A stretch of DNA of 64,000 nucleotides from Nocardia vinacea (lineage in GTDB: Bacteria; Actinomycetota; Actinomycetes; Mycobacteriales; Mycobacteriaceae), in assembly GCF_035920345.1 (NCBI RefSeq), contig NZ_CP109149.1, forward strand, positions 7,130,001 through 7,194,000. Reading direction: 5' to 3'. The notes under the pieces were generated by a model. The model ran no database searches. It had not been told where the DNA came from and was given only the letters and a program-made list of their open reading frames with translations. Positions 1 to 64,000 of this stretch are shown here, in pieces (position 1 is the stretch's first letter; the number at the start of each line of letters is the position of its first letter). The position numbers were made by a program, and so were the translations under genes.

Positions 1-892
1 AGGCCGCCGTCAACCGTTGCGCCCGTACCTTTCCGGCGGTCGCCAGCAACCGACGATCCCGCTCCCACCGTTCGCGAACGACCGGATCGGCCTGTGCCCA
101 CAGCGGCTCCAGTTCCGTAAGTACCTGTTCGAAATATGCGTACGCGCCACCCAGTGCGATATGCCCGCCTGGCGAGGTCGGCCGATCCATATCGAGACCA
201 CGCACGAAGGCCACCGCGGCGAGTAGCCGCTGCAGCGTCGCCTGCGGCCAACCGGACTCGCGCCCGACTCGCACCAGCCAGCCGAGGGTAGCCGCGAGCA
301 CATGGACGTCCTCGATGGTGCGGAACGGTTTGAGGTAATCCGTGTACCCGTCGCCGGCCAACGGCTCGGCCGCGGCATCGGTGAATGTCACCGAGGCGTG
401 TGGGATTTCGGGTGCGAAAGGTACCGCGGGCAGATTCGTCACATTGACGCCGGGCTGTGCCGCATCGACCAGTACCGCGCGCAGCCGGTTGCGGCCGTCG
501 GCCGCCGTGCCCGCGCTGGCGATCACCAACATCCGCCGCGCGAGGATCCCCAATGTGGTGAAGGTCTTGGTACCGTTCACCCGCCAACCGCCGTCGGTCT
601 CGGTCACCTCGGTCGCGATCGCGGACGGATGCGCGCCACCCGCCTCGGTCGCGGAAACCGCGATCAGCTCATCGGCCGCGAGTTCGGGCAGCAACGCACG
701 CAGCGCCTGCTGATATCCGGACAGGAATGCGAAACCCAGTCGGTCCGCACCGAATCCACCGGCGATCGCTATATCGATCGTGGTATCGAACCGCTCGGCG
801 GCCGCCCGATGCCGCGTCCACGCATCGGTGATCGACTCGAGCGGTGTCGGATCGAGCGCCTCGGTCAGCAGATAGTCGAACACAGAGTCCAC
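1..892 (-). CDS. Acyl-CoA dehydrogenase family protein (3' end cut by window edge)
   Basis: About 297 codons read without a stop from a GTG at 892 to the left edge; the C-terminus lies outside the window. The middle of the product contains the typical acyl-CoA dehydrogenase beta-domain pattern (SATEAGGAHPSAIATEV, then GWRVNGTKTFTT), followed by helical sequence. Members are flavoproteins that oxidise acyl-CoA or related thioesters; the substrate cannot be told here. A second GTG at 883 is an alternative start; an in-frame stop at 902-904 limits extension. The Shine-Dalgarno match is weak for both. The gene is divergent from the DUF1275 gene, about 150 bases away. Confidence 0.75.
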   Translation of the reverse strand, partial: MDSVFDYLLTEALDPTPLESITDAWTRHRAAAERFDTTIDIAIAGGFGADRLGFAFLSGYQQALRALLPELAADELIAVSATEAGGAHPSAIATEVTETDGGWRVNGTKTFTTLGILARRMLVIASAGTAADGRNRLRAVLVDAAQPGVNVTNLPAVPFAPEIPHASVTFTDAAAEPLAGDGYTDYLKPFRTIEDVHVLAATLGWLVRVGRESGWPQATLQRLLAAVAFVRGLDMDRPTSPGGHIALGGAYAYFEQVLTELEPLWAQADPVVRERWERDRRLLATAGKVRAQRLTAA

Positions 893-1046
893 TCGTGCAC
901 GCTAACCGAGAATCGTCGCCCGGCTCGCACCCAGGAAGCCGGCGACTACACCGCAATCCTTATCCGGAGCGCGGCGATGCGACAGCAGAATCTCAGGATC
1001 ACCAGGTATCACTGACTCGTCATCCCCCTCGTGAGGAGCCTGACCA

Positions 1047-1757
1047 GTGACGAAACCAGATCTCGCGCGCCGAAGGGCGCTGTACGACGCCGAGGCGCGA
1101 CTGTCGTGGGTGCTCGCCGCACTGGCCGGTCTCATCGGAGCCGCAGCCTTTATGCATACCGAGGGCTACTTCGTCACATTCATGACCGGCAATACCGAGC
1201 GCGCCGTTCTCGGGTACTTCCACGACGAACCCGATATCGCCGTCGCCGCGGCCCTGCTGATGATCTCGTTCCTCGCGGGCGTTGTGGTGTCTTCCTGGTG
1301 CCGCAGGCGCTACTGGTCCGGTCATCCGCACGGCCCGACCCTGCTCACCACGCTCAGCCTCGCAGTCGCATCCCTGCTGGACGGCATCATCTACTGGGCG
1401 ACGAGCGCCACCAATATCGACCTCATCCCGATCCTGTTCGTCGCCTTCGGCGTCGGCGCGCTCAACACCTCATTCGTCAAGGACGGCGAGGTCTCGATTC
1501 CCCTCAGCTACGTCACCGGCACCCTCGTCAAAATGGGCCAGGGCATCGAACGCCATATCAGCGGTGGCGATTACGCCGACTGGCTCAACTACTTCCTGCT
1601 CTATACCGCATTCTGCGCGGGAGCGCTGCTCGGCGGATTGCTGAGCCTGGTCGTCGCGGGCTGGGCCATGCTGATCACCGCCACCGTAGTGTGTCTGATC
1701 ACTACCTGCTACACCTACCTGCACCTGGACCGCCACGGCCCGCCAACGACGAGCTGA
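1047..1757 (+). CDS. YoaK/DUF1275 family small membrane protein
   Basis: The 236-residue product has about six hydrophobic segments and the DUF1275 hallmark near residues 30-55 (HTEGYFVTFMTGNTER), where the first membrane pair sits. DUF1275 proteins are inner-membrane proteins of unknown transport or stress function. The GTG start at 1047 follows GTGAGGAG with good spacing. The next gene begins 40 bases downstream on the same strand, so the two may share a transcript. The function is not established for the family; the family call is firm, any role is not. Confidence 0.8.
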   Translation: MTKPDLARRRALYDAEARLSWVLAALAGLIGAAAFMHTEGYFVTFMTGNTERAVLGYFHDEPDIAVAAALLMISFLAGVVVSSWCRRRYWSGHPHGPTLLTTLSLAVASLLDGIIYWATSATNIDLIPILFVAFGVGALNTSFVKDGEVSIPLSYVTGTLVKMGQGIERHISGGDYADWLNYFLLYTAFCAGALLGGLLSLVVAGWAMLITATVVCLITTCYTYLHLDRHGPPTTS

Positions 1758-1797
1758 CCCACGTGCGCGCCGTCGAGGCGGCGGATACGGTTGTCCG

Positions 1798-2841
1798 GTG
1801 GGGAGTTTCGAGGATCCGACGCCGGATCACCTTGCGGCACTTGCACAACAGAGCACCTGGGCCGAAGTCCGACCGCTATTGCGGCCGATTCTACGTCCGA
1901 CGACCTACAAGCAGGCCGCACTCGACAACCTGCTGCACCGCTGGCCCGAGGCCACCGAGATCGACATCCGGTTCGTCAGCCGTCCGGCCTTCCCGTTTGT
2001 CGACGAATTGGTCGCGATCGACCTGCCGAACACGCGCACAGTCATCACCTACTCGACCATGGCGCTCTGGCCGGTTTCGGCCGACGAGGTCTTCGCGGCG
2101 GCCCGCGACAATCTGGAAGCCATTGCGCAGCCCCATAATCCGCGCGGCAATGCCATCCTCACCAGCACCGATCGCGACGGCAGCGCATACCTCACCTCCT
2201 GGCCGCTCGCCCCGGGTTGGTTGGCGAGCTTCAGCCAGCGCTACGCCGGTCGCCGCCCTGTCGTCTTCATGCCCGATATCGACACCCTGATCGTGGTCCC
2301 CGATATCCCACACCTGCTCGCCCGCGTCTACCGCCAGGTCGAGCAACAGTATGTGGATGCACGCCAACGCCTCTCGCCCCAGGGCTACACCCTCGACGAG
2401 GACGACACCGTCGTCCCCTTCGATCGTGCGGGCCGACACGAACAACACCAGGCTGCCGTCCGCGCCGGATACCGGCTTGCCATGTGGGAGTATGCCGTCC
2501 AGGCCCACTGGCTCACTCAGGCGCTCGAACGCGACCTCGAATTCACCCGCTACGACCTGAAGATGGCCATCGTCGGCGACATAAAGCCGGCAGGCACCGA
2601 CACCCACCCCTACACCTACACCGTCTGGGGCCAAGGGGTCGACTACCTGCTGCCCGCCGCGGACTACATCATGTTCGCCGACAACAACGCCGTTCCCGTC
2701 TGCACCGTCCCGCTCACCGCGGCACTCGAAATAACCGGCCTCACACCGATTCCCGGCATGTCCCCCATTCGTTTCGAGGCCCGTTTCTGGCCCGATGACA
2801 CGATGCTCACCCAGTTGAAGCAGGCCTCGGTCGCCCTGTGA
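1798..2841 (+). CDS. DUF1444-like protein of unknown function
   Basis: A 347-residue soluble protein with no signal peptide or membrane segment. Residues about 75-110 (LPNTRTVITYSTMALWPVSA followed by a DEVFAAARDNLEA helix) resemble the conserved core of DUF1444 (YtpQ-type) proteins, where a strand-rich segment precedes a Trp-containing turn and an ALENL-like helix. No catalytic motif is recognised. GTG 1798 is used as start; there is no clear Shine-Dalgarno, so translation may depend on the DUF1275 gene just upstream. The family link is by eye only. Confidence 0.6.
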   Translation: MGSFEDPTPDHLAALAQQSTWAEVRPLLRPILRPTTYKQAALDNLLHRWPEATEIDIRFVSRPAFPFVDELVAIDLPNTRTVITYSTMALWPVSADEVFAAARDNLEAIAQPHNPRGNAILTSTDRDGSAYLTSWPLAPGWLASFSQRYAGRRPVVFMPDIDTLIVVPDIPHLLARVYRQVEQQYVDARQRLSPQGYTLDEDDTVVPFDRAGRHEQHQAAVRAGYRLAMWEYAVQAHWLTQALERDLEFTRYDLKMAIVGDIKPAGTDTHPYTYTVWGQGVDYLLPAADYIMFADNNAVPVCTVPLTAALEITGLTPIPGMSPIRFEARFWPDDTMLTQLKQASVAL

Positions 2842-3122
2842 ATCAGGCCGGGACTCGGTCCGCATATCCGAACTCCCACGGCGAACCTGTGCAAAGATGG
2901 CACATCGCTCGAACCGCACGACCTTGCACGATGCAGGCCTAGTCGATTACGCGCAGAGCTTCACGCATTGGCCGTCCGCCCACTCGGCGCGACGCCCGGC
3001 CTTATGGACGCAGCGACCATCGCATTTCGCGTCACTCAAAGCTGTTGATGAGTAAGAGATTTCGTTATGTCCAAGGGACGGAAGGCCGAAACCGTTCGAA
3101 CCCGGAAAGGATGTATGAATAA
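2842..3122. other. Intergenic region upstream of the first P450
   Basis: 280 bases with no confident gene. On the minus strand a 30-codon frame (TTG at 3039 to stop at 2947) ends in two CX3C pairs; it is described as a finding but not called as a gene. No convincing promoter hexamers were found. Confidence 0.5.
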
Positions 3123-4436
3123 GTGAAACCCGCGGATGAGATCCTCGAGCTGACCGATGAGTTCTATCAACATCCGCACGAGGTCTACGAGGCTTTGCGT
3201 AAGCGCGGCCCAATCCATCGCGTCCGCTTGGACGGGGTGCTCGGCTGGATGATCGTCGATCACGATGTGGCGAAACAAGCCTTCGTCGAGCCGACCATCA
3301 GCAAGAAGATCGGATCGCCGCGGGGCCAGGCCGTCATGGCCAAACACGGCGCCGACGGCCAGTACAACGGCGCCATCAACGACAACATGCTTTTCGCCGA
3401 CCCGCCGCAGCACACCCGCCTGCGCAGCCTCGTCGCGAAGGCGTTCGCGAGCCGCGCCATCCGGGATCTCGGACCGCGAATCGAGCAGATCGCCGACACT
3501 CTGCTGGATGACCTGACCACCCGCGAATCCGCCGACCTGATCGACAGCTATGCCTTCCCGGTACCGATCTCGGTGATCTGCGAATTGCTCGGTGTGCCGG
3601 ACGCGGACAAGGACGAATTCCGAGCCTGGACGGCCATTCTCGTCGACGACTCGGCCGACATCGAGAAGCGCACCAGCGCCGGCCTGAGCTTCTTCACCTA
3701 CCTGACGGACCTGATCGCCGAGCGCAGCGAACACCCCCTCGACGATCTGCTATCGGAACTCATCGTCGCGAAAGACAACGATGACCGACTCGACCAGCAA
3801 GAACTCATCTCCATGCTGTTCCTGCTGCTGACCGCCGGCCACGAGACCTCGGTCAACCTGATCGGCAACGCACTGCTCGAGTTGCTGATCGACCCCCGAG
3901 CGGCCGACCGCCTGCGCGCCGACCCGAGCAAGATCCCCGACTTCATCGAGGAAACGCTCCGCTACCAGGGCCCGGTCCATTTCGGCACGGCTCGCTACAC
4001 CACCGCCCCGATCACCTTGGGAAACCAAGACATCGACGCGGACGAATTCATCATCATCTCCATCGCAGCAGCCAACCGCGACCCACAGCGATTCGCCGAT
4101 CCGAGCCGATTCGACCCCAACCGCAGCGACACCCGGAACATCGCATTCGGCCACGGTATCCACTACTGCATCGGCGCCGCCCTGGCCCGCATGGAAGCAA
4201 CCATCGCCCTCACCCGCCTACTGGCCCGCATCCCGGCAATGTCACTCGACGTACCGGCCACCGATCTGACGTGGCGCAAGAGCCTCCTCATCCGAGGCCT
4301 GACCACCCTCCCCGTCCACCTCTCCACCACCGCCGAGATCGCTACCCGCGCCGCAAAGATTCCCGACACGGCGGACCCAACCGCTCCCTGGACCGAACCC
4401 GACAACCTCGACGAGCCGCAGTTTTCAACGGTCTAG
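3123..4436 (+). CDS. Cytochrome P450
   Basis: A 437-residue soluble bacterial P450. Visible landmarks: I-helix oxygen-binding AGHETS near residue 240, the K-helix ExxR (EETLRY) near 277, and the heme-ligand loop FGHGIHYCIGAALARME near 342-358 with the Cys thiolate. It would need a ferredoxin and reductase partner; none is encoded nearby. The substrate is unknown. The GTG start at 3123 is preceded by GGAAAGGATG; an overlapping ATG at 3116 is out of frame and stops after three codons. It appears monocistronic. Confidence 0.92.
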   Translation: MKPADEILELTDEFYQHPHEVYEALRKRGPIHRVRLDGVLGWMIVDHDVAKQAFVEPTISKKIGSPRGQAVMAKHGADGQYNGAINDNMLFADPPQHTRLRSLVAKAFASRAIRDLGPRIEQIADTLLDDLTTRESADLIDSYAFPVPISVICELLGVPDADKDEFRAWTAILVDDSADIEKRTSAGLSFFTYLTDLIAERSEHPLDDLLSELIVAKDNDDRLDQQELISMLFLLLTAGHETSVNLIGNALLELLIDPRAADRLRADPSKIPDFIEETLRYQGPVHFGTARYTTAPITLGNQDIDADEFIIISIAAANRDPQRFADPSRFDPNRSDTRNIAFGHGIHYCIGAALARMEATIALTRLLARIPAMSLDVPATDLTWRKSLLIRGLTTLPVHLSTTAEIATRAAKIPDTADPTAPWTEPDNLDEPQFSTV

Positions 4437-4625
4437 CCAGCCCCCGTCGGCCCCCTAGCGGCACCCCTGAAGTGGCCGCCCCACGCAACCACAACCGACG
4501 GGCTGGGGCTGGCGCAGTATCCGGGCAGGCGAGCCAGATTTGACCGTCGATAAACAATGCCGCCTCGAGCACTGCGGGCAGTGAGAACATTGTGGAGACC
4601 CAATTTCATCGAAGTGAGGGATCTC

Positions 4626-4832
4626 TTGAACCGTGCCATGCTGAGTGCATTTGCCGCCGGGGCGATTTCGCTGACGATCGGTCTGCCGTCGGCGCCAGCC
4701 GCAGCGTCCCCGGACGGGCTTGCGCCGGAATCCACACCGACCACCCGAACCGAGGTGACAGCTCCTTTTGATCCCATTTGTCCCCTCTGTTTCCTGCGCG
4801 AACTGCTCGAAAGCGGCTCCAGTCACCCGTAA
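4626..4832 (+). CDS. Small secreted protein, 68 residues
   Basis: The TTG at 4626 sits six bases after GTGAGGGA and begins a protein with a short basic start, a hydrophobic stretch (AMLSAFAAGAISLTIG) and a probable AxA cleavage site near residue 26. The mature part is only about 40 residues and includes CPLC, a CxxC pair. An ATG at 4557 in the same frame lacks a ribosome-binding site and would bury the signal peptide. Small exported proteins of this type are common in Nocardia and usually have no known role. The frame is supported by the signal-peptide pattern only. Confidence 0.55.
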   Translation: MNRAMLSAFAAGAISLTIGLPSAPAAASPDGLAPESTPTTRTEVTAPFDPICPLCFLRELLESGSSHP

Positions 4833-5155
4833 CGATCTCGCCTACGGTCGTCAGTGACACACCCGGATGTCCACCGGTTACGGCATCTGGAAGGCGAGCG
4901 AGGTGCAGCGGCTGGGGGCGGTACTGGGTGAGCGACGCAAGTGAGAGGACCCGGGGGGGCTGTGCACGCCCATTTGGACCGGCGAACCAGAAGTGGGGAT
5001 CCGAGAGCCTCTGCGCGGCATCCGAGCAAGCGCGCCAGGTATGGGGGTCCGGGGGGGCGACGCCCCTCCGGGTGGGGTTTGGGGGCTTCGCCCCCAAAAA
5101 ACACGCGAAACGAGACAAGGCTCACGCTCTCCGTGAGCATGAGCCTGGCATCGAG
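4833..5155. other. Intergenic region with GC-rich dyads
   Basis: 323 bases between the small secreted gene and tRNA-Ala. No gene is supported. It contains two GC-rich inverted repeats (5054-5066 and 5081-5095), listed separately. Confidence 0.6.
5054..5101. repeat. Double GC-rich hairpin element
   Basis: Two adjacent palindromes: GGGGCGACGCCCC (5054-5066) and GGGGGCTTCGCCCCC (5081-5095), the second followed by AAAAAA. The T run lies on the wrong side for a minus-strand Rho-independent terminator of the tRNA operon, so this looks more like a dispersed REP-type element that may still protect RNA ends. Confidence 0.5.
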
Positions 5156-5228
5156 TGGAGCCTAGGGGAATCGAACCCCTAACCCCTGCCTTGCAAAGGC
5201 AGTGCTCTGCCAATTGAGCTAAGGCCCC
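5156..5228 (-). tRNA. tRNA-Ala (anticodon TGC)
   Basis: The 73-base cloverleaf reads GGGGCCTTAGCTC at its 5' end, an anticodon loop CTTTGCAAG with TGC in the middle, a T arm with GGTTCGATTCC, and a 3' strand AGGCTCC plus discriminator A pairing with the acceptor start (one G-U). CCA is not encoded. It lies with tRNA-Ile and DLW-39 downstream of gyrA, as in related Actinobacteria. Confidence 0.97.
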
Positions 5229-5252
5229 GAATCCCTACTGTCCGAAGACAGT

Positions 5253-5360
5253 TCAGCGGGTGGTGACTTCGTGCCACAGGTCCGCATCGTCACGCTTGCG
5301 CAGCTTGGTAATTCCGATGAGAACCGCGACCACGACACCGACCGTGAGAAGAATTTTCAT
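5253..5360 (-). CDS. DLW-39 family protein, 35 residues
   Basis: A 35-residue protein starting MKILLTVGVVVAVLIGITKL, a single membrane helix, followed by a charged tail containing DADLW. The Asp-Leu-Trp motif and the position between tRNA-Ile and tRNA-Ala downstream of gyrA match the actinobacterial DLW-39 family. Its function is unknown; it is probably a small membrane protein with its C-terminus in the cytoplasm. Small proteins like this are easily missed by gene finders. Confidence 0.85.
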   Translation of the reverse strand: MKILLTVGVVVAVLIGITKLRKRDDADLWHEVTTR

Positions 5361-5389
5361 GATTCCCACCCTACTGTGATGTTCGGGAG

Positions 5390-5463
5390 TGGGCCTAGGA
5401 GGACTTGAACCTCCGACCTCTTCGTTATCAGCGAAGCGCTCTAACCGCCTGAGCTATAGGCCC
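5390..5463 (-). tRNA. tRNA-Ile (anticodon GAT)
   Basis: The 74-base cloverleaf starts GGGCCTATAGCTC, has anticodon loop GCTGATAAC with GAT, a T arm with GGTTCAAGTCC, and a perfect seven-pair acceptor stem (GGGCCTA with TAGGCCC) plus discriminator A. CCA is not encoded. Confidence 0.97.
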
Positions 5464-5598
5464 CTATTCTCGTTCGGATTACCCGCCGGAGCTGCTAACC
5501 GAACCGAGGCACGAGATTACCTTACCCGCACGCCGATGACCAAAACGGCCGGTCACCGCCCTGTGCGAGGACAGCGACCGGCCGCATGGACACCGTTT

Positions 5599-6696
5599 CT
5601 AGTCGGGGTCGGCCAGGGTCACCTGGATGCCGCCGACGAGGTCACAGCACTGGTTGTAGATGAAGACGCCGACGGTCGCCAATGCGGTGAAAAGCACCAC
5701 ATTGATCAGCCCGATGACACCCGCGTAGCCGAATACCGAACCGGCATCGACCAACCCGACCGAGCCGCTGTCGGAGGAGACCATATCGGTGAAGGTGCTG
5801 TTGAGCCGCTCCCACACACCCATGCCCTCGAGCACGATGTAGAGCAGACCGACCGCGAGCATCCACACGAAGAACATGGCCACGCTGATCACCAGCGAGA
5901 TCTTCAGGGTCGACCACGGGTCGATCCGGCGGATCTGCACCGTAGCCCGCAATGGCTCACCGGAGGCGACGGCCGCCGCGACAGCGACCGGCACCGCGGG
6001 CGACACCGGTACGGACTGCGGGCCCGGGGTTTCGACGGGCAGCGGGTGCCGGATGTCGGACAGGTCCGGCATGTCCTTGATCAATTCCGGGCGGGCGATG
6101 CTGCGGGTCGGTCCATCGATGCCGACGGACTTCACCATCGCCGCTTCCTTGCGCGCCGCCTTGGCCGCGAGATCCGCGGTGGTGCGGGCATTGCCGCCAC
6201 CGAGACCGCCGCCGCCACCGAGGCCACCGCCACCACCACCACCGCTGAGCCCACCGCCACCGAGCCCACCGCCGGTGGAATTCGGGCGACCGGTCACCGG
6301 CGACTGTCCGGGGCGATACAGGTTCGACTGCGGCTCCCGCTGCGGCAGCTGCGACCAACCCTCCTGGAAGGGCGACTGGCCGCCGCCGTTCGATGCCGAG
6401 CGGTCGCCTGCTTCCGGCGCGGTCGGCTCGCCGGAATTACCCGGCCGAGCCGCCCGCTGATCGAATGCCTCACGCCCGTCCGCACCTGAGCTCGGCTCCG
6501 GCGCTTTGAATGCGACTTCGCCTTGCTTGCTGTGCATTTCGTGCGGTTGGGCCCCTCCCTGCGGGCCACTCGGCTGGCCGTTCTCGGCCGATGCGACCGG
6601 CCGTGGGATCGGCCGCGGCGGAATCGGTGACGGTGCGATCCGTTCGGTTACACCGTTCGTCTGGTGCCGCTCGTCGTTCGGCTGATTCGTGGTCAA
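5599..6696 (-). CDS. DUF3566 domain membrane protein
   Basis: A 365-residue protein. The N-terminal 235 residues are Pro/Gly/Ser-rich and disordered, with a run of Gly ([20 protein letters not shown]) around residues 145-165. The C-terminal 120 residues form DUF3566, with two membrane helices ([20 protein letters not shown] and [16 protein letters not shown]). This family sits immediately downstream of gyrA throughout Actinobacteria; its role is unknown. The TTG start at 6696 is preceded by AAGGA at seven bases. It follows gyrA by 42 bases and is probably cotranscribed. Confidence 0.88.
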
Positions 6697-6738
6697 TGGG
6701 AATCCTTAGATCCGTTCGTTGCCGCCGCTGTGGGGTTA

Positions 6739-9258
6739 CTACTCAGAGGAACCGGTGTCGCCGTCTACGCCGACGAGCGAATCCGGATCGGGTTCGTCGG
6801 CATTGCGCGCGATAGCAAGCAACGTATCGCCATCGGCGAGGTTCATCAATCGCACGCCCTTGGTCTGTCGTCCAGCTTTACGAACCTGCTTCGCCGCCGT
6901 CCGGATAACACCACCGCCGGACGTGATCGCATACAACTCATCCTCGTCGTCGACGATGAGCGCACCGACCAGGGTGCCACGCTTGGTGTCGTATTGGATA
7001 GTCAATACGCCTTTACCGCCGCGACCCTGCGGGGTGTACTCCTCGATCGCGGTCCGCTTGGCATAACCGCCCGAGGTCGCGACGAGCAGATAGGTGTCGG
7101 CGCGAACCACATTGAGCGACAACAGTTCATCGTCGGCATTGAACCGCATGCCCTGCACACCGGACGTGGCGCGGCCCATCGGACGCAGTGCCTCGTCGGT
7201 GGCGGAGAAGCGGATCGACTGGCCGCGCGCCGAAACCAGCAGCAGATCGTCGTCGGCCGAGCACAGGACGGCGCCGACCAATTCGTCGTCGTCGCGCAGG
7301 TTCACCGCGACGATGCCGCCGCTGCGGTTGGAGTCGAAGTCGGACAGCTTCGACTTCTTGACCAGGCCGTTCCTGGTGGCGAGCACCAGATAGGGCGCAT
7401 CTTCATAGCCCTTGATCTGGATGATCTGGGCGATCTTCTCATCCGGCTGGAAGGCCAGCAGATTCGCGACATGCTGACCGCGCGCGGTCCGGCTGGCCTC
7501 GGGCAGTTCGTAGGCCTTGGCCCGGTACACCCGGCCCTTATTGGTGAAGAACAGCAGCCAGTCGTGCGTGGAGCTGATGAAGAAGTGCTTGACGATGTCG
7601 TCCTGCTTGAGGCCCGCGCCCTGCACGCCCTTGCCGCCGCGCTTCTGGCTGCGGTACAGGTCGGTCTTGGTGCGCTTGGCGTAACCGGTCTCGGTGACGG
7701 TGACAACCACGTCCTCGCGGGCGATGAGATCCTCATCGGCCATATCGCCGTCATTGGCGACGATCTTGGTGCGCCGCTCGTCGCCGTACTTCTCGACGAT
7801 CTCGGCCAGCTCGTCGCGCACGATCGCGCGCTGGCGCTCCGGCTTGTCGAGAATGTCCTTGAGGTCGGCGATTTCGGCCTCGATCTTGGCCAACTCGTCG
7901 ACGATCTTCTGCCGCTCCAGGGCCGAGAGGCGCCGCAGCTGCATGTCGAGGATGGCGGTGGCCTGGATTTCGTCGATATCGAGCAGCTGCATCAGGCCGG
8001 TACGCGCGGTGTCGGTATTGGCCGAGCGCCGGATCAGCGCGATGACCTCGTCCAACGCGTCCAGTGCCTTGACCAGGCCGCGCAGGATGTGGGCCCGCTC
8101 CTCGGCCTTGCGCAGCAGGTAGCGGGTGCGCCGGACGATGACTTCCAACTGGTGTTCGACGTAGAGCCGGATCATCTGATCCAGGCGCAGCGTGCGCGGC
8201 ACGCCGTCGACGATCGAGAGCATGTTGGCGCCGAAGCTGGTCTGCAGCTGGGTGTGCTTGTAGAGGTTGTTCAGCACCACCTTGGCGACCGCGTCCCGCT
8301 TGACGGTCACCACGATGCGCATGCCGGCCCGGTCGGAGGACTCGTCGTGGATATCCGAGATACCCGCGATCTTGCCGTCCTTCACCTGCTCGGCGATCGA
8401 GTTGATGAAGTTGTCGGTGTTGACCTGGTAGGGCAGTTCGGTGATGACGATCGTGGTGCGACCGCGATTGTCCTCTTCGATCTCGACGACACCGCGCATC
8501 CGGATCGAACCGCGACCGGTGGTGTAAGCGTCGTGGATGCCCTGGCCGCCGACGATCAGACCGTAGGTCGGGAAGTCCGGCCCCTTCACCCGCTCCATGC
8601 AGGCGGCGAGGGTGGATTCCTCGTCGGCCTCGTAGTTCTCCAGCGCCCAGTAGATGGCCTCGGCCAGCTCGTTGAGATTGTGCGGCGGCACATTGGTGGC
8701 CATACCGACCGCGATGCCGTTGCTGCCGTTCATCAGCAGGGCGGGCACCCGGCTCGGCAGCACGGTCGGCTCCTGCGAGCGACCGTCGTAGTTGGCGATG
8801 AAATCGACCGTCTCATGGTCGATTTCGCGCAGCATCTCCATCGCGAGCGGGGTCAGCCTGCACTCGGTGTAGCGCATCGCGGCCGCGCCGTCGTTGCCCC
8901 GCGAACCGAAGTTGCCCTGGCCGTCGACCAGCGGATAGCGCAGCGACCACGGCTGCGCCATGCGCACGAGGGTGTCGTAGATCGACGAGTCGCCGTGCGG
9001 GTGATAGTTACCCATGGTCTCGGCGACCGGACGGGCGGACTTCACATAACCGCGGTCGGGCCGATAGCCGTTGTCGTACATCGCGTACAGCACCCGGCGG
9101 TGCACCGGCTTGAGGCCGTCGCGCACCTCGGGCAGCGCGCGGCCGACGATCACGCTCATCGCGTAATCGATGTAGCTGTTCTGCATCTCGTTCTGGATAT
9201 CGACCGGTTCGATCCGGTCGCCCGCTCCGCCGTTCGGTGGCAGCGTTGTTTCAGTCAT
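6739..9258 (-). CDS. gyrA: DNA gyrase subunit A
   Basis: The 839-residue GyrA cuts and rejoins DNA in the A2B2 gyrase that introduces negative supercoils. The catalytic Tyr lies in AAAMRYTE, the quinolone-binding helix reads [17 protein letters not shown], and the C-terminal DNA-wrapping domain carries the GyrA box ([10 protein letters not shown]). The residue equivalent to M. tuberculosis Ala90 is Ser. The loop before the catalytic Tyr reads [16 protein letters not shown], where the mycobacterial version as remembered has Pro at two positions. Start ATG 9258 follows AAGGAG. It lies 59 bases after gyrB in the same operon. Confidence 0.98.
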
Positions 9259-9317
9259 CTGGAGATCTCCTTATAGCGGACGTGGAATCGGCCTTCGCGC
9301 AGCGCAATTCACGTCGG

Positions 9318-11498
<2,181 letters not shown>

Positions 11499-11675
11499 CT
11501 AGTTACCCCACTATCCTACTGGTAGACCCAAGCCACAGTGCACCTACGACACCCCTGACAGCTCCGTGGATGCGAGAAATCGGTCGAGCACGGGTCGGTT
11601 CCGCCTTCAACCCCTTTGGGTCCATCAGATTCGGCCTGAGAGTTGCCTGTGTGGCGGAGCCGTAATCGCGGCCTG

Positions 11676-11726
11676 GTGAGCGAGCTTCAGCGAGTGAACC
11701 ATCGACACAGCGCGCAGTCGCGAGCG
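11676..11726 (+). repeat. Partial copy of the coupling repeat (plus strand)
   Basis: Starts GTGAGCGAGCTTCAGCGAGT and matches the first 50 or so bases of the 80-bp repeat upstream of dciA, in the opposite orientation. Translated, it begins MSELQRVNHRHSAQSRA, against [17 protein letters not shown] in the dciA-proximal copy; the EPSAGEAQA end is missing, the frame instead running to a stop at 11769-11771. It is a degenerate member with no gene start at its end. Confidence 0.65.
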
Positions 11727-11782
11727 GGTGACCAGTGCGTAGTTCAGCCTACGTGGCGGACTCGCTCATGACGGCCGCGCGG

Positions 11783-11798
11783 CGTTCCACGTGAAACT
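11783..11798. promoter_or_regulatory. parS: parS-like site
   Basis: CGTTCCACGTGAAACT matches the parS consensus TGTTTCACGTGAAACA at 13 of 16 positions, including the complete CACGTGAAAC half. It lies 22 bases downstream of the dciA stop, about 10 kb from the main parS cluster, on the other side of oriC. Confidence 0.65.
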
Positions 11799-11820
11799 GA
11801 TCTATGCGCTGGACCGTCGC

Positions 11821-12381
11821 TTATCCGTAGGTGTCCCGTGGACCTCGGCCTTTGATGTGCCGCTCACCCTTGCGCCAGCTCGGCGCCGCCGGACCGGTGA
11901 TCTTCAACGATGTGACCACGCCCTGTCCCACCGCCGCATTGATCTTCGCCAGGATCTGGCCCTGCAGCATGCGCAGCTGGGTGGCCCACGCCGTGGATTC
12001 GGCGGCGATGCTCAGCACGCCGTCCTTCAATGTCATCGGGGTCGCATGGGAGGCGATGTCCTCGCCGACCACACCGGCCCAGCGGCCGAAGACCATGCCC
12101 TCGGCGACCTTGGTCGACCAGCCCCGATTCTTCGCGATGGCGCCGGTCAGGCTCGAAAGCAGTTGCGGGTCACGGTCATCGGGCCGCGCGCCGGACCAGC
12201 CGGTGCGACGGCGGGCTCCGGTGCGCAGCCGGCGCGGCGATGCCCGGCCCTGCCCGACTGATTTACCACTCGCCTTGGCGGCAGCTCGCGCCTCCTCCAG
12301 CGCACGCCGCGCCAGATCGATACCGCGCAACTCCGGTTCCGGCTCGGATGCGGAAGCATTCGACGCTGTCGGATCGCTCAC
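11821..12381 (-). CDS. dciA: DciA/DUF721 replicative-helicase-associated protein
   Basis: The 186-residue protein has a disordered basic N-terminus and a C-terminal DUF721/DciA fold (from about residue 85: [20 protein letters not shown], then [17 protein letters not shown]). DciA proteins help load or operate the replicative helicase DnaB in bacteria lacking DnaC. The position between recF and gyrB matches Rv0004 of Mycobacterium. The GTG start at 12381 overlaps by four bases (GTGA) the stop of a 27-codon repeat-encoded ORF, suggesting that translation is coupled to that element; no independent Shine-Dalgarno is evident. Confidence 0.9.
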
Positions 12382-12461
12382 GCCTGCGCCTCGCCGGCGC
12401 TCGGCTCCGTCGTGCGCGATTGCGCACTGTGTTGATGGTTCACTCGCTGGCGCTCACTCAC
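12378..12461 (-). repeat. Coupling repeat copy A with 27-codon ORF feeding dciA
   Basis: An 84-base ORF on minus, GTG at 12461 to TGA at 12378, encoding 27 residues that begin [10 protein letters not shown] and end EPSAGEAQA. The last four bases (GTGA) are also the dciA start. It is one of two tandem units about 80 bases long. Another unit upstream of trxB encodes a peptide of exactly the same length with the same ends. Confidence 0.8.
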
Positions 12462-12540
12462 GCCTGCGCCTCGCCGGCGCTCGGCTCCGTCGTGCGCGAT
12501 TGCGCGCTCTGTTGGTGGTTCACTCGCTCCGCTCGCTCAC
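12459..12540 (-). repeat. Coupling repeat copy B (tandem, frameshifted)
   Basis: The second tandem unit begins GTGAGCGAGCGGAGCGAGTG at 12540 and is over 90 percent identical by eye to copy A. A one-base deletion near its start makes the GTG frame stop after six codons, but the frame giving [18 protein letters not shown] continues to a TGA that overlaps the GTG of copy A. The units therefore chain through shared GTGA stop/start codons. Confidence 0.75.
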
Positions 12541-12647
12541 ACAAGGTCCGCCTCTCTCCCCGCCGCCGTTCGCGCGCTGGTTGCCGACGCGTCGCATTGC
12601 GATCGGCGCTGATCTTACCGACGCGATAGGGATCCGACGGTGCCCGA

Positions 12648-13835
12648 TCAACCGGTGGCAGCATCGGATTCCTGGTCGGCGATTCGGGAGATGCGGCCGT
12701 CCGCACCGCCGTTCGTTTCGACCCGGAGCGGAACCGCGGAAAGTTCCACGGGCACATCCTCGGGGACCGCGGCGGTGATCAGCACCTGTTCGGCGCCGGC
12801 CGCAACCTCGGCGAGTGCCGTGCGTCGGCGGCGATCGAGTTCGGAGAATACGTCATCGAGCAGCAGTACCGGTTCGGCGCCGGTGGCACGCAGCAGTTCG
12901 AAGGCCGCGAGCCGCAGCGCCAGTGCGAACGACCACGACTCACCGTGGCTGGCAAAGCCTTTCGCGGGGGCAGTGCCGAGCATCAGATCCAGATCGTCGC
13001 GGTGCGGGCCGACCAGGCAGACCCCACGTTCCAATTCCTTCGGCCGCGCCGCCGCCAGCTCGCGCAGCATATTCGCCTCCAGCGCCTCGACGTCATCGGG
13101 CTGCGGTGCGCGCGCCGGATCCAGGAACTCCGGCGGCAGGCTCGCGCTGCGGTAGCCGATTGCGGCGGGGCGTGATTCGGGCGCGATCGACGAGTACGCC
13201 TGTGCGAGATAGGGATACAGATCGTGCACCAGGCGCAGTCGCTGTGCGAGCAGCACCGAGGCGTGGGTCGCCAAATGCCCGTCCCATACATCCAGGGTGC
13301 TGAGTTCCGCCTTCGAGCGGGCTTGGCGCCCAGCGGATTTCAACAGGGCCGAGCGCTGTCGCAGCACCCGGTCGTAGTCGGCGCGCACGGCGGCCAGCCG
13401 CGGCAACCTGGCTGTGCACAACTCGTCGAGGAACCGCCGCCGTTCACCCGGATCGCCGCGGACCAGGGCGAGGTCCTCCGGTGCGAAGAGGACCGTCTGC
13501 AGAATGCCGAGGATTTCTCGCGGCCTGCGCACCGGTGATCGGTTGATCTGCGCGCGATTCGCGGCACCCTGGTTCAATTCGAGATCGATGCGAAGTTCGC
13601 GGCCCGCGTTCACGACAGTCGCGCCGATCCTGGCGCGATCGGTGCCGATACGGATCAGCGGTGCGTCGGCGGCAACCCGATGTGAGCCCAAGGCGGCGAG
13701 GTAGCCGACCGCCTCCAGCAGGTTCGTTTTGCCGTTGCCATTGGCCCCGAGGAAAACCGTTCGGCCTGGGGATAATTCGAGCTCGGCGTGCTCCCAGGAG
13801 CGAAAGTCGCGCAGTGACAGCGTCCGGATGAACAC
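12648..13835 (-). CDS. recF: DNA replication/repair protein RecF
   Basis: A 395-residue SMC-like ATPase that helps load RecA at gapped or stalled replication sites. Walker A is [13 protein letters not shown] near residue 34, followed by the RecF segment LAALGSHR; the ABC signature-like segment lies in the C-terminal third, and Walker B is [14 protein letters not shown] with the neighbouring RRR. It starts at GTG 13835. It lies 136 bases after dnaN. The mycobacterial gnd gene that can sit between dnaN and recF is absent here. Confidence 0.96.
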
Positions 13836-13971
13836 CCGTCTACTCCGCTCCGGCCGTCGTTATCGCCGTTTTCCGCCGCTGGTTGCGCCGAATCGGGCCC
13901 AGACCACAACATCTTGTGGTCCATCCACTGTCTGTGGACGAACTGTGGATAAATCGCATCTCCGCCGATGC

Positions 13972-15147
13972 TCAGCCCGGCAACCGAACCGGCATCAACA
14001 GGTAGACGTACGGGCTCTCCAGTGCGGCGAACGCACCCGATTCCGTCACCTTGGGTTCCTCGTCACTCGCGGGCAGCAGCACCGCAGGACGACTCGGCGT
14101 GGTGAAGCCGAAGGTGACCCGATCGGTATGCAGGGCGGAGAGTCCGTCGATGAGGTAGCCCGGATTGAACGCGATTGTCAGTGGCTCACCGCGGAATTCG
14201 GCCTCCAGCCACTCCTCGGCGCGGCCCGCGTCATCGCCGCCCGCCGAGAGCAGCAGGCCCTCGTCGGTGAATTCCAGCCGCACCTGTGCACCGCGCTCGG
14301 CGACCAGCGCGACGCGCTTGATGGCGTCGGTCAGTGTGGCGACCGGGAGGGTGGCGATCGAAGTGTGCTCCTTGGGGAGCAATTGCCGGAACTTGGGGAA
14401 TTCCGCATCGAGCAGTCGGGTGGTGGTCCGGCGGCCGGCATTCACGATGCCGAGCAGACCGTCCGCGCCACTGCCGGTGCCGAGCGAAAGCTGTACGGGA
14501 GCATCGGAGGGACCCAGCGTCTTCGCGGCCTCCGACAGTGTCCGGGCCGGAATCAGCACCGAGGTCTCGATATCGGTGCGGGCGGGCTGCCATTCGATGT
14601 GCCGGACCGCCAACCGGAATCGGTCGGTGGCCGCGAGCACGACCTGCGGTCCCTCGATCTCGACCCGGATACCGGTGAGCATCGGGAGCGTGTCGTCACG
14701 TCCGGCGGCGACCGCGACCTGGCCGACCGCCTCGGCGAAGACATCGACGCTCAGCTCACCGGTCTGCTGCGGCACCTCGGGCAGCTGGGGATAGTCCTCG
14801 ACCGGCATGGTCGGCAGCGAGAACTTCGCACTGCCACAGGTGATCAGTACGCGGGTGCCGTCGATGGCGACATCGACGGGCTTATTGGACAGCGCCTTGG
14901 TGATATCGGCAAGCAGTCGGCCGGAGACGAGCACCTCGCCGGGTCCGGCGACCTCGGCCGCGACGCGCATCTGCGCGGAGACCTCGTAGTCGAAGCCGGA
15001 GACGGTCAGTCCGTTCTCGCCCGCCACGAGTAGTACACCGCCGAGTACCGGGACCGGAGGCCGCGACGGGAGGCTGCGTGCCACCCATGCAACGGACTCG
15101 GCGAAATCCTCTCGGGCGACCCGAAATTTCATACTCGCCAGCTCCAT
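13972..15147 (-). CDS. dnaN: DNA polymerase III beta sliding clamp
   Basis: The 391-residue clamp is built of three related domains and gives processivity to the replicase. Recognisable family segments are [62 protein letters not shown] and the C-terminal [15 protein letters not shown] 15147 is used; ATG 15132 (MKFRVARED) has GGAG nine bases upstream and is a good alternative. Its 5' side is oriC, and it runs towards recF. Confidence 0.97.
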
Positions 15148-15461
15148 CGCCCGATCTGTCCTCTCCCGGTTCCGTGATCTCTGTCGGCTTAGTCAGCGTT
15201 GATTCTCGAAAGGGGGTGCCGTACCTGCCGCCTTGCAGTCTGGCATAGGCGACCGACATTGAACCGTACTCGTCCGGACCAGCTGAACCTAGCCCGACCC
15301 TCCGGTTGTTCTGTGTAGCGAACACGATCCGTGCAGCGAAATATCGAGCAAGGAGAACAGGTGCGGGTGAATCGAGCGGATGTGTCGGCCCCTCTTCTCC
15401 TTGCCCGTCTCGGCGAGTGGCTCGGATGCCGATGCTCACCGATCGACTTTCCACACACCCT

Positions 15462-15528
15462 GTTTTGAAGAGAGATCTTCTAGAAGAAGAACTGAAGTAG
15501 TAGTAGGCACTGTGGAATCTGTGGACTG
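15462..15528 (+). other. Putative unwinding element with DnaA-trio repeats
   Basis: An AT-rich tract (GTTTTGAAGAGAGATCTTC then TAGAAGAAGAACTGAAG) leads into TAGTAGTAG at 15498-15506, then a short GC step (GCAC) and two DnaA-box-like 9-mers at 15511 and 15520. Read 3' to 5' the repeats are GAT-GAT-GAT-GAA, the pattern described for DnaA-trios in bacterial unwinding regions, and the order trios, GC step, boxes fits that model. Confidence 0.65.
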
Positions 15529-15582
15529 CGGCCGTATCCGCAGGTCCGGGGGCGTGGTGCGGTGGGGATGACCGTTGGGTGA

Positions 15583-15923
15583 CTCGAGGATGAACGGATG
15601 GGGGTTGTGGACGTTGCGGGTTTGTCCCCCATTCATCCTCGAGCACTCCTCGAGTTGTTCCACCAGATTCACCAGGTTGTTCACACGTGTGCACCAAATC
15701 GTGGACAACTCGAGGAATCCTCGAGGACTCCACATGGACTCCTCGAGGATTCCCCAAGCCGCTGACCGAGCCCGTCGCTGGTCAGGGCCTGTGTGTGGAT
15801 AAGGCTGTGGACTCTGTTGATTCCACCCCTGTTAGCAACGGATCCACGATCATCCGCACAGCCTGTGGACGAACCGGTGCACAACTCGGAGTTTCCTCGA
15901 GGACTCCACAAGAATTCCTCGAG
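15583..15923. repeat. CTCGAG palindrome array in oriC
   Basis: Eight copies of CTCGAG at 15583, 15638, 15649, 15709, 15720, 15742, 15896 and 15918. Most are extended to TCCTCGAGGA, and three continue into a DnaA-box-like TCCACA (TCCTCGAGGACTCCACA near 15719 and 15895, TCCTCGAGGAGTCCACA near 15917). Confidence 0.85.
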
Positions 15924-15936
15924 GAGTCCACAGGGC

Positions 15937-15970
15937 ATAAAAAAGCACCGCCCCAGGTCAGGGGCGGTGC
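15937..15970 (-). terminator. Rho-independent terminator of dnaA
   Basis: On the minus strand, GCACCGCCCC, loop TGACCT, GGGGCGGTGC, then TTTTTTAT: a perfect ten-pair stem with a T run, 18 bases after the dnaA stop. It would stop dnaA transcription before it enters oriC. Confidence 0.93.
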
Positions 15971-15988
15971 CGAGGTTGTTAGTACCGG

Positions 15989-17968
15989 TCAGCGCGAACG
16001 CTGTTTAATCCGGGCTGTTAGTTCTTGTACTTGGTCGTACACGCGACGCCGCTCGGTCATCTCCTTGCGCACTTTTTTCTCCGCGTACATGACCGTGGTG
16101 TGGTCGCGACCGAAGGCCTGGCCGATCTTGGGTAGCGATAGATCCGTTAGTTCCCGGCATAGATACATGGCGATCTGCCGGGCCTGGGCCAGCGGCCGGG
16201 CCTTACCCGGCCCGGTCAGCTCCTCGAGCGTGGTGTTGAAGTATTCGGCGGTCACGGCCATGATCGTCGCCGCGTTGATCTCCAGCGTCGCGGTATCCGG
16301 CATGAGATCGCGCAGTACGACCTCGGCCAACGGCAGATCCAGCGGTTGGCCGTTCAGCGAGGCGAAGGCCGTCACCCGAATCAGCGCACCCTCCAGCTCG
16401 CGGATATTGCGCTCGACCCGACTGGCGATCAGTTCCAGCACGTCGTGCGGCACGTCGAGCCGGTCCATCCGCGCCTTCTTGCGCAGAATCGCGATGCGCG
16501 TCTCCAACTCCGGCGGCTGCACATCGGTGATCAGGCCCCATTCGAACCGGGTCCGCAGCCGCTCCTCCAGCGTGGCGAGCTGCTTGGGCGGCCGATCGGA
16601 GGACACCACGATCTGCTTATTGGCGTTGTGCAGGGTGTTGAAGGTGTGGAAGAACTCCTCCTGGATGCCTTCCTTGCCCTCGATGAACTGGATGTCGTCG
16701 ACCAGCAGAATGTCGGTCTCGCGGTAGCGGCGCTTGAATGCCACCTTGCGGTCGTCCCGCAGGCTGTTGATGAAGTCGTTGGTGAATTCCTCGGTCGATA
16801 CGTACTTCACCCGCATACCGGGGAACAGCCGCTGGGCATAGTGTCCGGCCGCGTGCAGCAGATGGGTCTTGCCGAGACCCGAGGCGCCCCAGACGAACAG
16901 CGGGTTGTAGGCGCGCGCGGGCGCCTCCGCGATCGCGACCGCCGCGGCGTGCGCGAAGCGATTGGACGCGCCGATGACGAAGGTCTCGAAGGTGTATTTG
17001 GCATTCAGGCTCGCCGAGGAATTCGACGGCGCCGGATTCTCCTGCGACTTGGTGAAGTAGGTCGGCCACGAATTGCGAACATTGACGACGGGTTCGTCGT
17101 CGTGCGAGTTGTCCGAGATCGGCTCGCGGACCGATTCGTGCGCGGCTGCGATGGCCGGATCGGTGCCCGGCCGGGATTCCCGTGCGGATGCCGGCTCCCG
17201 CATCGGCGCGCGACCCTGGGCCCGCGCCGGTTCCGGTGTCGGCTCCGGATTGAACAGTGACTCCTGTCCGGGCGGCACCGAATCGCGTCGCGGTGGGAGT
17301 CCGGATTCGCGGCGGTGCCCGGGCGGCTCCTGCCGTTCGCCATTGGTCTGGCCCGGATAGTCGCCGCGGCTCGGGTATTTGTCGGTCGGGTACTCCCCGG
17401 CCACTTCGTATCCGGGCACCGGCAGGTATTCGGGCGCGCCCGCGTATTCGGGTGCAGGCTCATAGCCGGGTGCCGCCGAGTACTCCGGTCCGGCCGAGTA
17501 TTCGGGCGCCGCCGGGTAGTCGTTGGGCTGTGCATAACGCGGCGGGGCGTAGTCGTTGCGTCCGGGATAGTCGGGGGCGGGATAGCCCGCCGGACCGCGA
17601 CCGCTGTCGCGGCCACGCTCGGGCCGACTCGTCATGCGCGCGTGACGCGGATTATTGCCGGGGCGTTCGGTCGGCTGCGTCGCCGGCGCCGCGATCCGGA
17701 CGCCGAGGCCCTCGACCTGCGGACCGAGACGACGGCCGAGTGAGCGCAGAATGGGTTCGCGCAGATCGCGTTCGATGGCCTCCTGGGCCAACGACGATGG
17801 CACCGAGAGCAAGGCGAACCCCTGCGCCACGGTCAGCGGCTTGACCAGTTTGAGCCAGGCCTGCTGTGCCCGGGACACCGGCGGGATGGCACCATCGGCC
17901 GAGCCGGTGGTGAGTTCGGCGACCACCTCCGGCCACACCGTGGCCAACACGTTCTGCTCGTCGTCCAA
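15989..17968 (-). CDS. dnaA: Chromosomal replication initiator DnaA
   Basis: A 659-residue initiator, long for the family (M. tuberculosis about 507). Domain I spans about residues 1-95. Then comes an unusually long linker (about 100-320) rich in Pro, Tyr, Glu and Arg, with repeated PEY/PGY/DY units around 126-209. AAA+ motifs follow: Walker [14 protein letters not shown] near 366 and Walker [10 protein letters not shown]. Domain IV ends with the DnaA-box-binding signature QIGRDHTTV-like [14 protein letters not shown]. The TTG at 17968 has GGAGG eight bases upstream. It runs towards oriC and ends at an intrinsic terminator. Confidence 0.97.
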
Positions 17969-18588
17969 TGCAGTTTCCTCCCCGGAAGTAGGCGATAGGA
18001 GCAGACGGTCGGAGCCTGCGGAGTATCGGCCGTGGCTGAGTCGATGTTGTGATTCCGCGTACGTGCGTAACCGGTTCGGACGCTGCCCGGGTCCCCCATC
18101 CGGGCGGCGGCGTGGCACCGTCGGCCCTACGAATATGCCACTCCAGGGGTCTTTCCACACAATTATCCACAGATGTGGAGAACCCTGGGGAAATGTGAAA
18201 CGAGGTTGCGCTCCGCCGCTGTACGGCCTGGACCTGCGGTTCTGCAGCAATCTTCTGGCTACGTACCCTAGTCGGCGCGTCGGCCGACGGCTAGGGGTGT
18301 GGACGAACTCACGGTTATACCCAGGATGCGTGACTCCGGTGCAGCGCTCCAGTGCGGGCCAGGGGACAGGTGGGCCGAGTTTGACCCGCACTTTGCCGAT
18401 CAGTACCCTCGTACAGTCACCCCTTGGTGCGGTGGCGGTCCTGTGCTGACCGTGTCAGGTCGTATCGACCTCGTGCGCCAGGACCGACGCGCATCGATGA
18501 TGACCACCTCGCGATTCATCGCGCAAAGACGTATCACCGACAAGCTTTGGGCGCCGCACGGCGCCCACCTACTCGAGGAGTGTTGACC
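17969..18588. promoter_or_regulatory. Divergent dnaA/rpmH control region
   Basis: 620 non-coding bases. DnaA-box-like sites: CTTTCCACA 18151-18159, TTATCCACA 18163-18171 (perfect), TGTGGAGAA 18174-18182 and TGTGGACGA 18298-18306, consistent with autoregulation of dnaA. On minus, TAGGGT near 18264 could be a dnaA -10 but lacks a recognisable -35. The rpmH promoter is listed separately. Confidence 0.7.
18381..18409 (+). promoter_or_regulatory. rpmH promoter
   Basis: TTGACC at 18381-18386 and TACCCT at 18404-18409 with exactly 17 bases between them, on the plus strand. Transcription would start near 18416, leaving a leader of about 170 bases before rpmH. Confidence 0.75.
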
Positions 18589-18732
18589 GTGGCCAAGGGC
18601 AAGCGGACGTTCCAGCCGAACAACCGTCGTCGGGCGCGGGTCCACGGCTTCCGTCTCCGGATGCGCACCCGCGCTGGTCGCGCGATTGTTTCCGCGCGTC
18701 GCGGCAAGGGCCGCAAATCCCTCACTGCTTGA
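18589..18732 (+). CDS. rpmH: 50S ribosomal protein L34
   Basis: A 47-residue basic protein starting [20 protein letters not shown] and ending KGRKSLTA, essentially the invariant L34 sequence of Actinobacteria. GTG 18589 follows AGGAG (18576-18580) at eight bases. It begins the rpmH-rnpA-yidD-yidC-jag set, transcribed away from dnaA. Confidence 0.98.
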
Positions 18733-18753
18733 TCCTCGCTCTCGGACGCTCGG

Positions 18754-19185
18754 GTGCTGCCTGAGCCGTATCGGTTGCATCATCGTGCCGACTTCTCCCG
18801 GACGGTGCGCCGCGGCCAGCGAATCGGGAGGCGAGATCTGGTCGTACACGCGCTCGTGCGCGGGTATGACGGAACTGTGGGCGCGAGTGGACGACGAAGC
18901 GATGCGGCTGAGGCCGGATCGTTGGTCCGCGTGGGCGGTCCACGGTTCGGATTGATTGTCAGCAAGGCGGTGGGCAACGCGGTGATTCGACACCGCGTCG
19001 CCCGCCGCCTGCGTCATATGTGCGGTCAGGTGATCGCCGAGTTGCCCGCCGATGCCGACATCGTGATCCGCGCATTGCCCGGCGCCGCGACCGCCGACGC
19101 GACGGAGTTGCTCCGCCAGCTGCGTGGCGCGCTGCGCAAGCTCGATATCGTCCGCCCATCGGCTACCGTGGCCGGTGCGGGATGA
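18754..19185 (+). CDS. rnpA: Ribonuclease P protein component
   Basis: The 143-residue basic protein subunit of RNase P, which helps the RNA subunit trim tRNA 5' leaders. The conserved RNR-type helix is visible as VSKAVGNAVIRHRVARRLR near residues 70-88, and the N-terminus has the usual RLHHRADFSRTVRRG. GTG 18754 is the start, 21 bases after rpmH, with no strong ribosome-binding site, so coupling to rpmH is likely. An insertion of about 20 residues (GTVGASGRRSDAAEAGS) extends a loop. Its stop overlaps the yidD start (ATGA). Confidence 0.95.
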   Translation: MLPEPYRLHHRADFSRTVRRGQRIGRRDLVVHALVRGYDGTVGASGRRSDAAEAGSLVRVGGPRFGLIVSKAVGNAVIRHRVARRLRHMCGQVIAELPADADIVIRALPGAATADATELLRQLRGALRKLDIVRPSATVAGAG

Positions 19186-19535
19186 GTGCGCGCTCCACCG
19201 TTGCTCGGCTACCCGCGAACACGGTGATCTTCCTGATCGAGCTCTACCGGACGTATGTCTCCCCCATGCGCCTGCCGGTGTGCCGTTTCACCCCGACCTG
19301 TAGCGAGTACGCGGTGACCGCGTTACGCACCCGCGGCCTGTTCATAGGTCTCGGATTGACGGTCGTGCGATTGGCGAAATGCGCACCCTGGCACCCTGGT
19401 GGGTGGGATCCCGTTCCGGAGCGAAAAACACGCGAACGGAACGAGTCAGCCGCCGACCAGCAGGCGTCGGCGCCACACGCTTGTAAAGGATCACCGCGCG
19501 CGGTGATCGGCGATACGAACGACGGGAGTGCATAG
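19182..19535 (+). CDS. yidD: Membrane protein insertion efficiency factor YidD
   Basis: A 117-residue YidD protein. The core [20 protein letters not shown] and [12 protein letters not shown] and the [14 protein letters not shown] ending of the domain are diagnostic; three Cys are conserved. It is a membrane-associated helper of YidC-dependent insertion. The ATG at 19182 overlaps the rnpA stop by four bases, indicating coupled translation. The tail after residue 80 is variable and probably disordered. Confidence 0.95.
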
Positions 19536-19539
19536 AGCC

Positions 19540-20637
19540 GTGCTCGACTTCATTTATTATCCGGTGTCCTGGATCCTCTGGTTCTGGCATCGGGTCTTCG
19601 GGTTCGCGTTCGGCGCGGACAACGGACTCACCTGGGCACTGGCCGTGGTGTTCCTGGTGTTCACGCTGCGCGTGCTGCTGTACAAGCCGTTCGTCAAACA
19701 GGTTCGCACCACCAAGCAGATGCAGGAGCTGCAGCCCCAGATCAAGGAGCTGCAGAAGAAGTACAAGAACGATCGCCAGAAGATGGCGACCGAGATGCAG
19801 AAGCTGCAGAAGGATCACGGCTTCAACCCGTTGATGGGCTGCCTGCCGATCCTGGCGCAGGTGCCGGTCTTCCTCGGTCTGTTCCATGTGCTGCGCTCGT
19901 TCAACCGCACCGGCACCGGAATCGGCCAGCTCGGCATGTCGGCTTACGACAATGCGCACACGCCGAACTACGTCTTCAGCGCCGCCGATGTCCAGTCCTT
20001 CCTGAGCGCCCGCATCTTCGGCGCCCCGATCTCCGCCTTCATCACCAGCCCGCCGAGCCAGCTGCAGGCCTTCGCCGATTACGGCGGTGTGCCGACCAAG
20101 CTGAGCATCGCGCTGGTCTCCATCCCGCTGATGGTGATCGCCGGTCTGGCGACGCATTTCAACGCGCGCGCTTCGGTTGCCCGGCAGAGTCCAGAGGCTG
20201 CGGCCAACCCGCAGTCGGCCATGATGAACAAGCTCGCGCTGTGGGTGTTCCCGCTCGGCGTGCTGGTCGGTGGCCCGTTCCTGCCGATCGCCATCCTGCT
20301 CTACTGGGTGTCCAATAACATCTGGACCTACGGACAGCAGCACCTCGTCTTCGGCCGCATGGCGAAGGAAGAGGAAATCAAGAAGCAGCAGAAGCTGGAT
20401 CAGCGCGCACAGAACGCGCCGAAGCCTGGTGCGAAACCGGTCAACGTGAAGAAGAAACAGTCGTCCTCCGACGCGACGTCCGTCGATGCGGATGCCGATG
20501 CCGCCGTGGATGCGGTTGATGCGCCGCCGTCGACGAACGGCACCGCGAAGTCCCCGACCAAGGCGGGACAGCGGCGCTCGGGCGGGCAGAAGCGACCGGG
20601 CAATCGTGGGCGACCCAACCAGAAGCGACGGCGCTGA
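19540..20637 (+). CDS. yidC: Membrane protein insertase YidC
   Basis: A 365-residue insertase of the Oxa1/YidC family. [20 protein letters not shown] forms the first helix; the conserved hairpin ([20 protein letters not shown]) and [21 protein letters not shown] follow, with later helices around residues 205, 245 and 260. The tail from about residue 290 is Lys/Asp/Ala-rich and basic at the end, typical of actinobacterial YidC. GTG 19540 has GGGAG 11 bases upstream; GTG 19528 is in frame but overlaps that site and the yidD stop. Confidence 0.95.
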
Positions 20638-20735
20638 CACATCGCGCGCCTGCGGGATCTCTGAGCAACCCTGTTCGCGTTCTCCGATCGGCGCCGGTCG
20701 CCGGTCGCGCGCGATGAGCAGATGAAGGAAATCAA

Positions 20736-21302
20736 ATGACTGTTGAAACCGACGGAGGGGACGCCACTGTGGCGACGACGACGATGGTGAACGGCGAAAC
20801 CGAAGTGGGGGCCGAATCCACCGAGGCCGCGAACGACGCCGAGGAAGCTCTCATCGAAGAGGGCGAAATCGCGGGCGACTACCTCGAGCAGTTGCTCGAT
20901 GTACTCGACTTCGACGGCGATATCGATCTCGATGTCGAGGGCGACCGCGCCATCGTGAGCATCGACGGCGGACGCGATCTCTCGAAATTGGTCGGCCGCA
21001 ACGGCGAGGTGCTCGACGCACTGCAGGAGCTGACCCGTCTGGCCGTGCAGCAGGCCACCGGGGTGCGCAGTCGGCTCATGCTCGATGTTGCCGGCTGGCG
21101 CGCCAAGCGTCGCTCGGAGTTGAGTGCACTCGGCACCGCCGCCGCGCAACGGGTGCTGGAATCCGGTAAGCCGGAGCCGCTGGTGCCAATGACGCCGTTC
21201 GAGCGGAAGATCGTGCATGACGCCGTCGCCGCCGTCGACGGTGTCAGCAGCGAGAGCGAGGGCGTGGAGCCCAATCGGCACGTTGTTGTGGTGCCTGCCT
21301 GA
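20736..21302 (+). CDS. jag: Jag/KhpB-type KH-R3H RNA-binding protein
   Basis: A 188-residue protein with an acidic N-terminus (about 1-45), a KH domain (YLEQLLDVLDFDGDIDLDVE to LVGRNGEVLDALQELTRLA) and a C-terminal R3H domain (ending AVDGVSSESEGVEPNRHVVV). Jag proteins bind RNA and are linked to cell elongation; the gene next to yidC is Rv3920c in M. tuberculosis. ATG 20736 lies eight bases after AAGGAA. A terminator follows. Confidence 0.93.
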   Translation: MTVETDGGDATVATTTMVNGETEVGAESTEAANDAEEALIEEGEIAGDYLEQLLDVLDFDGDIDLDVEGDRAIVSIDGGRDLSKLVGRNGEVLDALQELTRLAVQQATGVRSRLMLDVAGWRAKRRSELSALGTAAAQRVLESGKPEPLVPMTPFERKIVHDAVAAVDGVSSESEGVEPNRHVVVVPA

Positions 21303-21323
21303 ATCGCGCGCTGTGATTGGATT

Positions 21324-21357
21324 AGGGCCTTCGGTCTTCGGACCGGAGGCCCTCTTT
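21324..21357 (+). terminator. Terminator after jag
   Basis: AGGGCCT (21324-21330) pairs with AGGCCCT (21347-21353), with an inner CGGTC/GACCG stem and loop TTCG, followed by CTTTA. It separates the rpmH-jag set from rsmG. Confidence 0.75.
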
Positions 21358-21421
21358 ATGTCTTGCATGCGCTCCCCTACCCCGGCCCCATCGCCACACT
21401 GATCGACTCGAGTTCGGAAGG

Positions 21422-22150
21422 ATGTTTCACGTGGAACGAGATCTCGGTGGCATCACCGCGTTGCCGAATGAGCTGGAGCCCCCGGCCGCGGCCGCGGTGG
21501 TTTTCGGAGACCGGTTGGATCTCGCGCGTCGGTACTGTGCCGCCCTCGCCGCCGCGGGTGTCGAGCGCGGACTGATCGGTCCCCGCGAGGTGCCGAGGCT
21601 ATGGGATCGGCACATTCTCAACTGTGCGGTGGTCGGTGAGTTGATGGCGGAGGGCACCACCGTGGTCGATATCGGCAGCGGCGCCGGACTGCCCGGAATC
21701 CCCTTGGCGATCGCGCGCCCAGATCTCCGGATCACCTTGGTCGAGCCGCTGTTGCGCCGCACCATCTTTCTGAGCGAATTCATCGAGGCGGCCGGACTCG
21801 ATGTAACCGTGGTGCGCGGTCGGGCCGAGCAGTCGGGCGTGCTGAAGGAAGCGGGCGGCGCGGATGCGGTGACCTCTCGCGCGGTCGCCCCGCTGGCGAA
21901 GCTGGCACAGTGGTCCCTCCCCCTGTTGCGCGATCACGGACGGATGCTCGCGCTGAAGGGAGTCAGCGCGGCCGAGGAACTCGAGCGCGACGGTGAGGCT
22001 TTGGCGAAGGCGGGCGCGGGGAATGCGACCGTCCTGGAATGCGGCGCCGGACTCGTCTCCACCCCCACTCTGGTGATCAGCGCCGAGCGGCTGCCGCGTG
22101 CCGAGCGTCCCTCGCGTCGAGCGGGCAGGTCGGCGCGGAAGTCGAAGTAG
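21422..22150 (+). CDS. rsmG: 16S rRNA (guanine-N7) methyltransferase RsmG
   Basis: A 242-residue SAM-dependent methyltransferase, the GidB family, which modifies the 530 loop of 16S rRNA; loss gives low-level streptomycin resistance in related organisms. [17 protein letters not shown] precedes the SAM motif [11 protein letters not shown] near residue 82, then [15 protein letters not shown] and [20 protein letters not shown]. The start codon and codons 2-6 lie in a parS-like palindrome, so segregation protein binding could affect its expression. Confidence 0.95.
21423..21438. promoter_or_regulatory. parS: parS-like site over the rsmG start
   Basis: TGTTTCACGTGGAACG, 14 of 16 matches to TGTTTCACGTGAAACA. 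It covers the second base of the rsmG ATG through codon 6. Confidence 0.8.
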
Positions 22151-22170
22151 CAGTATTCGATTCGCGGCGA

Positions 22171-22186
22171 TGTTTCATGTGAAACA
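22171..22186. promoter_or_regulatory. parS: parS site
   Basis: TGTTTCATGTGAAACA, 15 of 16 against the consensus; the centre is CATGTG instead of CACGTG. Confidence 0.9.
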
Positions 22187-22349
22187 AGGCGTCTGGCCGT
22201 ACGTAGCACGGCAGGCTTCGACCCGAAACTTCACGTGACGTTTTGAATCTGGTGTCACCGGATGGGGAAATCAATGATCCCCATTGCGCGAGGCTCATTG
22301 GACGCGAGAGCGCCCGGCGTGAGATGCCGCGGCGCGGTGGGGTATCCGA

Positions 22350-22365
22350 TGTTTCATGTGAAACA
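22350..22365. promoter_or_regulatory. parS: parS site
   Basis: TGTTTCATGTGAAACA, identical to the site at 22171. Confidence 0.9.
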
Positions 22366-22392
22366 GAACTTCGGTGTCGGTCCGGAACTTCA

Positions 22393-22408
22393 TGTTTCAT
22401 GTGAAACG
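22393..22408. promoter_or_regulatory. parS: parS site
   Basis: TGTTTCATGTGAAACG, again with the CATGTG centre; 27 bases from the previous site. Confidence 0.87.
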
Positions 22409-22712
22409 GTGAATCGGATGCGTCAATCTTGTTCGCGGCAATGTGATTCGGTGCAGATTTGCGTGTCCTTTGCGCGATGCCGCGATTCAGCTTTCTAATC
22501 GCGCTGAGTGCTGGCAAGCTAGTGAGCGTCGGGCGTGAGCGTTGGTGCCGCGGACGGATGTGGGTTTGTCGCAGCGGCGAGAGCTCCGCTCGGTCGATCG
22601 GGCGCCGCGGTCCCGATTGAGCATCAAGTTCGATCCGACACAGCTAGTGATGACACGGCGCCGAATTCGGTCGGGCGCATGTGATCTGAGGTTCTCGCGT
22701 TAGGAGCTGTCT

Positions 22713-23717
22713 ATGTCGAGCGGTCCGGCGAATGTTTCACGGGAAACAACGTCGCGCGTGCCGGGGATGCTGGACTCCAGCACCTTGGATGCGGAGGCAT
22801 TCGGAAGCACACCGTTCGGGCACATCTCCCCCAGTGAGACCCCGATAGCGGCCGAAGCCCAACGTGCAAGCCAGATATTGCATCCAGGAAAGGTGACAGT
22901 GCCGAAACCGCACGAGCAACGGATCATCACCATCGCCAATCAGAAGGGTGGCGTCGGAAAGACGACAACCGCCGTGAATCTCGCGGCCGCCCTGGCGCAC
23001 ACCGGGATGACGGTTCTCGTGATAGACCTCGATCCCCAAGGCAATGCCAGCACCGCCCTGGGTATCGAACATCACTCGGGTGTCCCGTCGAGCTATGAAC
23101 TCCTCATCGGCGAGGTGTCGGTGAAGGATGCGATTCAGCAGAGCCCGCACAGCGAGCGCCTGCTGTGCATTCCGGCGACCATCGATCTGGCCGGCGCCGA
23201 GATCGAATTGGTTTCCATGGTGGCGAGGGAGGGACGGCTCAAGGCCGCGATTCAGGAGGCCAATATTGCCGGGTACGACATCGATTACGTGATGATCGAC
23301 TGCCCACCGTCGCTCGGTCTGCTCACAGTCAACGCGATGGTCGCGGCCAAGGAAGTACTGATCCCGATCCAATGCGAGTACTACGCGCTGGAGGGTGTCG
23401 GGCAGCTACTCCGCAATATCGGTCTGGTGCAGGCGCATCTGAATCCCGAACTACATGTGTCGACCGTGATCCTCACGATGTACGACGGCCGGACCAAGTT
23501 GGCCGACCAGGTCGCCGAGGAGGTGCGCGGGCACTTCGGCGATGTGGTGCTGAAGTCGGTCATCCCCCGCAGCGTGAAGGTCTCCGAGGCGCCGGGCTAC
23601 GGCATGACGGTGCTGGATTATGATCCAGGCTCCCGGGGTGCGATGAGTTATCTGGACGCCGGTCGCGAGATGGCCTCCCGGTCGGTGATCCGGCCGGGTG
23701 CGGCAGAGCCCGCGTAA
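22713..23717 (+). CDS. parA: Chromosome partitioning ATPase ParA (Soj)
   Basis: A 334-residue deviant-Walker ATPase. About 60 variable N-terminal residues precede IITIANQKGGVGKTTTAVNLA, the Walker A' box with the signature Lys. LVIDLDPQGNASTALG and YVMIDCPPSLGLLTVNA follow. It moves ParB-bound origins by cycling on the nucleoid. ATG 22713 follows AGGAG at six bases. It precedes parB by 28 bases, forming parAB. Confidence 0.97.
   Translation: MSSGPANVSRETTSRVPGMLDSSTLDAEAFGSTPFGHISPSETPIAAEAQRASQILHPGKVTVPKPHEQRIITIANQKGGVGKTTTAVNLAAALAHTGMTVLVIDLDPQGNASTALGIEHHSGVPSSYELLIGEVSVKDAIQQSPHSERLLCIPATIDLAGAEIELVSMVAREGRLKAAIQEANIAGYDIDYVMIDCPPSLGLLTVNAMVAAKEVLIPIQCEYYALEGVGQLLRNIGLVQAHLNPELHVSTVILTMYDGRTKLADQVAEEVRGHFGDVVLKSVIPRSVKVSEAPGYGMTVLDYDPGSRGAMSYLDAGREMASRSVIRPGAAEPA
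22733..22748. promoter_or_regulatory. parS: parS site inside the parA coding start
   Basis: TGTTTCACGGGAAACA, 15 of 16 against the consensus, covering codons 7-12 of parA (NVSRET). Confidence 0.85.
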
Positions 23718-23745
23718 TGACGAACGAGGAAAGGGTCGGTAACCG

Positions 23746-24774
23746 ATGACTCAGGCGAAGAAGGGCGGGCTAGGCCGCGGACTTGCCGCGTTGATTCCGA
23801 CGGGGCCGGCCGCCACACCGGGACTCGGTGCCGCACCCGGACTCGGTAGCGCCGCAGCCAATGTCGTCATCGGCATCGATCCGATCGGACCGCAACCGGC
23901 TTCGGCCTTCCTGCACCGGGTCCCCGACCCCAGCGATGAGCAGCTGTCGGATGGCGGTGCGTCCTATCGCGAGATTCCGCCGGAGCAGATCGAACCGAAT
24001 CCCAAGCAGCCGCGCCACGTCTTCGAGGAAGAGGCGCTCGCCGAGCTGGTGCACTCCATCAAGGAATTCGGCCTGATGCAGCCCATCGTGGTGCGTCGGT
24101 TGGAGCCGGGGGTGGACAAGTATCAGATCGTCATGGGTGAGCGTCGTTGGCGCGCTTGCCAAGAGGCCGGGCTCGCGGCGATTCCAGCCATTGTCCGCGA
24201 GACCGCGGACGACGCGATGCTGCGGGACGCCCTCTTGGAGAACATCCATCGGGTGCAGCTGAACCCGCTCGAAGAGGCGGCGGCCTATCAGCAGCTGCTC
24301 GAGGAATTCGATGTCACCCATGAGGAATTGGCTACCCGAATCGGTCGATCCCGACCGGTGGTGACGAATATGATTCGCCTGTTGAAACTGCCGATCCCGG
24401 TGCAGCGCCGGGTCGCGGCCGGCGTACTGTCCGCCGGACACGCTCGGGCGCTGCTCGGTCTCGAGGCAGGCGCCGACGCCCAAGAGGTACTCGCCGCCCG
24501 CATCGTGGCCGAGGGATTGTCGGTCCGGGCCACCGAGGAAGCCGTCACCTTGGCGAACCGGGATCCGGATACGGCCGCTCCTCCTGCCCCCCGGCGCAAG
24601 CCGATTCATATGCCGGGTCTGCAGGATGTGGCCGAGCGACTGTCGGAATCCTTCGACACTCGCGTCACCGTGAGCCTCGGCAAGCGGAAGGGCAAGATCG
24701 TCGTCGAATTCGGTTCGGTCGAAGACCTCGAACGCATCGTAGGCATGATGGAGCAGCAGCAGCTCGGCAAGTGA
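23746..24774 (+). CDS. parB: Chromosome partitioning protein ParB (Spo0J)
   Basis: A 342-residue ParB. It starts [20 protein letters not shown], the conserved ParA-contacting N-terminus. The CTPase/ParB domain includes [20 protein letters not shown] and [14 protein letters not shown] with [19 protein letters not shown]. An HTH near residues 190-215 ([20 protein letters not shown]) reads parS. A C-terminal dimer domain ends MMEQQQLGK. The neighbouring parS sites complete the system. Confidence 0.97.
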
Positions 24775-24947
24775 CAGAAGTGGCAAAAATAGCCGTGTGT
24801 TTCCGGTAGGCACGTGTTCAGCGTTGAAACGTCACTGTGACGGCGCAGAAAATCGGCCTACGGAGGGGCTCCTTACCAACAGCACAGCGACGTGGAATGA
24901 GGCGGGTTCGCTTTGATCGCATATTCTTGCTGGCGAGTGAATGCAGC

Positions 24948-25721
24948 GTGAGTGTGGATGAATCGGATAGCTGGAGGCTGAGCAGAGCGGTGTCGACCAG
25001 CGTCACAGCATTAACCCTCGGTGGACTCGACAGGCTACCCGCCCATGCGCGGCGTTGCGTGTTCTGGGAGATCGATCCGGCTGTTGCCGCGACCTCCCGT
25101 GAGTTCAGTGATCCGGTCTTCGAGAAGGAGGCCTGGCTTTCCACGGTTATGTTGGAGTGGGGTTCGTGCGGTCAGGTCGCGAACGTGGACGGCAACATAG
25201 CGGGGTGTGCGCTGTACTCGCCGCCGAGCGCCGTACCGCGCGCCGGCCTGTTCCCCACATCGCCGGTTAGCCCGGATGCGGTCCTGCTGACCACGCTGCG
25301 GTCCGAATTCCCGTATCAGGATGCCGACATAGCCCACCGCCTCATGACGGCTGTGGTGGCCGATCTGGTGCGTCGTGGCGTACGCGCGTTGGAGGCCTTC
25401 GGGATTCGCACCGATCCCCCGGCGACCGCGATGTCGGATCGTTCGCTCGGCTCGATGCGGTTGATGGAGCGGATCGGTTCACCGGTCCGGGATGCGGCCT
25501 CGGCCGGTAAGGCGACCGGATGTTCGCCGGAGACCTGCATGATCGAGGCGGACTTCCTGGAGGACGTCGGTTTCGAAGTGGTGGCGCCGCACCACCGCTT
25601 CCCCCGGCTGCGCTTGGAACTCGACTCTGATCACGGCTGGAAGGAAGATGTGGAGCGCGCGCTCGATCAGCTGCTCGCCGCCGCCTCCCTGACGGTCCCC
25701 TTCCGCGTCGGAGCACCCTGA
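24948..25721 (+). CDS. Rv3916c-like protein, possibly GNAT-related
   Basis: A protein of about 257 residues from GTG 24948; the open frame reaches back to 24837. The core VTALTLGGLDRLPAHARRCV and FWEIDP, and a later ALEAFGI segment after a long helix (LMTAVVADLVRRGVRALEAF), match the gene conserved between parB and cwlM in mycobacteria (Rv3916c). The helix-strand layout suggests an acetyltransferase-like fold, but no acetyl-CoA P-loop was recognised with confidence. A Cys pair (CSPETC) is notable. It converges on cwlM. Confidence 0.72.
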   Translation: MSVDESDSWRLSRAVSTSVTALTLGGLDRLPAHARRCVFWEIDPAVAATSREFSDPVFEKEAWLSTVMLEWGSCGQVANVDGNIAGCALYSPPSAVPRAGLFPTSPVSPDAVLLTTLRSEFPYQDADIAHRLMTAVVADLVRRGVRALEAFGIRTDPPATAMSDRSLGSMRLMERIGSPVRDAASAGKATGCSPETCMIEADFLEDVGFEVVAPHHRFPRLRLELDSDHGWKEDVERALDQLLAAASLTVPFRVGAP

Positions 25722-25739
25722 GACTCCGCATTCAGCAAT

Positions 25740-25772
25740 GTGCGCCCCTGCCGACGGTCGGCAGGGGCGCAC
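25740..25772. terminator. Bidirectional hairpin between Rv3916c-like gene and cwlM
   Basis: A perfect 15-pair inverted repeat, GTGCGCCCCTGCCGA and TCGGCAGGGGCGCAC, with a three-base loop, between two convergent genes. It is very stable; the T run is poor on either strand. Confidence 0.8.
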
Positions 25773-25827
25773 TCGTATCGGAAGTATCTTTTGTTGTTCG
25801 TAATCTAGTGAGCCAGAAGGTAATTCA

Positions 25828-27024
25828 CTACATCCGGTTGGCCGCGGCCAACTCCTCCGCCAGCAATTCGGCGAAAGTGTATGTGCCTGTTGGCTGATCG
25901 TCCTGGCCGAGCAGATACAGCCGCTTCACCGAGATGAGGATGGCCTCGGCGATCACATCGCGCATCCGAGGGTTGGTGAGTACCGACGCATCGTATTCGT
26001 TTGTGAGATAACCGATATCGACCTGGACGGTCGGCATCTTGGTGAGCCGCAATAGATCCCAGGTGCGCGCGTGAGTTCGGCAGTCCTGCAACGAGGTTCG
26101 CGCAACCACCTCACGCTGGATGAAGCCGGCGAGTACCTGGCCGATCATCGATACCGAACCGTGCGAATTGCCGAAGTGGAAGCCCGCGACACCGTTGGCG
26201 GACGGGCTCGGATTGGTCGCGCAGCGTAGCGAGATCATCAGATCGGCGTCGAAGGCATTGGAGGTATCCGCGCGCTCGGCATCGGTCGGATTGGCGCCCC
26301 ACGGCCGCGACAGGAAGGTTTCCATGCCGGTGGCGGCCATTCGGCCCTCCAGCCTGCTGGCCAGATCCCAGAGGATCTCCGACTCGTAGACCTCGCCGTA
26401 TTCGGTCGGTACCGCGAAGCCCTTGTCCGGGCCGCCGAGGCCCGGATCGATGACGATCCGCTTCCCGGTCAACTGCGGCCCGGCCCGGTGCACGACCTCT
26501 TCCTCGGCGATCCGATGCGGATTGCCGCCGGTGACGCGCGCGCCGAGCAGTTCCAGCGAGCGCAGCGTATCCGGACCGCAGATGCCGTCCGCCGCCAAGC
26601 CGATCTCCCGCTGGAATGCGGTGAGCGCCTCATGGGTGTGCGGGCCGAAGTAGCCGTCGACGCGGTGCACGTAGAAACCGAGATCCTGTAGCCGGCGCTG
26701 CAGGGTTGCCACATCGTCGCCGTAGAGCGGCGCGGAGAGCTGGTAGATCAATGTGCGGGCACCGAGGCGATAGGAGGCTTCCTTCAGCGCGCGGTAGGTA
26801 GCCGGTCCGACGACCCCGTCGACCAGCAGTCCGCGGTGCTGTTGAAAGGCGCGAACCGCCGAGTCGAGCTGGCGATCGAAGGAAGCGTCGGTGTCCATCC
26901 AATACTCTCGCGCATCAGCGTGTCCTGTTGCGGCGGAGTGCGTATGCAGAAACCCGAGACTTGCCAGGGTGCTCCGAACCTCGGCGACGGCTGGACCGGT
27001 ATCGCCGTGACGAAGTCGGTGCAT
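25828..27024 (-). CDS. cwlM: CwlM, catalytically degenerate amidase regulating peptidoglycan synthesis
   Basis: A 398-residue protein with two peptidoglycan-binding repeats (about 1-85 and 90-165) and an Amidase_3 fold (about 180-385). In mycobacteria CwlM is phosphorylated by PknB and activates MurA, rather than cutting peptidoglycan. Here the first zinc ligand position reads IDPGLGG (His replaced by Leu), the later His position reads SLRCAT, and the final catalytic Glu position reads VDIGYLTNE (Asp), all agreeing with loss of catalysis. ATG 27024 has GGAAGGAAAGGG upstream; a GTG 13 codons earlier is less likely. Confidence 0.9.
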   Translation of the reverse strand: MHRLRHGDTGPAVAEVRSTLASLGFLHTHSAATGHADAREYWMDTDASFDRQLDSAVRAFQQHRGLLVDGVVGPATYRALKEASYRLGARTLIYQLSAPLYGDDVATLQRRLQDLGFYVHRVDGYFGPHTHEALTAFQREIGLAADGICGPDTLRSLELLGARVTGGNPHRIAEEEVVHRAGPQLTGKRIVIDPGLGGPDKGFAVPTEYGEVYESEILWDLASRLEGRMAATGMETFLSRPWGANPTDAERADTSNAFDADLMISLRCATNPSPSANGVAGFHFGNSHGSVSMIGQVLAGFIQREVVARTSLQDCRTHARTWDLLRLTKMPTVQVDIGYLTNEYDASVLTNPRMRDVIAEAILISVKRLYLLGQDDQPTGTYTFAELLAEELAAANRM

Positions 27025-27197
27025 GCGTGAGAGCCCTTTCCTTCCGTCAACCCGGGTACCCACTCATGCGACGGCTCACACCCTCGCACGACCGGAGGTC
27101 GGTCGATTGTCTCAGACCCGGACCGGAATACGACAATTCCCGGCGTCCAGGCATCCTACGGCGCGTCGTCGATTGACGGCGTTCTTTGACGAATACG

Positions 27198-27524
27198 TCA
27201 GATGATGCCGTCGAGTTCACGCAGCAGGGCGGCTTTGCCCTTCGCTCCGACGATCTGCTTGACCGGCTTGCCACCGGAGAACAGCATCATAGTTGGCAAC
27301 GAGAGGATCTGATAATCGCGGGCGACGCCCGGATTGGCATCCACATCCAGCTTGGCCACGGTCAGCTTATCCGCATGCGCGCCCGCGATCTCCTCCAGCA
27401 CCGGGGCGACCATTTTGCACGGACCGCACCAGTCGGCCCAGAAGTCGACGAGTACCGGCTTCTCACTGAGCAACACATCGTCGGCGAAGGACGCGTCGGT
27501 CACGGTGACCGTGTTTTGGGACAT
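27198..27524 (-). CDS. trxA: Thioredoxin
   Basis: A 108-residue thioredoxin with the active site WADWCGPCKM and the cis-proline loop ILSLPTMMLF. It reduces protein disulfides using electrons from TrxB, whose gene is 35 bases upstream. ATG 27524 (MSQNTVTVTD) follows AAGGAGATACCC; the longer frame is not needed. It corresponds in position to mycobacterial trxC. Confidence 0.97.
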   Translation of the reverse strand: MSQNTVTVTDASFADDVLLSEKPVLVDFWADWCGPCKMVAPVLEEIAGAHADKLTVAKLDVDANPGVARDYQILSLPTMMLFSGGKPVKQIVGAKGKAALLRELDGII

Positions 27525-27559
27525 GGGTATCTCCTTGTAGTGCAAAAAAAGTGATGAGA

Positions 27560-28546
27560 TCAGTTGGCGGGCACGGCAACTGAGTTGCCGGCGTGATCCA
27601 GGGTGTTCGAGGTGATGTCACCCTGTTCGGCCAGCCAGCGCTCGGCGTCGATCGCGGCGCGGCAGCCGGTCCCCGCGGCGGTAATGGCCTGGCGGTAGGT
27701 GTGGTCGACCAGATCGCCCGCGGCGAAGACACCGGGCACCGCGGTAGCGGTCGACGGATGCAGCACCTGCACGTAGCCCTCGTCGTCCAGTTCCACCTGA
27801 TCCTTGACCAGCTCGCTGCGCGGATCGTGACCGATCGCCACGAACAGGCCGGTCGCGGCCAGTTCGGAGGTCTCGCCGGTGCGGGTATCGCGCAGTGTCA
27901 GGCTGGTCACGCTGGTATCACCGTTGACCGCGGTGACCTCGGCGTTGAGCACGAACTTGATCTTCTCGTTGGCCTTGGCGCGCTCCAGCATGATGCGCGA
28001 GGCGCGGAATTCCTCGCGGCGGTGCACGATGGTCACGGTGCTGGCGAACTTGGTGAGGAAGGTCGCTTCCTCCATCGCCGAGTCGCCACCGCCGACCACG
28101 ACGATGTCTTGGCCCTTGAAGAAGAAGCCGTCGCAGGTGGCGCAGGCGCTGACACCGCGGCCGAGCAGCTTCTGCTCACCGGGGACGTTCAGATAGCGCG
28201 CGGCCGAGCCCATCGCGAGGATTACGGCGTAGGCCTGGTACGTCTCATCGCCGACGGTGACCGTCTTGATCGGGCCGGTCAGGTCGATGGCGTCCACATC
28301 CTCGGTCCGGATATCGGCGCCGAATCGCTTGGCCTGTTCGCGCATCTCCTCCATCAGATCCGGGCCCATGATGCCGGCGCGGAAACCGGGGAAGTTTTCG
28401 ACCTCGGTGGTGGTCATCAGTGCGCCGCCGAACTGGGTGCCCTCGAACAGCAGGGGCTGGAGTTCGGCGCGGGCTGCGTAGACGGCGGCGGTATAGCCGG
28501 CGGGTCCGGAGCCGACGATGATCAAGTCGCGAACTGCGTTGCTCAT
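27560..28546 (-). CDS. trxB: Thioredoxin reductase
   Basis: A 328-residue flavoprotein. The FAD motif is [19 protein letters not shown], the redox-active site is ACATCDGFF, the NADPH motif is [12 protein letters not shown], and the C-terminal FAD-binding segment includes [11 protein letters not shown]. It passes electrons from NADPH to thioredoxin. The ATG at 28546 overlaps by four bases (ATGA) the stop of a 27-codon repeat-encoded ORF; there is a possible AGGCGGAGG site within the repeat end itself. Confidence 0.97.
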
Positions 28547-28626
28547 GCCTCCGCCTCGCTGGCGCTCGGCTCCACCATGACCAACAGGTTGGCTGTGTTG
28601 ATTGTTCGCTCGCTGCGCTCGCTCAC
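28543..28626 (-). repeat. Coupling repeat with 27-codon ORF feeding trxB
   Basis: GTG at 28626 to TGA at 28543, 27 codons, beginning [12 protein letters not shown] and ending EPSASEAEA. The stop overlaps the trxB start as ATGA. Length and both ends match the copy upstream of dciA, while the middle differs, including ANLLVMV. Confidence 0.8.
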
Positions 28627-28736
28627 GGGTGACCCTTCCGAGGGAGATTCGTTAGACGTGTCGGTCAACAACAGGGTAAACGGTGTTGTTCCCGACGTGA
28701 TGTGGGACAACCGCACGACGTGACGTCGCCCACTCG

Positions 28737-29552
28737 TCAACCGATGTCGGTGCGAGCCAACTGTTGCGGATCGTCGGTGCCGCAACCGATTCCGACGACC
28801 AGTGCGGTGATCTTGTGCGGGCGCGGGCCGGCGAGCAGTATCAGCACGGCGTCCTTGCCCTGGAAGGTGGTGTCGGTCGAACCGAGGACGGTGCGGTCCA
28901 GGCCGTTGGCGTGGACGCAGCGGTTCAGGGCCGCCGGGGTGCCGAGTGCGCCGGTGACGTCATTGCGACCGAGGGCGCTCAATGCGACGGTGGCGTCGAG
29001 TCCGTCACCGAGTTGGACATTGCTGGTGGTCGGTTGGGCGCTCGGGGCAACCTCGTGCCCACGCAATGCGTCCACCGCGACCGCGACGCAGGCCACGACC
29101 GCGATCACGGCGGCCGCGGCGGCGAGCCAGCGGAGTGTGCGTGTGCCGTGTCGCGTCAGCGGGATGGCAGCCTCGCGCCCGGAATCCTTTGCGTCATCGG
29201 CGGATTCGGGCCACACCACAACCGGCGATTCCGGCCGTGTGGTGGCCGAGGGCAGCCGAAGGACGGTTGCGACCTGCTCGGTGGGCTCCTCCGCCACATC
29301 GAGGCCTTCGACGAACTCCTCCAGCCGGGCCGCGATATCGGCGGGCATGGCGTGGATGACGCGCTCGTCCCGGCCGAGTGCGCGCAATTCGGCGCTGACA
29401 TCGTCGAGCGAGTTCAGGAACCGCAGGGCGTCCGGATCATTGCGGACCACCGGCCACAGCTGCTCGCTCAGCTCCGGCGCCACATTGTCGGCGTGTAGAT
29501 CGGCTAGCAGTTCGGGTGAGAACGGAGGCTGCGGATCGGATCGGGTCGCCAT
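28737..29552 (-). CDS. Anti-sigma factor for SigM (RsmA-like)
   Basis: A 271-residue single-pass membrane protein. The cytoplasmic half (about 1-130) should hold the sigma-binding region; a membrane helix lies near 132-155 (RWLAAAAAVIAVVACVAVAV), and an extracytoplasmic domain follows with AALNRCVHANGLDRTVLG and ITALVVGIGCGTDD. It occupies the position of Rv3912 (RsmA), the anti-SigM factor, immediately after sigM. ATG 29552 follows GGAGGTGCG. No zinc HxxxCxxC motif is present, as expected for non-ZAS anti-sigma factors. Confidence 0.85.
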   Translation of the reverse strand: MATRSDPQPPFSPELLADLHADNVAPELSEQLWPVVRNDPDALRFLNSLDDVSAELRALGRDERVIHAMPADIAARLEEFVEGLDVAEEPTEQVATVLRLPSATTRPESPVVVWPESADDAKDSGREAAIPLTRHGTRTLRWLAAAAAVIAVVACVAVAVDALRGHEVAPSAQPTTSNVQLGDGLDATVALSALGRNDVTGALGTPAALNRCVHANGLDRTVLGSTDTTFQGKDAVLILLAGPRPHKITALVVGIGCGTDDPQQLARTDIG

Positions 29553-29651
29553 CGCACCTCCGGATTCTCGAGTAGATGCCCGCCCGCACGTCGCGGGCGG
29601 CGCTGCCTGTACATCGTCTTGTTGTCCGTCACTATTAATGACGCATCTCGA

Positions 29652-30284
29652 CTACTTCCGGTTCCCCGGATCACGCAGAAATTCCAAACGTTCTTGGAGC
29701 CGCTGTCGGCCGCGTGCGCATCGGCTTTTGATGGTGCCCTCCGGAACGCCGAGCAGCGCCGCGGTTTCCGCGACACTACGCCCCTCCAGTTCCACTGCGA
29801 CAAGCGCCGCCCGCTGCTCCTCCGGCAGCGTGAACAGCGCACGGTCGACGACGAGTGACATTTCCAGTTCAGCGATATTGTCGCGGGTGTCCTTGGGTTC
29901 CGGCATGGTCTCCGGCGACAGCGATACCGCGCGACGGGTCTTATTGCGCCGGATGCGGTCCAGGCAGGCGTTCACCACGATGGCGTGCAGCCAGCTGCGC
30001 ACCTCGGCCTCGGCGCGGAAGGTGGCGGCGGTGCGGTGTGCCGAGAGCAGAGCGTCCTGCAGCGAATCCGCCGCGTCCTCGCGGGTATAGGAGGTGCGCA
30101 GGGCGGTCTGCCAGAGGTGGTCGTTATGGCGGCGCAACAGTTCGGCGAAGGCATGCCGCTGACCGCGCACGTGGGCTTGCAGCAGTTCGACATCGGTGAG
30201 CTCGTCGGGGACGAACGAACGCTCGCGGAACGCAACAGGCCGCGACTTTCCCCCGTGGGAATCCTCGTTCAGTTCGGACGGCAA
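29652..30284 (-). CDS. sigM: ECF sigma factor SigM
   Basis: A 210-residue group IV sigma factor. Region 2 includes LLRRHNDHLWQTALRTSYTR and DAADSLQDALLSAHRTA, with SWLHAIVVNACLDRIRRNKT, and region 4 is LPEEQRAALVAVELEGRSV and ALLGVPEGTIKSRCARGRQR. It should direct an envelope-stress or late-growth regulon and be held by the downstream anti-sigma factor. TTG 30284 has AAGGGG six bases upstream; TTG 30290 is in frame but too close to that site. Confidence 0.93.
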   Translation of the reverse strand: MPSELNEDSHGGKSRPVAFRERSFVPDELTDVELLQAHVRGQRHAFAELLRRHNDHLWQTALRTSYTREDAADSLQDALLSAHRTAATFRAEAEVRSWLHAIVVNACLDRIRRNKTRRAVSLSPETMPEPKDTRDNIAELEMSLVVDRALFTLPEEQRAALVAVELEGRSVAETAALLGVPEGTIKSRCARGRQRLQERLEFLRDPGNRK

Positions 30285-30562
30285 AACCAACCCCTTGGAC
30301 AGCTCTCACGGCGATGACGGACACGAGCGACCACCATCGAAATTTCGCAGCATCCAGGATCGAACAACCAGAACCCGGGGAGCTCCCCCTGAGTGAGAGC
30401 GCGGCTAGATCATATCGTCAGTAAAGAATTGGCAGCAACCAGACCAGTCGAGGCTGAATTGTGCGGTGCGCCCGGGGAAATCGACACCGGCGGGCGGAGC
30501 GAGCGTAGTCCAGCGACAGCACGGGGCGGACACGTGCGGCGAGAGACAGAGCTGAGCGGCGC

Positions 30563-33500
30563 TTACGGCGCGGCGTCGAAGCGCAGGTCGGCGATCGACG
30601 TCTGGAACTGGCCACCGGAATTGCCGAGTCCGGTGATCCATACGAGCACATAGCGGGCCGCCTGATCGCTGCGGACCGGGATTTCGGTGATGCCGTTCTC
30701 TAGTCGCGCCGAGCCGATCAGCTGGGTCTGGTCCAGCGTCGGCGAAGACGTCGGGGAGGTGCGGATCTCGACCGAGGTGCCCGCACTCGGCGATTCGATC
30801 GAGACGCTCGTCAGCTTGGCCGGACTCGGCAGGGTGGCCAGCAGCCCGACGCCCTTCTTGAGCGCCGGGAACTGCTGGAAGTACTGATCGGTGCGCCAGA
30901 CGGTGCCCGGATCGTGATCGAGCACCGCACCGGTTCCGCTGACATTGTCCGGTGTGCCCTCCGGGGAGAACACCGACACGCTCGTCACCGGAACCGGCAC
31001 CCCGCCCGCGGCCGTCCCCGTCGTACCACCGGAGGTGGGCGCGGGGGCGGGTGAACTGTTCGTGGTGAGACCGATATTGCGCTGCTCGTTGAGCGGTGCG
31101 TCCGAGGCGGTCGGCGCGAAGACGCTGACCATCCACCAGATGATGATGCCGACCACGAGTGCGGCCAGAATGCCGAGCCCGACCATGATCCACATCATCC
31201 GCTGCGAGCGTTCTCGTTCCGCCGCAAGCAATTCCGGATCGGCCAGCGATTCCTCGTCGCCGGTCGGCGGACGCTGACCGAGGCGGAGCACCGGGATGAA
31301 ATCGGTCTTCTGATCGACCACCGAGGCCTGTTCGAGCACATGCTGCACGGTCGCAGCGGTGCGCACGCCCTTATTCGATTCCAGCGAACGGACCGCGACC
31401 GCCGAGATCTCGAACGGCACCTCGGGCCGGATCTGCCGCGGTTCGACGGGGGTGCCGTCGGAACCGAAATCGGCCAGCCGCAAACCGCCCACCGTCGCTG
31501 CCGTGCCGGTCATGCCACCGGCACGGATCGGCCAGCGTGCGGTGATCAGCGCGTAGAGCATGGCGCCGAGGCCGCGCACATCGGATTGCGCGTCGGAATC
31601 GGACAGCGTGCCCGGGAACGCGAGCACCGCATCACCGGTGGCACTGATCCGGACCCGGTCCGGATGGTCGATGGACAGCGAGCCGCCGCCGCGATGGGCC
31701 AGTTCGGCGGCCGAGGCCAAAGCCCGGATAGCACGAGCGGCACCGATCGGCGACGGCACCGTCTCGGCCATTTCGCGCAGCGAACGGCCCGGCGTCCATT
31801 CGGCCACCACAATGCCGCCGGAGCTGCCGCGCACCACATCTAGTACGCGAGCCAGGCCCGGCGAGTTGATCCGGCCCAGACGCAGCGTGCGCGACAGGAT
31901 CGCCTGCGGACCGTCGTGACCGGAGTTGTCGGTCGCCTTCTGATCGGCGTCGACGAAGGTGAGCGCGACCTCGCGGTCGAGCTTGATATCGAGCGCCTGC
32001 CAGAACTTGAGTCCGCGGGATCCGCCGTGACTCGCGAGCAGCCGGTAGCGGCCGCCCGCTACGGAAGCGCCCGGAATCAGCTTGGGGCCGCGCGGCGTTC
32101 TTCGACCCGCGTCGTCCATCGGCGGTAGCTGCGGCGGGATCGGGATCATCCCGGTGTCGTACATCGGATCGCGCTGCGGGGCCTCCCGCGGTTGCTCACC
32201 GGATCCGGTCGCCGAATCGTGCTCCGGCGGACCGTTATCGGCACCCTGATTCGCGTATGCGGGATCAGAGGCCTCCCCGGTGGGCGGAACATCTGTGGAG
32301 AGCCCGCCTGCCTTGGTCGCAGCAGATTCGGCGGCTGGGACGCCGCCCGGCGCCGCGTCGTCGCTCACCCTCGTTCCTCCTTCGCCCTGATATGTCGAAG
32401 TTCCGGCGAACTCGCCACCTGTGCTTCTCTGCCGAACAGGGTACGGGAACTCACCCATACCGGTGCTGTCAACGGTATGAGCTCGGATCACGGGTAGCAC
32501 CATGGTTTGGGCATCCATGTACGGGTCGAAACCAGGGTATGCCACATACGGCTCGGGCCGTCGGAATACCTGTGTCGTGTACTCGTCTTCGACCGGGCCC
32601 TCGAGATCGAGATCGGGGGCGGGCGGGGTGAAGCCGAGGCGCCGGGAGACGGCGACGGTGATCGCGACGATCTCCGGGATACCGGCCAGGCGCATCAGCC
32701 CGAAGGCGACCGCGAACATCACAATGGCCGATACGATCACCCGGATCAGCGAGCCGGGTCCGCCGGAGAGACGGTCGAGTCCGAGCACCTTGTCGACGAT
32801 GAGCATGACCGCGCCACCCGCGATCGAGGACAGCAGGACGCGGGTAACCGTGCGTCCGACATTGACCATGCGCAGATCGCCGAGGCTCTGGTGCAGCAGA
32901 TAGCCGCCGATGACGGCACCGGCCAGGAAGCCGAGTCCGGTCGCGACACCGAGGATTTTCACGACCTGACCGCTGTCGCTCGCCAGCGCAGGCGCGAGTG
33001 CCGAGAACAGGATCTTGATCGTCGTGATAGCGAGGATGATCCAGGTCGGCGTCCACGCCTGCTCCCTCGCGTAGAAAACACGCAGATGGATGAGCACCAG
33101 GGAGTACGGAATCAGTGTGAAGGCCGACCAGCTCACCGCCTCGCCGAGGCGCGCGGCGTCGCCGGTGAACCGTGCATAGCCGAACAGCGCCTCGCCGACC
33201 TGCGGTCCGGCCAGCGTCAGGAAGGTGACCACCGGAACGAGGGCGATCATCGTCAAACGGGTCGCGACGGACAGATCGTCCACGACGGCAGGAGTGTCAT
33301 CCGCGGCCGCGTTGCGGCTCAGCCGCGGCATGATCGCGGTGAGCAGTGTGACACCGAGTACGCCGTAGGGCAGCTGGAGCAGCAGCCAGGCATTGGTATA
33401 GATCGCCGGGCCTGCCTCATCGGCCGTCGAGGCGATGTGGTTCGAGACGATCAGACCGATCTGGCTGATCACCACGTACAGGATGATGGCCGAACCCATC

Positions 33501-35044
33501 TTGCCGAACTGCTTGAGTCGCGCGTCGACACCCCACAGCGGCCGCAGATCGATCTGATTGCGCTTGATCGCGGGCAGCAGGCTCAGCGCCTGGGTGGCCA
33601 CACCGAGGGTGATGCCGCCGCCGAGGACCAGCAGTTTCGGATCGCTCATCCGGACCGGATCCAGGGTGATCTCGCCCGGCGTCAGGGCGTAGAGACCGAG
33701 CACGACCAGCACGACGAGGTTGTTCAACACCGGCGCCCAGGCCCCGGGTTTGAAGTTCTGGCGGGTATTCAGGATTGCCGTCAACAGTGCCGACATGCCG
33801 TAGAACAGGATGGCGGGCACCAACAGATAGGTCAGCGCCGTGGTCAGTTCCGTATTGACCTTGCCGTCCGAGGAGACGAAGACGCGGGTCGCCAGCAACG
33901 GCGTCGCCGCCGCGGCGAAGAGCGTGGCCGCGGCGAGCACCGCGAAGGCAGCGGTGACCAGCCTGCGGACGAATGCGACGCCCCCGTCGTCGTCCTCCTG
34001 TTCGGCCCGCACCAGCGTCGGCACCACCATCGCGGTCAAGACCGCGCCGAGGACGAGCTCGGTGATCATATTCGGGATCAGGTTGGCCGAGGTGTAGGCA
34101 CTCGCGACGGCCGGGCCGAGCGCGGTCAACAGCAATAGCTGTTTGCCGAAGCCGGTGACGCGGCTGATCAGGGTGGCGATCGCGATCGATCCGGAGTCGC
34201 GCAGCAGACGCGAGCTCGCGTTCTGTTTGGTTTCGGTGGCGACCGGGCCCGATGCGGGTGCGGCGGGCCATTCCTGGGTCCGTGGCCTGGCCGCTTCCCG
34301 GGGAACGGGACGTTGCGGCTGTTCCACCGGTTGCCGCCGTTCGACGGGTGGCTGACGCTCTACCGGTCGCTGTCGTTCGACGGGTGGCTGACGCTCTACC
34401 GGTCGCTGTCGTTCGATCGGAGGCTGCCGCGTCGCCGAGGGCTGTGGCGGTGCCGGGGGCTGTGGTGGCGGTGTCTGATAGCTCGGTCGCGGTGCCTGGT
34501 AGTTCGGCGGCGGCGCGAAACGCTGGGGCGGGACCCGAGGCGGTGCGCCCGACGGTCCCGGTTGACCAGGCGGCATCTGCTGACCGGGTGGTATCGGCCG
34601 CGGCCGGGCCGGACCGGGCTGCTGTGGCGGCGCCGGGTATTGCCGCTGCCCAGGATGTGACTGCTGACCCGGATGCGGCCGGGGTTCGGGATATTGCTGC
34701 GGTTCCGGATATTGCGGAGGACGGGGTACCGGCCGCTGCTGCGGCCGGGGTTGCCTGGGCACTGCGCCGGAGGGCGGTGCCATCGGTCCGGTCGGCGGCT
34801 GCGAGACGCGGGGTGTCGGGCGCGGCGGCGGCACCGGTCGCTGCGGCTGACCCGGACGACTCACCTGCGGTACGCGCGGCGAACCGCCGAAACGTTCATC
34901 GGGAGTCATCTCCGCGTCCTCCGGTTCTGCCGGTGGCTGCGCCAGTTGCCGTTCCCAGGGTGCCGAAGGCGCCCGGCGGGCCGGGGGTCCGTCGGGCCGA
35001 TCAACAGGTGGTTGCCGATGAGCGGATAGATCATCGTCGCTCAT
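30563..35044 (-). CDS. murJ: Giant MurJ (MviN) lipid II flippase with pseudokinase domain
   Basis: 1,493 residues, larger than M. tuberculosis MviN (about 1,184). Residues 1-280 are a Pro/Gln/Arg-rich cytoplasmic arm with 12-residue repeats (RQRPVERQPPVE). The 14-helix MurJ core lies about 285-800 (starting ASSRLLRDSGSIAIATLISR). A pseudokinase lies about 1000-1250 (GGRYRLLASHGG onward), one helix near 1281-1308, and a secreted C-terminal domain with a discoidin-like look (TVWRTDQYF, VEIRTSPTSS). In mycobacteria phosphorylation of the pseudokinase recruits an FHA protein. ATG 35044 follows GGAGG. Confidence 0.93.
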   Translation of the reverse strand: MSDDDLSAHRQPPVDRPDGPPARRAPSAPWERQLAQPPAEPEDAEMTPDERFGGSPRVPQVSRPGQPQRPVPPPRPTPRVSQPPTGPMAPPSGAVPRQPRPQQRPVPRPPQYPEPQQYPEPRPHPGQQSHPGQRQYPAPPQQPGPARPRPIPPGQQMPPGQPGPSGAPPRVPPQRFAPPPNYQAPRPSYQTPPPQPPAPPQPSATRQPPIERQRPVERQPPVERQRPVERQPPVERRQPVEQPQRPVPREAARPRTQEWPAAPASGPVATETKQNASSRLLRDSGSIAIATLISRVTGFGKQLLLLTALGPAVASAYTSANLIPNMITELVLGAVLTAMVVPTLVRAEQEDDDGGVAFVRRLVTAAFAVLAAATLFAAAATPLLATRVFVSSDGKVNTELTTALTYLLVPAILFYGMSALLTAILNTRQNFKPGAWAPVLNNLVVLVVLGLYALTPGEITLDPVRMSDPKLLVLGGGITLGVATQALSLLPAIKRNQIDLRPLWGVDARLKQFGKMGSAIILYVVISQIGLIVSNHIASTADEAGPAIYTNAWLLLQLPYGVLGVTLLTAIMPRLSRNAAADDTPAVVDDLSVATRLTMIALVPVVTFLTLAGPQVGEALFGYARFTGDAARLGEAVSWSAFTLIPYSLVLIHLRVFYAREQAWTPTWIILAITTIKILFSALAPALASDSGQVVKILGVATGLGFLAGAVIGGYLLHQSLGDLRMVNVGRTVTRVLLSSIAGGAVMLIVDKVLGLDRLSGGPGSLIRVIVSAIVMFAVAFGLMRLAGIPEIVAITVAVSRRLGFTPPAPDLDLEGPVEDEYTTQVFRRPEPYVAYPGFDPYMDAQTMVLPVIRAHTVDSTGMGEFPYPVRQRSTGGEFAGTSTYQGEGGTRVSDDAAPGGVPAAESAATKAGGLSTDVPPTGEASDPAYANQGADNGPPEHDSATGSGEQPREAPQRDPMYDTGMIPIPPQLPPMDDAGRRTPRGPKLIPGASVAGGRYRLLASHGGSRGLKFWQALDIKLDREVALTFVDADQKATDNSGHDGPQAILSRTLRLGRINSPGLARVLDVVRGSSGGIVVAEWTPGRSLREMAETVPSPIGAARAIRALASAAELAHRGGGSLSIDHPDRVRISATGDAVLAFPGTLSDSDAQSDVRGLGAMLYALITARWPIRAGGMTGTAATVGGLRLADFGSDGTPVEPRQIRPEVPFEISAVAVRSLESNKGVRTAATVQHVLEQASVVDQKTDFIPVLRLGQRPPTGDEESLADPELLAAERERSQRMMWIMVGLGILAALVVGIIIWWMVSVFAPTASDAPLNEQRNIGLTTNSSPAPAPTSGGTTGTAAGGVPVPVTSVSVFSPEGTPDNVSGTGAVLDHDPGTVWRTDQYFQQFPALKKGVGLLATLPSPAKLTSVSIESPSAGTSVEIRTSPTSSPTLDQTQLIGSARLENGITEIPVRSDQAARYVLVWITGLGNSGGQFQTSIADLRFDAAP
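34338..34409. repeat. 36-bp tandem repeat in the MurJ arm
   Basis: Two copies of a 36-base unit (beginning CGTTCGACGGGTGGCTGACG) and part of a third, apparently identical at nucleotide level, encoding 12-residue RQRPVERQPPVE units in murJ. Confidence 0.85.
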
Positions 35045-35194
35045 CGTGCCTCCTGCGCCATGCAATCCCCCGCCGCCGGGCCGATGACGCCCAGGGTGTT
35101 ACGCGATTGTCCTCCACGATGCCATGAGTGGTGCGGGGTCGGTACCGATCAGAGGTTTCGACGGCAACCGAGCACGAGTGAGGTGTCCTCGTCC

Positions 35195-37864
35195 TCATCC
35201 CGCCTCCTGCTGCTCCTGCTGCTGTAATACGCGCCTGCGCGCCCGTCGGTACCTGTTCACCCGGCGTCGGGTGCCCGGATCGAAACCCTCGTCGGCCGGA
35301 TCCGGCTGTCCGCGGAACCGACGCCACAACCGGCGCCCGGCCAACAGGAACAGCAGTATTCCGGCACACGCCGTAATTATTGCCAAGGTCTGACCGTAAG
35401 CGTTCGAACGCACCGAGACCGAGGTGGGATTGCCGAGTGGGACGCCGTCGGACGTGGTAAGGGAGATCGGAATGACCAGATTACGGCTATCGGTGACCTC
35501 GGTCGGGATCTGGAACGACCGGCTTCCGGTGGGCGGCAGCGTCTCCTCGCCGGGATCGGTGATCTTCGTCTCCGTCGGCGCCTCGATCCGGAACCGGACC
35601 CGGATAGCGACCGGCAGATCGTTGCGTGCGACCAATAGCAACGGGCTCTGCTCGGAGGCCAAGGTGTAAACCCCGCCGGGCGGCAGCACGGTGACCGAAC
35701 CGTAGAGCCGGTCCAGTGTGCGTGTCGTCTGGTCGAGTCGGCGCTGGGCGTAGGTGTCCGGCTGTGCGGAATCGCCGGAGCGCCGGTCCGAGAGGGTCAG
35801 GACGCGTAGCAGATCGTCGCGCAGCGGGGTCAGATACTGATTCGGCGTCGGCTCGGTCTCGGGAACCTCGACGAGCGAACGCATGAGATCGGTGATCCGG
35901 CGGCCTTGGTCGCGGACCGGAAGCACGAAGCGGTCCGGAACCGCGTCATGGGCGGCCTGCGGCAGATAGTCGGGTTCGTGGGGCTGCGCGTCGGGCGATT
36001 CGGCGACCAGCTCGGCGAGCGTGCGCGGGGTCGCGAGGTTGTTGTGCAGCAGCAGGTCGACCTGCTTCAGGATCGCGGTGGCCTCGTCCCGGTTCGCGCT
36101 CCACTGCTGCGGCGGCACCAGCAGCAGTGAGCGCGGGCGGCTCGGGTCCGGGTTCAGCGCGGACCAGGTGATGGCGCCGAGCGCATCCTGCAGGCGGGCC
36201 ATCCGGGAGTCGTTGGTGACGTCGTAGCGGACGCGTGCGGGGGTGAACGACGGGGTGGGCGGGTTGGAGCCGACGGCGGCGAGGGCGGTCGCGGACCAGA
36301 TATCGAAGGTCGCCGCGTGCAATGCCGGATCGGCGGACGGGGTCTGGGTGCCGGAGGGTGCCGCATTCGTCGTCGGGGCGGATGTGCTCGGTGGCGCGCT
36401 GGTCTGCGGTTCCGGTGTCGACTCCGGCGTGACGGGCAGCGGGGCGATCTCGGCGAGCCGGACCACATCCGGCGTGCTCGTCTCCGGCAGCGGCTGACTC
36501 GAGGTGGTCTGGTTGGTGGTGCTCTGATTACCGGTGCCGCCGCGTCCGGTGGTGATCGGCTGCGAATCCGTCGAGGTACCGGCGGTGCCGAGCGAGACGG
36601 CAGCGTTATCGGCCAGTACGGCGGTCCCGAAACCGTGGCCGCGCAACAACATTCCCGCACTCTCATCGATACTGCCGGAATCCGGCACGCTGACCCCGCG
36701 CACCGATTTGGTGGCCAGGATCGAATCGACGATATCGGCGGGGTCGTTCAACGCTCGCGTGGACAGTTCGGGATCGTCGACCGCGGCCAGTGCCGTGATA
36801 TCGACCTGCGCGAACGGCAGCGCGACCGTACAGGTCGATGCGGCGACCGCGCGCAAACGGTCCAACCAGGTCTGGGCCTGATCGGCGCCGGCGCCCGCCC
36901 TGGTCGCACCGTCCGGATCGGAAGGGCTGGCCAGCACGCGATAACCCTTGGTCATCATCTGTGCGGTGATCAGCAGATCGGGATCGATCGCGATGCAGAC
37001 CGCCGAGTTCAGCGTGCGATCGCGACTGGGCGGGTTGGTGCCCAGCACCGATTCCAAGGCTCCGAGCAATTGGTCCAGACGCCCGCCCTTGCCCAGCGAT
37101 GCGGCCAATTCGTCGTCGGTGAGCTCGGCCTTCCCATTGAGCGGGCCGGTGACACCGGCGACCAGCCGAGGGCGGTCGGCCAGCGGCCACAGCAGTGTCG
37201 TCGCCACCGGGGTATCGGGCGCGGCGGGCACCGGCGAGCTGATATCGACTGCGGGCGGTACACCCAGCACCGGGAGCAGGAACCGCGCGTCGTCGAGGCG
37301 GGCCTGGGTGCCGTAGGCCGGTTCCCCGTTGACATTCAGCAGCAGCGGATAGACGCCGGGCTTGGTGATATCGAGCGCGGCCGTACCGCCGCTGGAGCGC
37401 AACGCGATGCTGATCGTGAACTGTTTGCGCTGGCCGGGGCTCAAACGGTCGGCGATATCTTCGAACGGACCGGTCACGTCGTAGTTGACCTGGTCCAAGC
37501 GCAGGGTCGAGCGCAGCGCGCTCGGTGCCGACACCGCGGCGGCGCGTTGGATGCGGACGCTGATGTCCTCCACCACCCGATCGCCGATATTGGTGACCGT
37601 GCCCGCGACCGTCAGTGTCGGATCGCTGGTGGTGGTCACCGCGGACGGATTCACCGAATCCAGGGTCAGCTTCAGGAATTTCGGCGACGACGAACTATTC
37701 GGCGTCGTCGGCTGGGCGGCGGCGGGCTGGGCGAGCAGTACCGGAACCGCCGTCGCTGAGCCGAGAATGGTCAGGACCGCCGCGATGATCCGGAACAGGG
37801 CCACCCGTCGCCCGACTACCACCCCCCACGGAATCGCTGCGCGATGCCGGAAAGTCTGGGTCAT
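35195..37864 (-). CDS. DUF6049 family secreted/membrane protein (Rv3909-like)
   Basis: An 889-residue exported protein. It has a signal peptide ([20 protein letters not shown], cleavage near AAAQP), a long extracytoplasmic part with Ig-like and Thr/Ser/Pro-rich regions (about residues 425-500), and a C-terminal helix ([17 protein letters not shown]) with a basic cytoplasmic tail. It is conserved next to murJ in Corynebacteriales, suggesting an envelope role, but the function is unknown. Its ATG overlaps the NUDIX stop by four bases (ATGA), so it is translationally coupled. Confidence 0.88.
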
Positions 37865-38397
37865 CTCTTGCCGGTCTCCATCCGGTCGATCATCCGGTTC
37901 GCCACTTCGGCGAGGCGCCGCTCATCGGCATAGGCGAGCCGAGAATCCAATTCGCTCAACGGAACCCACGCCACCTGCGTGACCTCGACGTCGGCATCGG
38001 AGAGCTCACCACCGATGGAGCGCAGCAGATAATGATGCACGGTCTTGTGTACCCGGCGACCCTCGGTAACGAACCAGTAATCGATGCTGCCGAGTTCGGC
38101 GACCACTATCCCATTGATTCCGGTCTCCTCGGCGACCTCCCGGATCGCGGTCTGCTCGGGTGTCTCCCCTTCTTCGATATGTCCCTTGGGCAGCGACCAC
38201 AGCAGTCTGCCACGCCGATCGGTCCGCCCGATGAGCGCTGCACTGCGTTTATCGCTCGGCCCGTCCAACCCGTCGACGACGAGTCCACCCGCCGAGGTTT
38301 CCCGTACCGTGCGCATGCGTGGTTTCGCCCCGTTGGCGGCCGAACCGCGGCGCCGGGGCTGGCGGCGTCGACTGTTCGCGCGATCGGCCGGAGACAC
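37861..38397 (-). CDS. NUDIX hydrolase, MutT4-like
   Basis: A 178-residue protein. The Nudix box is complete: [20 protein letters not shown] then TG. It would hydrolyse a nucleoside diphosphate-linked substrate; in M. tuberculosis the gene here is mutT4 (Rv3908). Two GTG codons begin the frame. The second (38397) lies exactly six bases after TAGGAT, which points to a leaderless mRNA from that start; 38400 is the alternative. The N-terminus is basic and probably disordered. It leads the NUDIX-DUF6049-murJ unit. Confidence 0.9.
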
Positions 38398-38403
38398 CAC
38401 GCA

Positions 38404-38498
38404 ATCCTACTGTGCTGAATTGCCGCGCCTTCGGCGCGGCGGGTCGGCGGTTCTGTTGTTGGCCGCGCGGGCGCGGCGTGTTCGCGGGCCTCCTGGTG
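38404..38498 (-). promoter_or_regulatory. Hairpin-promoter element, NUDIX copy
   Basis: Minus strand: a hairpin GCCGCGCCGAAGGCGCGGCA, then CACAGTAGGAT running into the NUDIX start. Outer segments (GTGTTCGCGG and CTGGTG on plus) match the copy upstream of the MFS gene at 49424-49479, except for an extra 36 or so bases here. Confidence 0.7.
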
Positions 38499-38513
38499 TC
38501 TCGCGTCCGACCG

Positions 38514-38546
38514 TTTCGAGTGACCTGCAAGCAGTCGCTAGCGGCG
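38514..38546. repeat. 32-bp palindromic element, copy 1
   Basis: TTTCGAGTGACCTGCAAGCA followed by GTCGCTAGCGGC: GAGTGAC and GTCGCTA arms around CTGCAAGCA. It matches copies in the P450 gene and near 50112. Confidence 0.75.
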
Positions 38547-38734
38547 CCGTCGAGACTCGCGACTTCGTCGCATGCGCTTCGACGACTCGGCTGTGTTCGA
38601 TCCTGGATGGTCGAGTTCGGCCGACGTGGTTCGGCACCTGCAGCGCGCCTCATGCGCTAGGCCTTATATATCTGTGGTGGCTGCGCGGGTTGCGCTGGAA
38701 TATCGGTTGTGCGGGCTCGGTAAGCTGCTACTTC

Positions 38735-40195
<1,461 letters not shown>

Positions 40196-40214
40196 GCGGG
40201 ACCTCGCCGGTCGA

Positions 40215-41030
40215 TCAGAAGATGATCAGCGTGGTCCCCGCCACGATGGCCGAGCGGATCTGCGCCAGATCGAACGATCCGGTGATCGCCGGCAGCTCCA
40301 CCCGGAACCGGATCAGATCGCCCTCGCGGGTGGCGTGCACGATGCGCGCGTCGTTCGGTAGCCGATCCAGCAGGATCGCCGGCGCGGTCACCAGCTTCCG
40401 CGGGATCCGGATGCCCAGCCAGTTCGCCCGGTGAATATCGACGGTCAGCAGGTTGTCGCGCACCTGCGCCTCCACCAGCGCGTTGATCCGGCGTTTGCGA
40501 TGCTTCGCCCGGATCAATCCGCTCGCGTCGACGTCGAGTTTCCAATCGGGCTGCTGGGTATCGAGCCAGCCCACGAGCGCCTCGGCGGTGACGGTCCCGT
40601 TCAGATCCAGCTGCTGCACCCGCGCCTTCGTCGGCACGCCGGGCACCAGCCGGACCCCGTGCGCGATCACGGTGACCTGCTCGATCGGGTGATCGTCCCA
40701 GCGTAGCCGGGACAGCACGGTCTTGGTCTGGAAATGCGCGCCGCGTCTGCGCACCTTGAGCACCTGCAGGGTCGCGTGCAGATCGTGGCCGAGCAGGGTG
40801 GCGCTGACCTCCTGGCCGCCGAACCGGCTGAGAATGCCCTCGCTGAGCACGGTCATCAGCACGTCCGGCATGAGCGCGGTCACCGTGCCCGCGCCGAAGT
40901 CGGCCAGTGGATCCACCCAGGCGGTCGTGTAGGCGAGCCATTGTTCGAGCAGTGATTGATCGAAGAGGCGTTTACCCATGTCGACGGCCCGCATCGGTGA
41001 CCATGACATCGGATCGAAGTACGTGGCCAT
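40215..41030 (-). CDS. Hypothetical protein, DUF2993-like
   Basis: A 271-residue protein starting MATYFDPMSWSPMRAVDMGK. The middle (about residues 85-150: HPIEQVTVIAHGVRLVPGVP and LNGTVTAEALVGWL) recalls the strand-helix pattern of DUF2993 lipid-binding proteins of the mycobacterial envelope, but no signal peptide is visible. It ends 20 bases from the convergent pcnA stop. Assignment is tentative. Confidence 0.6.
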   Translation of the reverse strand: MATYFDPMSWSPMRAVDMGKRLFDQSLLEQWLAYTTAWVDPLADFGAGTVTALMPDVLMTVLSEGILSRFGGQEVSATLLGHDLHATLQVLKVRRRGAHFQTKTVLSRLRWDDHPIEQVTVIAHGVRLVPGVPTKARVQQLDLNGTVTAEALVGWLDTQQPDWKLDVDASGLIRAKHRKRRINALVEAQVRDNLLTVDIHRANWLGIRIPRKLVTAPAILLDRLPNDARIVHATREGDLIRFRVELPAITGSFDLAQIRSAIVAGTTLIIF

Positions 41031-41154
41031 GATTGCTCCGAGCGTACTTGGCGTCGGCGCACCCGACCACGTTCGCGGCTGTGACGATGTGGGCAATTGT
41101 GCGTATCCACGGAATGACGCGACTCGGCGGCTCGCGGCTCTACGCGCTGATCGG

Positions 41155-42075
41155 CTAGCCGTGCTGCGCGGCGGCCAAAGCGCGCATGCCATCGGCGCAG
41201 GACGGATAGCGCGGTGTCCAACCGAGCTCCGTCTTCGCCTTGGCATTGGACACTCGCATACTGGCCTGCGTCATGCGGTAGGCGTACGACATGGGCCGCA
41301 TCATCCAGGCCGGTACGGTCAATGGCTTTGGTGTGCCGAAGGTTTCGGCCACCAGCTTGACGTATGCACCGAAGCCGAGCGGGGTGTCGTCCACGATGTT
41401 GTATGCGGCACCGGGCTTTCCGCCTTCGACGGCCAGCGCCACCGCCGCACCCGCATCGGCCAGATCGACCCACGGCAGCACCCGTCCGTGATCGTTCACC
41501 GTCGGCAGCTGTCGCTTGCGCAGCATCTCGATAATGGCCTCTGTGCCGCCCGCGCCGTAGAACATGCCGTAGCGCAATGAGATCCCTTCGATCCCATCGG
41601 CATTCAGCATCAGCTCTTCCTTGACCCGCATGCCTTCGAGGTGGGGTTCCACCGCTTTGTCGCCGGTCGATGCGAAGGGGTCGTCCTCGGTGAGCACGTG
41701 ATCGCCGAAATCGCCGTAGCCGTAACCGAGGACCACGGATTCGGCGATGACCCGCCGGGCACCGACGGCGCGCGCGGCCTCCAGCAGGTTGGCGGTGCCG
41801 GTGATCCGCAGCGCATTGGTCGCGTACATATCCTTGTGCCGCATGGGCGCCTTGCGCAGTGCCGTCGCCGCGTGCACCACGGTGTCGACGGTGCGACCCT
41901 CGACCGCGCGCAGCAGTTGGTCGCGATTCATCAGATCGGCCTGGACATCGGCCCCGGCGCCGCGGGACAGCGAAATCACGGTGTAGCCGGACTGCCGGAG
42001 AGCGGTGGTGATGTGGGCGCCCAGCACTCCGCTCGCCCCGGCCAGCAATACGTTCTTGTTGTCGTTCATGGTCAT
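41155..42075 (-). CDS. NAD(P)-dependent epimerase/dehydratase-type SDR
   Basis: A 306-residue extended short-chain dehydrogenase. The nucleotide motif is LLAGASGVLGAHI (GxxGxxG) at residues 10-22. The usual YxxxK is not obvious, the segment after VIAESVVLGYGYGDFGDHVL having diverged, so it may be an atypical or binding-only member. ATG 42075 has AAGGAGG upstream; the substrate is unknown. Confidence 0.82.
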   Translation of the reverse strand: MTMNDNKNVLLAGASGVLGAHITTALRQSGYTVISLSRGAGADVQADLMNRDQLLRAVEGRTVDTVVHAATALRKAPMRHKDMYATNALRITGTANLLEAARAVGARRVIAESVVLGYGYGDFGDHVLTEDDPFASTGDKAVEPHLEGMRVKEELMLNADGIEGISLRYGMFYGAGGTEAIIEMLRKRQLPTVNDHGRVLPWVDLADAGAAVALAVEGGKPGAAYNIVDDTPLGFGAYVKLVAETFGTPKPLTVPAWMMRPMSYAYRMTQASMRVSNAKAKTELGWTPRYPSCADGMRALAAAQHG

Positions 42076-42163
42076 CAGACAGCTGACCTCCTTCCGACGT
42101 GACACTGCCGAATGTGAGCTACCTCACTCTCGAAAGCATGCCAGGGCGGCGCGCCGAACGTGA

Positions 42164-45100
42164 TCAGTTCCCGTACCCGCCGCCGCCGGGCGTCTCGATG
42201 ACCAGCACATCCCCGGGGTCGAGGTGCGCCGAATCCGCCCCGCTCAGGTCCTGCACCGTGCCATCGGCACGCTCGATCCGGTTTCGGCCGAGGGCGCCGG
42301 GCGCGCCGCCCGCCATGCCGTACGGCGGCACCCGGCGATGACTCGACAGCGTCGAGACCGTCACCGGCTCGGTGAATCGCAGCCGACGCACCGCACCGTC
42401 ACCACCACGCCATCGACCGGTACCTCCGCTCCCCGCGCGTACCGAGAACTCCTCGAGCAGCACCGGCAGTCGCCACTCCAGCACCTCCGGATCGGTGAGC
42501 CGGGAGTTGGTCATATGGGTCTGGACCACCGGAGCGCCGTCGAAACCGTCGCCGGCACCCGATCCGGATCCGATCGTCTCGTAGTACTGGCTGCGATCAT
42601 TGCCGAAGGTGATGTTGTTCATCGTGCCCGACCCCTCGGCCTGCACCCCGAGCGCCGCGTACAGCGCGCCGGTAATCGCCTGGGAGGTCTCGACATTGCC
42701 CGCGACGACCGCGGCGGGCGGTTCGGGCGCGAGCATCGAACCGGGCGGCACGATGATCCGCAGTGGTCGCAGGCAGCCGTCGTTGAGCGGAATATCGTCG
42801 GCGACCAGCGTGCGGAAGACATACAGGACCGCCGCGTTCACAACGGCATAGGGGGCGTTGAAGTTACCGTCGAGCTGCCCGGAGGTACCACTGAAATCGA
42901 TAGTGGCGCTGCGGTTTTCCCGATCCACGGTGATCCGAACGCGAATGGTCGCACCCAGGTCGGTCGCATAGGCGTATTCGCCGTCGTCGAGCGCATCGAT
43001 GACGCGCCGCACCGATTCCTCCGCATTGTCCTGCACATGCCGCATATACGCCTCGACGACGTCGAGCCCGAAGTGCTCGATCATCTTCCGGACTTCTTCG
43101 ACACCCTTGGCATTGGCGGCGATCTGGGCGCGCAGATCGGCGAGGTTGGTGGCCGGATTGCGGGACGGGTACGGCGCTTCGGTGAGCAAGCGCAGCGTCT
43201 CGTCCTCGCGGAACCGGCCGTCCTCGACGAGCAGCCAGTTGTCGAAGATGACGCCCTCTTCCTCGATGCGACGGCTGTTCGCCGGCATCGAACCGGGCGC
43301 GATACCGCCGATTTCGGCGTGATGGCCGCGTGATGCGACATAGAAGAGGATCTCGGCGCCCGCGGTGTCGAATACCGGCGTGATCACCGTGACATCGGGC
43401 AGATGGGTGCCGCCGTGGTAGGGATCGTTGACGGCGTAGGTGTCACCGGGGCGCATGCCTCCGGCCTGCCTGCGCCGGATGACCTCCTTGACGCTGGTCC
43501 CCATCGATCCGAGATGGACCGGAATATGCGGCGCATTGGCGACGAGATTGCCGTCGGGATCGAAGAGCGCGCACGAGAAGTCCAGGCGCTCTTTGATATT
43601 GACCGACTGCGCGGTCGACTCCAGCCGCGCGCCCATCTGCTCGGCGATGGACATGAACAGATTGTTGAAGACCTCCAGCAGCACGGGGTCCGCTTCGGTG
43701 CCCGCCTCTGGTCCGGCCACCGCTTCGACCCGTTCCATGATCAGATGTCCGAGGTCGTTCACCACGGCCTGCCAACCGTCGTCGACGACCGTGGTGGAGT
43801 TGGCCTCGGTAATGATCGCGGGCCCGCGCACCGCTTTCGTCGGCACCAATTCCGCACGCCGGTAAAGGAATACCTCGCGCAGAACGCCACCGGTATGCAG
43901 TCGCACCGACTCCGGCTCGCCTGATTTTGCGCGCGGCCCGGCCAGGTCGGCGAGATCGGGTGGTTCGGTGAGCCCGATCGCCTCGACCGAAAGCGCCTCG
44001 ATCACGATCGGGCGGTCCAGCACGAAGGAGTAGGTGCTGCGGTGTCGTTCGACGAAATCCGCTGCCATCTCCGCCGGTTCGGTGAGTTCGACGGTGAGCG
44101 TGGTGTCGGTGCCGTCGTAGCGCAGCTGGGCGCGCCGCACGATACGCACCCGGTGCACAGGCACGTCCTCATCGAGTAGTTCGGCGCGAGCGATGGCCTC
44201 CAGATCATCGGCGATCTCGCCGACATGGTCCATCGACTCCTCGTGCAGCGGCAACTCCACCGAACGTTCGCGCATGGCGGTGGTATCGGCGAGACCGATA
44301 CCGAGGGCGGAGAGCACACCGGCCATGGGCGGCACCACAACGGTGCGAATGCCGAGGGAATCGGCCACCTTGCAGGCGAGTTGGCCGCCCGCGCCGCCGA
44401 AGGTGGTCAGCGCGTACCGGGTCACATCGTGGCCCTTCTGCACCGAGATCCGCTTGATGGCGGCGGCGATATTGGCGACCGCGATTTCGAGATAGCCCTC
44501 GGCGACCTGTTCCGGTGTGCGATCGTCACCGGTGCTCTCCGCGATTTCGGCGGCCAGTTCCGCGAATCGGTTGCGTACCAGCGCATCATCGAGCGGCGCA
44601 TTGCCATCCGGCCCGAAAACCCTTGGAAAATGTGCGGATTGGATGCGGCCGAGCATCACGTTGGCATCAGTGACCGTCAGCGGTCCGCCGCCGCGATAAC
44701 AGGCCGGTCCGGGTGCCGCGCCCGCGGAATCGGGTCCGACACGGTAGCGGCTGCCGTCGAAATGCAGGATCGAACCGCCACCCGCCGCGACGGTATGGAT
44801 ATCGAGCATCGGCGCGCGCAACCGGACACCGGCGATCTGCGTGATGAACACTCGCTCGTACTCGCCCGCGAAATGCGATACGTCCGTGGAGGTTCCACCC
44901 ATATCGAAGCCGATGACGCGGTCGAATCCGGCGAGTTCGGACATCCGCACCATGCCGACGATGCCGCCCGCCGGACCGGACAGGATGGCGTCCTTACCGC
45001 GGAACTGCCCGGCCTCGGTGAGTCCGCCATTGGACTGCATGAACATCAGCCGCACACCCGTGAGCTGGTCGGCGACCTGCTGGACGTAGCGGCGCAGCAC

Positions 45101-45748
45101 CGGTGAGAGATAGGCGTCCACCACCGTGGTGTCCCCGCGCGGCACCAGCTTCATCAGCGGGCTCACCTCGCTGGACAGCGAGATCTGCGGAAATCCGATT
45201 TCGCGCGCGACCCTGCCGATCGCCTTTTCGTGTTCGGGATAAAGATGGGAATGCATGCAGACGACGGCGACGGCGCGGATACCACTGTCGTACAACGGCT
45301 TCAGTTCGGCCGCCAGTGCTTCGAGATCCGGCGGGGTCAGCACCGTGCCATCCGCCGTGACGCGCTCGTCCACCTCGATCACGTGCTCGTGTAGCAACTC
45401 CGGCAGCACGATCTCCCGCGCGAAGATCTGCGGCCGATTCTGATAGGCGATGCGCAATGCGTCGCGGAAGCCGCGCGTGATGACCAGCACGGTGCGTTCG
45501 CCTTTGCGCTCGAGCAGCGCGTTGGTCGCGACCGTTGTGCCCATCCGGACGGCATCGATATCGGCGGTGCCGCCCGCGTCGGCGAGGATTTCGCGAATGC
45601 CTGCCACCGCGGAGTCGGCATAGCGCGCCGGATTCTCCGAGAGCAGCTTGTGCGTGACGAGCTTGCCGTCGGGTCGACGGGCCACCACATCGGTAAATGT
45701 GCCGCCCCGATCGATCCAGAACTGCCAGCCCGGTGTCTCGCTCGTCAC
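42164..45748 (-). CDS. Hydantoinase/5-oxoprolinase, fused A and B subunits
   Basis: A 1,194-residue fusion. The HyuA half spans about 1-700 ([30 protein letters not shown] and DRVIGFDMG of its ATP-binding fold) and the HyuB half about 720-1194 ([34 protein letters not shown]). This layout is that of ATP-dependent 5-oxoprolinase, which opens 5-oxoproline to glutamate; hydantoin hydrolysis is an alternative. GTG 45748 ([10 protein letters not shown]) starts the conserved region; the open frame extends to 46000. Confidence 0.92.
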
Positions 45749-45833
45749 CGGCGCCGCCCGTGCGAAGTACGTATGCGCTGGTCGATCACATGCGCACCAT
45801 ACCGAATCACCGTCGGCGCGGATCCGAGCGCGG

Positions 45834-47465
45834 TCAGTGCGGCGGATCGATCTTCGCGTGCATGAGATACACGTTGTAGCTATCCCACGCCGAGATGGTG
45901 AAGTACAGATCCTCGCTCGTCGACCACGGATGGATGAAGCCGCCGTAGGCCTTCGGATAGTCGTCGGTGGAGACCAGCTGGACACCGTCGGTCCAGGCAC
46001 CCTGCGGGCTCGCCGCGCTGCGCATCACGATCGCGCTGCGCGCCGAATCCAGATAGACCATCTGCCACTGTTCGGTGTCCTTGTCGAAGCGCACCGACAG
46101 CTCGCTTGCCATACCGAGAACCAAAGGCGTGGCCTGGTTTTCGGCCGCAGGTGCCCAGGTTCCACCCACCCAGTACTGGTAGGCCGATTTGTTCAGCACC
46201 TCGGTCTTCGGCACCCTGGCCAGGCCGATCACGCCGACCCGGCCGTTGGGCGTGCCGAACATATAGACGTAATTGCCCTGCGGGACCATGGCCGCCACCT
46301 GGAACCGGCCGAGCCCGAAGAAGTTGTCCCACCGGGCATGCTGATCCTTGACCCAGGTGCGGCCGTTGTCGTCGGAGTACGCGAGCCCGCCGTAATTGGT
46401 CGACCACAGGCCGGGGATGCGGCTCCAGTGGTTCACCGACATATAGCTCATGAACTGGCGCCGCCCGATCGCGAACCCGGAGGTCGGGATGGTGGTCGTC
46501 TCCCAGTTCTTGATCTTGCGGCTGGACAGCAGTTCGGTGGCGTGACAACGGCTGTCCTGCACCATGGTGTCGATGCCGAGTCCGTCGGCGAGATCGTGGT
46601 CGGTGCTGTAGCCGAGTACATTGCTGCGCCAATCGGGTCCGCCCACGCCGCCACTGGTCCAGCCGTCGCCGAAGGTGTCGCCGAAGGCCACGGCGACCTC
46701 GCCCGGTTTGGTCTCCCACATGATGCCGAGGTCGGTGCCGTCGACCTGCCAGCGCATATCGGTGCGGTTAGCCGAACCGTGCCCGGTCACCTGACCGACC
46801 AGATCCACCGACTCCACCAGCGGCGGGGCGATGGCGGCTGTCAGCGGTCCGGGTTCGTCCGGGTGCACGATCGGCGGTGGTGCGGGTTGCGGTTCGATTC
46901 CGTCGGGGCCGGGCACCGGGATCGGAATGGGTTCGATCTCCGGGCGGAACTCTATGCGCGGCAGACGGATCGAGCCGGAACCCGAAGTCGAACCGGAGCT
47001 CGAGCCGGATCCGGAACCGGAGCTGGACCCGGTGTCGGGCGCGCCTTCCGGTTCCGGATCGGTGGCGGGATCCGACGGCTTCGGTGTATCCCGAATATCC
47101 GGGCACGGATTGCGGCACGGGTCGGTGGGCAGCGGTTCCGGATCGATCCGGGTGTTGTCCGGCGGCGGATCAGGGACCGGAACCGGCGTGATCTCGGGAA
47201 CCGGTACCGGGATATCGATCTGCGGGGGCAAAGGGGGCAGCGGTGGAGGCGGCGGTGCGTTCGGGTCCGGCGCCCGGTTCAACGGGTCGAATCCGATCTC
47301 GCCACAACTGTTCACCGGCGGCGGCGCCCACGGATGCTGCGCCGCCTGCACGACGGGCGTCGGTACGGTCAGTGCTCCGGCGAGCAGCACGCCCAGGATT
47401 ACGGGCGCACAGGAATAATTGGCCGACGACGCGAACACACGCGTACTGCTCGGCCGAAATCCCAT
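45834..47465 (-). CDS. Secreted DUF4185 protein
   Basis: A 543-residue exported protein. The signal peptide ([20 protein letters not shown], about residues 22-41) is followed by a Pro-rich linker, an acidic Pro stretch and a Ser/Gly tract near 150-170. The C-terminal 330 residues form DUF4185, a beta-propeller-like glycan-active fold in related secreted proteins ([14 protein letters not shown] and [20 protein letters not shown] are visible). ATG 47465 lies nine bases after AGGGAG. It would act outside the cell, possibly on arabinogalactan; that is inference. Confidence 0.85.
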
Positions 47466-47542
47466 CCGTTGCTGACTCCCTGTCGATTCGGGTCGATGGG
47501 AGATCAACTTACCCGACCGAATCGTGCGAAGCGTGGAACCGG

Positions 47543-48073
47543 ATGAGGCGCATTCGCGTCCAACCAGATATGAACGAGATCGAGTACGTGTTCGGAACCG
47601 GTGACGGCACGGTGCACGTCTGGACCAGCCAGGCGGATTTGGATCTATCCGGCTCGGGCGTCGGCGATGCGGTGGGACTCGACTTCGACGGCGACGGCCT
47701 GGTCGATGATGTGCTGTGGGATTCGCACGGCACCGGCGTTGCCGATGTGGCCGGGCTGGATCTCGACGACGACGGCGTACTCGACCATTTCTTCACCGAT
47801 CCGACCGGCAACGGCACCTGGAATCACCAGATCACCGGCAGTCCGGCCGATGCGGACAGCGAACACCTGGCCTGGATCGAGCGCACCGAGCCCGAGCCGG
47901 ATCATCTCGCCGCCGATCAATTCGGCGCTGCCTTGTCGAATGACGATGAGCCGCCACGAGATTCGCGCTCGTTCGATCCGCAAGCTCCGATCGAGCATGT
48001 CGCCGCGCTCCGGGATCACCGGACCTGGTCGGGCGATGAATCCACTTATCCGACAATGCCGTTCAACGAGTAA
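47543..48073 (+). CDS. Acidic DxDxDG-repeat protein
   Basis: A 176-residue strongly acidic protein. Its first half contains calcium-loop-like repeats (DFDGDGLVDDVLWDSHGTG, DLDDDGVLDHFFTDPTGNG) typical of dockerin/TSP3/EF-hand-like motifs. There is no signal peptide and the rest is low-complexity. Similar Nocardia proteins are annotated as hypothetical or pullulanase-like. The ATG at 47543 is chosen (GTGGAACC upstream); ATG 47570 is possible. It ends within the end of the convergent MFS gene. Confidence 0.65.
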   Translation: MRRIRVQPDMNEIEYVFGTGDGTVHVWTSQADLDLSGSGVGDAVGLDFDGDGLVDDVLWDSHGTGVADVAGLDLDDDGVLDHFFTDPTGNGTWNHQITGSPADADSEHLAWIERTEPEPDHLAADQFGAALSNDDEPPRDSRSFDPQAPIEHVAALRDHRTWSGDESTYPTMPFNE

Positions 48074-49415
48074 CCGGCACCCGCCGACTGTTGACGGCAA
48101 TGGCCACTATTCCGGCGCAATAGATTCCGGCACCGACCAGCACCACGCCGATAGAGCGCCCATCGGCCGGTATCACCGATGCGGTGAGCGCGATCGCCAG
48201 CACGAACGCGATATTGAATACGGTGTCCTGCAATGCGAATACCTGACCGCGCCTGGTGTCATCGATATCGATCTGCATGGTCGCATCGCCGGTCAGTTTG
48301 ATGGTCTGCCCCGCGAGCCCGAACAGGAATGCCGCGACCAGAAGCAATTGATGCGCCCGATGCGCCGCGGTCCCCGCCGTCACGATCGCGGTCGGGGTGA
48401 CCAGCGCCAACTGCACCACGGTCGCGGTTAACAGCCCGAGGACCACCGTGCGTGAGCGGCCGAGCCGCGGAATCAATACCGGTGCGACGACCGCCGCCAC
48501 CAACATCCCGGCGGCGGTACAGCCGATGGCGAGCCCGAACCGGGTCAGCCCGGTATTCGCGCCGCCACCGTCGACGGGCGCCTGCCGCAGCACCAGCACC
48601 ATGATCAGCGTATTGGTGCCGAATACGATCCGATGCGTGCCGATGCCGATCATCGCGGTGGTGACCTGAACCGCTCCCCAGACCGCGGCTGCACCGTGGC
48701 GCAGGCCGGTCGCGATCGCCCGCACCGCACTGTCGCGCGTCGCGGTTCCCGGCTCCGGACCGAGCACCCCGGGCCCGAACCCGGCCGCGAATACCGCACC
48801 GCAGGCCGACCACACGGCACTGATCGCCACCGCGACCGCCGACGCGAAATCACCTGCACCGATCAACCCGATGATCGCGACCGCCGCCGCGGCGCCGACA
48901 CCGGCACATCCGGACGCCACCGTGGCCAGCACCGAATTCGCGGGCACCAGCCAGTGCAGATCGAGCACTCGGGGCAACGCGGCCGACACGCCCGAGAGCA
49001 CGAACCTGCTGATCCCGACCACGGCAAGCGCGAGCAACAACAACGGCGTCGCACTACTGCCCGCCAACAGCCCGACGCTCACCGCACCGATCAGCACCGC
49101 CCGCAGCACATTGGCGACCAGCAGCACCGCCCGCCGATCCCAGCGGTCCAGTAGCGCACCGGCATACGGCCCGATCAGCGAGTACGGCAGCAGCAATACC
49201 GCGAACGCGGCCGCGATGGCGAGCGGATCGGTCTCCCGTTCCGGGTTGAACAGAATGGCACCGGACAGCGCCGCCTGGAACATGCCGTCACCGAACTGAC
49301 CGGTAAAGCGGATCAGCGCCAAACGCAACACGCCGGGACTCTCGCGCAGCGCCGTCTGTAGCGAAACCGGCCGCGCGTCCGCGGGAGTGTTGCCGTCGGG
49401 GCGACCAGTAGACAC
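48063..49415 (-). CDS. MFS transporter
   Basis: A 450-residue polytopic protein with about 12 hydrophobic segments, and the MFS loop motif near residues 85-95 (GALLDRWDRRAVLLVANVL). This shape is that of drug or metabolite exporters; the substrate is unknown. GTG 49415 lies six bases after TAGCCT, so the mRNA is probably leaderless. Its last codons overlap the end of the acidic repeat gene. The sequence just upstream is shared with the NUDIX gene at 38400. Confidence 0.88.
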   Translation of the reverse strand: MSTGRPDGNTPADARPVSLQTALRESPGVLRLALIRFTGQFGDGMFQAALSGAILFNPERETDPLAIAAAFAVLLLPYSLIGPYAGALLDRWDRRAVLLVANVLRAVLIGAVSVGLLAGSSATPLLLLALAVVGISRFVLSGVSAALPRVLDLHWLVPANSVLATVASGCAGVGAAAAVAIIGLIGAGDFASAVAVAISAVWSACGAVFAAGFGPGVLGPEPGTATRDSAVRAIATGLRHGAAAVWGAVQVTTAMIGIGTHRIVFGTNTLIMVLVLRQAPVDGGGANTGLTRFGLAIGCTAAGMLVAAVVAPVLIPRLGRSRTVVLGLLTATVVQLALVTPTAIVTAGTAAHRAHQLLLVAAFLFGLAGQTIKLTGDATMQIDIDDTRRGQVFALQDTVFNIAFVLAIALTASVIPADGRSIGVVLVGAGIYCAGIVAIAVNSRRVPVTR

Positions 49416-49423
49416 GCCCAGAG

Positions 49424-49479
49424 GCTACTGTGTTTGATTTGCCGCGCCTGCGGCGCGGCGTGTTCGCGGCCCCCTGGTG
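49424..49479 (-). promoter_or_regulatory. Hairpin-promoter element, MFS copy
   Basis: Minus strand: hairpin GCCGCGCCGCAGGCGCGGCA, then CACAGTAGCCT into the MFS start. Matches the element upstream of the NUDIX gene. Confidence 0.7.
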
Positions 49480-49499
49480 CAATGTGGGCCTGTGACGGA

Positions 49500-49961
49500 T
49501 CAAACGCAGTCCACCAGTGTGGAGATTGTTTCGCGCATATCCGGTGCCATCGGCAAATCGGCGAGCGCGGCCGCATCGATCCAGGCGAAGGCGTCGTGTT
49601 CGCCCGGGGCCAGCGCCACCGCGCCGGGCTCCACCTCGACGATGAAGCTGTACTTGCGCACTCGGGGTTTGGTCCTGGTGGCGTAGTCGAAGTCGCCGAG
49701 GAACTCGGTGATGGCGCGCACCCGCAGCCCGGTCTCCTCGTACAGTTCCCGCACCACGCATTCGGCCAGGGTCTCCCCGGATTCGACTCCGCCACCGGGC
49801 AGTTCGTACATGCCGCCGTGGTAATCGTCGGGTACGCGGCGCACCACCAGGAGTTTGCGATCGCGGAATACCGCGACACCGACGACGAAATCGCTGATTC
49901 CGTCGCGCTCTGCCGCATCGCGGAGTTGCTGCTCGATGCGTGCGAGCACCTCGGTTCGCAT
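49500..49961 (-). CDS. NUDIX hydrolase
   Basis: A 153-residue protein with a complete Nudix box: GGGVESGETLAECVVRELYE followed by ETG. The preceding YELPGGG is typical of MutT-like enzymes. The substrate is unknown. ATG 49961 follows GGAGGTGACGAACGG; the frame extends upstream to 50132 through repeat DNA and should not be used. Confidence 0.88.
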   Translation of the reverse strand: MRTEVLARIEQQLRDAAERDGISDFVVGVAVFRDRKLLVVRRVPDDYHGGMYELPGGGVESGETLAECVVRELYEETGLRVRAITEFLGDFDYATRTKPRVRKYSFIVEVEPGAVALAPGEHDAFAWIDAAALADLPMAPDMRETISTLVDCV

Positions 49962-50104
49962 CCGTTCGTCACCTCCGATTCCGTTGTGGCACATGATGTT
50001 ACGAATCCGCCGTGCACGCGTACAGAGCCCCGCCGTGTGCTGGCGGGCCGTGCCGACCGCCGACTCGACTAACCGGTCGGTACTGCTCGCCTGCCGTTCA
50101 CCCG

Positions 50105-50138
50105 CAGCCGCGAGTGACTGCTTGCACGTCACTCGCGA
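50105..50138. repeat. 32-bp palindromic element, copy 2
   Basis: GAGTGACTGCTTGCACGTCA then CTCGCG. On minus it reads GAGTGACGTGCAAGCAGTCA, a close match to the element at 38518. Confidence 0.75.
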
Positions 50139-50257
50139 AGATCAGCTCGCGTAAAATGCCGAGTGCAGGACAATTTACTAGGAATTCGGAGTACCAACGT
50201 CGTAAGTGCTCCTACCCTGAAAGGTGATCGGTGCACGGTCCCGAGAGGAGGACCACG

Positions 50258-51040
50258 ATGTCCACACTCACGACACCACACATCGATGTCCATCGCGGCG
50301 GCGATCGCATGAAAACGCGCGTGTCCTGGCTGGATTCGAAGCACTCGTTCTCCTTCGGGGAGCACTACGATCCCGACAACACCCATCACGGGCTGCTGCT
50401 CGTCAATAACGAAGATATTGTTTCCCCTGGTCAGGGCTTCGAAACCCATCCGCATCGGGATATGGAGATCGTGACGTGGGTGCTCGGCGGCTCGCTGGTG
50501 CACCAGGATTCGCTCGGGCACAGCGGTGTCATCTATCCCGGTCTGGCGCAGCGGATGAGCGCGGGCACCGGAATTCTGCATTCGGAGAAGAACGACTCCT
50601 GGCGTCTGGACCACAGCACCGAACATGACCAGCCGGTCCATTTCGTGCAGATGTGGGTCGTACCGGACGAACCGGGCCTCGAGCCCGGATATCAGCAGCT
50701 CGAGATCGACGACGAATTGGCCCGCGGCGGCCTGGTGACCGTGGCCTCCGGCCTGCCGCGTTATCGCGATCGGACCGCGATCGCCATCGGCAGCAGCCAT
50801 TCGGCGCTGCATGTGGCGCGGCTGGCCGACAGCGGGGAAACCGAGCAGGCGATCGACCTACCGGACGCGCCGTATCTGCATCTGTTCGTCGCAAGGGGCG
50901 AGGTGGAGATGGAGGGCGTCGGTCCGTTGTACGCGGGTGACGCCGTGCGCCTGACCAGATCGGGTGGGCAGCTGGTGACCGCCCACGGGCCGGCGGAGAT
51001 CCTGGTCTGGGAGATGCACGCGCGGCTCGGCTCGGAATAA
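50258..51040 (+). CDS. Pirin family protein
   Basis: A 260-residue bicupin. Pirin N-terminal domain segments are FGEHYDPDNTHHGLLLVNNE and GQGFETHPHRDMEIVTWVLG, with the metal-binding His/Glu set (HPHRDME, and later GTGILHSEKN). Bacterial pirins include quercetin dioxygenases and redox-responsive partners. The start ATG 50258 follows GAGAGGAGG. Confidence 0.93.
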   Translation: MSTLTTPHIDVHRGGDRMKTRVSWLDSKHSFSFGEHYDPDNTHHGLLLVNNEDIVSPGQGFETHPHRDMEIVTWVLGGSLVHQDSLGHSGVIYPGLAQRMSAGTGILHSEKNDSWRLDHSTEHDQPVHFVQMWVVPDEPGLEPGYQQLEIDDELARGGLVTVASGLPRYRDRTAIAIGSSHSALHVARLADSGETEQAIDLPDAPYLHLFVARGEVEMEGVGPLYAGDAVRLTRSGGQLVTAHGPAEILVWEMHARLGSE

Positions 51041-51123
51041 CCGGCTCGTCACTAACATCCCTGCTCAGGCAGTGCGATCAGAAGGCGACTGCAGCGCAAG
51101 CGCACCGGCTGAGAGGAAGTCCC

Positions 51124-51603
51124 ATGGCGCAATATCCGCCGCCCGGTCAATATCCGCCACCGGGTCAGTACCCGCCGCCACCGGGCCAAGGGCAGCCGAA
51201 CTACTGGCAGGAATCCCCCAAGCGCAAGGGCATGGCGATCACCGCACTGGTGCTCGGCATCGTCGGCTTCCTGAGTTGCTGGACACTGATCGGCGGCTAT
51301 CTGTTCGGCTTCTTCGCGCTGATCTTCGGCATCATCGCGCTGGTCAAGATTCGTTCCGGCAGTGCGGGCGGCACCGGCATGGCGGTCACCGGATTGATCC
51401 TGGGTGTGCTCGCGCTGGTCGCCGCGGTTGTGCTCAGCATCGTCGGCTGGAGCTTCTTCGTCGACTCCGGCGGCAAGGACTATCTGGACTGCATGCAGCA
51501 GGCGGGCGACGATCAGACCAAACAAAACGAGTGCCGAGACAAGTGGGAGCACAGCATCGAGCAGAGCTTCAGCGTGACGCTCACTCCGCGACCGACCCCT
51601 TGA
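51124..51603 (+). CDS. DUF4190 domain membrane protein
   Basis: A 159-residue protein. A Pro/Gly/Gln/Tyr-rich N-terminus (repeats of YPPPGQ, residues 4-30) precedes two membrane helices (ITALVLGIVGFLSCWTLIGG and VTGLILGVLALVAAVVLSIV), the DUF4190 pattern. The C-terminal part contains two Cys (DCMQQAG, ECRDKW). ATG 51124 follows GAGAGGAAG. The function is unknown. Confidence 0.85.
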   Translation: MAQYPPPGQYPPPGQYPPPPGQGQPNYWQESPKRKGMAITALVLGIVGFLSCWTLIGGYLFGFFALIFGIIALVKIRSGSAGGTGMAVTGLILGVLALVAAVVLSIVGWSFFVDSGGKDYLDCMQQAGDDQTKQNECRDKWEHSIEQSFSVTLTPRPTP

Positions 51604-52123
51604 CGACACCCTTGACGACCGACCGGCCGCCGCTGTGCGCGCACGTCCGGGTGGCGGCGATGACATCGCCGAGTTCGGGGCGGTAGTCGCCCTCGGGCGG
51701 TGCGATCCAGATCCGGTAGCCGCTGAGCTCATCGGTCGGTGAGGGCAGCACGATCCGGGTGCCCGGCAGCGCCACCGAAGTGCAGACCCGGAACAACTCC
51801 GGGAACAGCGTCATATCCAGGTACGAGTTATCGGTCGGACCGGTCAGGAAGGACCAACGGCTGGAGCGCGGATGCGCGATGATCGGTCCGGTTCGCCCGT
51901 AGTTGGCGAGGAGGTAGGCGCGCACCCGCTTGCCGAGTTCGGCGGGCATGACGACCGCGCCGACCGCGCCGACTTCCAACAGAATTCGCCCGAGTCCCGG
52001 ATCGACCACCCCGTAGAGACCGTTGTCCTTGCGATAGCGGCGACATCGCGCCAAGGCGTCCTGGGTCGCCGCGAAATCTTGGGCTGCCAGGTAGCTACCC
52101 GATTCCATTCGCGACGTACTCAT
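51581..52123 (-). CDS. Hypothetical protein divergent from the Scr1 regulator
   Basis: A 180-residue soluble protein starting MSTSRMESGSYLAAQDFAAT. It faintly resembles the N-terminal part of actinobacterial bifunctional primase/polymerase-like proteins (VVMPAELGKRVRAYLLANYG, IIAHPRSSRWSFLTGP, IVLPSP), but the catalytic acidic residues of that fold were not identified. ATG 52123 has GAGG six bases upstream. It is 132 bases from the divergent Scr1-type regulator, which may control it. Its end overlaps the convergent DUF4190 gene. Confidence 0.65.
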   Translation of the reverse strand: MSTSRMESGSYLAAQDFAATQDALARCRRYRKDNGLYGVVDPGLGRILLEVGAVGAVVMPAELGKRVRAYLLANYGRTGPIIAHPRSSRWSFLTGPTDNSYLDMTLFPELFRVCTSVALPGTRIVLPSPTDELSGYRIWIAPPEGDYRPELGDVIAATRTCAHSGGRSVVKGVVKGSVAE

Positions 52124-52255
52124 GAGGAACCTCGCCTCGACTCTGAGTGGATCGACGTAAAAACCAAAGTTGCCGCTGAAATCGACCCTAGACCCGCACA
52201 AGTTCCTTGACAATAGTCACACGCCGAGTAAATTTCCGGCGTACCATCTCGGGCC

Positions 52256-53107
52256 ATGGCGCCCGTTTCCCCGACCGTTGCTCGCTGGGAGCTGGTGCTG
52301 CGCCTGCGCGAATTACGCGAACAGCGCGGCTTCGATTCGGCCACCTTCGCCAAGCGGGTCGGCTTCACCCCGGCCAACTGGTCGCATGTCGAGAAGGGGC
52401 GACGGGTGCTCACCACGAACACCATCGGCCCAGTGCTCGAACTGCTCGAGGTGGATTCCGAAGAACGCGGGGAGTTGCTGACACTGCTCGAGTCGAGTAA
52501 GCAGCGCGGCTGGTGGGCCAAATCGTCGGCCCTGATCGGGCCGGAACTGCAGCGGCTGTACGGCATGGAGTTCGGCGCGCAGAGTATTCGCAGCTATGAC
52601 AGTTTGGTTTTCCCTGGCCTGCTGCAGTCCGAGGACTACGCGCGGGCGCTAATCAGTGCCGATGTGATGATCCGGCCGGTTCAAGTCGAGCAACTGGTAG
52701 CCATTCGGATGCGGCGGCAGGAGCGGTTGCGCGGTAAGGGACGGGTGGAACTGACCGCGGTCATCGGCGAGGGCACCCTGCTGCAGCAGACCGGTGGGCC
52801 GGAGGTTTTGCGCGGACAGTTGGAGTATCTGGCGAAGACGATCGAGCAGCTCGACAATATCGAGGTGCGCGTCATCCCGTTCGCGGCGCGGGCGGGCGCG
52901 GTGCTCGGCGGGTCCAGTTTCCACCTGATCGACTTCGCCGGTGAACAGCTGCCGACCTTCGCGTGGGCCGAGAGCGCGGTCTTCGGTGGCGCGGTCGACG
53001 ATCCGGAACAGGTGCGCGATTTGAGCTTCGCTTACGTTCGCGCACTGGAACAATCGTTGAATCGTGCAGCATCATTGGCCCTGATCAGCAGGTATGCACG
53101 AGTGTAA
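52256..53107 (+). CDS. Scr1-family XRE regulator (HTH plus DUF5753)
   Basis: A 283-residue DNA-binding protein. An XRE-type HTH lies at about residues 15-70 (LRELREQRGFDSATFAKRVG, then TPANWSHVEKGRR) and DUF5753 at about 95-275 (YDSLVFPGLLQSEDYARALI). These regulators are typically paired with DUF397 proteins, and the DUF397 gene overlaps its end. The pair recalls antitoxin/toxin-like or morphogenesis switches of Streptomyces. It faces a gene of unknown function. Confidence 0.92.
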   Translation: MAPVSPTVARWELVLRLRELREQRGFDSATFAKRVGFTPANWSHVEKGRRVLTTNTIGPVLELLEVDSEERGELLTLLESSKQRGWWAKSSALIGPELQRLYGMEFGAQSIRSYDSLVFPGLLQSEDYARALISADVMIRPVQVEQLVAIRMRRQERLRGKGRVELTAVIGEGTLLQQTGGPEVLRGQLEYLAKTIEQLDNIEVRVIPFAARAGAVLGGSSFHLIDFAGEQLPTFAWAESAVFGGAVDDPEQVRDLSFAYVRALEQSLNRAASLALISRYARV

Positions 53108-53495
53108 AATCCTGCCCATGGCCACCACCGCTACCCTCCGGTCGGTTTTCACTGACTGGTTCACGTCGAGTCGATCGAACAACGGCAATCAATGCGTCGA
53201 AGTCCGGTTCGATGGTGACGCGGTGCTCATCCGTGACAGCAAATACCGCCGCAACCCGGCCAACCGCCCCGCTGAAGAGCCCATCATCACCGTCACCGCG
53301 AGCCTCTGGACCTCGTTCATCAACCTTCTCAACAGCGGCCGATCGCATAACGAGCTGATCGCACAAACTTGCGCCGACGGCAGCGCCACCCTGCGCCACG
53401 GCGATATCACCCTCTCCTACACCCCCGAAGAGTGGGATGCGTTCATCGCCGGCGCGCGCGACGGCGAATTCGATCGCATCATCCTGCCCGCCTGA
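53094..53495 (+). CDS. DUF397 domain protein
   Basis: A 133-residue protein with the DUF397 core WFTSSRSNNGNQCVEVRF then VLIRDSKYRRNPA, and the C-terminal TPEEWDAFIAGARDGEFD repeat. ATG 53094 overlaps the regulator by 14 bases; ATG 53118 is an alternative. It is the usual partner of Scr1-type HTH proteins; a role as their ligand or antagonist is inferred. A terminator hairpin follows. Confidence 0.9.
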   Translation: MHECKILPMATTATLRSVFTDWFTSSRSNNGNQCVEVRFDGDAVLIRDSKYRRNPANRPAEEPIITVTASLWTSFINLLNSGRSHNELIAQTCADGSATLRHGDITLSYTPEEWDAFIAGARDGEFDRIILPA

Positions 53496-53502
53496 CCGCT
53501 TA

Positions 53503-53525
53503 CCCCGGCCGTGACACGGCCGGGG
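53503..53525 (+). terminator. Hairpin after the DUF397 gene
   Basis: CCCCGGCCG, loop TGACA, CGGCCGGGG: a perfect nine-pair stem eight bases after the stop. No T run. Confidence 0.65.
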
Positions 53526-53574
53526 CCAACCTCGGCGACGGCAGCCTGCGCCCCATCTCTGCATACTGGAGATC

Positions 53575-55593
53575 GTGACTTCCGATCTGAGCAGTCCCTC
53601 CGGTATCGATCTCTCCCACCTCGACCACGCCGTGCGCGTTCAGGACGATCTGTTCGCCCATGTCAACGGCGGGTGGCTGGATACCTATGAGATACCGGCG
53701 GATCGTGCGGTCGACGGCGCCTTCCGGACGCTGTACGACCAGGCGGAGCTGGATGTGCAGACGATCATCCGGCAGGCCGCGGACTCGGCGGCGCCGCACG
53801 GCAGCGACGCGCGCAAGATCGGCGATCTGTACTCGAGCTTCATGGACACCGATACGGTGGCCTCGCTCGGGCTGGCACCCATCGCGGGGGAACTCACCGA
53901 GATCCACGAGGTCGCCGATCGCAGTGCCTTCGCCGCGCTACTGGGTCGCCTGCAGCGCACCGGCGTCGGCGGCGCGCTCGGTTTCTATGTCGACACCGAT
54001 GACAAGGACTCCAACCGGTATCTGGTGCACGCCACCCAGTCCGGGATCGGGCTGCCCGACGAGTCCTACTACCGGCAGGACGAATTCGCCGAGATCAGGG
54101 ACCGATATGTCGAGCACATCGGCCGGATGTTCGCGCTGGCCGCCGCCGAACCGCAGATCGCCGCGCTGCTGCCCGCCGACCTGGCGACGGTCGGACAGCG
54201 GATCTTCGAGTTGGAGCGCAAGCTCGCGGCCGGGCACTGGGATGTGGTGCGCCGCCGCGATGCCGAGTTGAGCTACAACCTCACCACCTACGACGCGCTG
54301 GTCGCCGAGCATCCGGAATTCGATTGGCACGCGTGGACTGCCGCGCTCGCCGAGGGTATCTCGAAGTCGGGTCCCGAACTGTTCGCTGAAGTGGTTGTGC
54401 GCCAGCCGGATTACGTGCGCGCCTTCGCACAGACCTGGGCGGCCGAACCGCTCGCCGACTGGCAGGCGTGGGCGATCTGGCGGCTGTTGCGTTCGCGGGC
54501 GGCCTATCTCACCGATCCGATCGTCGAGGAGAACTTCGACTTCTACGGCCGCACCCTCACCGGCGCGCAGGAGAACAGGGAACGCTGGAAGCGCGGTGTT
54601 TCGCTGGTGCAGGATCTGCTCGGTGAGGCGGTCGGCAAACTGTATGTCGGCGAGCACTTTCCGCCAGAGGCCAAGGCTCGGATGGTCGAGCTGGTCGCCA
54701 ATCTGCAGGAGGCCTACCGCCGCAATATCGCCGAGCTGGACTGGATGGGGCCGGATACCAGGGCGGCCGCGCTGGCCAAACTGGAGAAGTTCACCCCCAA
54801 GATCGGCTATCCGGACAAGTGGCGCGACTACTCCGCCATCGTCATCGTCCCGTCCGATCTGGTCGGCAACTACCGACGCGGCTATGCCGCCGAACACGAT
54901 CGCGATCTGAACAAGCTCGGCGGTCCGGTCGATCGCGGCGAATGGTTCATGACCCCGCAGACGGTGAACGCCTACTACAACCCGGGCATGAACGAAATCG
55001 TCTTCCCCGCGGCCATTCTGCACCCGCCGTTCTTCGATATGCACGCCGACGACGCCGCCAACTACGGTGGCATCGGCGCGGTGATCGGTCACGAGATCGG
55101 CCACGGTTTCGACGATCAGGGCGCCAAGTACGACGGCGACGGCAATATGATCGACTGGTGGACCGATGCCGATCGCACCGAATTCGGTAAGCGCACAAAG
55201 GCTTTGATCGACCAGTACAACGTGCTCTCACCCAAGGCGCTGTCCGACGACAACACCGTCAACGGCGAATTCACCATCGGCGAGAACATCGGTGACCTGG
55301 GCGGACTGTCCATTGCCCTGGCCGCCTACCGGATTTCGCTCGAAGGCGAGGAGCCGCCGGTCATCGACGGACTGAGCGGTCTGCAGCGCGTCTTCTACGG
55401 CTGGGCACAGGTGTGGCGGACCAAGGCCCGCAATGAGGAGGCCATCCGCCGCCTGGCCACCGATCCGCACTCGCCGCCCGAGTTCCGCTGCAATGCGGTG
55501 GTTCGCAATATCGACAGCTTCCACGAGGCCTTCGATGTGAAGCCGGGCGACGAGCTGTATCTGGAACCCGCGCAGCGCGTCAAGATCTGGTGA
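53575..55593 (+). CDS. M13 family zinc metallopeptidase (Zmp1-like)
   Basis: A 672-residue neprilysin-type peptidase. The zinc site HEIGH (VIGHEIGHGFDDQG) is near residue 505, the third ligand region NIGDLGGL near 565, and the substrate-site NAYYNPGMNEIVFPAAIL before it. M. tuberculosis Zmp1 (663 residues) has the same organisation and interferes with phagosome maturation. No signal peptide is visible. GTG 53575 is the start. Confidence 0.94.
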   Translation: MTSDLSSPSGIDLSHLDHAVRVQDDLFAHVNGGWLDTYEIPADRAVDGAFRTLYDQAELDVQTIIRQAADSAAPHGSDARKIGDLYSSFMDTDTVASLGLAPIAGELTEIHEVADRSAFAALLGRLQRTGVGGALGFYVDTDDKDSNRYLVHATQSGIGLPDESYYRQDEFAEIRDRYVEHIGRMFALAAAEPQIAALLPADLATVGQRIFELERKLAAGHWDVVRRRDAELSYNLTTYDALVAEHPEFDWHAWTAALAEGISKSGPELFAEVVVRQPDYVRAFAQTWAAEPLADWQAWAIWRLLRSRAAYLTDPIVEENFDFYGRTLTGAQENRERWKRGVSLVQDLLGEAVGKLYVGEHFPPEAKARMVELVANLQEAYRRNIAELDWMGPDTRAAALAKLEKFTPKIGYPDKWRDYSAIVIVPSDLVGNYRRGYAAEHDRDLNKLGGPVDRGEWFMTPQTVNAYYNPGMNEIVFPAAILHPPFFDMHADDAANYGGIGAVIGHEIGHGFDDQGAKYDGDGNMIDWWTDADRTEFGKRTKALIDQYNVLSPKALSDDNTVNGEFTIGENIGDLGGLSIALAAYRISLEGEEPPVIDGLSGLQRVFYGWAQVWRTKARNEEAIRRLATDPHSPPEFRCNAVVRNIDSFHEAFDVKPGDELYLEPAQRVKIW

Positions 55594-55623
55594 GCACGCG
55601 GCGGGGCCGAGGACGCCGAGCGC

Positions 55624-56703
<1,080 letters not shown>

Positions 56704-56729
56704 GGCGTCGATCTCCCTCTTCGTCGGTA

Positions 56730-58058
56730 CTACTTGGGCAGCTTCGGCGTGATCTGCCGGTCGATAATGGTCTGCAGCTGGCTGGCGACATTCGCAAAAG
56801 CCGTTGCCGGATCGGCATTCTGCAGGCCGATCTGCTCCAAACCGGTGCCGATGATCTGGTCACCGCCAGGCACGAAGACCCGCGCGTAGTCCTGCGATTT
56901 GGTCACCGCGAGCTGCTCGATAGCGACCTTCGAATTCGGGTTCTTCGCGAGGAAGTCGACCTCGCTCGGATCGGTCACCGCGGACTTGCGCACCGGCATA
57001 TATCCGGTGCCCTGCGAGAAGTACGCGGTATTCGCGGCATTGGTGATGAACTCGATGAACTTCAGCGCGTTCACCTTCCGCTGATCCGAGATCCGGGACG
57101 GAATCGCCAGCCCGGCACCGCCGGTGGTGACGCCGGGGCCGTTGGAATGCGGCAGGAATGCGGTGCCGAATTGCAGTTTGCCCTCGGCGTTCTTCTGGAT
57201 GCCCTTCAGATCGCCGGTGGAGGCGATAGTGGAGGCGATGACGCCGGTGCCGAAGTCGACGGCGATCTGCGGTTTGATGCCCGCGTACTTCTTGGTGTGG
57301 ATCATATCGCGCAGGAATTGGCCCGCCGCAATGGTTTTGGGGTCGGTGAACTTCAGCGTCCACTGGTCCGAGTAGGCGCCGCCGAAGGTCCAGTTCGGGC
57401 CCTGGAAGGTCCAGGCCAGGTAGTTCTTGGCGTCACCCCAGCCGTGCGCGAGCTTGCCGTCGCCGACCACCGACTGGATCTTCGGGCCCCACTCGTCGAA
57501 TTCCGGCCAGCTCTGCGGGCCGCGGTCCGGCAGACCGGCCTTCGCCCAGACATCCTTGTTGTAGTAGAACAGCGGTGTCGAGCGCGCGTACGGCAGTGCG
57601 TAATGCTTACCGTTGAAGACGTAGTCGGCGGCCAGCGAATCGACGTAGTCGTCGAGCTTGACCCCGGCGTCGGCGAAGTGCGGGTCGAGCGGTTCGATGG
57701 TGCCGTTCAGCGCGTAGTTGAACCACCAGACATCCGACAGCACAACGACATCGGGCAGCTCGCCGCCGGATAGCGCCGCATTGAACTTCTGCGACACCTC
57801 CTCGTAGTTCTTACCCGCGTCGACCAGATTGACCTTCAGATCCGGATACTTCGCCTGGAACCGGTTGATCAGCTCGGCCTCGAGTTCCTTCGAGGTGCCA
57901 GGGTGATTCGACCAGAAGGTAATGGTGTTGGCGTCACCGGACTGCTTGCCGCCACCGCCGCTGCCCGCGCATGCGGTCAGTGCGGTACCCGCCGCAAGCG
58001 CACCGGCCAGGCCGATGAATCCGCGCCGCGACAGTGCCGGAAATTGTGAAGTGGACAC
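56730..58058 (-). CDS. ugpB: Extracellular solute-binding lipoprotein, UgpB type
   Basis: A 442-residue lipoprotein. A twin-arginine-like start (SRRGFIGLAGALAAGTALTA) ends at a lipobox Cys (LTAC), then GSGGGGKQSG. The solute-binding family 1 fold follows (TITFWSNHPGTSKELEAELI, NTAYFSQGTGYMPVRKSAV). It would present glycerophosphodiester or sugar to the UgpA/E permeases. Confidence 0.93.
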   Translation of the reverse strand: MSTSQFPALSRRGFIGLAGALAAGTALTACAGSGGGGKQSGDANTITFWSNHPGTSKELEAELINRFQAKYPDLKVNLVDAGKNYEEVSQKFNAALSGGELPDVVVLSDVWWFNYALNGTIEPLDPHFADAGVKLDDYVDSLAADYVFNGKHYALPYARSTPLFYYNKDVWAKAGLPDRGPQSWPEFDEWGPKIQSVVGDGKLAHGWGDAKNYLAWTFQGPNWTFGGAYSDQWTLKFTDPKTIAAGQFLRDMIHTKKYAGIKPQIAVDFGTGVIASTIASTGDLKGIQKNAEGKLQFGTAFLPHSNGPGVTTGGAGLAIPSRISDQRKVNALKFIEFITNAANTAYFSQGTGYMPVRKSAVTDPSEVDFLAKNPNSKVAIEQLAVTKSQDYARVFVPGGDQIIGTGLEQIGLQNADPATAFANVASQLQTIIDRQITPKLPK

Positions 58059-58125
58059 TGGAATCTCCTTGTCTCAGTATCGCGTAGCGATTCCGTGAGG
58101 GGTGGTGGTCGGGTGACGGGTGGGC

Positions 58126-59022
58126 TCAACCCTTCACTGCACCTGAGGTGAGGCCCTTGATCATGTGGCGCTGTAGCAGCAGGAAGACGACGAGGATCGG
58201 CAGCATGGTCAGCAGCGTCCCCGCCATCACCGGTCCCCAGTTGGTGACGCTCGGATTCTCGGTGTTCTGCAGCAGGGTCAGGCCGACCGGTAGTGTGGCG
58301 ACCGTGGTGTCGTCGGCCATCAGGAACGGCCAGAGGTATTCGTTCCACTCGTTGACCAGCGTGACCACCGCGAATGCCACCATCGTCGGTCCGGACATCG
58401 GCAGCACCACCCGGGTGAGCAGGCGCCACCAGTTGGCACCGTCCATCCGGGCCGCCTCGATCACCTCCGAGGGCAGCGAGAGGAAGTGATTGCGCATCAG
58501 GAAGGTGCCGAAGGCCACCCCACAGAGCGGAATGATGATGCCCTGGAAGGTATTCCGCCAACCCAACTGGGCGATCAGTGCGTAGTTGGAGATCACCGTG
58601 ATCTGGTTGGGCACCATCAGCGCCGCGATGATCACCAGGAACACCAGGGTCTTGCCCGGAAACCGCAGGAACACCAGGCCGTACGCGCTGAACACTCCCA
58701 GCACGAATTTCACCAGCGCGATGATCCCGGTGATGATCAGCGAATTGCGCAGGAAGGCCCAGAACGGCAGCGTCGTGGTGGCGTCCTCGTAGTTCGCCGG
58801 ATGCCAACTGTGCGGCCAGTACACCGCGGGCTGGGTGTAGATATCCGGACGTGCCTTGAACGAGGTGATGAAGATCCAGAACAGCGGAACACCGACGATG
58901 ATCAGCACGCACACCATCGCGCCGTATCCGAGCACCGTCACCACGCGCTGCCTGCGGCTATACGAAAGAGTCTCGCCGCTGTTTCCATGGCGGCCTGCGC
59001 CGGTCGCTACGTGGTTACGCAT
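58126..59022 (-). CDS. ugpE: ABC transporter permease, UgpE type
   Basis: A 298-residue inner-membrane permease with about six helices. The conserved EAA loop is EVIEAARMDGANWWRLLTRV, near residue 200. It pairs with UgpA. Confidence 0.93.
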   Translation of the reverse strand: MRNHVATGAGRHGNSGETLSYSRRQRVVTVLGYGAMVCVLIIVGVPLFWIFITSFKARPDIYTQPAVYWPHSWHPANYEDATTTLPFWAFLRNSLIITGIIALVKFVLGVFSAYGLVFLRFPGKTLVFLVIIAALMVPNQITVISNYALIAQLGWRNTFQGIIIPLCGVAFGTFLMRNHFLSLPSEVIEAARMDGANWWRLLTRVVLPMSGPTMVAFAVVTLVNEWNEYLWPFLMADDTTVATLPVGLTLLQNTENPSVTNWGPVMAGTLLTMLPILVVFLLLQRHMIKGLTSGAVKG

Positions 59023-59061
59023 GCTGCCTCCTCCGCGCCCGTCGCTGCGGCCGCGCGTATT

Positions 59062-60045
59062 TCACTGCTCGCCCCGATCCATGATGCGCACCTGGACCAG
59101 CGTGACGACTAGCAGCACGAGGAACATGATGGTGGCGACCGTCGCGCCGTAGCCGGCCCGGAAGTTGCGGAAGGACTCTTGGTAGACCTGGTAGACCATG
59201 GTCGTGGTGCCGGTGCCGAGCGGCCCGCCGCGCGTCATCACATTGATGATGTCGAAGACCTGCAGCGAGTTCAGCAGCACCGTGATGGACAAGAAGAAAG
59301 TGGTCGGGCGTAGTTGTGGCAGCAGCACTTTGGTGAAGGTGGTCCAGCGGCCGGCGCCGTCCATCTCGGCTGCTTCCATGAGATCGGCACGGGTGCCCTG
59401 CAGTGCGGCCAGGTAGATGACGAAGGTGTAGCCGAGGTTCTTCCAGATATAGGTGACCGTCACCATGAACAGCGCCCAGTGCGGGTCCTGGTAGAAGTCC
59501 GGGACCTTGTCGACGCCGATGCGGTGCAGCACATCCTGGATCAGCCCGAAGCTGGGATCGAAGATGAACTGGAAGGCCACGCCGATGGCCGCGCCGGAGA
59601 TGACGAACGGGGCGAAGATGGCCGAGCGAACCACATTGCGGCCGAACAGCTTACGGTCCAGCAGCAGGGCCAGCGCCAGGCCGAGCACCATGCTGCCGAC
59701 CACCGCGGCCAGGGTGAAAACCACCGTATTGGTGACGATCTGCCAGGAGTCGTCGCGGCCCCACCATTCCCGGTAGTTCGCGAACCCGATGTAGGTCACG
59801 AAGTTGTCGGAGATATTGAAGTCGGTGAACGAGAGCCGGATATTGTCGGCCAGCGGGCGGTAGACGAACAGCGTCAGCAGCACCAGATTCGGCCCGAGCA
59901 ACACCAGGAACAGCGCATAGTCCTGCCACGGCCGATTACGCAGGCCACGCCCGCGCGGTTGGGGCAGTACTCGTTCCGGCCTGGCTCGCACGGCCGAGAC
60001 TCTACGGCGCACAGCAAATAGTCGGTTAACGCCGAATGTCGACAC
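59062..60045 (-). CDS. ugpA: ABC transporter permease, UgpA type
   Basis: A protein of about 327 residues from GTG 60045; the EAA loop is DLMEAAEMDGAGRWTTFTKV. Six helices start at QDYALFLVLLGPNLVLLTLF. The open frame reaches 60165 but crosses repeat DNA; a GTG at 59991 is another candidate. Confidence 0.9.
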   Translation of the reverse strand: MSTFGVNRLFAVRRRVSAVRARPERVLPQPRGRGLRNRPWQDYALFLVLLGPNLVLLTLFVYRPLADNIRLSFTDFNISDNFVTYIGFANYREWWGRDDSWQIVTNTVVFTLAAVVGSMVLGLALALLLDRKLFGRNVVRSAIFAPFVISGAAIGVAFQFIFDPSFGLIQDVLHRIGVDKVPDFYQDPHWALFMVTVTYIWKNLGYTFVIYLAALQGTRADLMEAAEMDGAGRWTTFTKVLLPQLRPTTFFLSITVLLNSLQVFDIINVMTRGGPLGTGTTTMVYQVYQESFRNFRAGYGATVATIMFLVLLVVTLVQVRIMDRGEQ

Positions 60046-60065
60046 GCTGAACGTCTCGCGCGCTA

Positions 60066-60292
60066 CCCGAAACTCTTGCCGGTCGTGGGGTACGAGGCTA
60101 CCTTCGTCGCGGGCCGACGGTCGGGCTGGTGGCTGGATGCTGGGCGTACCCGACGAGTTACCCATGTGCTGGTCCGCCTCCCCGAAACTTTTGCCGGTCG
60201 TGGGGTGCGGTGCGAGTTTCGTCGCGGGCCGACGGTGGTGTCGGTGACTGGATGCTGGGCGTACCCGACGAGTTACCCATGTTCTCCCGAAA
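60066..60292. repeat. 115-bp tandem repeat (about two copies)
   Basis: CCCGAAACTCTTGCCGGTCG at 60066 recurs at 60181 as CCCGAAACTTTTGCCGGTCG; CTGGATGCTGGGCGTACCCG and CGAGTTACCCATGT repeat with the same 115-base period. A third CCCGAAA begins at 60286. Confidence 0.88.
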
Positions 60293-60380
60293 TCAGTTGT
60301 AGCGTTGCGCCACTCGGGAGATTATCCGGCAACTGGTCTGTCGTCCGGAAAATCCGGAACACCGGGACGTGAACAGAAAG

Positions 60381-60415
60381 AACTCAGCCCAGGCGGTTTG
60401 TGCCTGGGCTGAGTT
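60381..60415 (-). terminator. Terminator after the L,D-transpeptidase gene
   Basis: AACTCAGCCCAGGC and GCCTGGGCTGAGTT form a perfect 14-pair stem with a seven-base loop; the minus strand continues CTTTCTGTTC. Confidence 0.88.
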
Positions 60416-60440
60416 GGGCTCGGGAGCTATCTGTCGATAC

Positions 60441-61340
60441 TCAGTCGTTCCAGTCGCCATAGCCGTCGCCGGCGTTCAGGGTGCCGCCCTTGGTGTTCTG
60501 GACGATGACCGGGTCGCCCTTCTTGGCGTTCTCGAAGAACCACTTGGCGTTCTCGGTGCTGACGTTCAGGCAGCCGTGGCTGGCGTTCGAAACACCTTGC
60601 TGCGCAACCGACCACGGGGCCGCATGCACGAAGATGCCACTGTTGGAAATCCGGGTGGCGTACTCGACCTCGACCTTGTAGCCCTCGGGATCGGTGGTCG
60701 GCACACCGTAGGTGGACGAATCCATGGTCATCTTGCGCAGCTGCTCGCCGACGAAGTAGGTGCCGTTCGGGGTCTCGTGCTTGGTCTTACCCATCGAGGT
60801 CGGCATCGTCATGATCTCCTCGCCGTTGCGAGTGATCGTGATGGTGTGGGTGTCGTCGTCGGCGGTGGTGATGAAAGCGTCACCGATCCGGTATGCGGTG
60901 CGGGTGCCGCCCGCCTCCACGGTCACATCAGTATTGGCCGGCCAGAACTCGTTCGGCCGCCAGCGCACCTGCTTGTCGCTGAACCAGTAGAAGTGACCCG
61001 GCGCCGGATTCGAGGAGGTGATCTTGATGGCCTGCTCGGCGGTGACGTGATCGGTCACCGGTTCCTTGAAGTTGATGATGATCGGCTGCGCGACGCCGAC
61101 GGTCTCGCCGTCACCGGGGCTGATACTCGGCGGCGCGAAGTTCGCCGTGGCACCTGGATCGGTGGCGGTCGAGTTAGCGGAGCCGGTGCCGGGCAGTACC
61201 GGATCGGCCTGAGCCGGCGCGACGGCGGTGATACCGACCGCGGCGATCGCCGCCGACAATAGGATGCCCTGCCGGAGTCGGCGGGCTAGCGCTCCCCGAC
61301 GAGGAGCAGTCGACGTCCCGGTGTGCAAAGCGGCATGCAT
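60441..61340 (-). CDS. L,D-transpeptidase
   Basis: A 299-residue exported enzyme. A signal segment (GILLSAAIAAVGITAVAPAQ) is followed by an Ig-like domain (about 70-165) and a YkuD domain ending with the catalytic SHGCLN (ASHGCLNVS) preceded by VHAAPW. It forms 3-3 cross-links in peptidoglycan, which are abundant in this order. ATG 61340 is used; TTG 61355 is possible. It ends in an intrinsic terminator. Confidence 0.94.
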   Translation of the reverse strand: MHAALHTGTSTAPRRGALARRLRQGILLSAAIAAVGITAVAPAQADPVLPGTGSANSTATDPGATANFAPPSISPGDGETVGVAQPIIINFKEPVTDHVTAEQAIKITSSNPAPGHFYWFSDKQVRWRPNEFWPANTDVTVEAGGTRTAYRIGDAFITTADDDTHTITITRNGEEIMTMPTSMGKTKHETPNGTYFVGEQLRKMTMDSSTYGVPTTDPEGYKVEVEYATRISNSGIFVHAAPWSVAQQGVSNASHGCLNVSTENAKWFFENAKKGDPVIVQNTKGGTLNAGDGYGDWND

Positions 61341-61725
61341 AGGTTTCTCGTCCAATCCATCTCTCGCCTACGCCGGTGGCGCGGTGAGATCTCTCATCGG
61401 TGTGGAACTCGCAGGGCGGTTTCACGAAGACTCTTCGTGGATTCCGTGCGAACGCCCACGGAAAAACGGCGCGGGGCACACGAAGCACCCCACGGGTATA
61501 TGACGCACCCGACCCTGGCGTCCTTCCTACCGTCCAGAGCCATCCGCGGCCACTGGCGTTTCGGATTGATTCGTGCAGACCACGTGGTGTGGCGAGCGAC
61601 ACATATGCTGTTGGGGGTCAAGATCATTCGTGAAACTGGCCGGTCAGGTCCGTGAGCCTCGATGGCTCAGGACGGCCGTCAAGTCGTCCGACCCCCAGAT
61701 GAGCCAAACTCCTTCGTGAGATAAA
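61341..61725. other. L,D-transpeptidase upstream region
   Basis: 385 bases with no supported gene. It contains a short palindrome CACGAAGACTCTTCGTG (about 61420-61438). No c-di-AMP riboswitch pattern was recognised, and no convincing promoter hexamers. Confidence 0.55.
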
Positions 61726-63153
61726 TCACGAAATGACATCGAATGGGATCGACCGATGCGGCCCCGTCGCGATGTTGTGCGGCACCGACAGCGGCGCCCG
61801 CCCGCGTGCATACCGCGGTGGCAATCGCAGCCGCCGTCGACCGAGAATGGTCGCGAGCACGATCCGCAGTTCGTAGTCGGCCAGCGATGCCCCGACGCAC
61901 CGTCGATGTCCGCCGCCGAAGGGTGCGAACTCGTACGGCCGGTACTTGCGGTCGATGAACCGCTCCGGCCGGAACAGCTCCGCATCCGTCCACACCGCGG
62001 GATCGGAATGCAGCAGCGGCAGCGCGATGCCCATGGTGTCGCCCGCCGCGAGCTCGACACCACGCAGTGTGAACGGCACGGTGTTGTTTCGAGCGACCTG
62101 CGAGCAGTCGCTCGCGGCCAGCCTGCGCAGCACGATCGGCACCGCGGGATGTAGCCGCAGTGTCTCCTGGCACACCGCGTCCAGGAACGGCAGCCCGGCC
62201 AGCTCGAGCGGGGAGGCGTCGGATCCGGCCGCGTCCAGTTCGGCGCGCAGGCGCTGCAACGCCTCGGGTTCTCGATGCAGATGGAACAGCGCCCACACCA
62301 GACTGGTCGCGGTGGTCTCGTGTCCGGCGACGAGCAGGGTGCGCAATTGGTCGCACAGATCGTCATCGGTGATCGAGGTGCCGTCGTCATAGCTGGTCGC
62401 GCGCAGTAGACCGAGAATGTCGGCGCCGACCGAGCCGACGGCCCGACGCCGCGCGATATCGGTCAGGATCAGCTCGTCGAGCCGCTCGCGCGCGGCCACG
62501 AACCGATCCCACGGCGCCCGACCGAACAGCCCGCGGCGCAGTGCGGGCACCAGCATCAGCGGTCCGGAGTAGGCGGTGAGGAATTCCGCGACCGCGGTGG
62601 TGTATTCGGCGCGGCGCTCGCGGCTGTCCACCCCGAATACCGCCTCGAGAATCACCCGCAAAGTGATCGCCCTGGCTGCCGCCCGCGAGTCGATGCGCGT
62701 GCCCGGCGTCCAGGCCGGGCGGGATTCGCCTGTGCTGCCCGATATTTCGGCGATGGTGGACTCGCGGATGAGTTCGCCGTAGGCGCGGATCTGCGTGCCG
62801 TGGAACGCGGGTGCGAGCAATGCCCGATCGCGCCGATGTCGTTCGCCGGCGGTCAGGATGAGCGATGCGGAGCCGACCAGCGGTTCGATCGGATTCGGTC
62901 GCGGCGGTTCGAGCAGATCGATCGGCGCGCGGAAGAATTCGCGGGCGCCGTCGGCCGTGCCGGTGAACAGCACCGCGCCGAAACCGGGAAACCGCACGTA
63001 GAACGGATCACCCTCGCGTTCGCGTCGCCACCGGAAGTACCGCTCGAAATCGATGCCCGCCGCCAACGCGTGCGCAACCACCATTCTCGGTGCGCGCGGC
63101 GTCGAAGGCGCGGCGTCCAGCGCCGCTTCCTCGGGTGCGCCCGCGTGCTCCAT
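61726..63153 (-). CDS. Cytochrome P450 with in-frame palindromic insertion
   Basis: A 475-residue P450. I-helix LLVAGHETTATSLVWAL near residue 265, ExxR ETLRLHPAVP near 335, and heme loop FGGGHRRCVGASLADYE near 410. Between RRL and PFTLRGVEL the protein has the extra segment AASDCSQVARNNTV, encoded by a copy of the 32-bp palindrome. The frame is intact. ATG 63153 lies 16 bases after the serine hydrolase stop, so the two genes probably form one transcript. The substrate is unknown. Confidence 0.92.
   Translation of the reverse strand: MEHAGAPEEAALDAAPSTPRAPRMVVAHALAAGIDFERYFRWRREREGDPFYVRFPGFGAVLFTGTADGAREFFRAPIDLLEPPRPNPIEPLVGSASLILTAGERHRRDRALLAPAFHGTQIRAYGELIRESTIAEISGSTGESRPAWTPGTRIDSRAAARAITLRVILEAVFGVDSRERRAEYTTAVAEFLTAYSGPLMLVPALRRGLFGRAPWDRFVAARERLDELILTDIARRRAVGSVGADILGLLRATSYDDGTSITDDDLCDQLRTLLVAGHETTATSLVWALFHLHREPEALQRLRAELDAAGSDASPLELAGLPFLDAVCQETLRLHPAVPIVLRRLAASDCSQVARNNTVPFTLRGVELAAGDTMGIALPLLHSDPAVWTDAELFRPERFIDRKYRPYEFAPFGGGHRRCVGASLADYELRIVLATILGRRRLRLPPRYARGRAPLSVPHNIATGPHRSIPFDVIS
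62087..62118. repeat. 32-bp palindromic element, copy 3 (inside P450 gene)
   Basis: TTTCGAGCGACCTGCGAGCA followed by GTCGCTCGCGGC. It matches copies at 38514 and 50105, and adds about 12 codons to the P450. Confidence 0.75.
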
Positions 63154-63169
63154 ATCTATAGCTACGAAC

Positions 63170-64000
63170 TTACGCCGGTCCCGGTTCGACTGCCCCCTTC
63201 GGGCGCACCCTGCGCACCGTATTGCCGGCGAGGGCGGCCAAGCGCGCGAGCCGGGCGTCTCCGAGCGCGGTCACCGCATTGCCGAGCCGGTTGGTGACGA
63301 AGGCGATCGACATGCCCAGTTCGGGATCGGCATAGGCGCCCGAACCGCCGAGTCCATAGTGGCCGAAGGCTTTCCGCGGCTGCTGCTTGGACATCACCAC
63401 CGGACGGTGATAGCCGAGGGTGAATTTCAGCGGCACCCCGAGCACATAGTCGCGGCTATCGGCCCGCTGCGTCTCATTGATGATCGCGATCGTCTCCGGT
63501 TGCAGGAACTGCGCCGCGTCGATGGCGTGACCACCGCGTTCGGGATCAAGCGCCTCGACCCGCCCTTCATTCGCGAGGGCCCCATACATTCTGGCCAGTG
63601 CGCGCGCCGAGAAGACACCGTTCCAGCCCGGCATCACCGCATCGTGCACGCGCGGATCGCGGACGAGTTCGTCGAAGCTCTCCGGCATACCCGCCTCGGC
63701 GAGTCCGCGCACCGGCCGCACCCAGGACAGCACCGATGACGCGGTATTCCAACGGATTCCGGGTGGATTCAGATGCGGAAAGATCTTGGCGATCCGATAG
63801 CGCTCGGATTCCGGTACCCGGAACCAGAATTCGTCATAGCCGAGTGGTTCCGCGATCTCGCGCCGCACCACATCGGTGAACAGATCACCGGTGACGCGCT
63901 GCACGATCTCGGCCACGAGCCAGCCGAAGGTGATCGCGTGATAGCCCGATGTGCGGATGCGCCGCGGGTCGGCGGGACTCTCGGCCAGCGCCGCCACCAC
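63170..64000 (-). CDS. Serine hydrolase, beta-lactamase family (5' end outside window)
   Basis: 276 codons; the N-terminus with the SxxK motif lies beyond the right edge. The second motif region is SGYHAITFGWLVAEIVQRVT (Tyr-His-Ala where YxN is usual), and a later GHYGLGGSGAYADPELGMSI resembles the HTG/HxG motif region of class C-like esterases. It fits the LipE/EstB type of mycobacterial esterases. It lies just upstream of the second P450. Confidence 0.85.
   Translation of the reverse strand: MVAALAESPADPRRIRTSGYHAITFGWLVAEIVQRVTGDLFTDVVRREIAEPLGYDEFWFRVPESERYRIAKIFPHLNPPGIRWNTASSVLSWVRPVRGLAEAGMPESFDELVRDPRVHDAVMPGWNGVFSARALARMYGALANEGRVEALDPERGGHAIDAAQFLQPETIAIINETQRADSRDYVLGVPLKFTLGYHRPVVMSKQQPRKAFGHYGLGGSGAYADPELGMSIAFVTNRLGNAVTALGDARLARLAALAGNTVRRVRPKGAVEPGPA

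Follow-up and report, generated by a model that had tools for sequence, protein, structure and literature searches.

A large family of mobile repeats in Nocardia that sits before host start codons and probably hands the ribosome on to the gene behind

A repeat element of about 80 bp, present twice before dciA and once before trxB in a 64-kb window of a Nocardia genome (the window being the whole stretch of DNA that was analysed), belongs to a real and large family. The element is mobile, leaves RTGA at both of its ends (R = A or G) and sits before a start codon that existed before it arrived. It is also recent, differing between close species. The likely explanation is a non-autonomous mobile leader cistron, which would pass the ribosome to the host gene through an overlap of its own TGA with the host RTG. 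The features of the window on which the analysis is based are the following.

12378..12461, minus strand: proximal unit before dciA, 84 nt, intact 27-codon frame plus TGA, GTGA at both ends (98.4 bits)
12458..12540, minus strand: distal tandem unit before dciA, 83 nt, frame broken (93.5 bits)
12378..12381, minus strand: GTGA in which the leader-frame stop overlaps the dciA GTG start (from the sequence)
12389..12392, minus strand: GAGG, internal Shine-Dalgarno-like site 7 nt before the dciA start (from the sequence)
12379..12414, minus strand: predicted 3' hairpin with GAGG and the dciA GTG (RNAalifold on the alignment, pair counts)
11821..12381, minus strand: host gene dciA, DUF721 family by NCBIfam (NF002871, over the curated cut-off); the DUF721 protein is taken here to be DciA
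28543..28626, minus strand: single unit before trxB, 84 nt, intact 27-codon frame plus TGA, 5' GTGA and 3' ATGA (89.0 bits)
28543..28546, minus strand: ATGA in which the leader-frame stop overlaps the trxB ATG start (from the sequence)
28554..28557, minus strand: GAGG, 7 nt before the trxB start (from the sequence)
28544..28579, minus strand: predicted 3' hairpin with GAGG and the trxB ATG (RNAalifold on an alignment including the trxB unit)
28634..28639, minus strand: GGAAGG, Shine-Dalgarno-like site of the host, now before the element (from the sequence and relatives)
27560..28546, minus strand: host gene trxB, thioredoxin-disulfide reductase (TIGR01292, over the curated cut-off)
11676..11767, plus strand: degenerate fourth copy between dciA and what is presumably gyrB, 3' end lost, without a final RTGA (49.3 bits)

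The proximal dciA unit and the trxB unit agree with their description in the earlier note, each having 27 codons and a TGA that overlaps the host start, as GTGA and ATGA respectively. The distal dciA unit had been described as an open frame ending in the GTGA that opens the proximal one. The shared GTGA (12458-12461, the last of the distal and the first of the proximal unit) stands, and the open frame does not: this is a broken copy, in which the frame from the first GTG stops after 6 codons (VSERSE*). An Rfam scan of the window returned two tRNAs and no other family.

The existence of a repeat family, as proposed from these units, holds far beyond chance. A BLAST search with the 163-bp stretch gave at least 44 matches in the source genome (40 candidates scored). 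A covariance model built from 30 units (R1) found at least 140 copies in its 10.36 Mb at E<=0.01 (150 of 17,100 candidates scored), which form at least 120 loci: 104 single, 13 double, 2 triple and 1 quadruple, hence 16 in tandem. Copies span RTGA to RTGA, most often over 84 or 81 nt. At E<=0.001, matches occur in 138 of the 148 genomes sampled from the genus. The wider searches used strict filters that lose weak matches; under these, 25 of 301 genomes match in the family-wide sample (E<=1e-4, in 3 of 31 genera) and 6 of 396 in the phylum-wide sample. Three of the phylum-wide matches lie outside the family, one of them (L352) an open 81-nt frame with RTGA ends and the other two without a final RTGA. 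Scanning of named genomes with a pattern gave at least 120 stretches; many Nocardia species and four Kribbella species are among the matches listed, and the four Kribbella copies listed are open, 84 nt long and placed at gene starts. Among the 80 loci listed, 82 of 89 pattern matches are open frames, and 61 of the 81 that do not lie at a locus edge continue into a long coding frame. Plasmids and phages searched with single units gave no match, and both were set aside as the source of the element. In a literature search, no Nocardia counterpart of start-codon repeats appeared among the papers listed.

The reading frame of the element is kept open to a degree that depends on where the copy lies. 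The lengths of the 140 matches leave remainders of 0, 1 and 2 on division by three in 105, 20 and 15 cases, and 93 of the 140 copies are open frames with start and stop. Including the stop, these measure 84 nt (38), 81 nt (34), 72 nt (9) or 75 nt (6), more rarely 87 (2), 78 (2), 69 (1) or 93 nt (1). The 27 codons that had been taken as a fixed length are thus one of several. Conservation of the frame at starts, also claimed, was upheld: the 3'-most unit is open at 75 of 88 start loci (broken at the other 13) compared with 7 of 32 others (p 1.6e-10), and at 75 of 83 against 7 of 14 when only units with undamaged ends are considered (p 0.001). GC-rich DNA has few stop codons, and small frames can arise in it by chance; as an account of this family, chance frames are refuted by the excess of lengths divisible by three and by the dependence of openness on context, and retain hardly any probability. 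The middle of the element is read in one of two frames, which defines two classes of unit (SERQRVNH.. and SERSERTIN..); they arise through a 1-nt indel close to the 5' end that is compensated further on. A T that makes a stop in one class occurs only in broken copies of that class (6 of 6). Of the 18 copies in the other class with the same T, 13 are open; this count leaves out 43 of the 140 units, which do not fit the pattern. It is therefore openness, more than peptide sequence, that is maintained.

The position of the element relative to host genes was assessed with flanking coding frames called from codon usage. Among the 87 of 120 loci with a callable downstream frame, 80 are in frame with the last RTG, 4 and 2 are in the other forward frames and 1 is reverse. 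Copies therefore end preferentially at gene starts and not at random; random placement, together with a frame that is not conserved, was the outcome that the earlier note had named as fatal to its coupling idea. The last RTG was judged to be the start of a host gene at 88 of the 120 loci, leaving 32 others. The 88 include ten uncalled loci, dciA among them, that were added by eye, and locus 4725714, counted by rule although its RTG frame has only 3 codons and is probably a miscall; two frame-F0 loci without a final RTGA were grouped with the non-start loci. Upstream, 62 loci are callable. The preceding gene ends in frame on the element's first TGA in 46 of them; 9 and 5 lie in other frames and 2 are reverse. 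NCBIfam places Der, TrpB, RibH, FolK and MsrA over cut-off among the host proteins, and HemA, SdhA and MtrB were matched only as N-terminal pieces, below whole-protein cut-offs.

Comparison with relatives provides the direct evidence for mobility. At trxB, the source genome and its close relative G009 carry the element, and the other 15 of 15 readable loci of the genus are empty (23 of 30 loci printed, 19 from the genus, with the clipped L126 and L129 excluded; the four loci from outside the genus do not align). In the empty sites the start codon stands directly behind the ribosome-binding region, and GGAAGG is found there in 13 of the 15 relatives. A further 29 loci, picked by hand from the 88 start loci, were checked in G009, where 14 are empty and 15 filled (9 of the filled sites by script, 6 by eye). 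At loci 9917599, 8417869, 9739236, 6558781 and 8267346, G009 reads flank-RTGA-flank and the source genome flank-RTGA-element-RTGA-flank; locus 9910448 is less clean, the relative having GTGG. Since the empty sites have no element, a single RTGA and the same flanks, the element must be mobile and the host start older. Consequently, the proposal that the element creates gene starts has to be dropped, because the start codon is already there in the relatives without it. At locus 4377606, before a gene taken to be pgsA-like, both genomes keep an apparent older, decayed copy and the source genome has a newer one beside it, which looks like repeated landing at one start.

RTGA at both ends of the element and one RTGA at empty sites may reflect a target-site duplication, with a 3' copy that deviates at 25723 and 590344. 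At these two loci the 3' RTGA differs from the RTGA of the relatives and fits the hairpin of the element, which suggests that it comes with the element. At trxB and ribH the relatives have ATGA and the source genome has GTGA at the 5' end and ATGA at the 3' end, which suggests a 3' RTGA derived from the target. At position 5 of the element, agreement with the downstream flank is seen in 70 of 84 cases compared with 60.3 when shuffled, and at position 6 in 56 compared with 53.7; the excess at position 5 is perhaps explained by a GTGACC subfamily. No terminal inverted repeats are apparent by eye in the element, and no mobilising enzyme was found. A Y1 transposase (IS200/IS605 or RAYT) acting on RTGA would make the element REP-like, and the hairpins at both ends, the fixed four-letter site and two Y1 transposase genes in the source genome are compatible with this. 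REP elements likewise have terminal hairpins and a short fixed site; a coding leader, in contrast, is not part of REPs. The presence of Y1 does not follow the element, being confined to 28 of 148 genomes of the genus and missing from the copy-rich G005, G008, G017 and G022, and this phyletic mismatch makes a Y1 mobiliser very unlikely.

The preference for starts can also be read as the result of blind insertion at any RTGA followed by selection, with the open frame as a passive licence and the hairpins serving single-stranded-DNA transposition. This reading is possible, if rather doubtful. It gains from the non-start loci: of the 32, 13 are empty in G009, 10 are filled (both flanks found apart) and 9 could not be resolved, and with 13 copies absent from G009 some recent insertions are therefore not at starts. 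Of the copies that G009 lacks, 11 of 14 at starts have an open frame, compared with 4 of 13 elsewhere (p 0.02), and hairpins that include RTGA at both ends also fit. On the other side stands the supply of targets. In a count that the crude gene caller makes only a rough expectation, since it overstates intergenic space, 163 RTGA of the window are wholly intergenic, 10 lie at gene starts and 9 at gene ends; even so, 88 of 120 loci are at starts. It is also not obvious what a GAGG placed 7 nt before the start would contribute to transposition. In addition, start loci and resolved other loci are absent from G009 in similar proportions (14 of 29 and 13 of 23; p 0.59), and slow loss of non-start copies is therefore no explanation. 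The alike mix of ages speaks for some targeting of starts, and the difference in open frames speaks for selection.

Both ends of the element are predicted to fold. In the RNAalifold consensus, the RT of the first RTGA opens a 5' hairpin, and the last RTG closes a 3' hairpin. Pairing holds in 95.1% of alignment cells compared with 90.3% in shuffled alignments and 14.9-41.7% in slid versions, and two-sided changes in hairpin pairs number 35 compared with 13.8 when shuffled, a count inflated by shared descent. Further pair types do not exceed the shuffles (19 compared with 18.0; 172 of 500), and single-sequence folds of 7 units are unremarkable (z +0.30 to -2.91). The start-codon base and its partner form T-A in 46, C-G in 42 and T-G in 1 of 97 anchored units of the source genome, with 8 unpaired; in 89 units of other genomes the numbers are 46, 37, 2 and 4. 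In 87 of 88 start loci a GAGG lies 7 nt ahead of the start codon, inside the covarying 3' hairpin, and here too shared descent inflates the conservation. A covarying hairpin around a ribosome-binding site and start, preceding many genes, is what would be expected if the genes behind were regulated by a riboswitch-like or attenuator RNA whose open frame is incidental. Such a role is improbable in view of the presence or absence of the element between close relatives at 14 of 29 loci, the diversity of the target genes, the frame-restoring indels and a window without any Rfam family except the two tRNAs.

The leader-cistron explanation accommodates these features as a sequence of steps. The element of about 80 bp inserts at an RTGA whose RTG is the start of a host gene and, as the empty sites show, comes to have RTGA on both sides. 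Its first RTG then stands where the host start was, behind the host Shine-Dalgarno site, an apparent leaderless promoter or a stop/start overlap, and would make use of these signals. Translation would run through a leader frame, in most cases 26 or 27 codons long, with a TGA that overlaps the host RTG. The 3' hairpin, holding GAGG and the host RTG, may mask the start; a ribosome on the leader would open it, stop at the TGA and re-initiate on the overlapping RTG. Judged from the layout of frame, hairpin and start, the ribosome is thus probably handed on to the host gene. Such a handover would keep the host gene expressed, so that the element could be tolerated before genes such as trxB, dciA, der, hemA, sdhA, ribH, trpB, folK and mtrB. 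Before the element, a plain Shine-Dalgarno site is present at 16 of the 53 start loci that have no upstream stop, a TANNNT box (apparently a leaderless start) at 13, and neither at 24; a Shine-Dalgarno site precedes the element in 18 of the 35 start loci with an upstream stop, and 120 control windows gave 16 Shine-Dalgarno sites and 2 TANNNT boxes. Counting against the leader-cistron explanation are the 32 of 120 loci not at starts, the 13 of 88 broken leader frames and the 24 of 53 loci with neither signal, together with the unremarkable folds of single sequences and the count of further pair types.

The closest known parallel is the mycobacterial MIRU. According to the available part of a 2025 review (PMC12548453), MIRUs insert at start codons with an ORF coupled to the gene at a -4 spacing, and they "appear to be mobile". 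The Nocardia element is likewise a small interspersed repeat (tandem at 16 of 120 loci), inserted at start codons with a -4 overlap (80 of 87 in frame; open in 75 of 88) and mobile (empty sites with one RTGA in relatives). By analogy, it appears to work by the principle stated for MIRUs in that part of the review, and to this extent the suggestion of a Nocardia counterpart of MIRU is supported; in-register homology to tuberculosis-type MIRUs was not found. Six windows of G902, a genome inferred to belong to the tuberculosis complex, contain two 53-bp arrays that are bounded by RTGA and have frames of 18 codons; one of the two continues into a long frame. A model broader than R1 (R2) scores 18-19 bits on these arrays in the six windows of this one inferred genome and is out of register there, and therefore does not demonstrate a common origin with the Nocardia family. 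A third 18-bit match in G902 (L438) was rejected as an in-register element, being the end of a coding frame that overlaps der.

On the description of MIRU in PMC12548453 and PMC4213456, MIRU and the Nocardia element are alike in being small, interspersed and often tandem, with a stop that overlaps the host start. Subtracting the 4 shared letters from the Nocardia 81-nt class gives 77, the period in bp reported for MIRU. The sequences differ, as far as the 53-bp arrays of the one inferred genome are concerned, and what sets the Nocardia element apart from MIRU is a hairpin at each end, the 3' one containing GAGG and the start, and mobility seen directly in empty sites. The enterobacterial RU-1, RU-2 and RU-3 (PMC2759123, in the part available) are also small mobile intergenic repeats with open frames; unlike the Nocardia element, these frames are fused into genes, and that part of the source does not describe a start-codon handover.

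The start-overlapping architecture is also found in Kribbella and in the genera g25 and g41. In g25 (genome G171, with 11 of its 12 matches read), 9 of 11 copies are open frames, one of them without a start codon; these copies have the same 5' half as the Nocardia family and a different 3' stem. In genome G200, 2 of 3 copies are open frames. With R2, 41 of 198 g41 genomes match at E<=0.01, and this family, found in register with a best E of 1e-9, consists mostly of 69-nt units with RTGA ends and a tandem period of 65. At 18 of 20 loci read the frame is open, and 17 of those enter frames of more than 100 codons. The g41 repeats share RTGA ends, open frames and the start-codon pairing of the 3' hairpin with the Nocardia element, and differ in a shorter middle and another stem (ATGCGG with CCGCAT, ACGCGG with CCGCGT). 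The PE family marks mycobacteria, and PE-family matches in 381 of 396 genomes are the reason for taking g41 as Mycobacterium, in a test whose control also matched in E. coli. Tentatively, the families may be joined in a mobile leader-cistron superfamily of Nocardia, Kribbella, Mycobacterium and further Actinobacteria, with the classical MIRUs as one branch. Its members would find starts by a non-Y1 route, carry their own hairpin-masked ribosome-binding site and let the host gene be read only via the leader, as start-codon parasites locked before important genes.

Insertions at a start codon are usually badly placed, and this family lives there by means of its own reading frame and ribosome-binding site. 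The idea behind MIRUs is carried outside the mycobacteria by this family. For the study of termination-reinitiation, a single genome supplies roughly a hundred natural coupling cassettes, and for some of them the corresponding empty site is at hand. The family also raises the question of how so small an element locates start codons. For annotation, the warning is that leaders of this kind often interrupt the starts and 5' regions of Nocardia genes.

Several further observations were made along the way. The genes behind the element at 9728529 in the source genome and at L380 in G200 look like orthologs (VSSIQVADQTFVAAP..) in two genera, and their starts are perhaps occupied by independent insertions. 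Similar host genes in two distant genera also follow the element at L252 (Kribbella) and L375 (G171), with SADDLEKYET.. and SAEDLEKYET.. respectively. A second dispersed motif (about GGAGGCAGCTTGCGTAACCATGTAGGG) lies just downstream of the elements at 6464290, 7230300 and 9049495 (L030, L023 and L099); it has no Rfam match at E<=0.1 at these three loci and matches many contigs of G009. In G918 of genus g41, one 99-nt unit (L425) has an internal duplication and a frame that is still open. In the window itself, two direct repeats of 108 nt, 87% alike and 115 apart, lie at 60063-60285. Two 69-nt repeats at 15688-15932, 78% alike and rich in TCCTCGAGGA, stand beside a region that the names we assume for its genes mark as the presumed origin.
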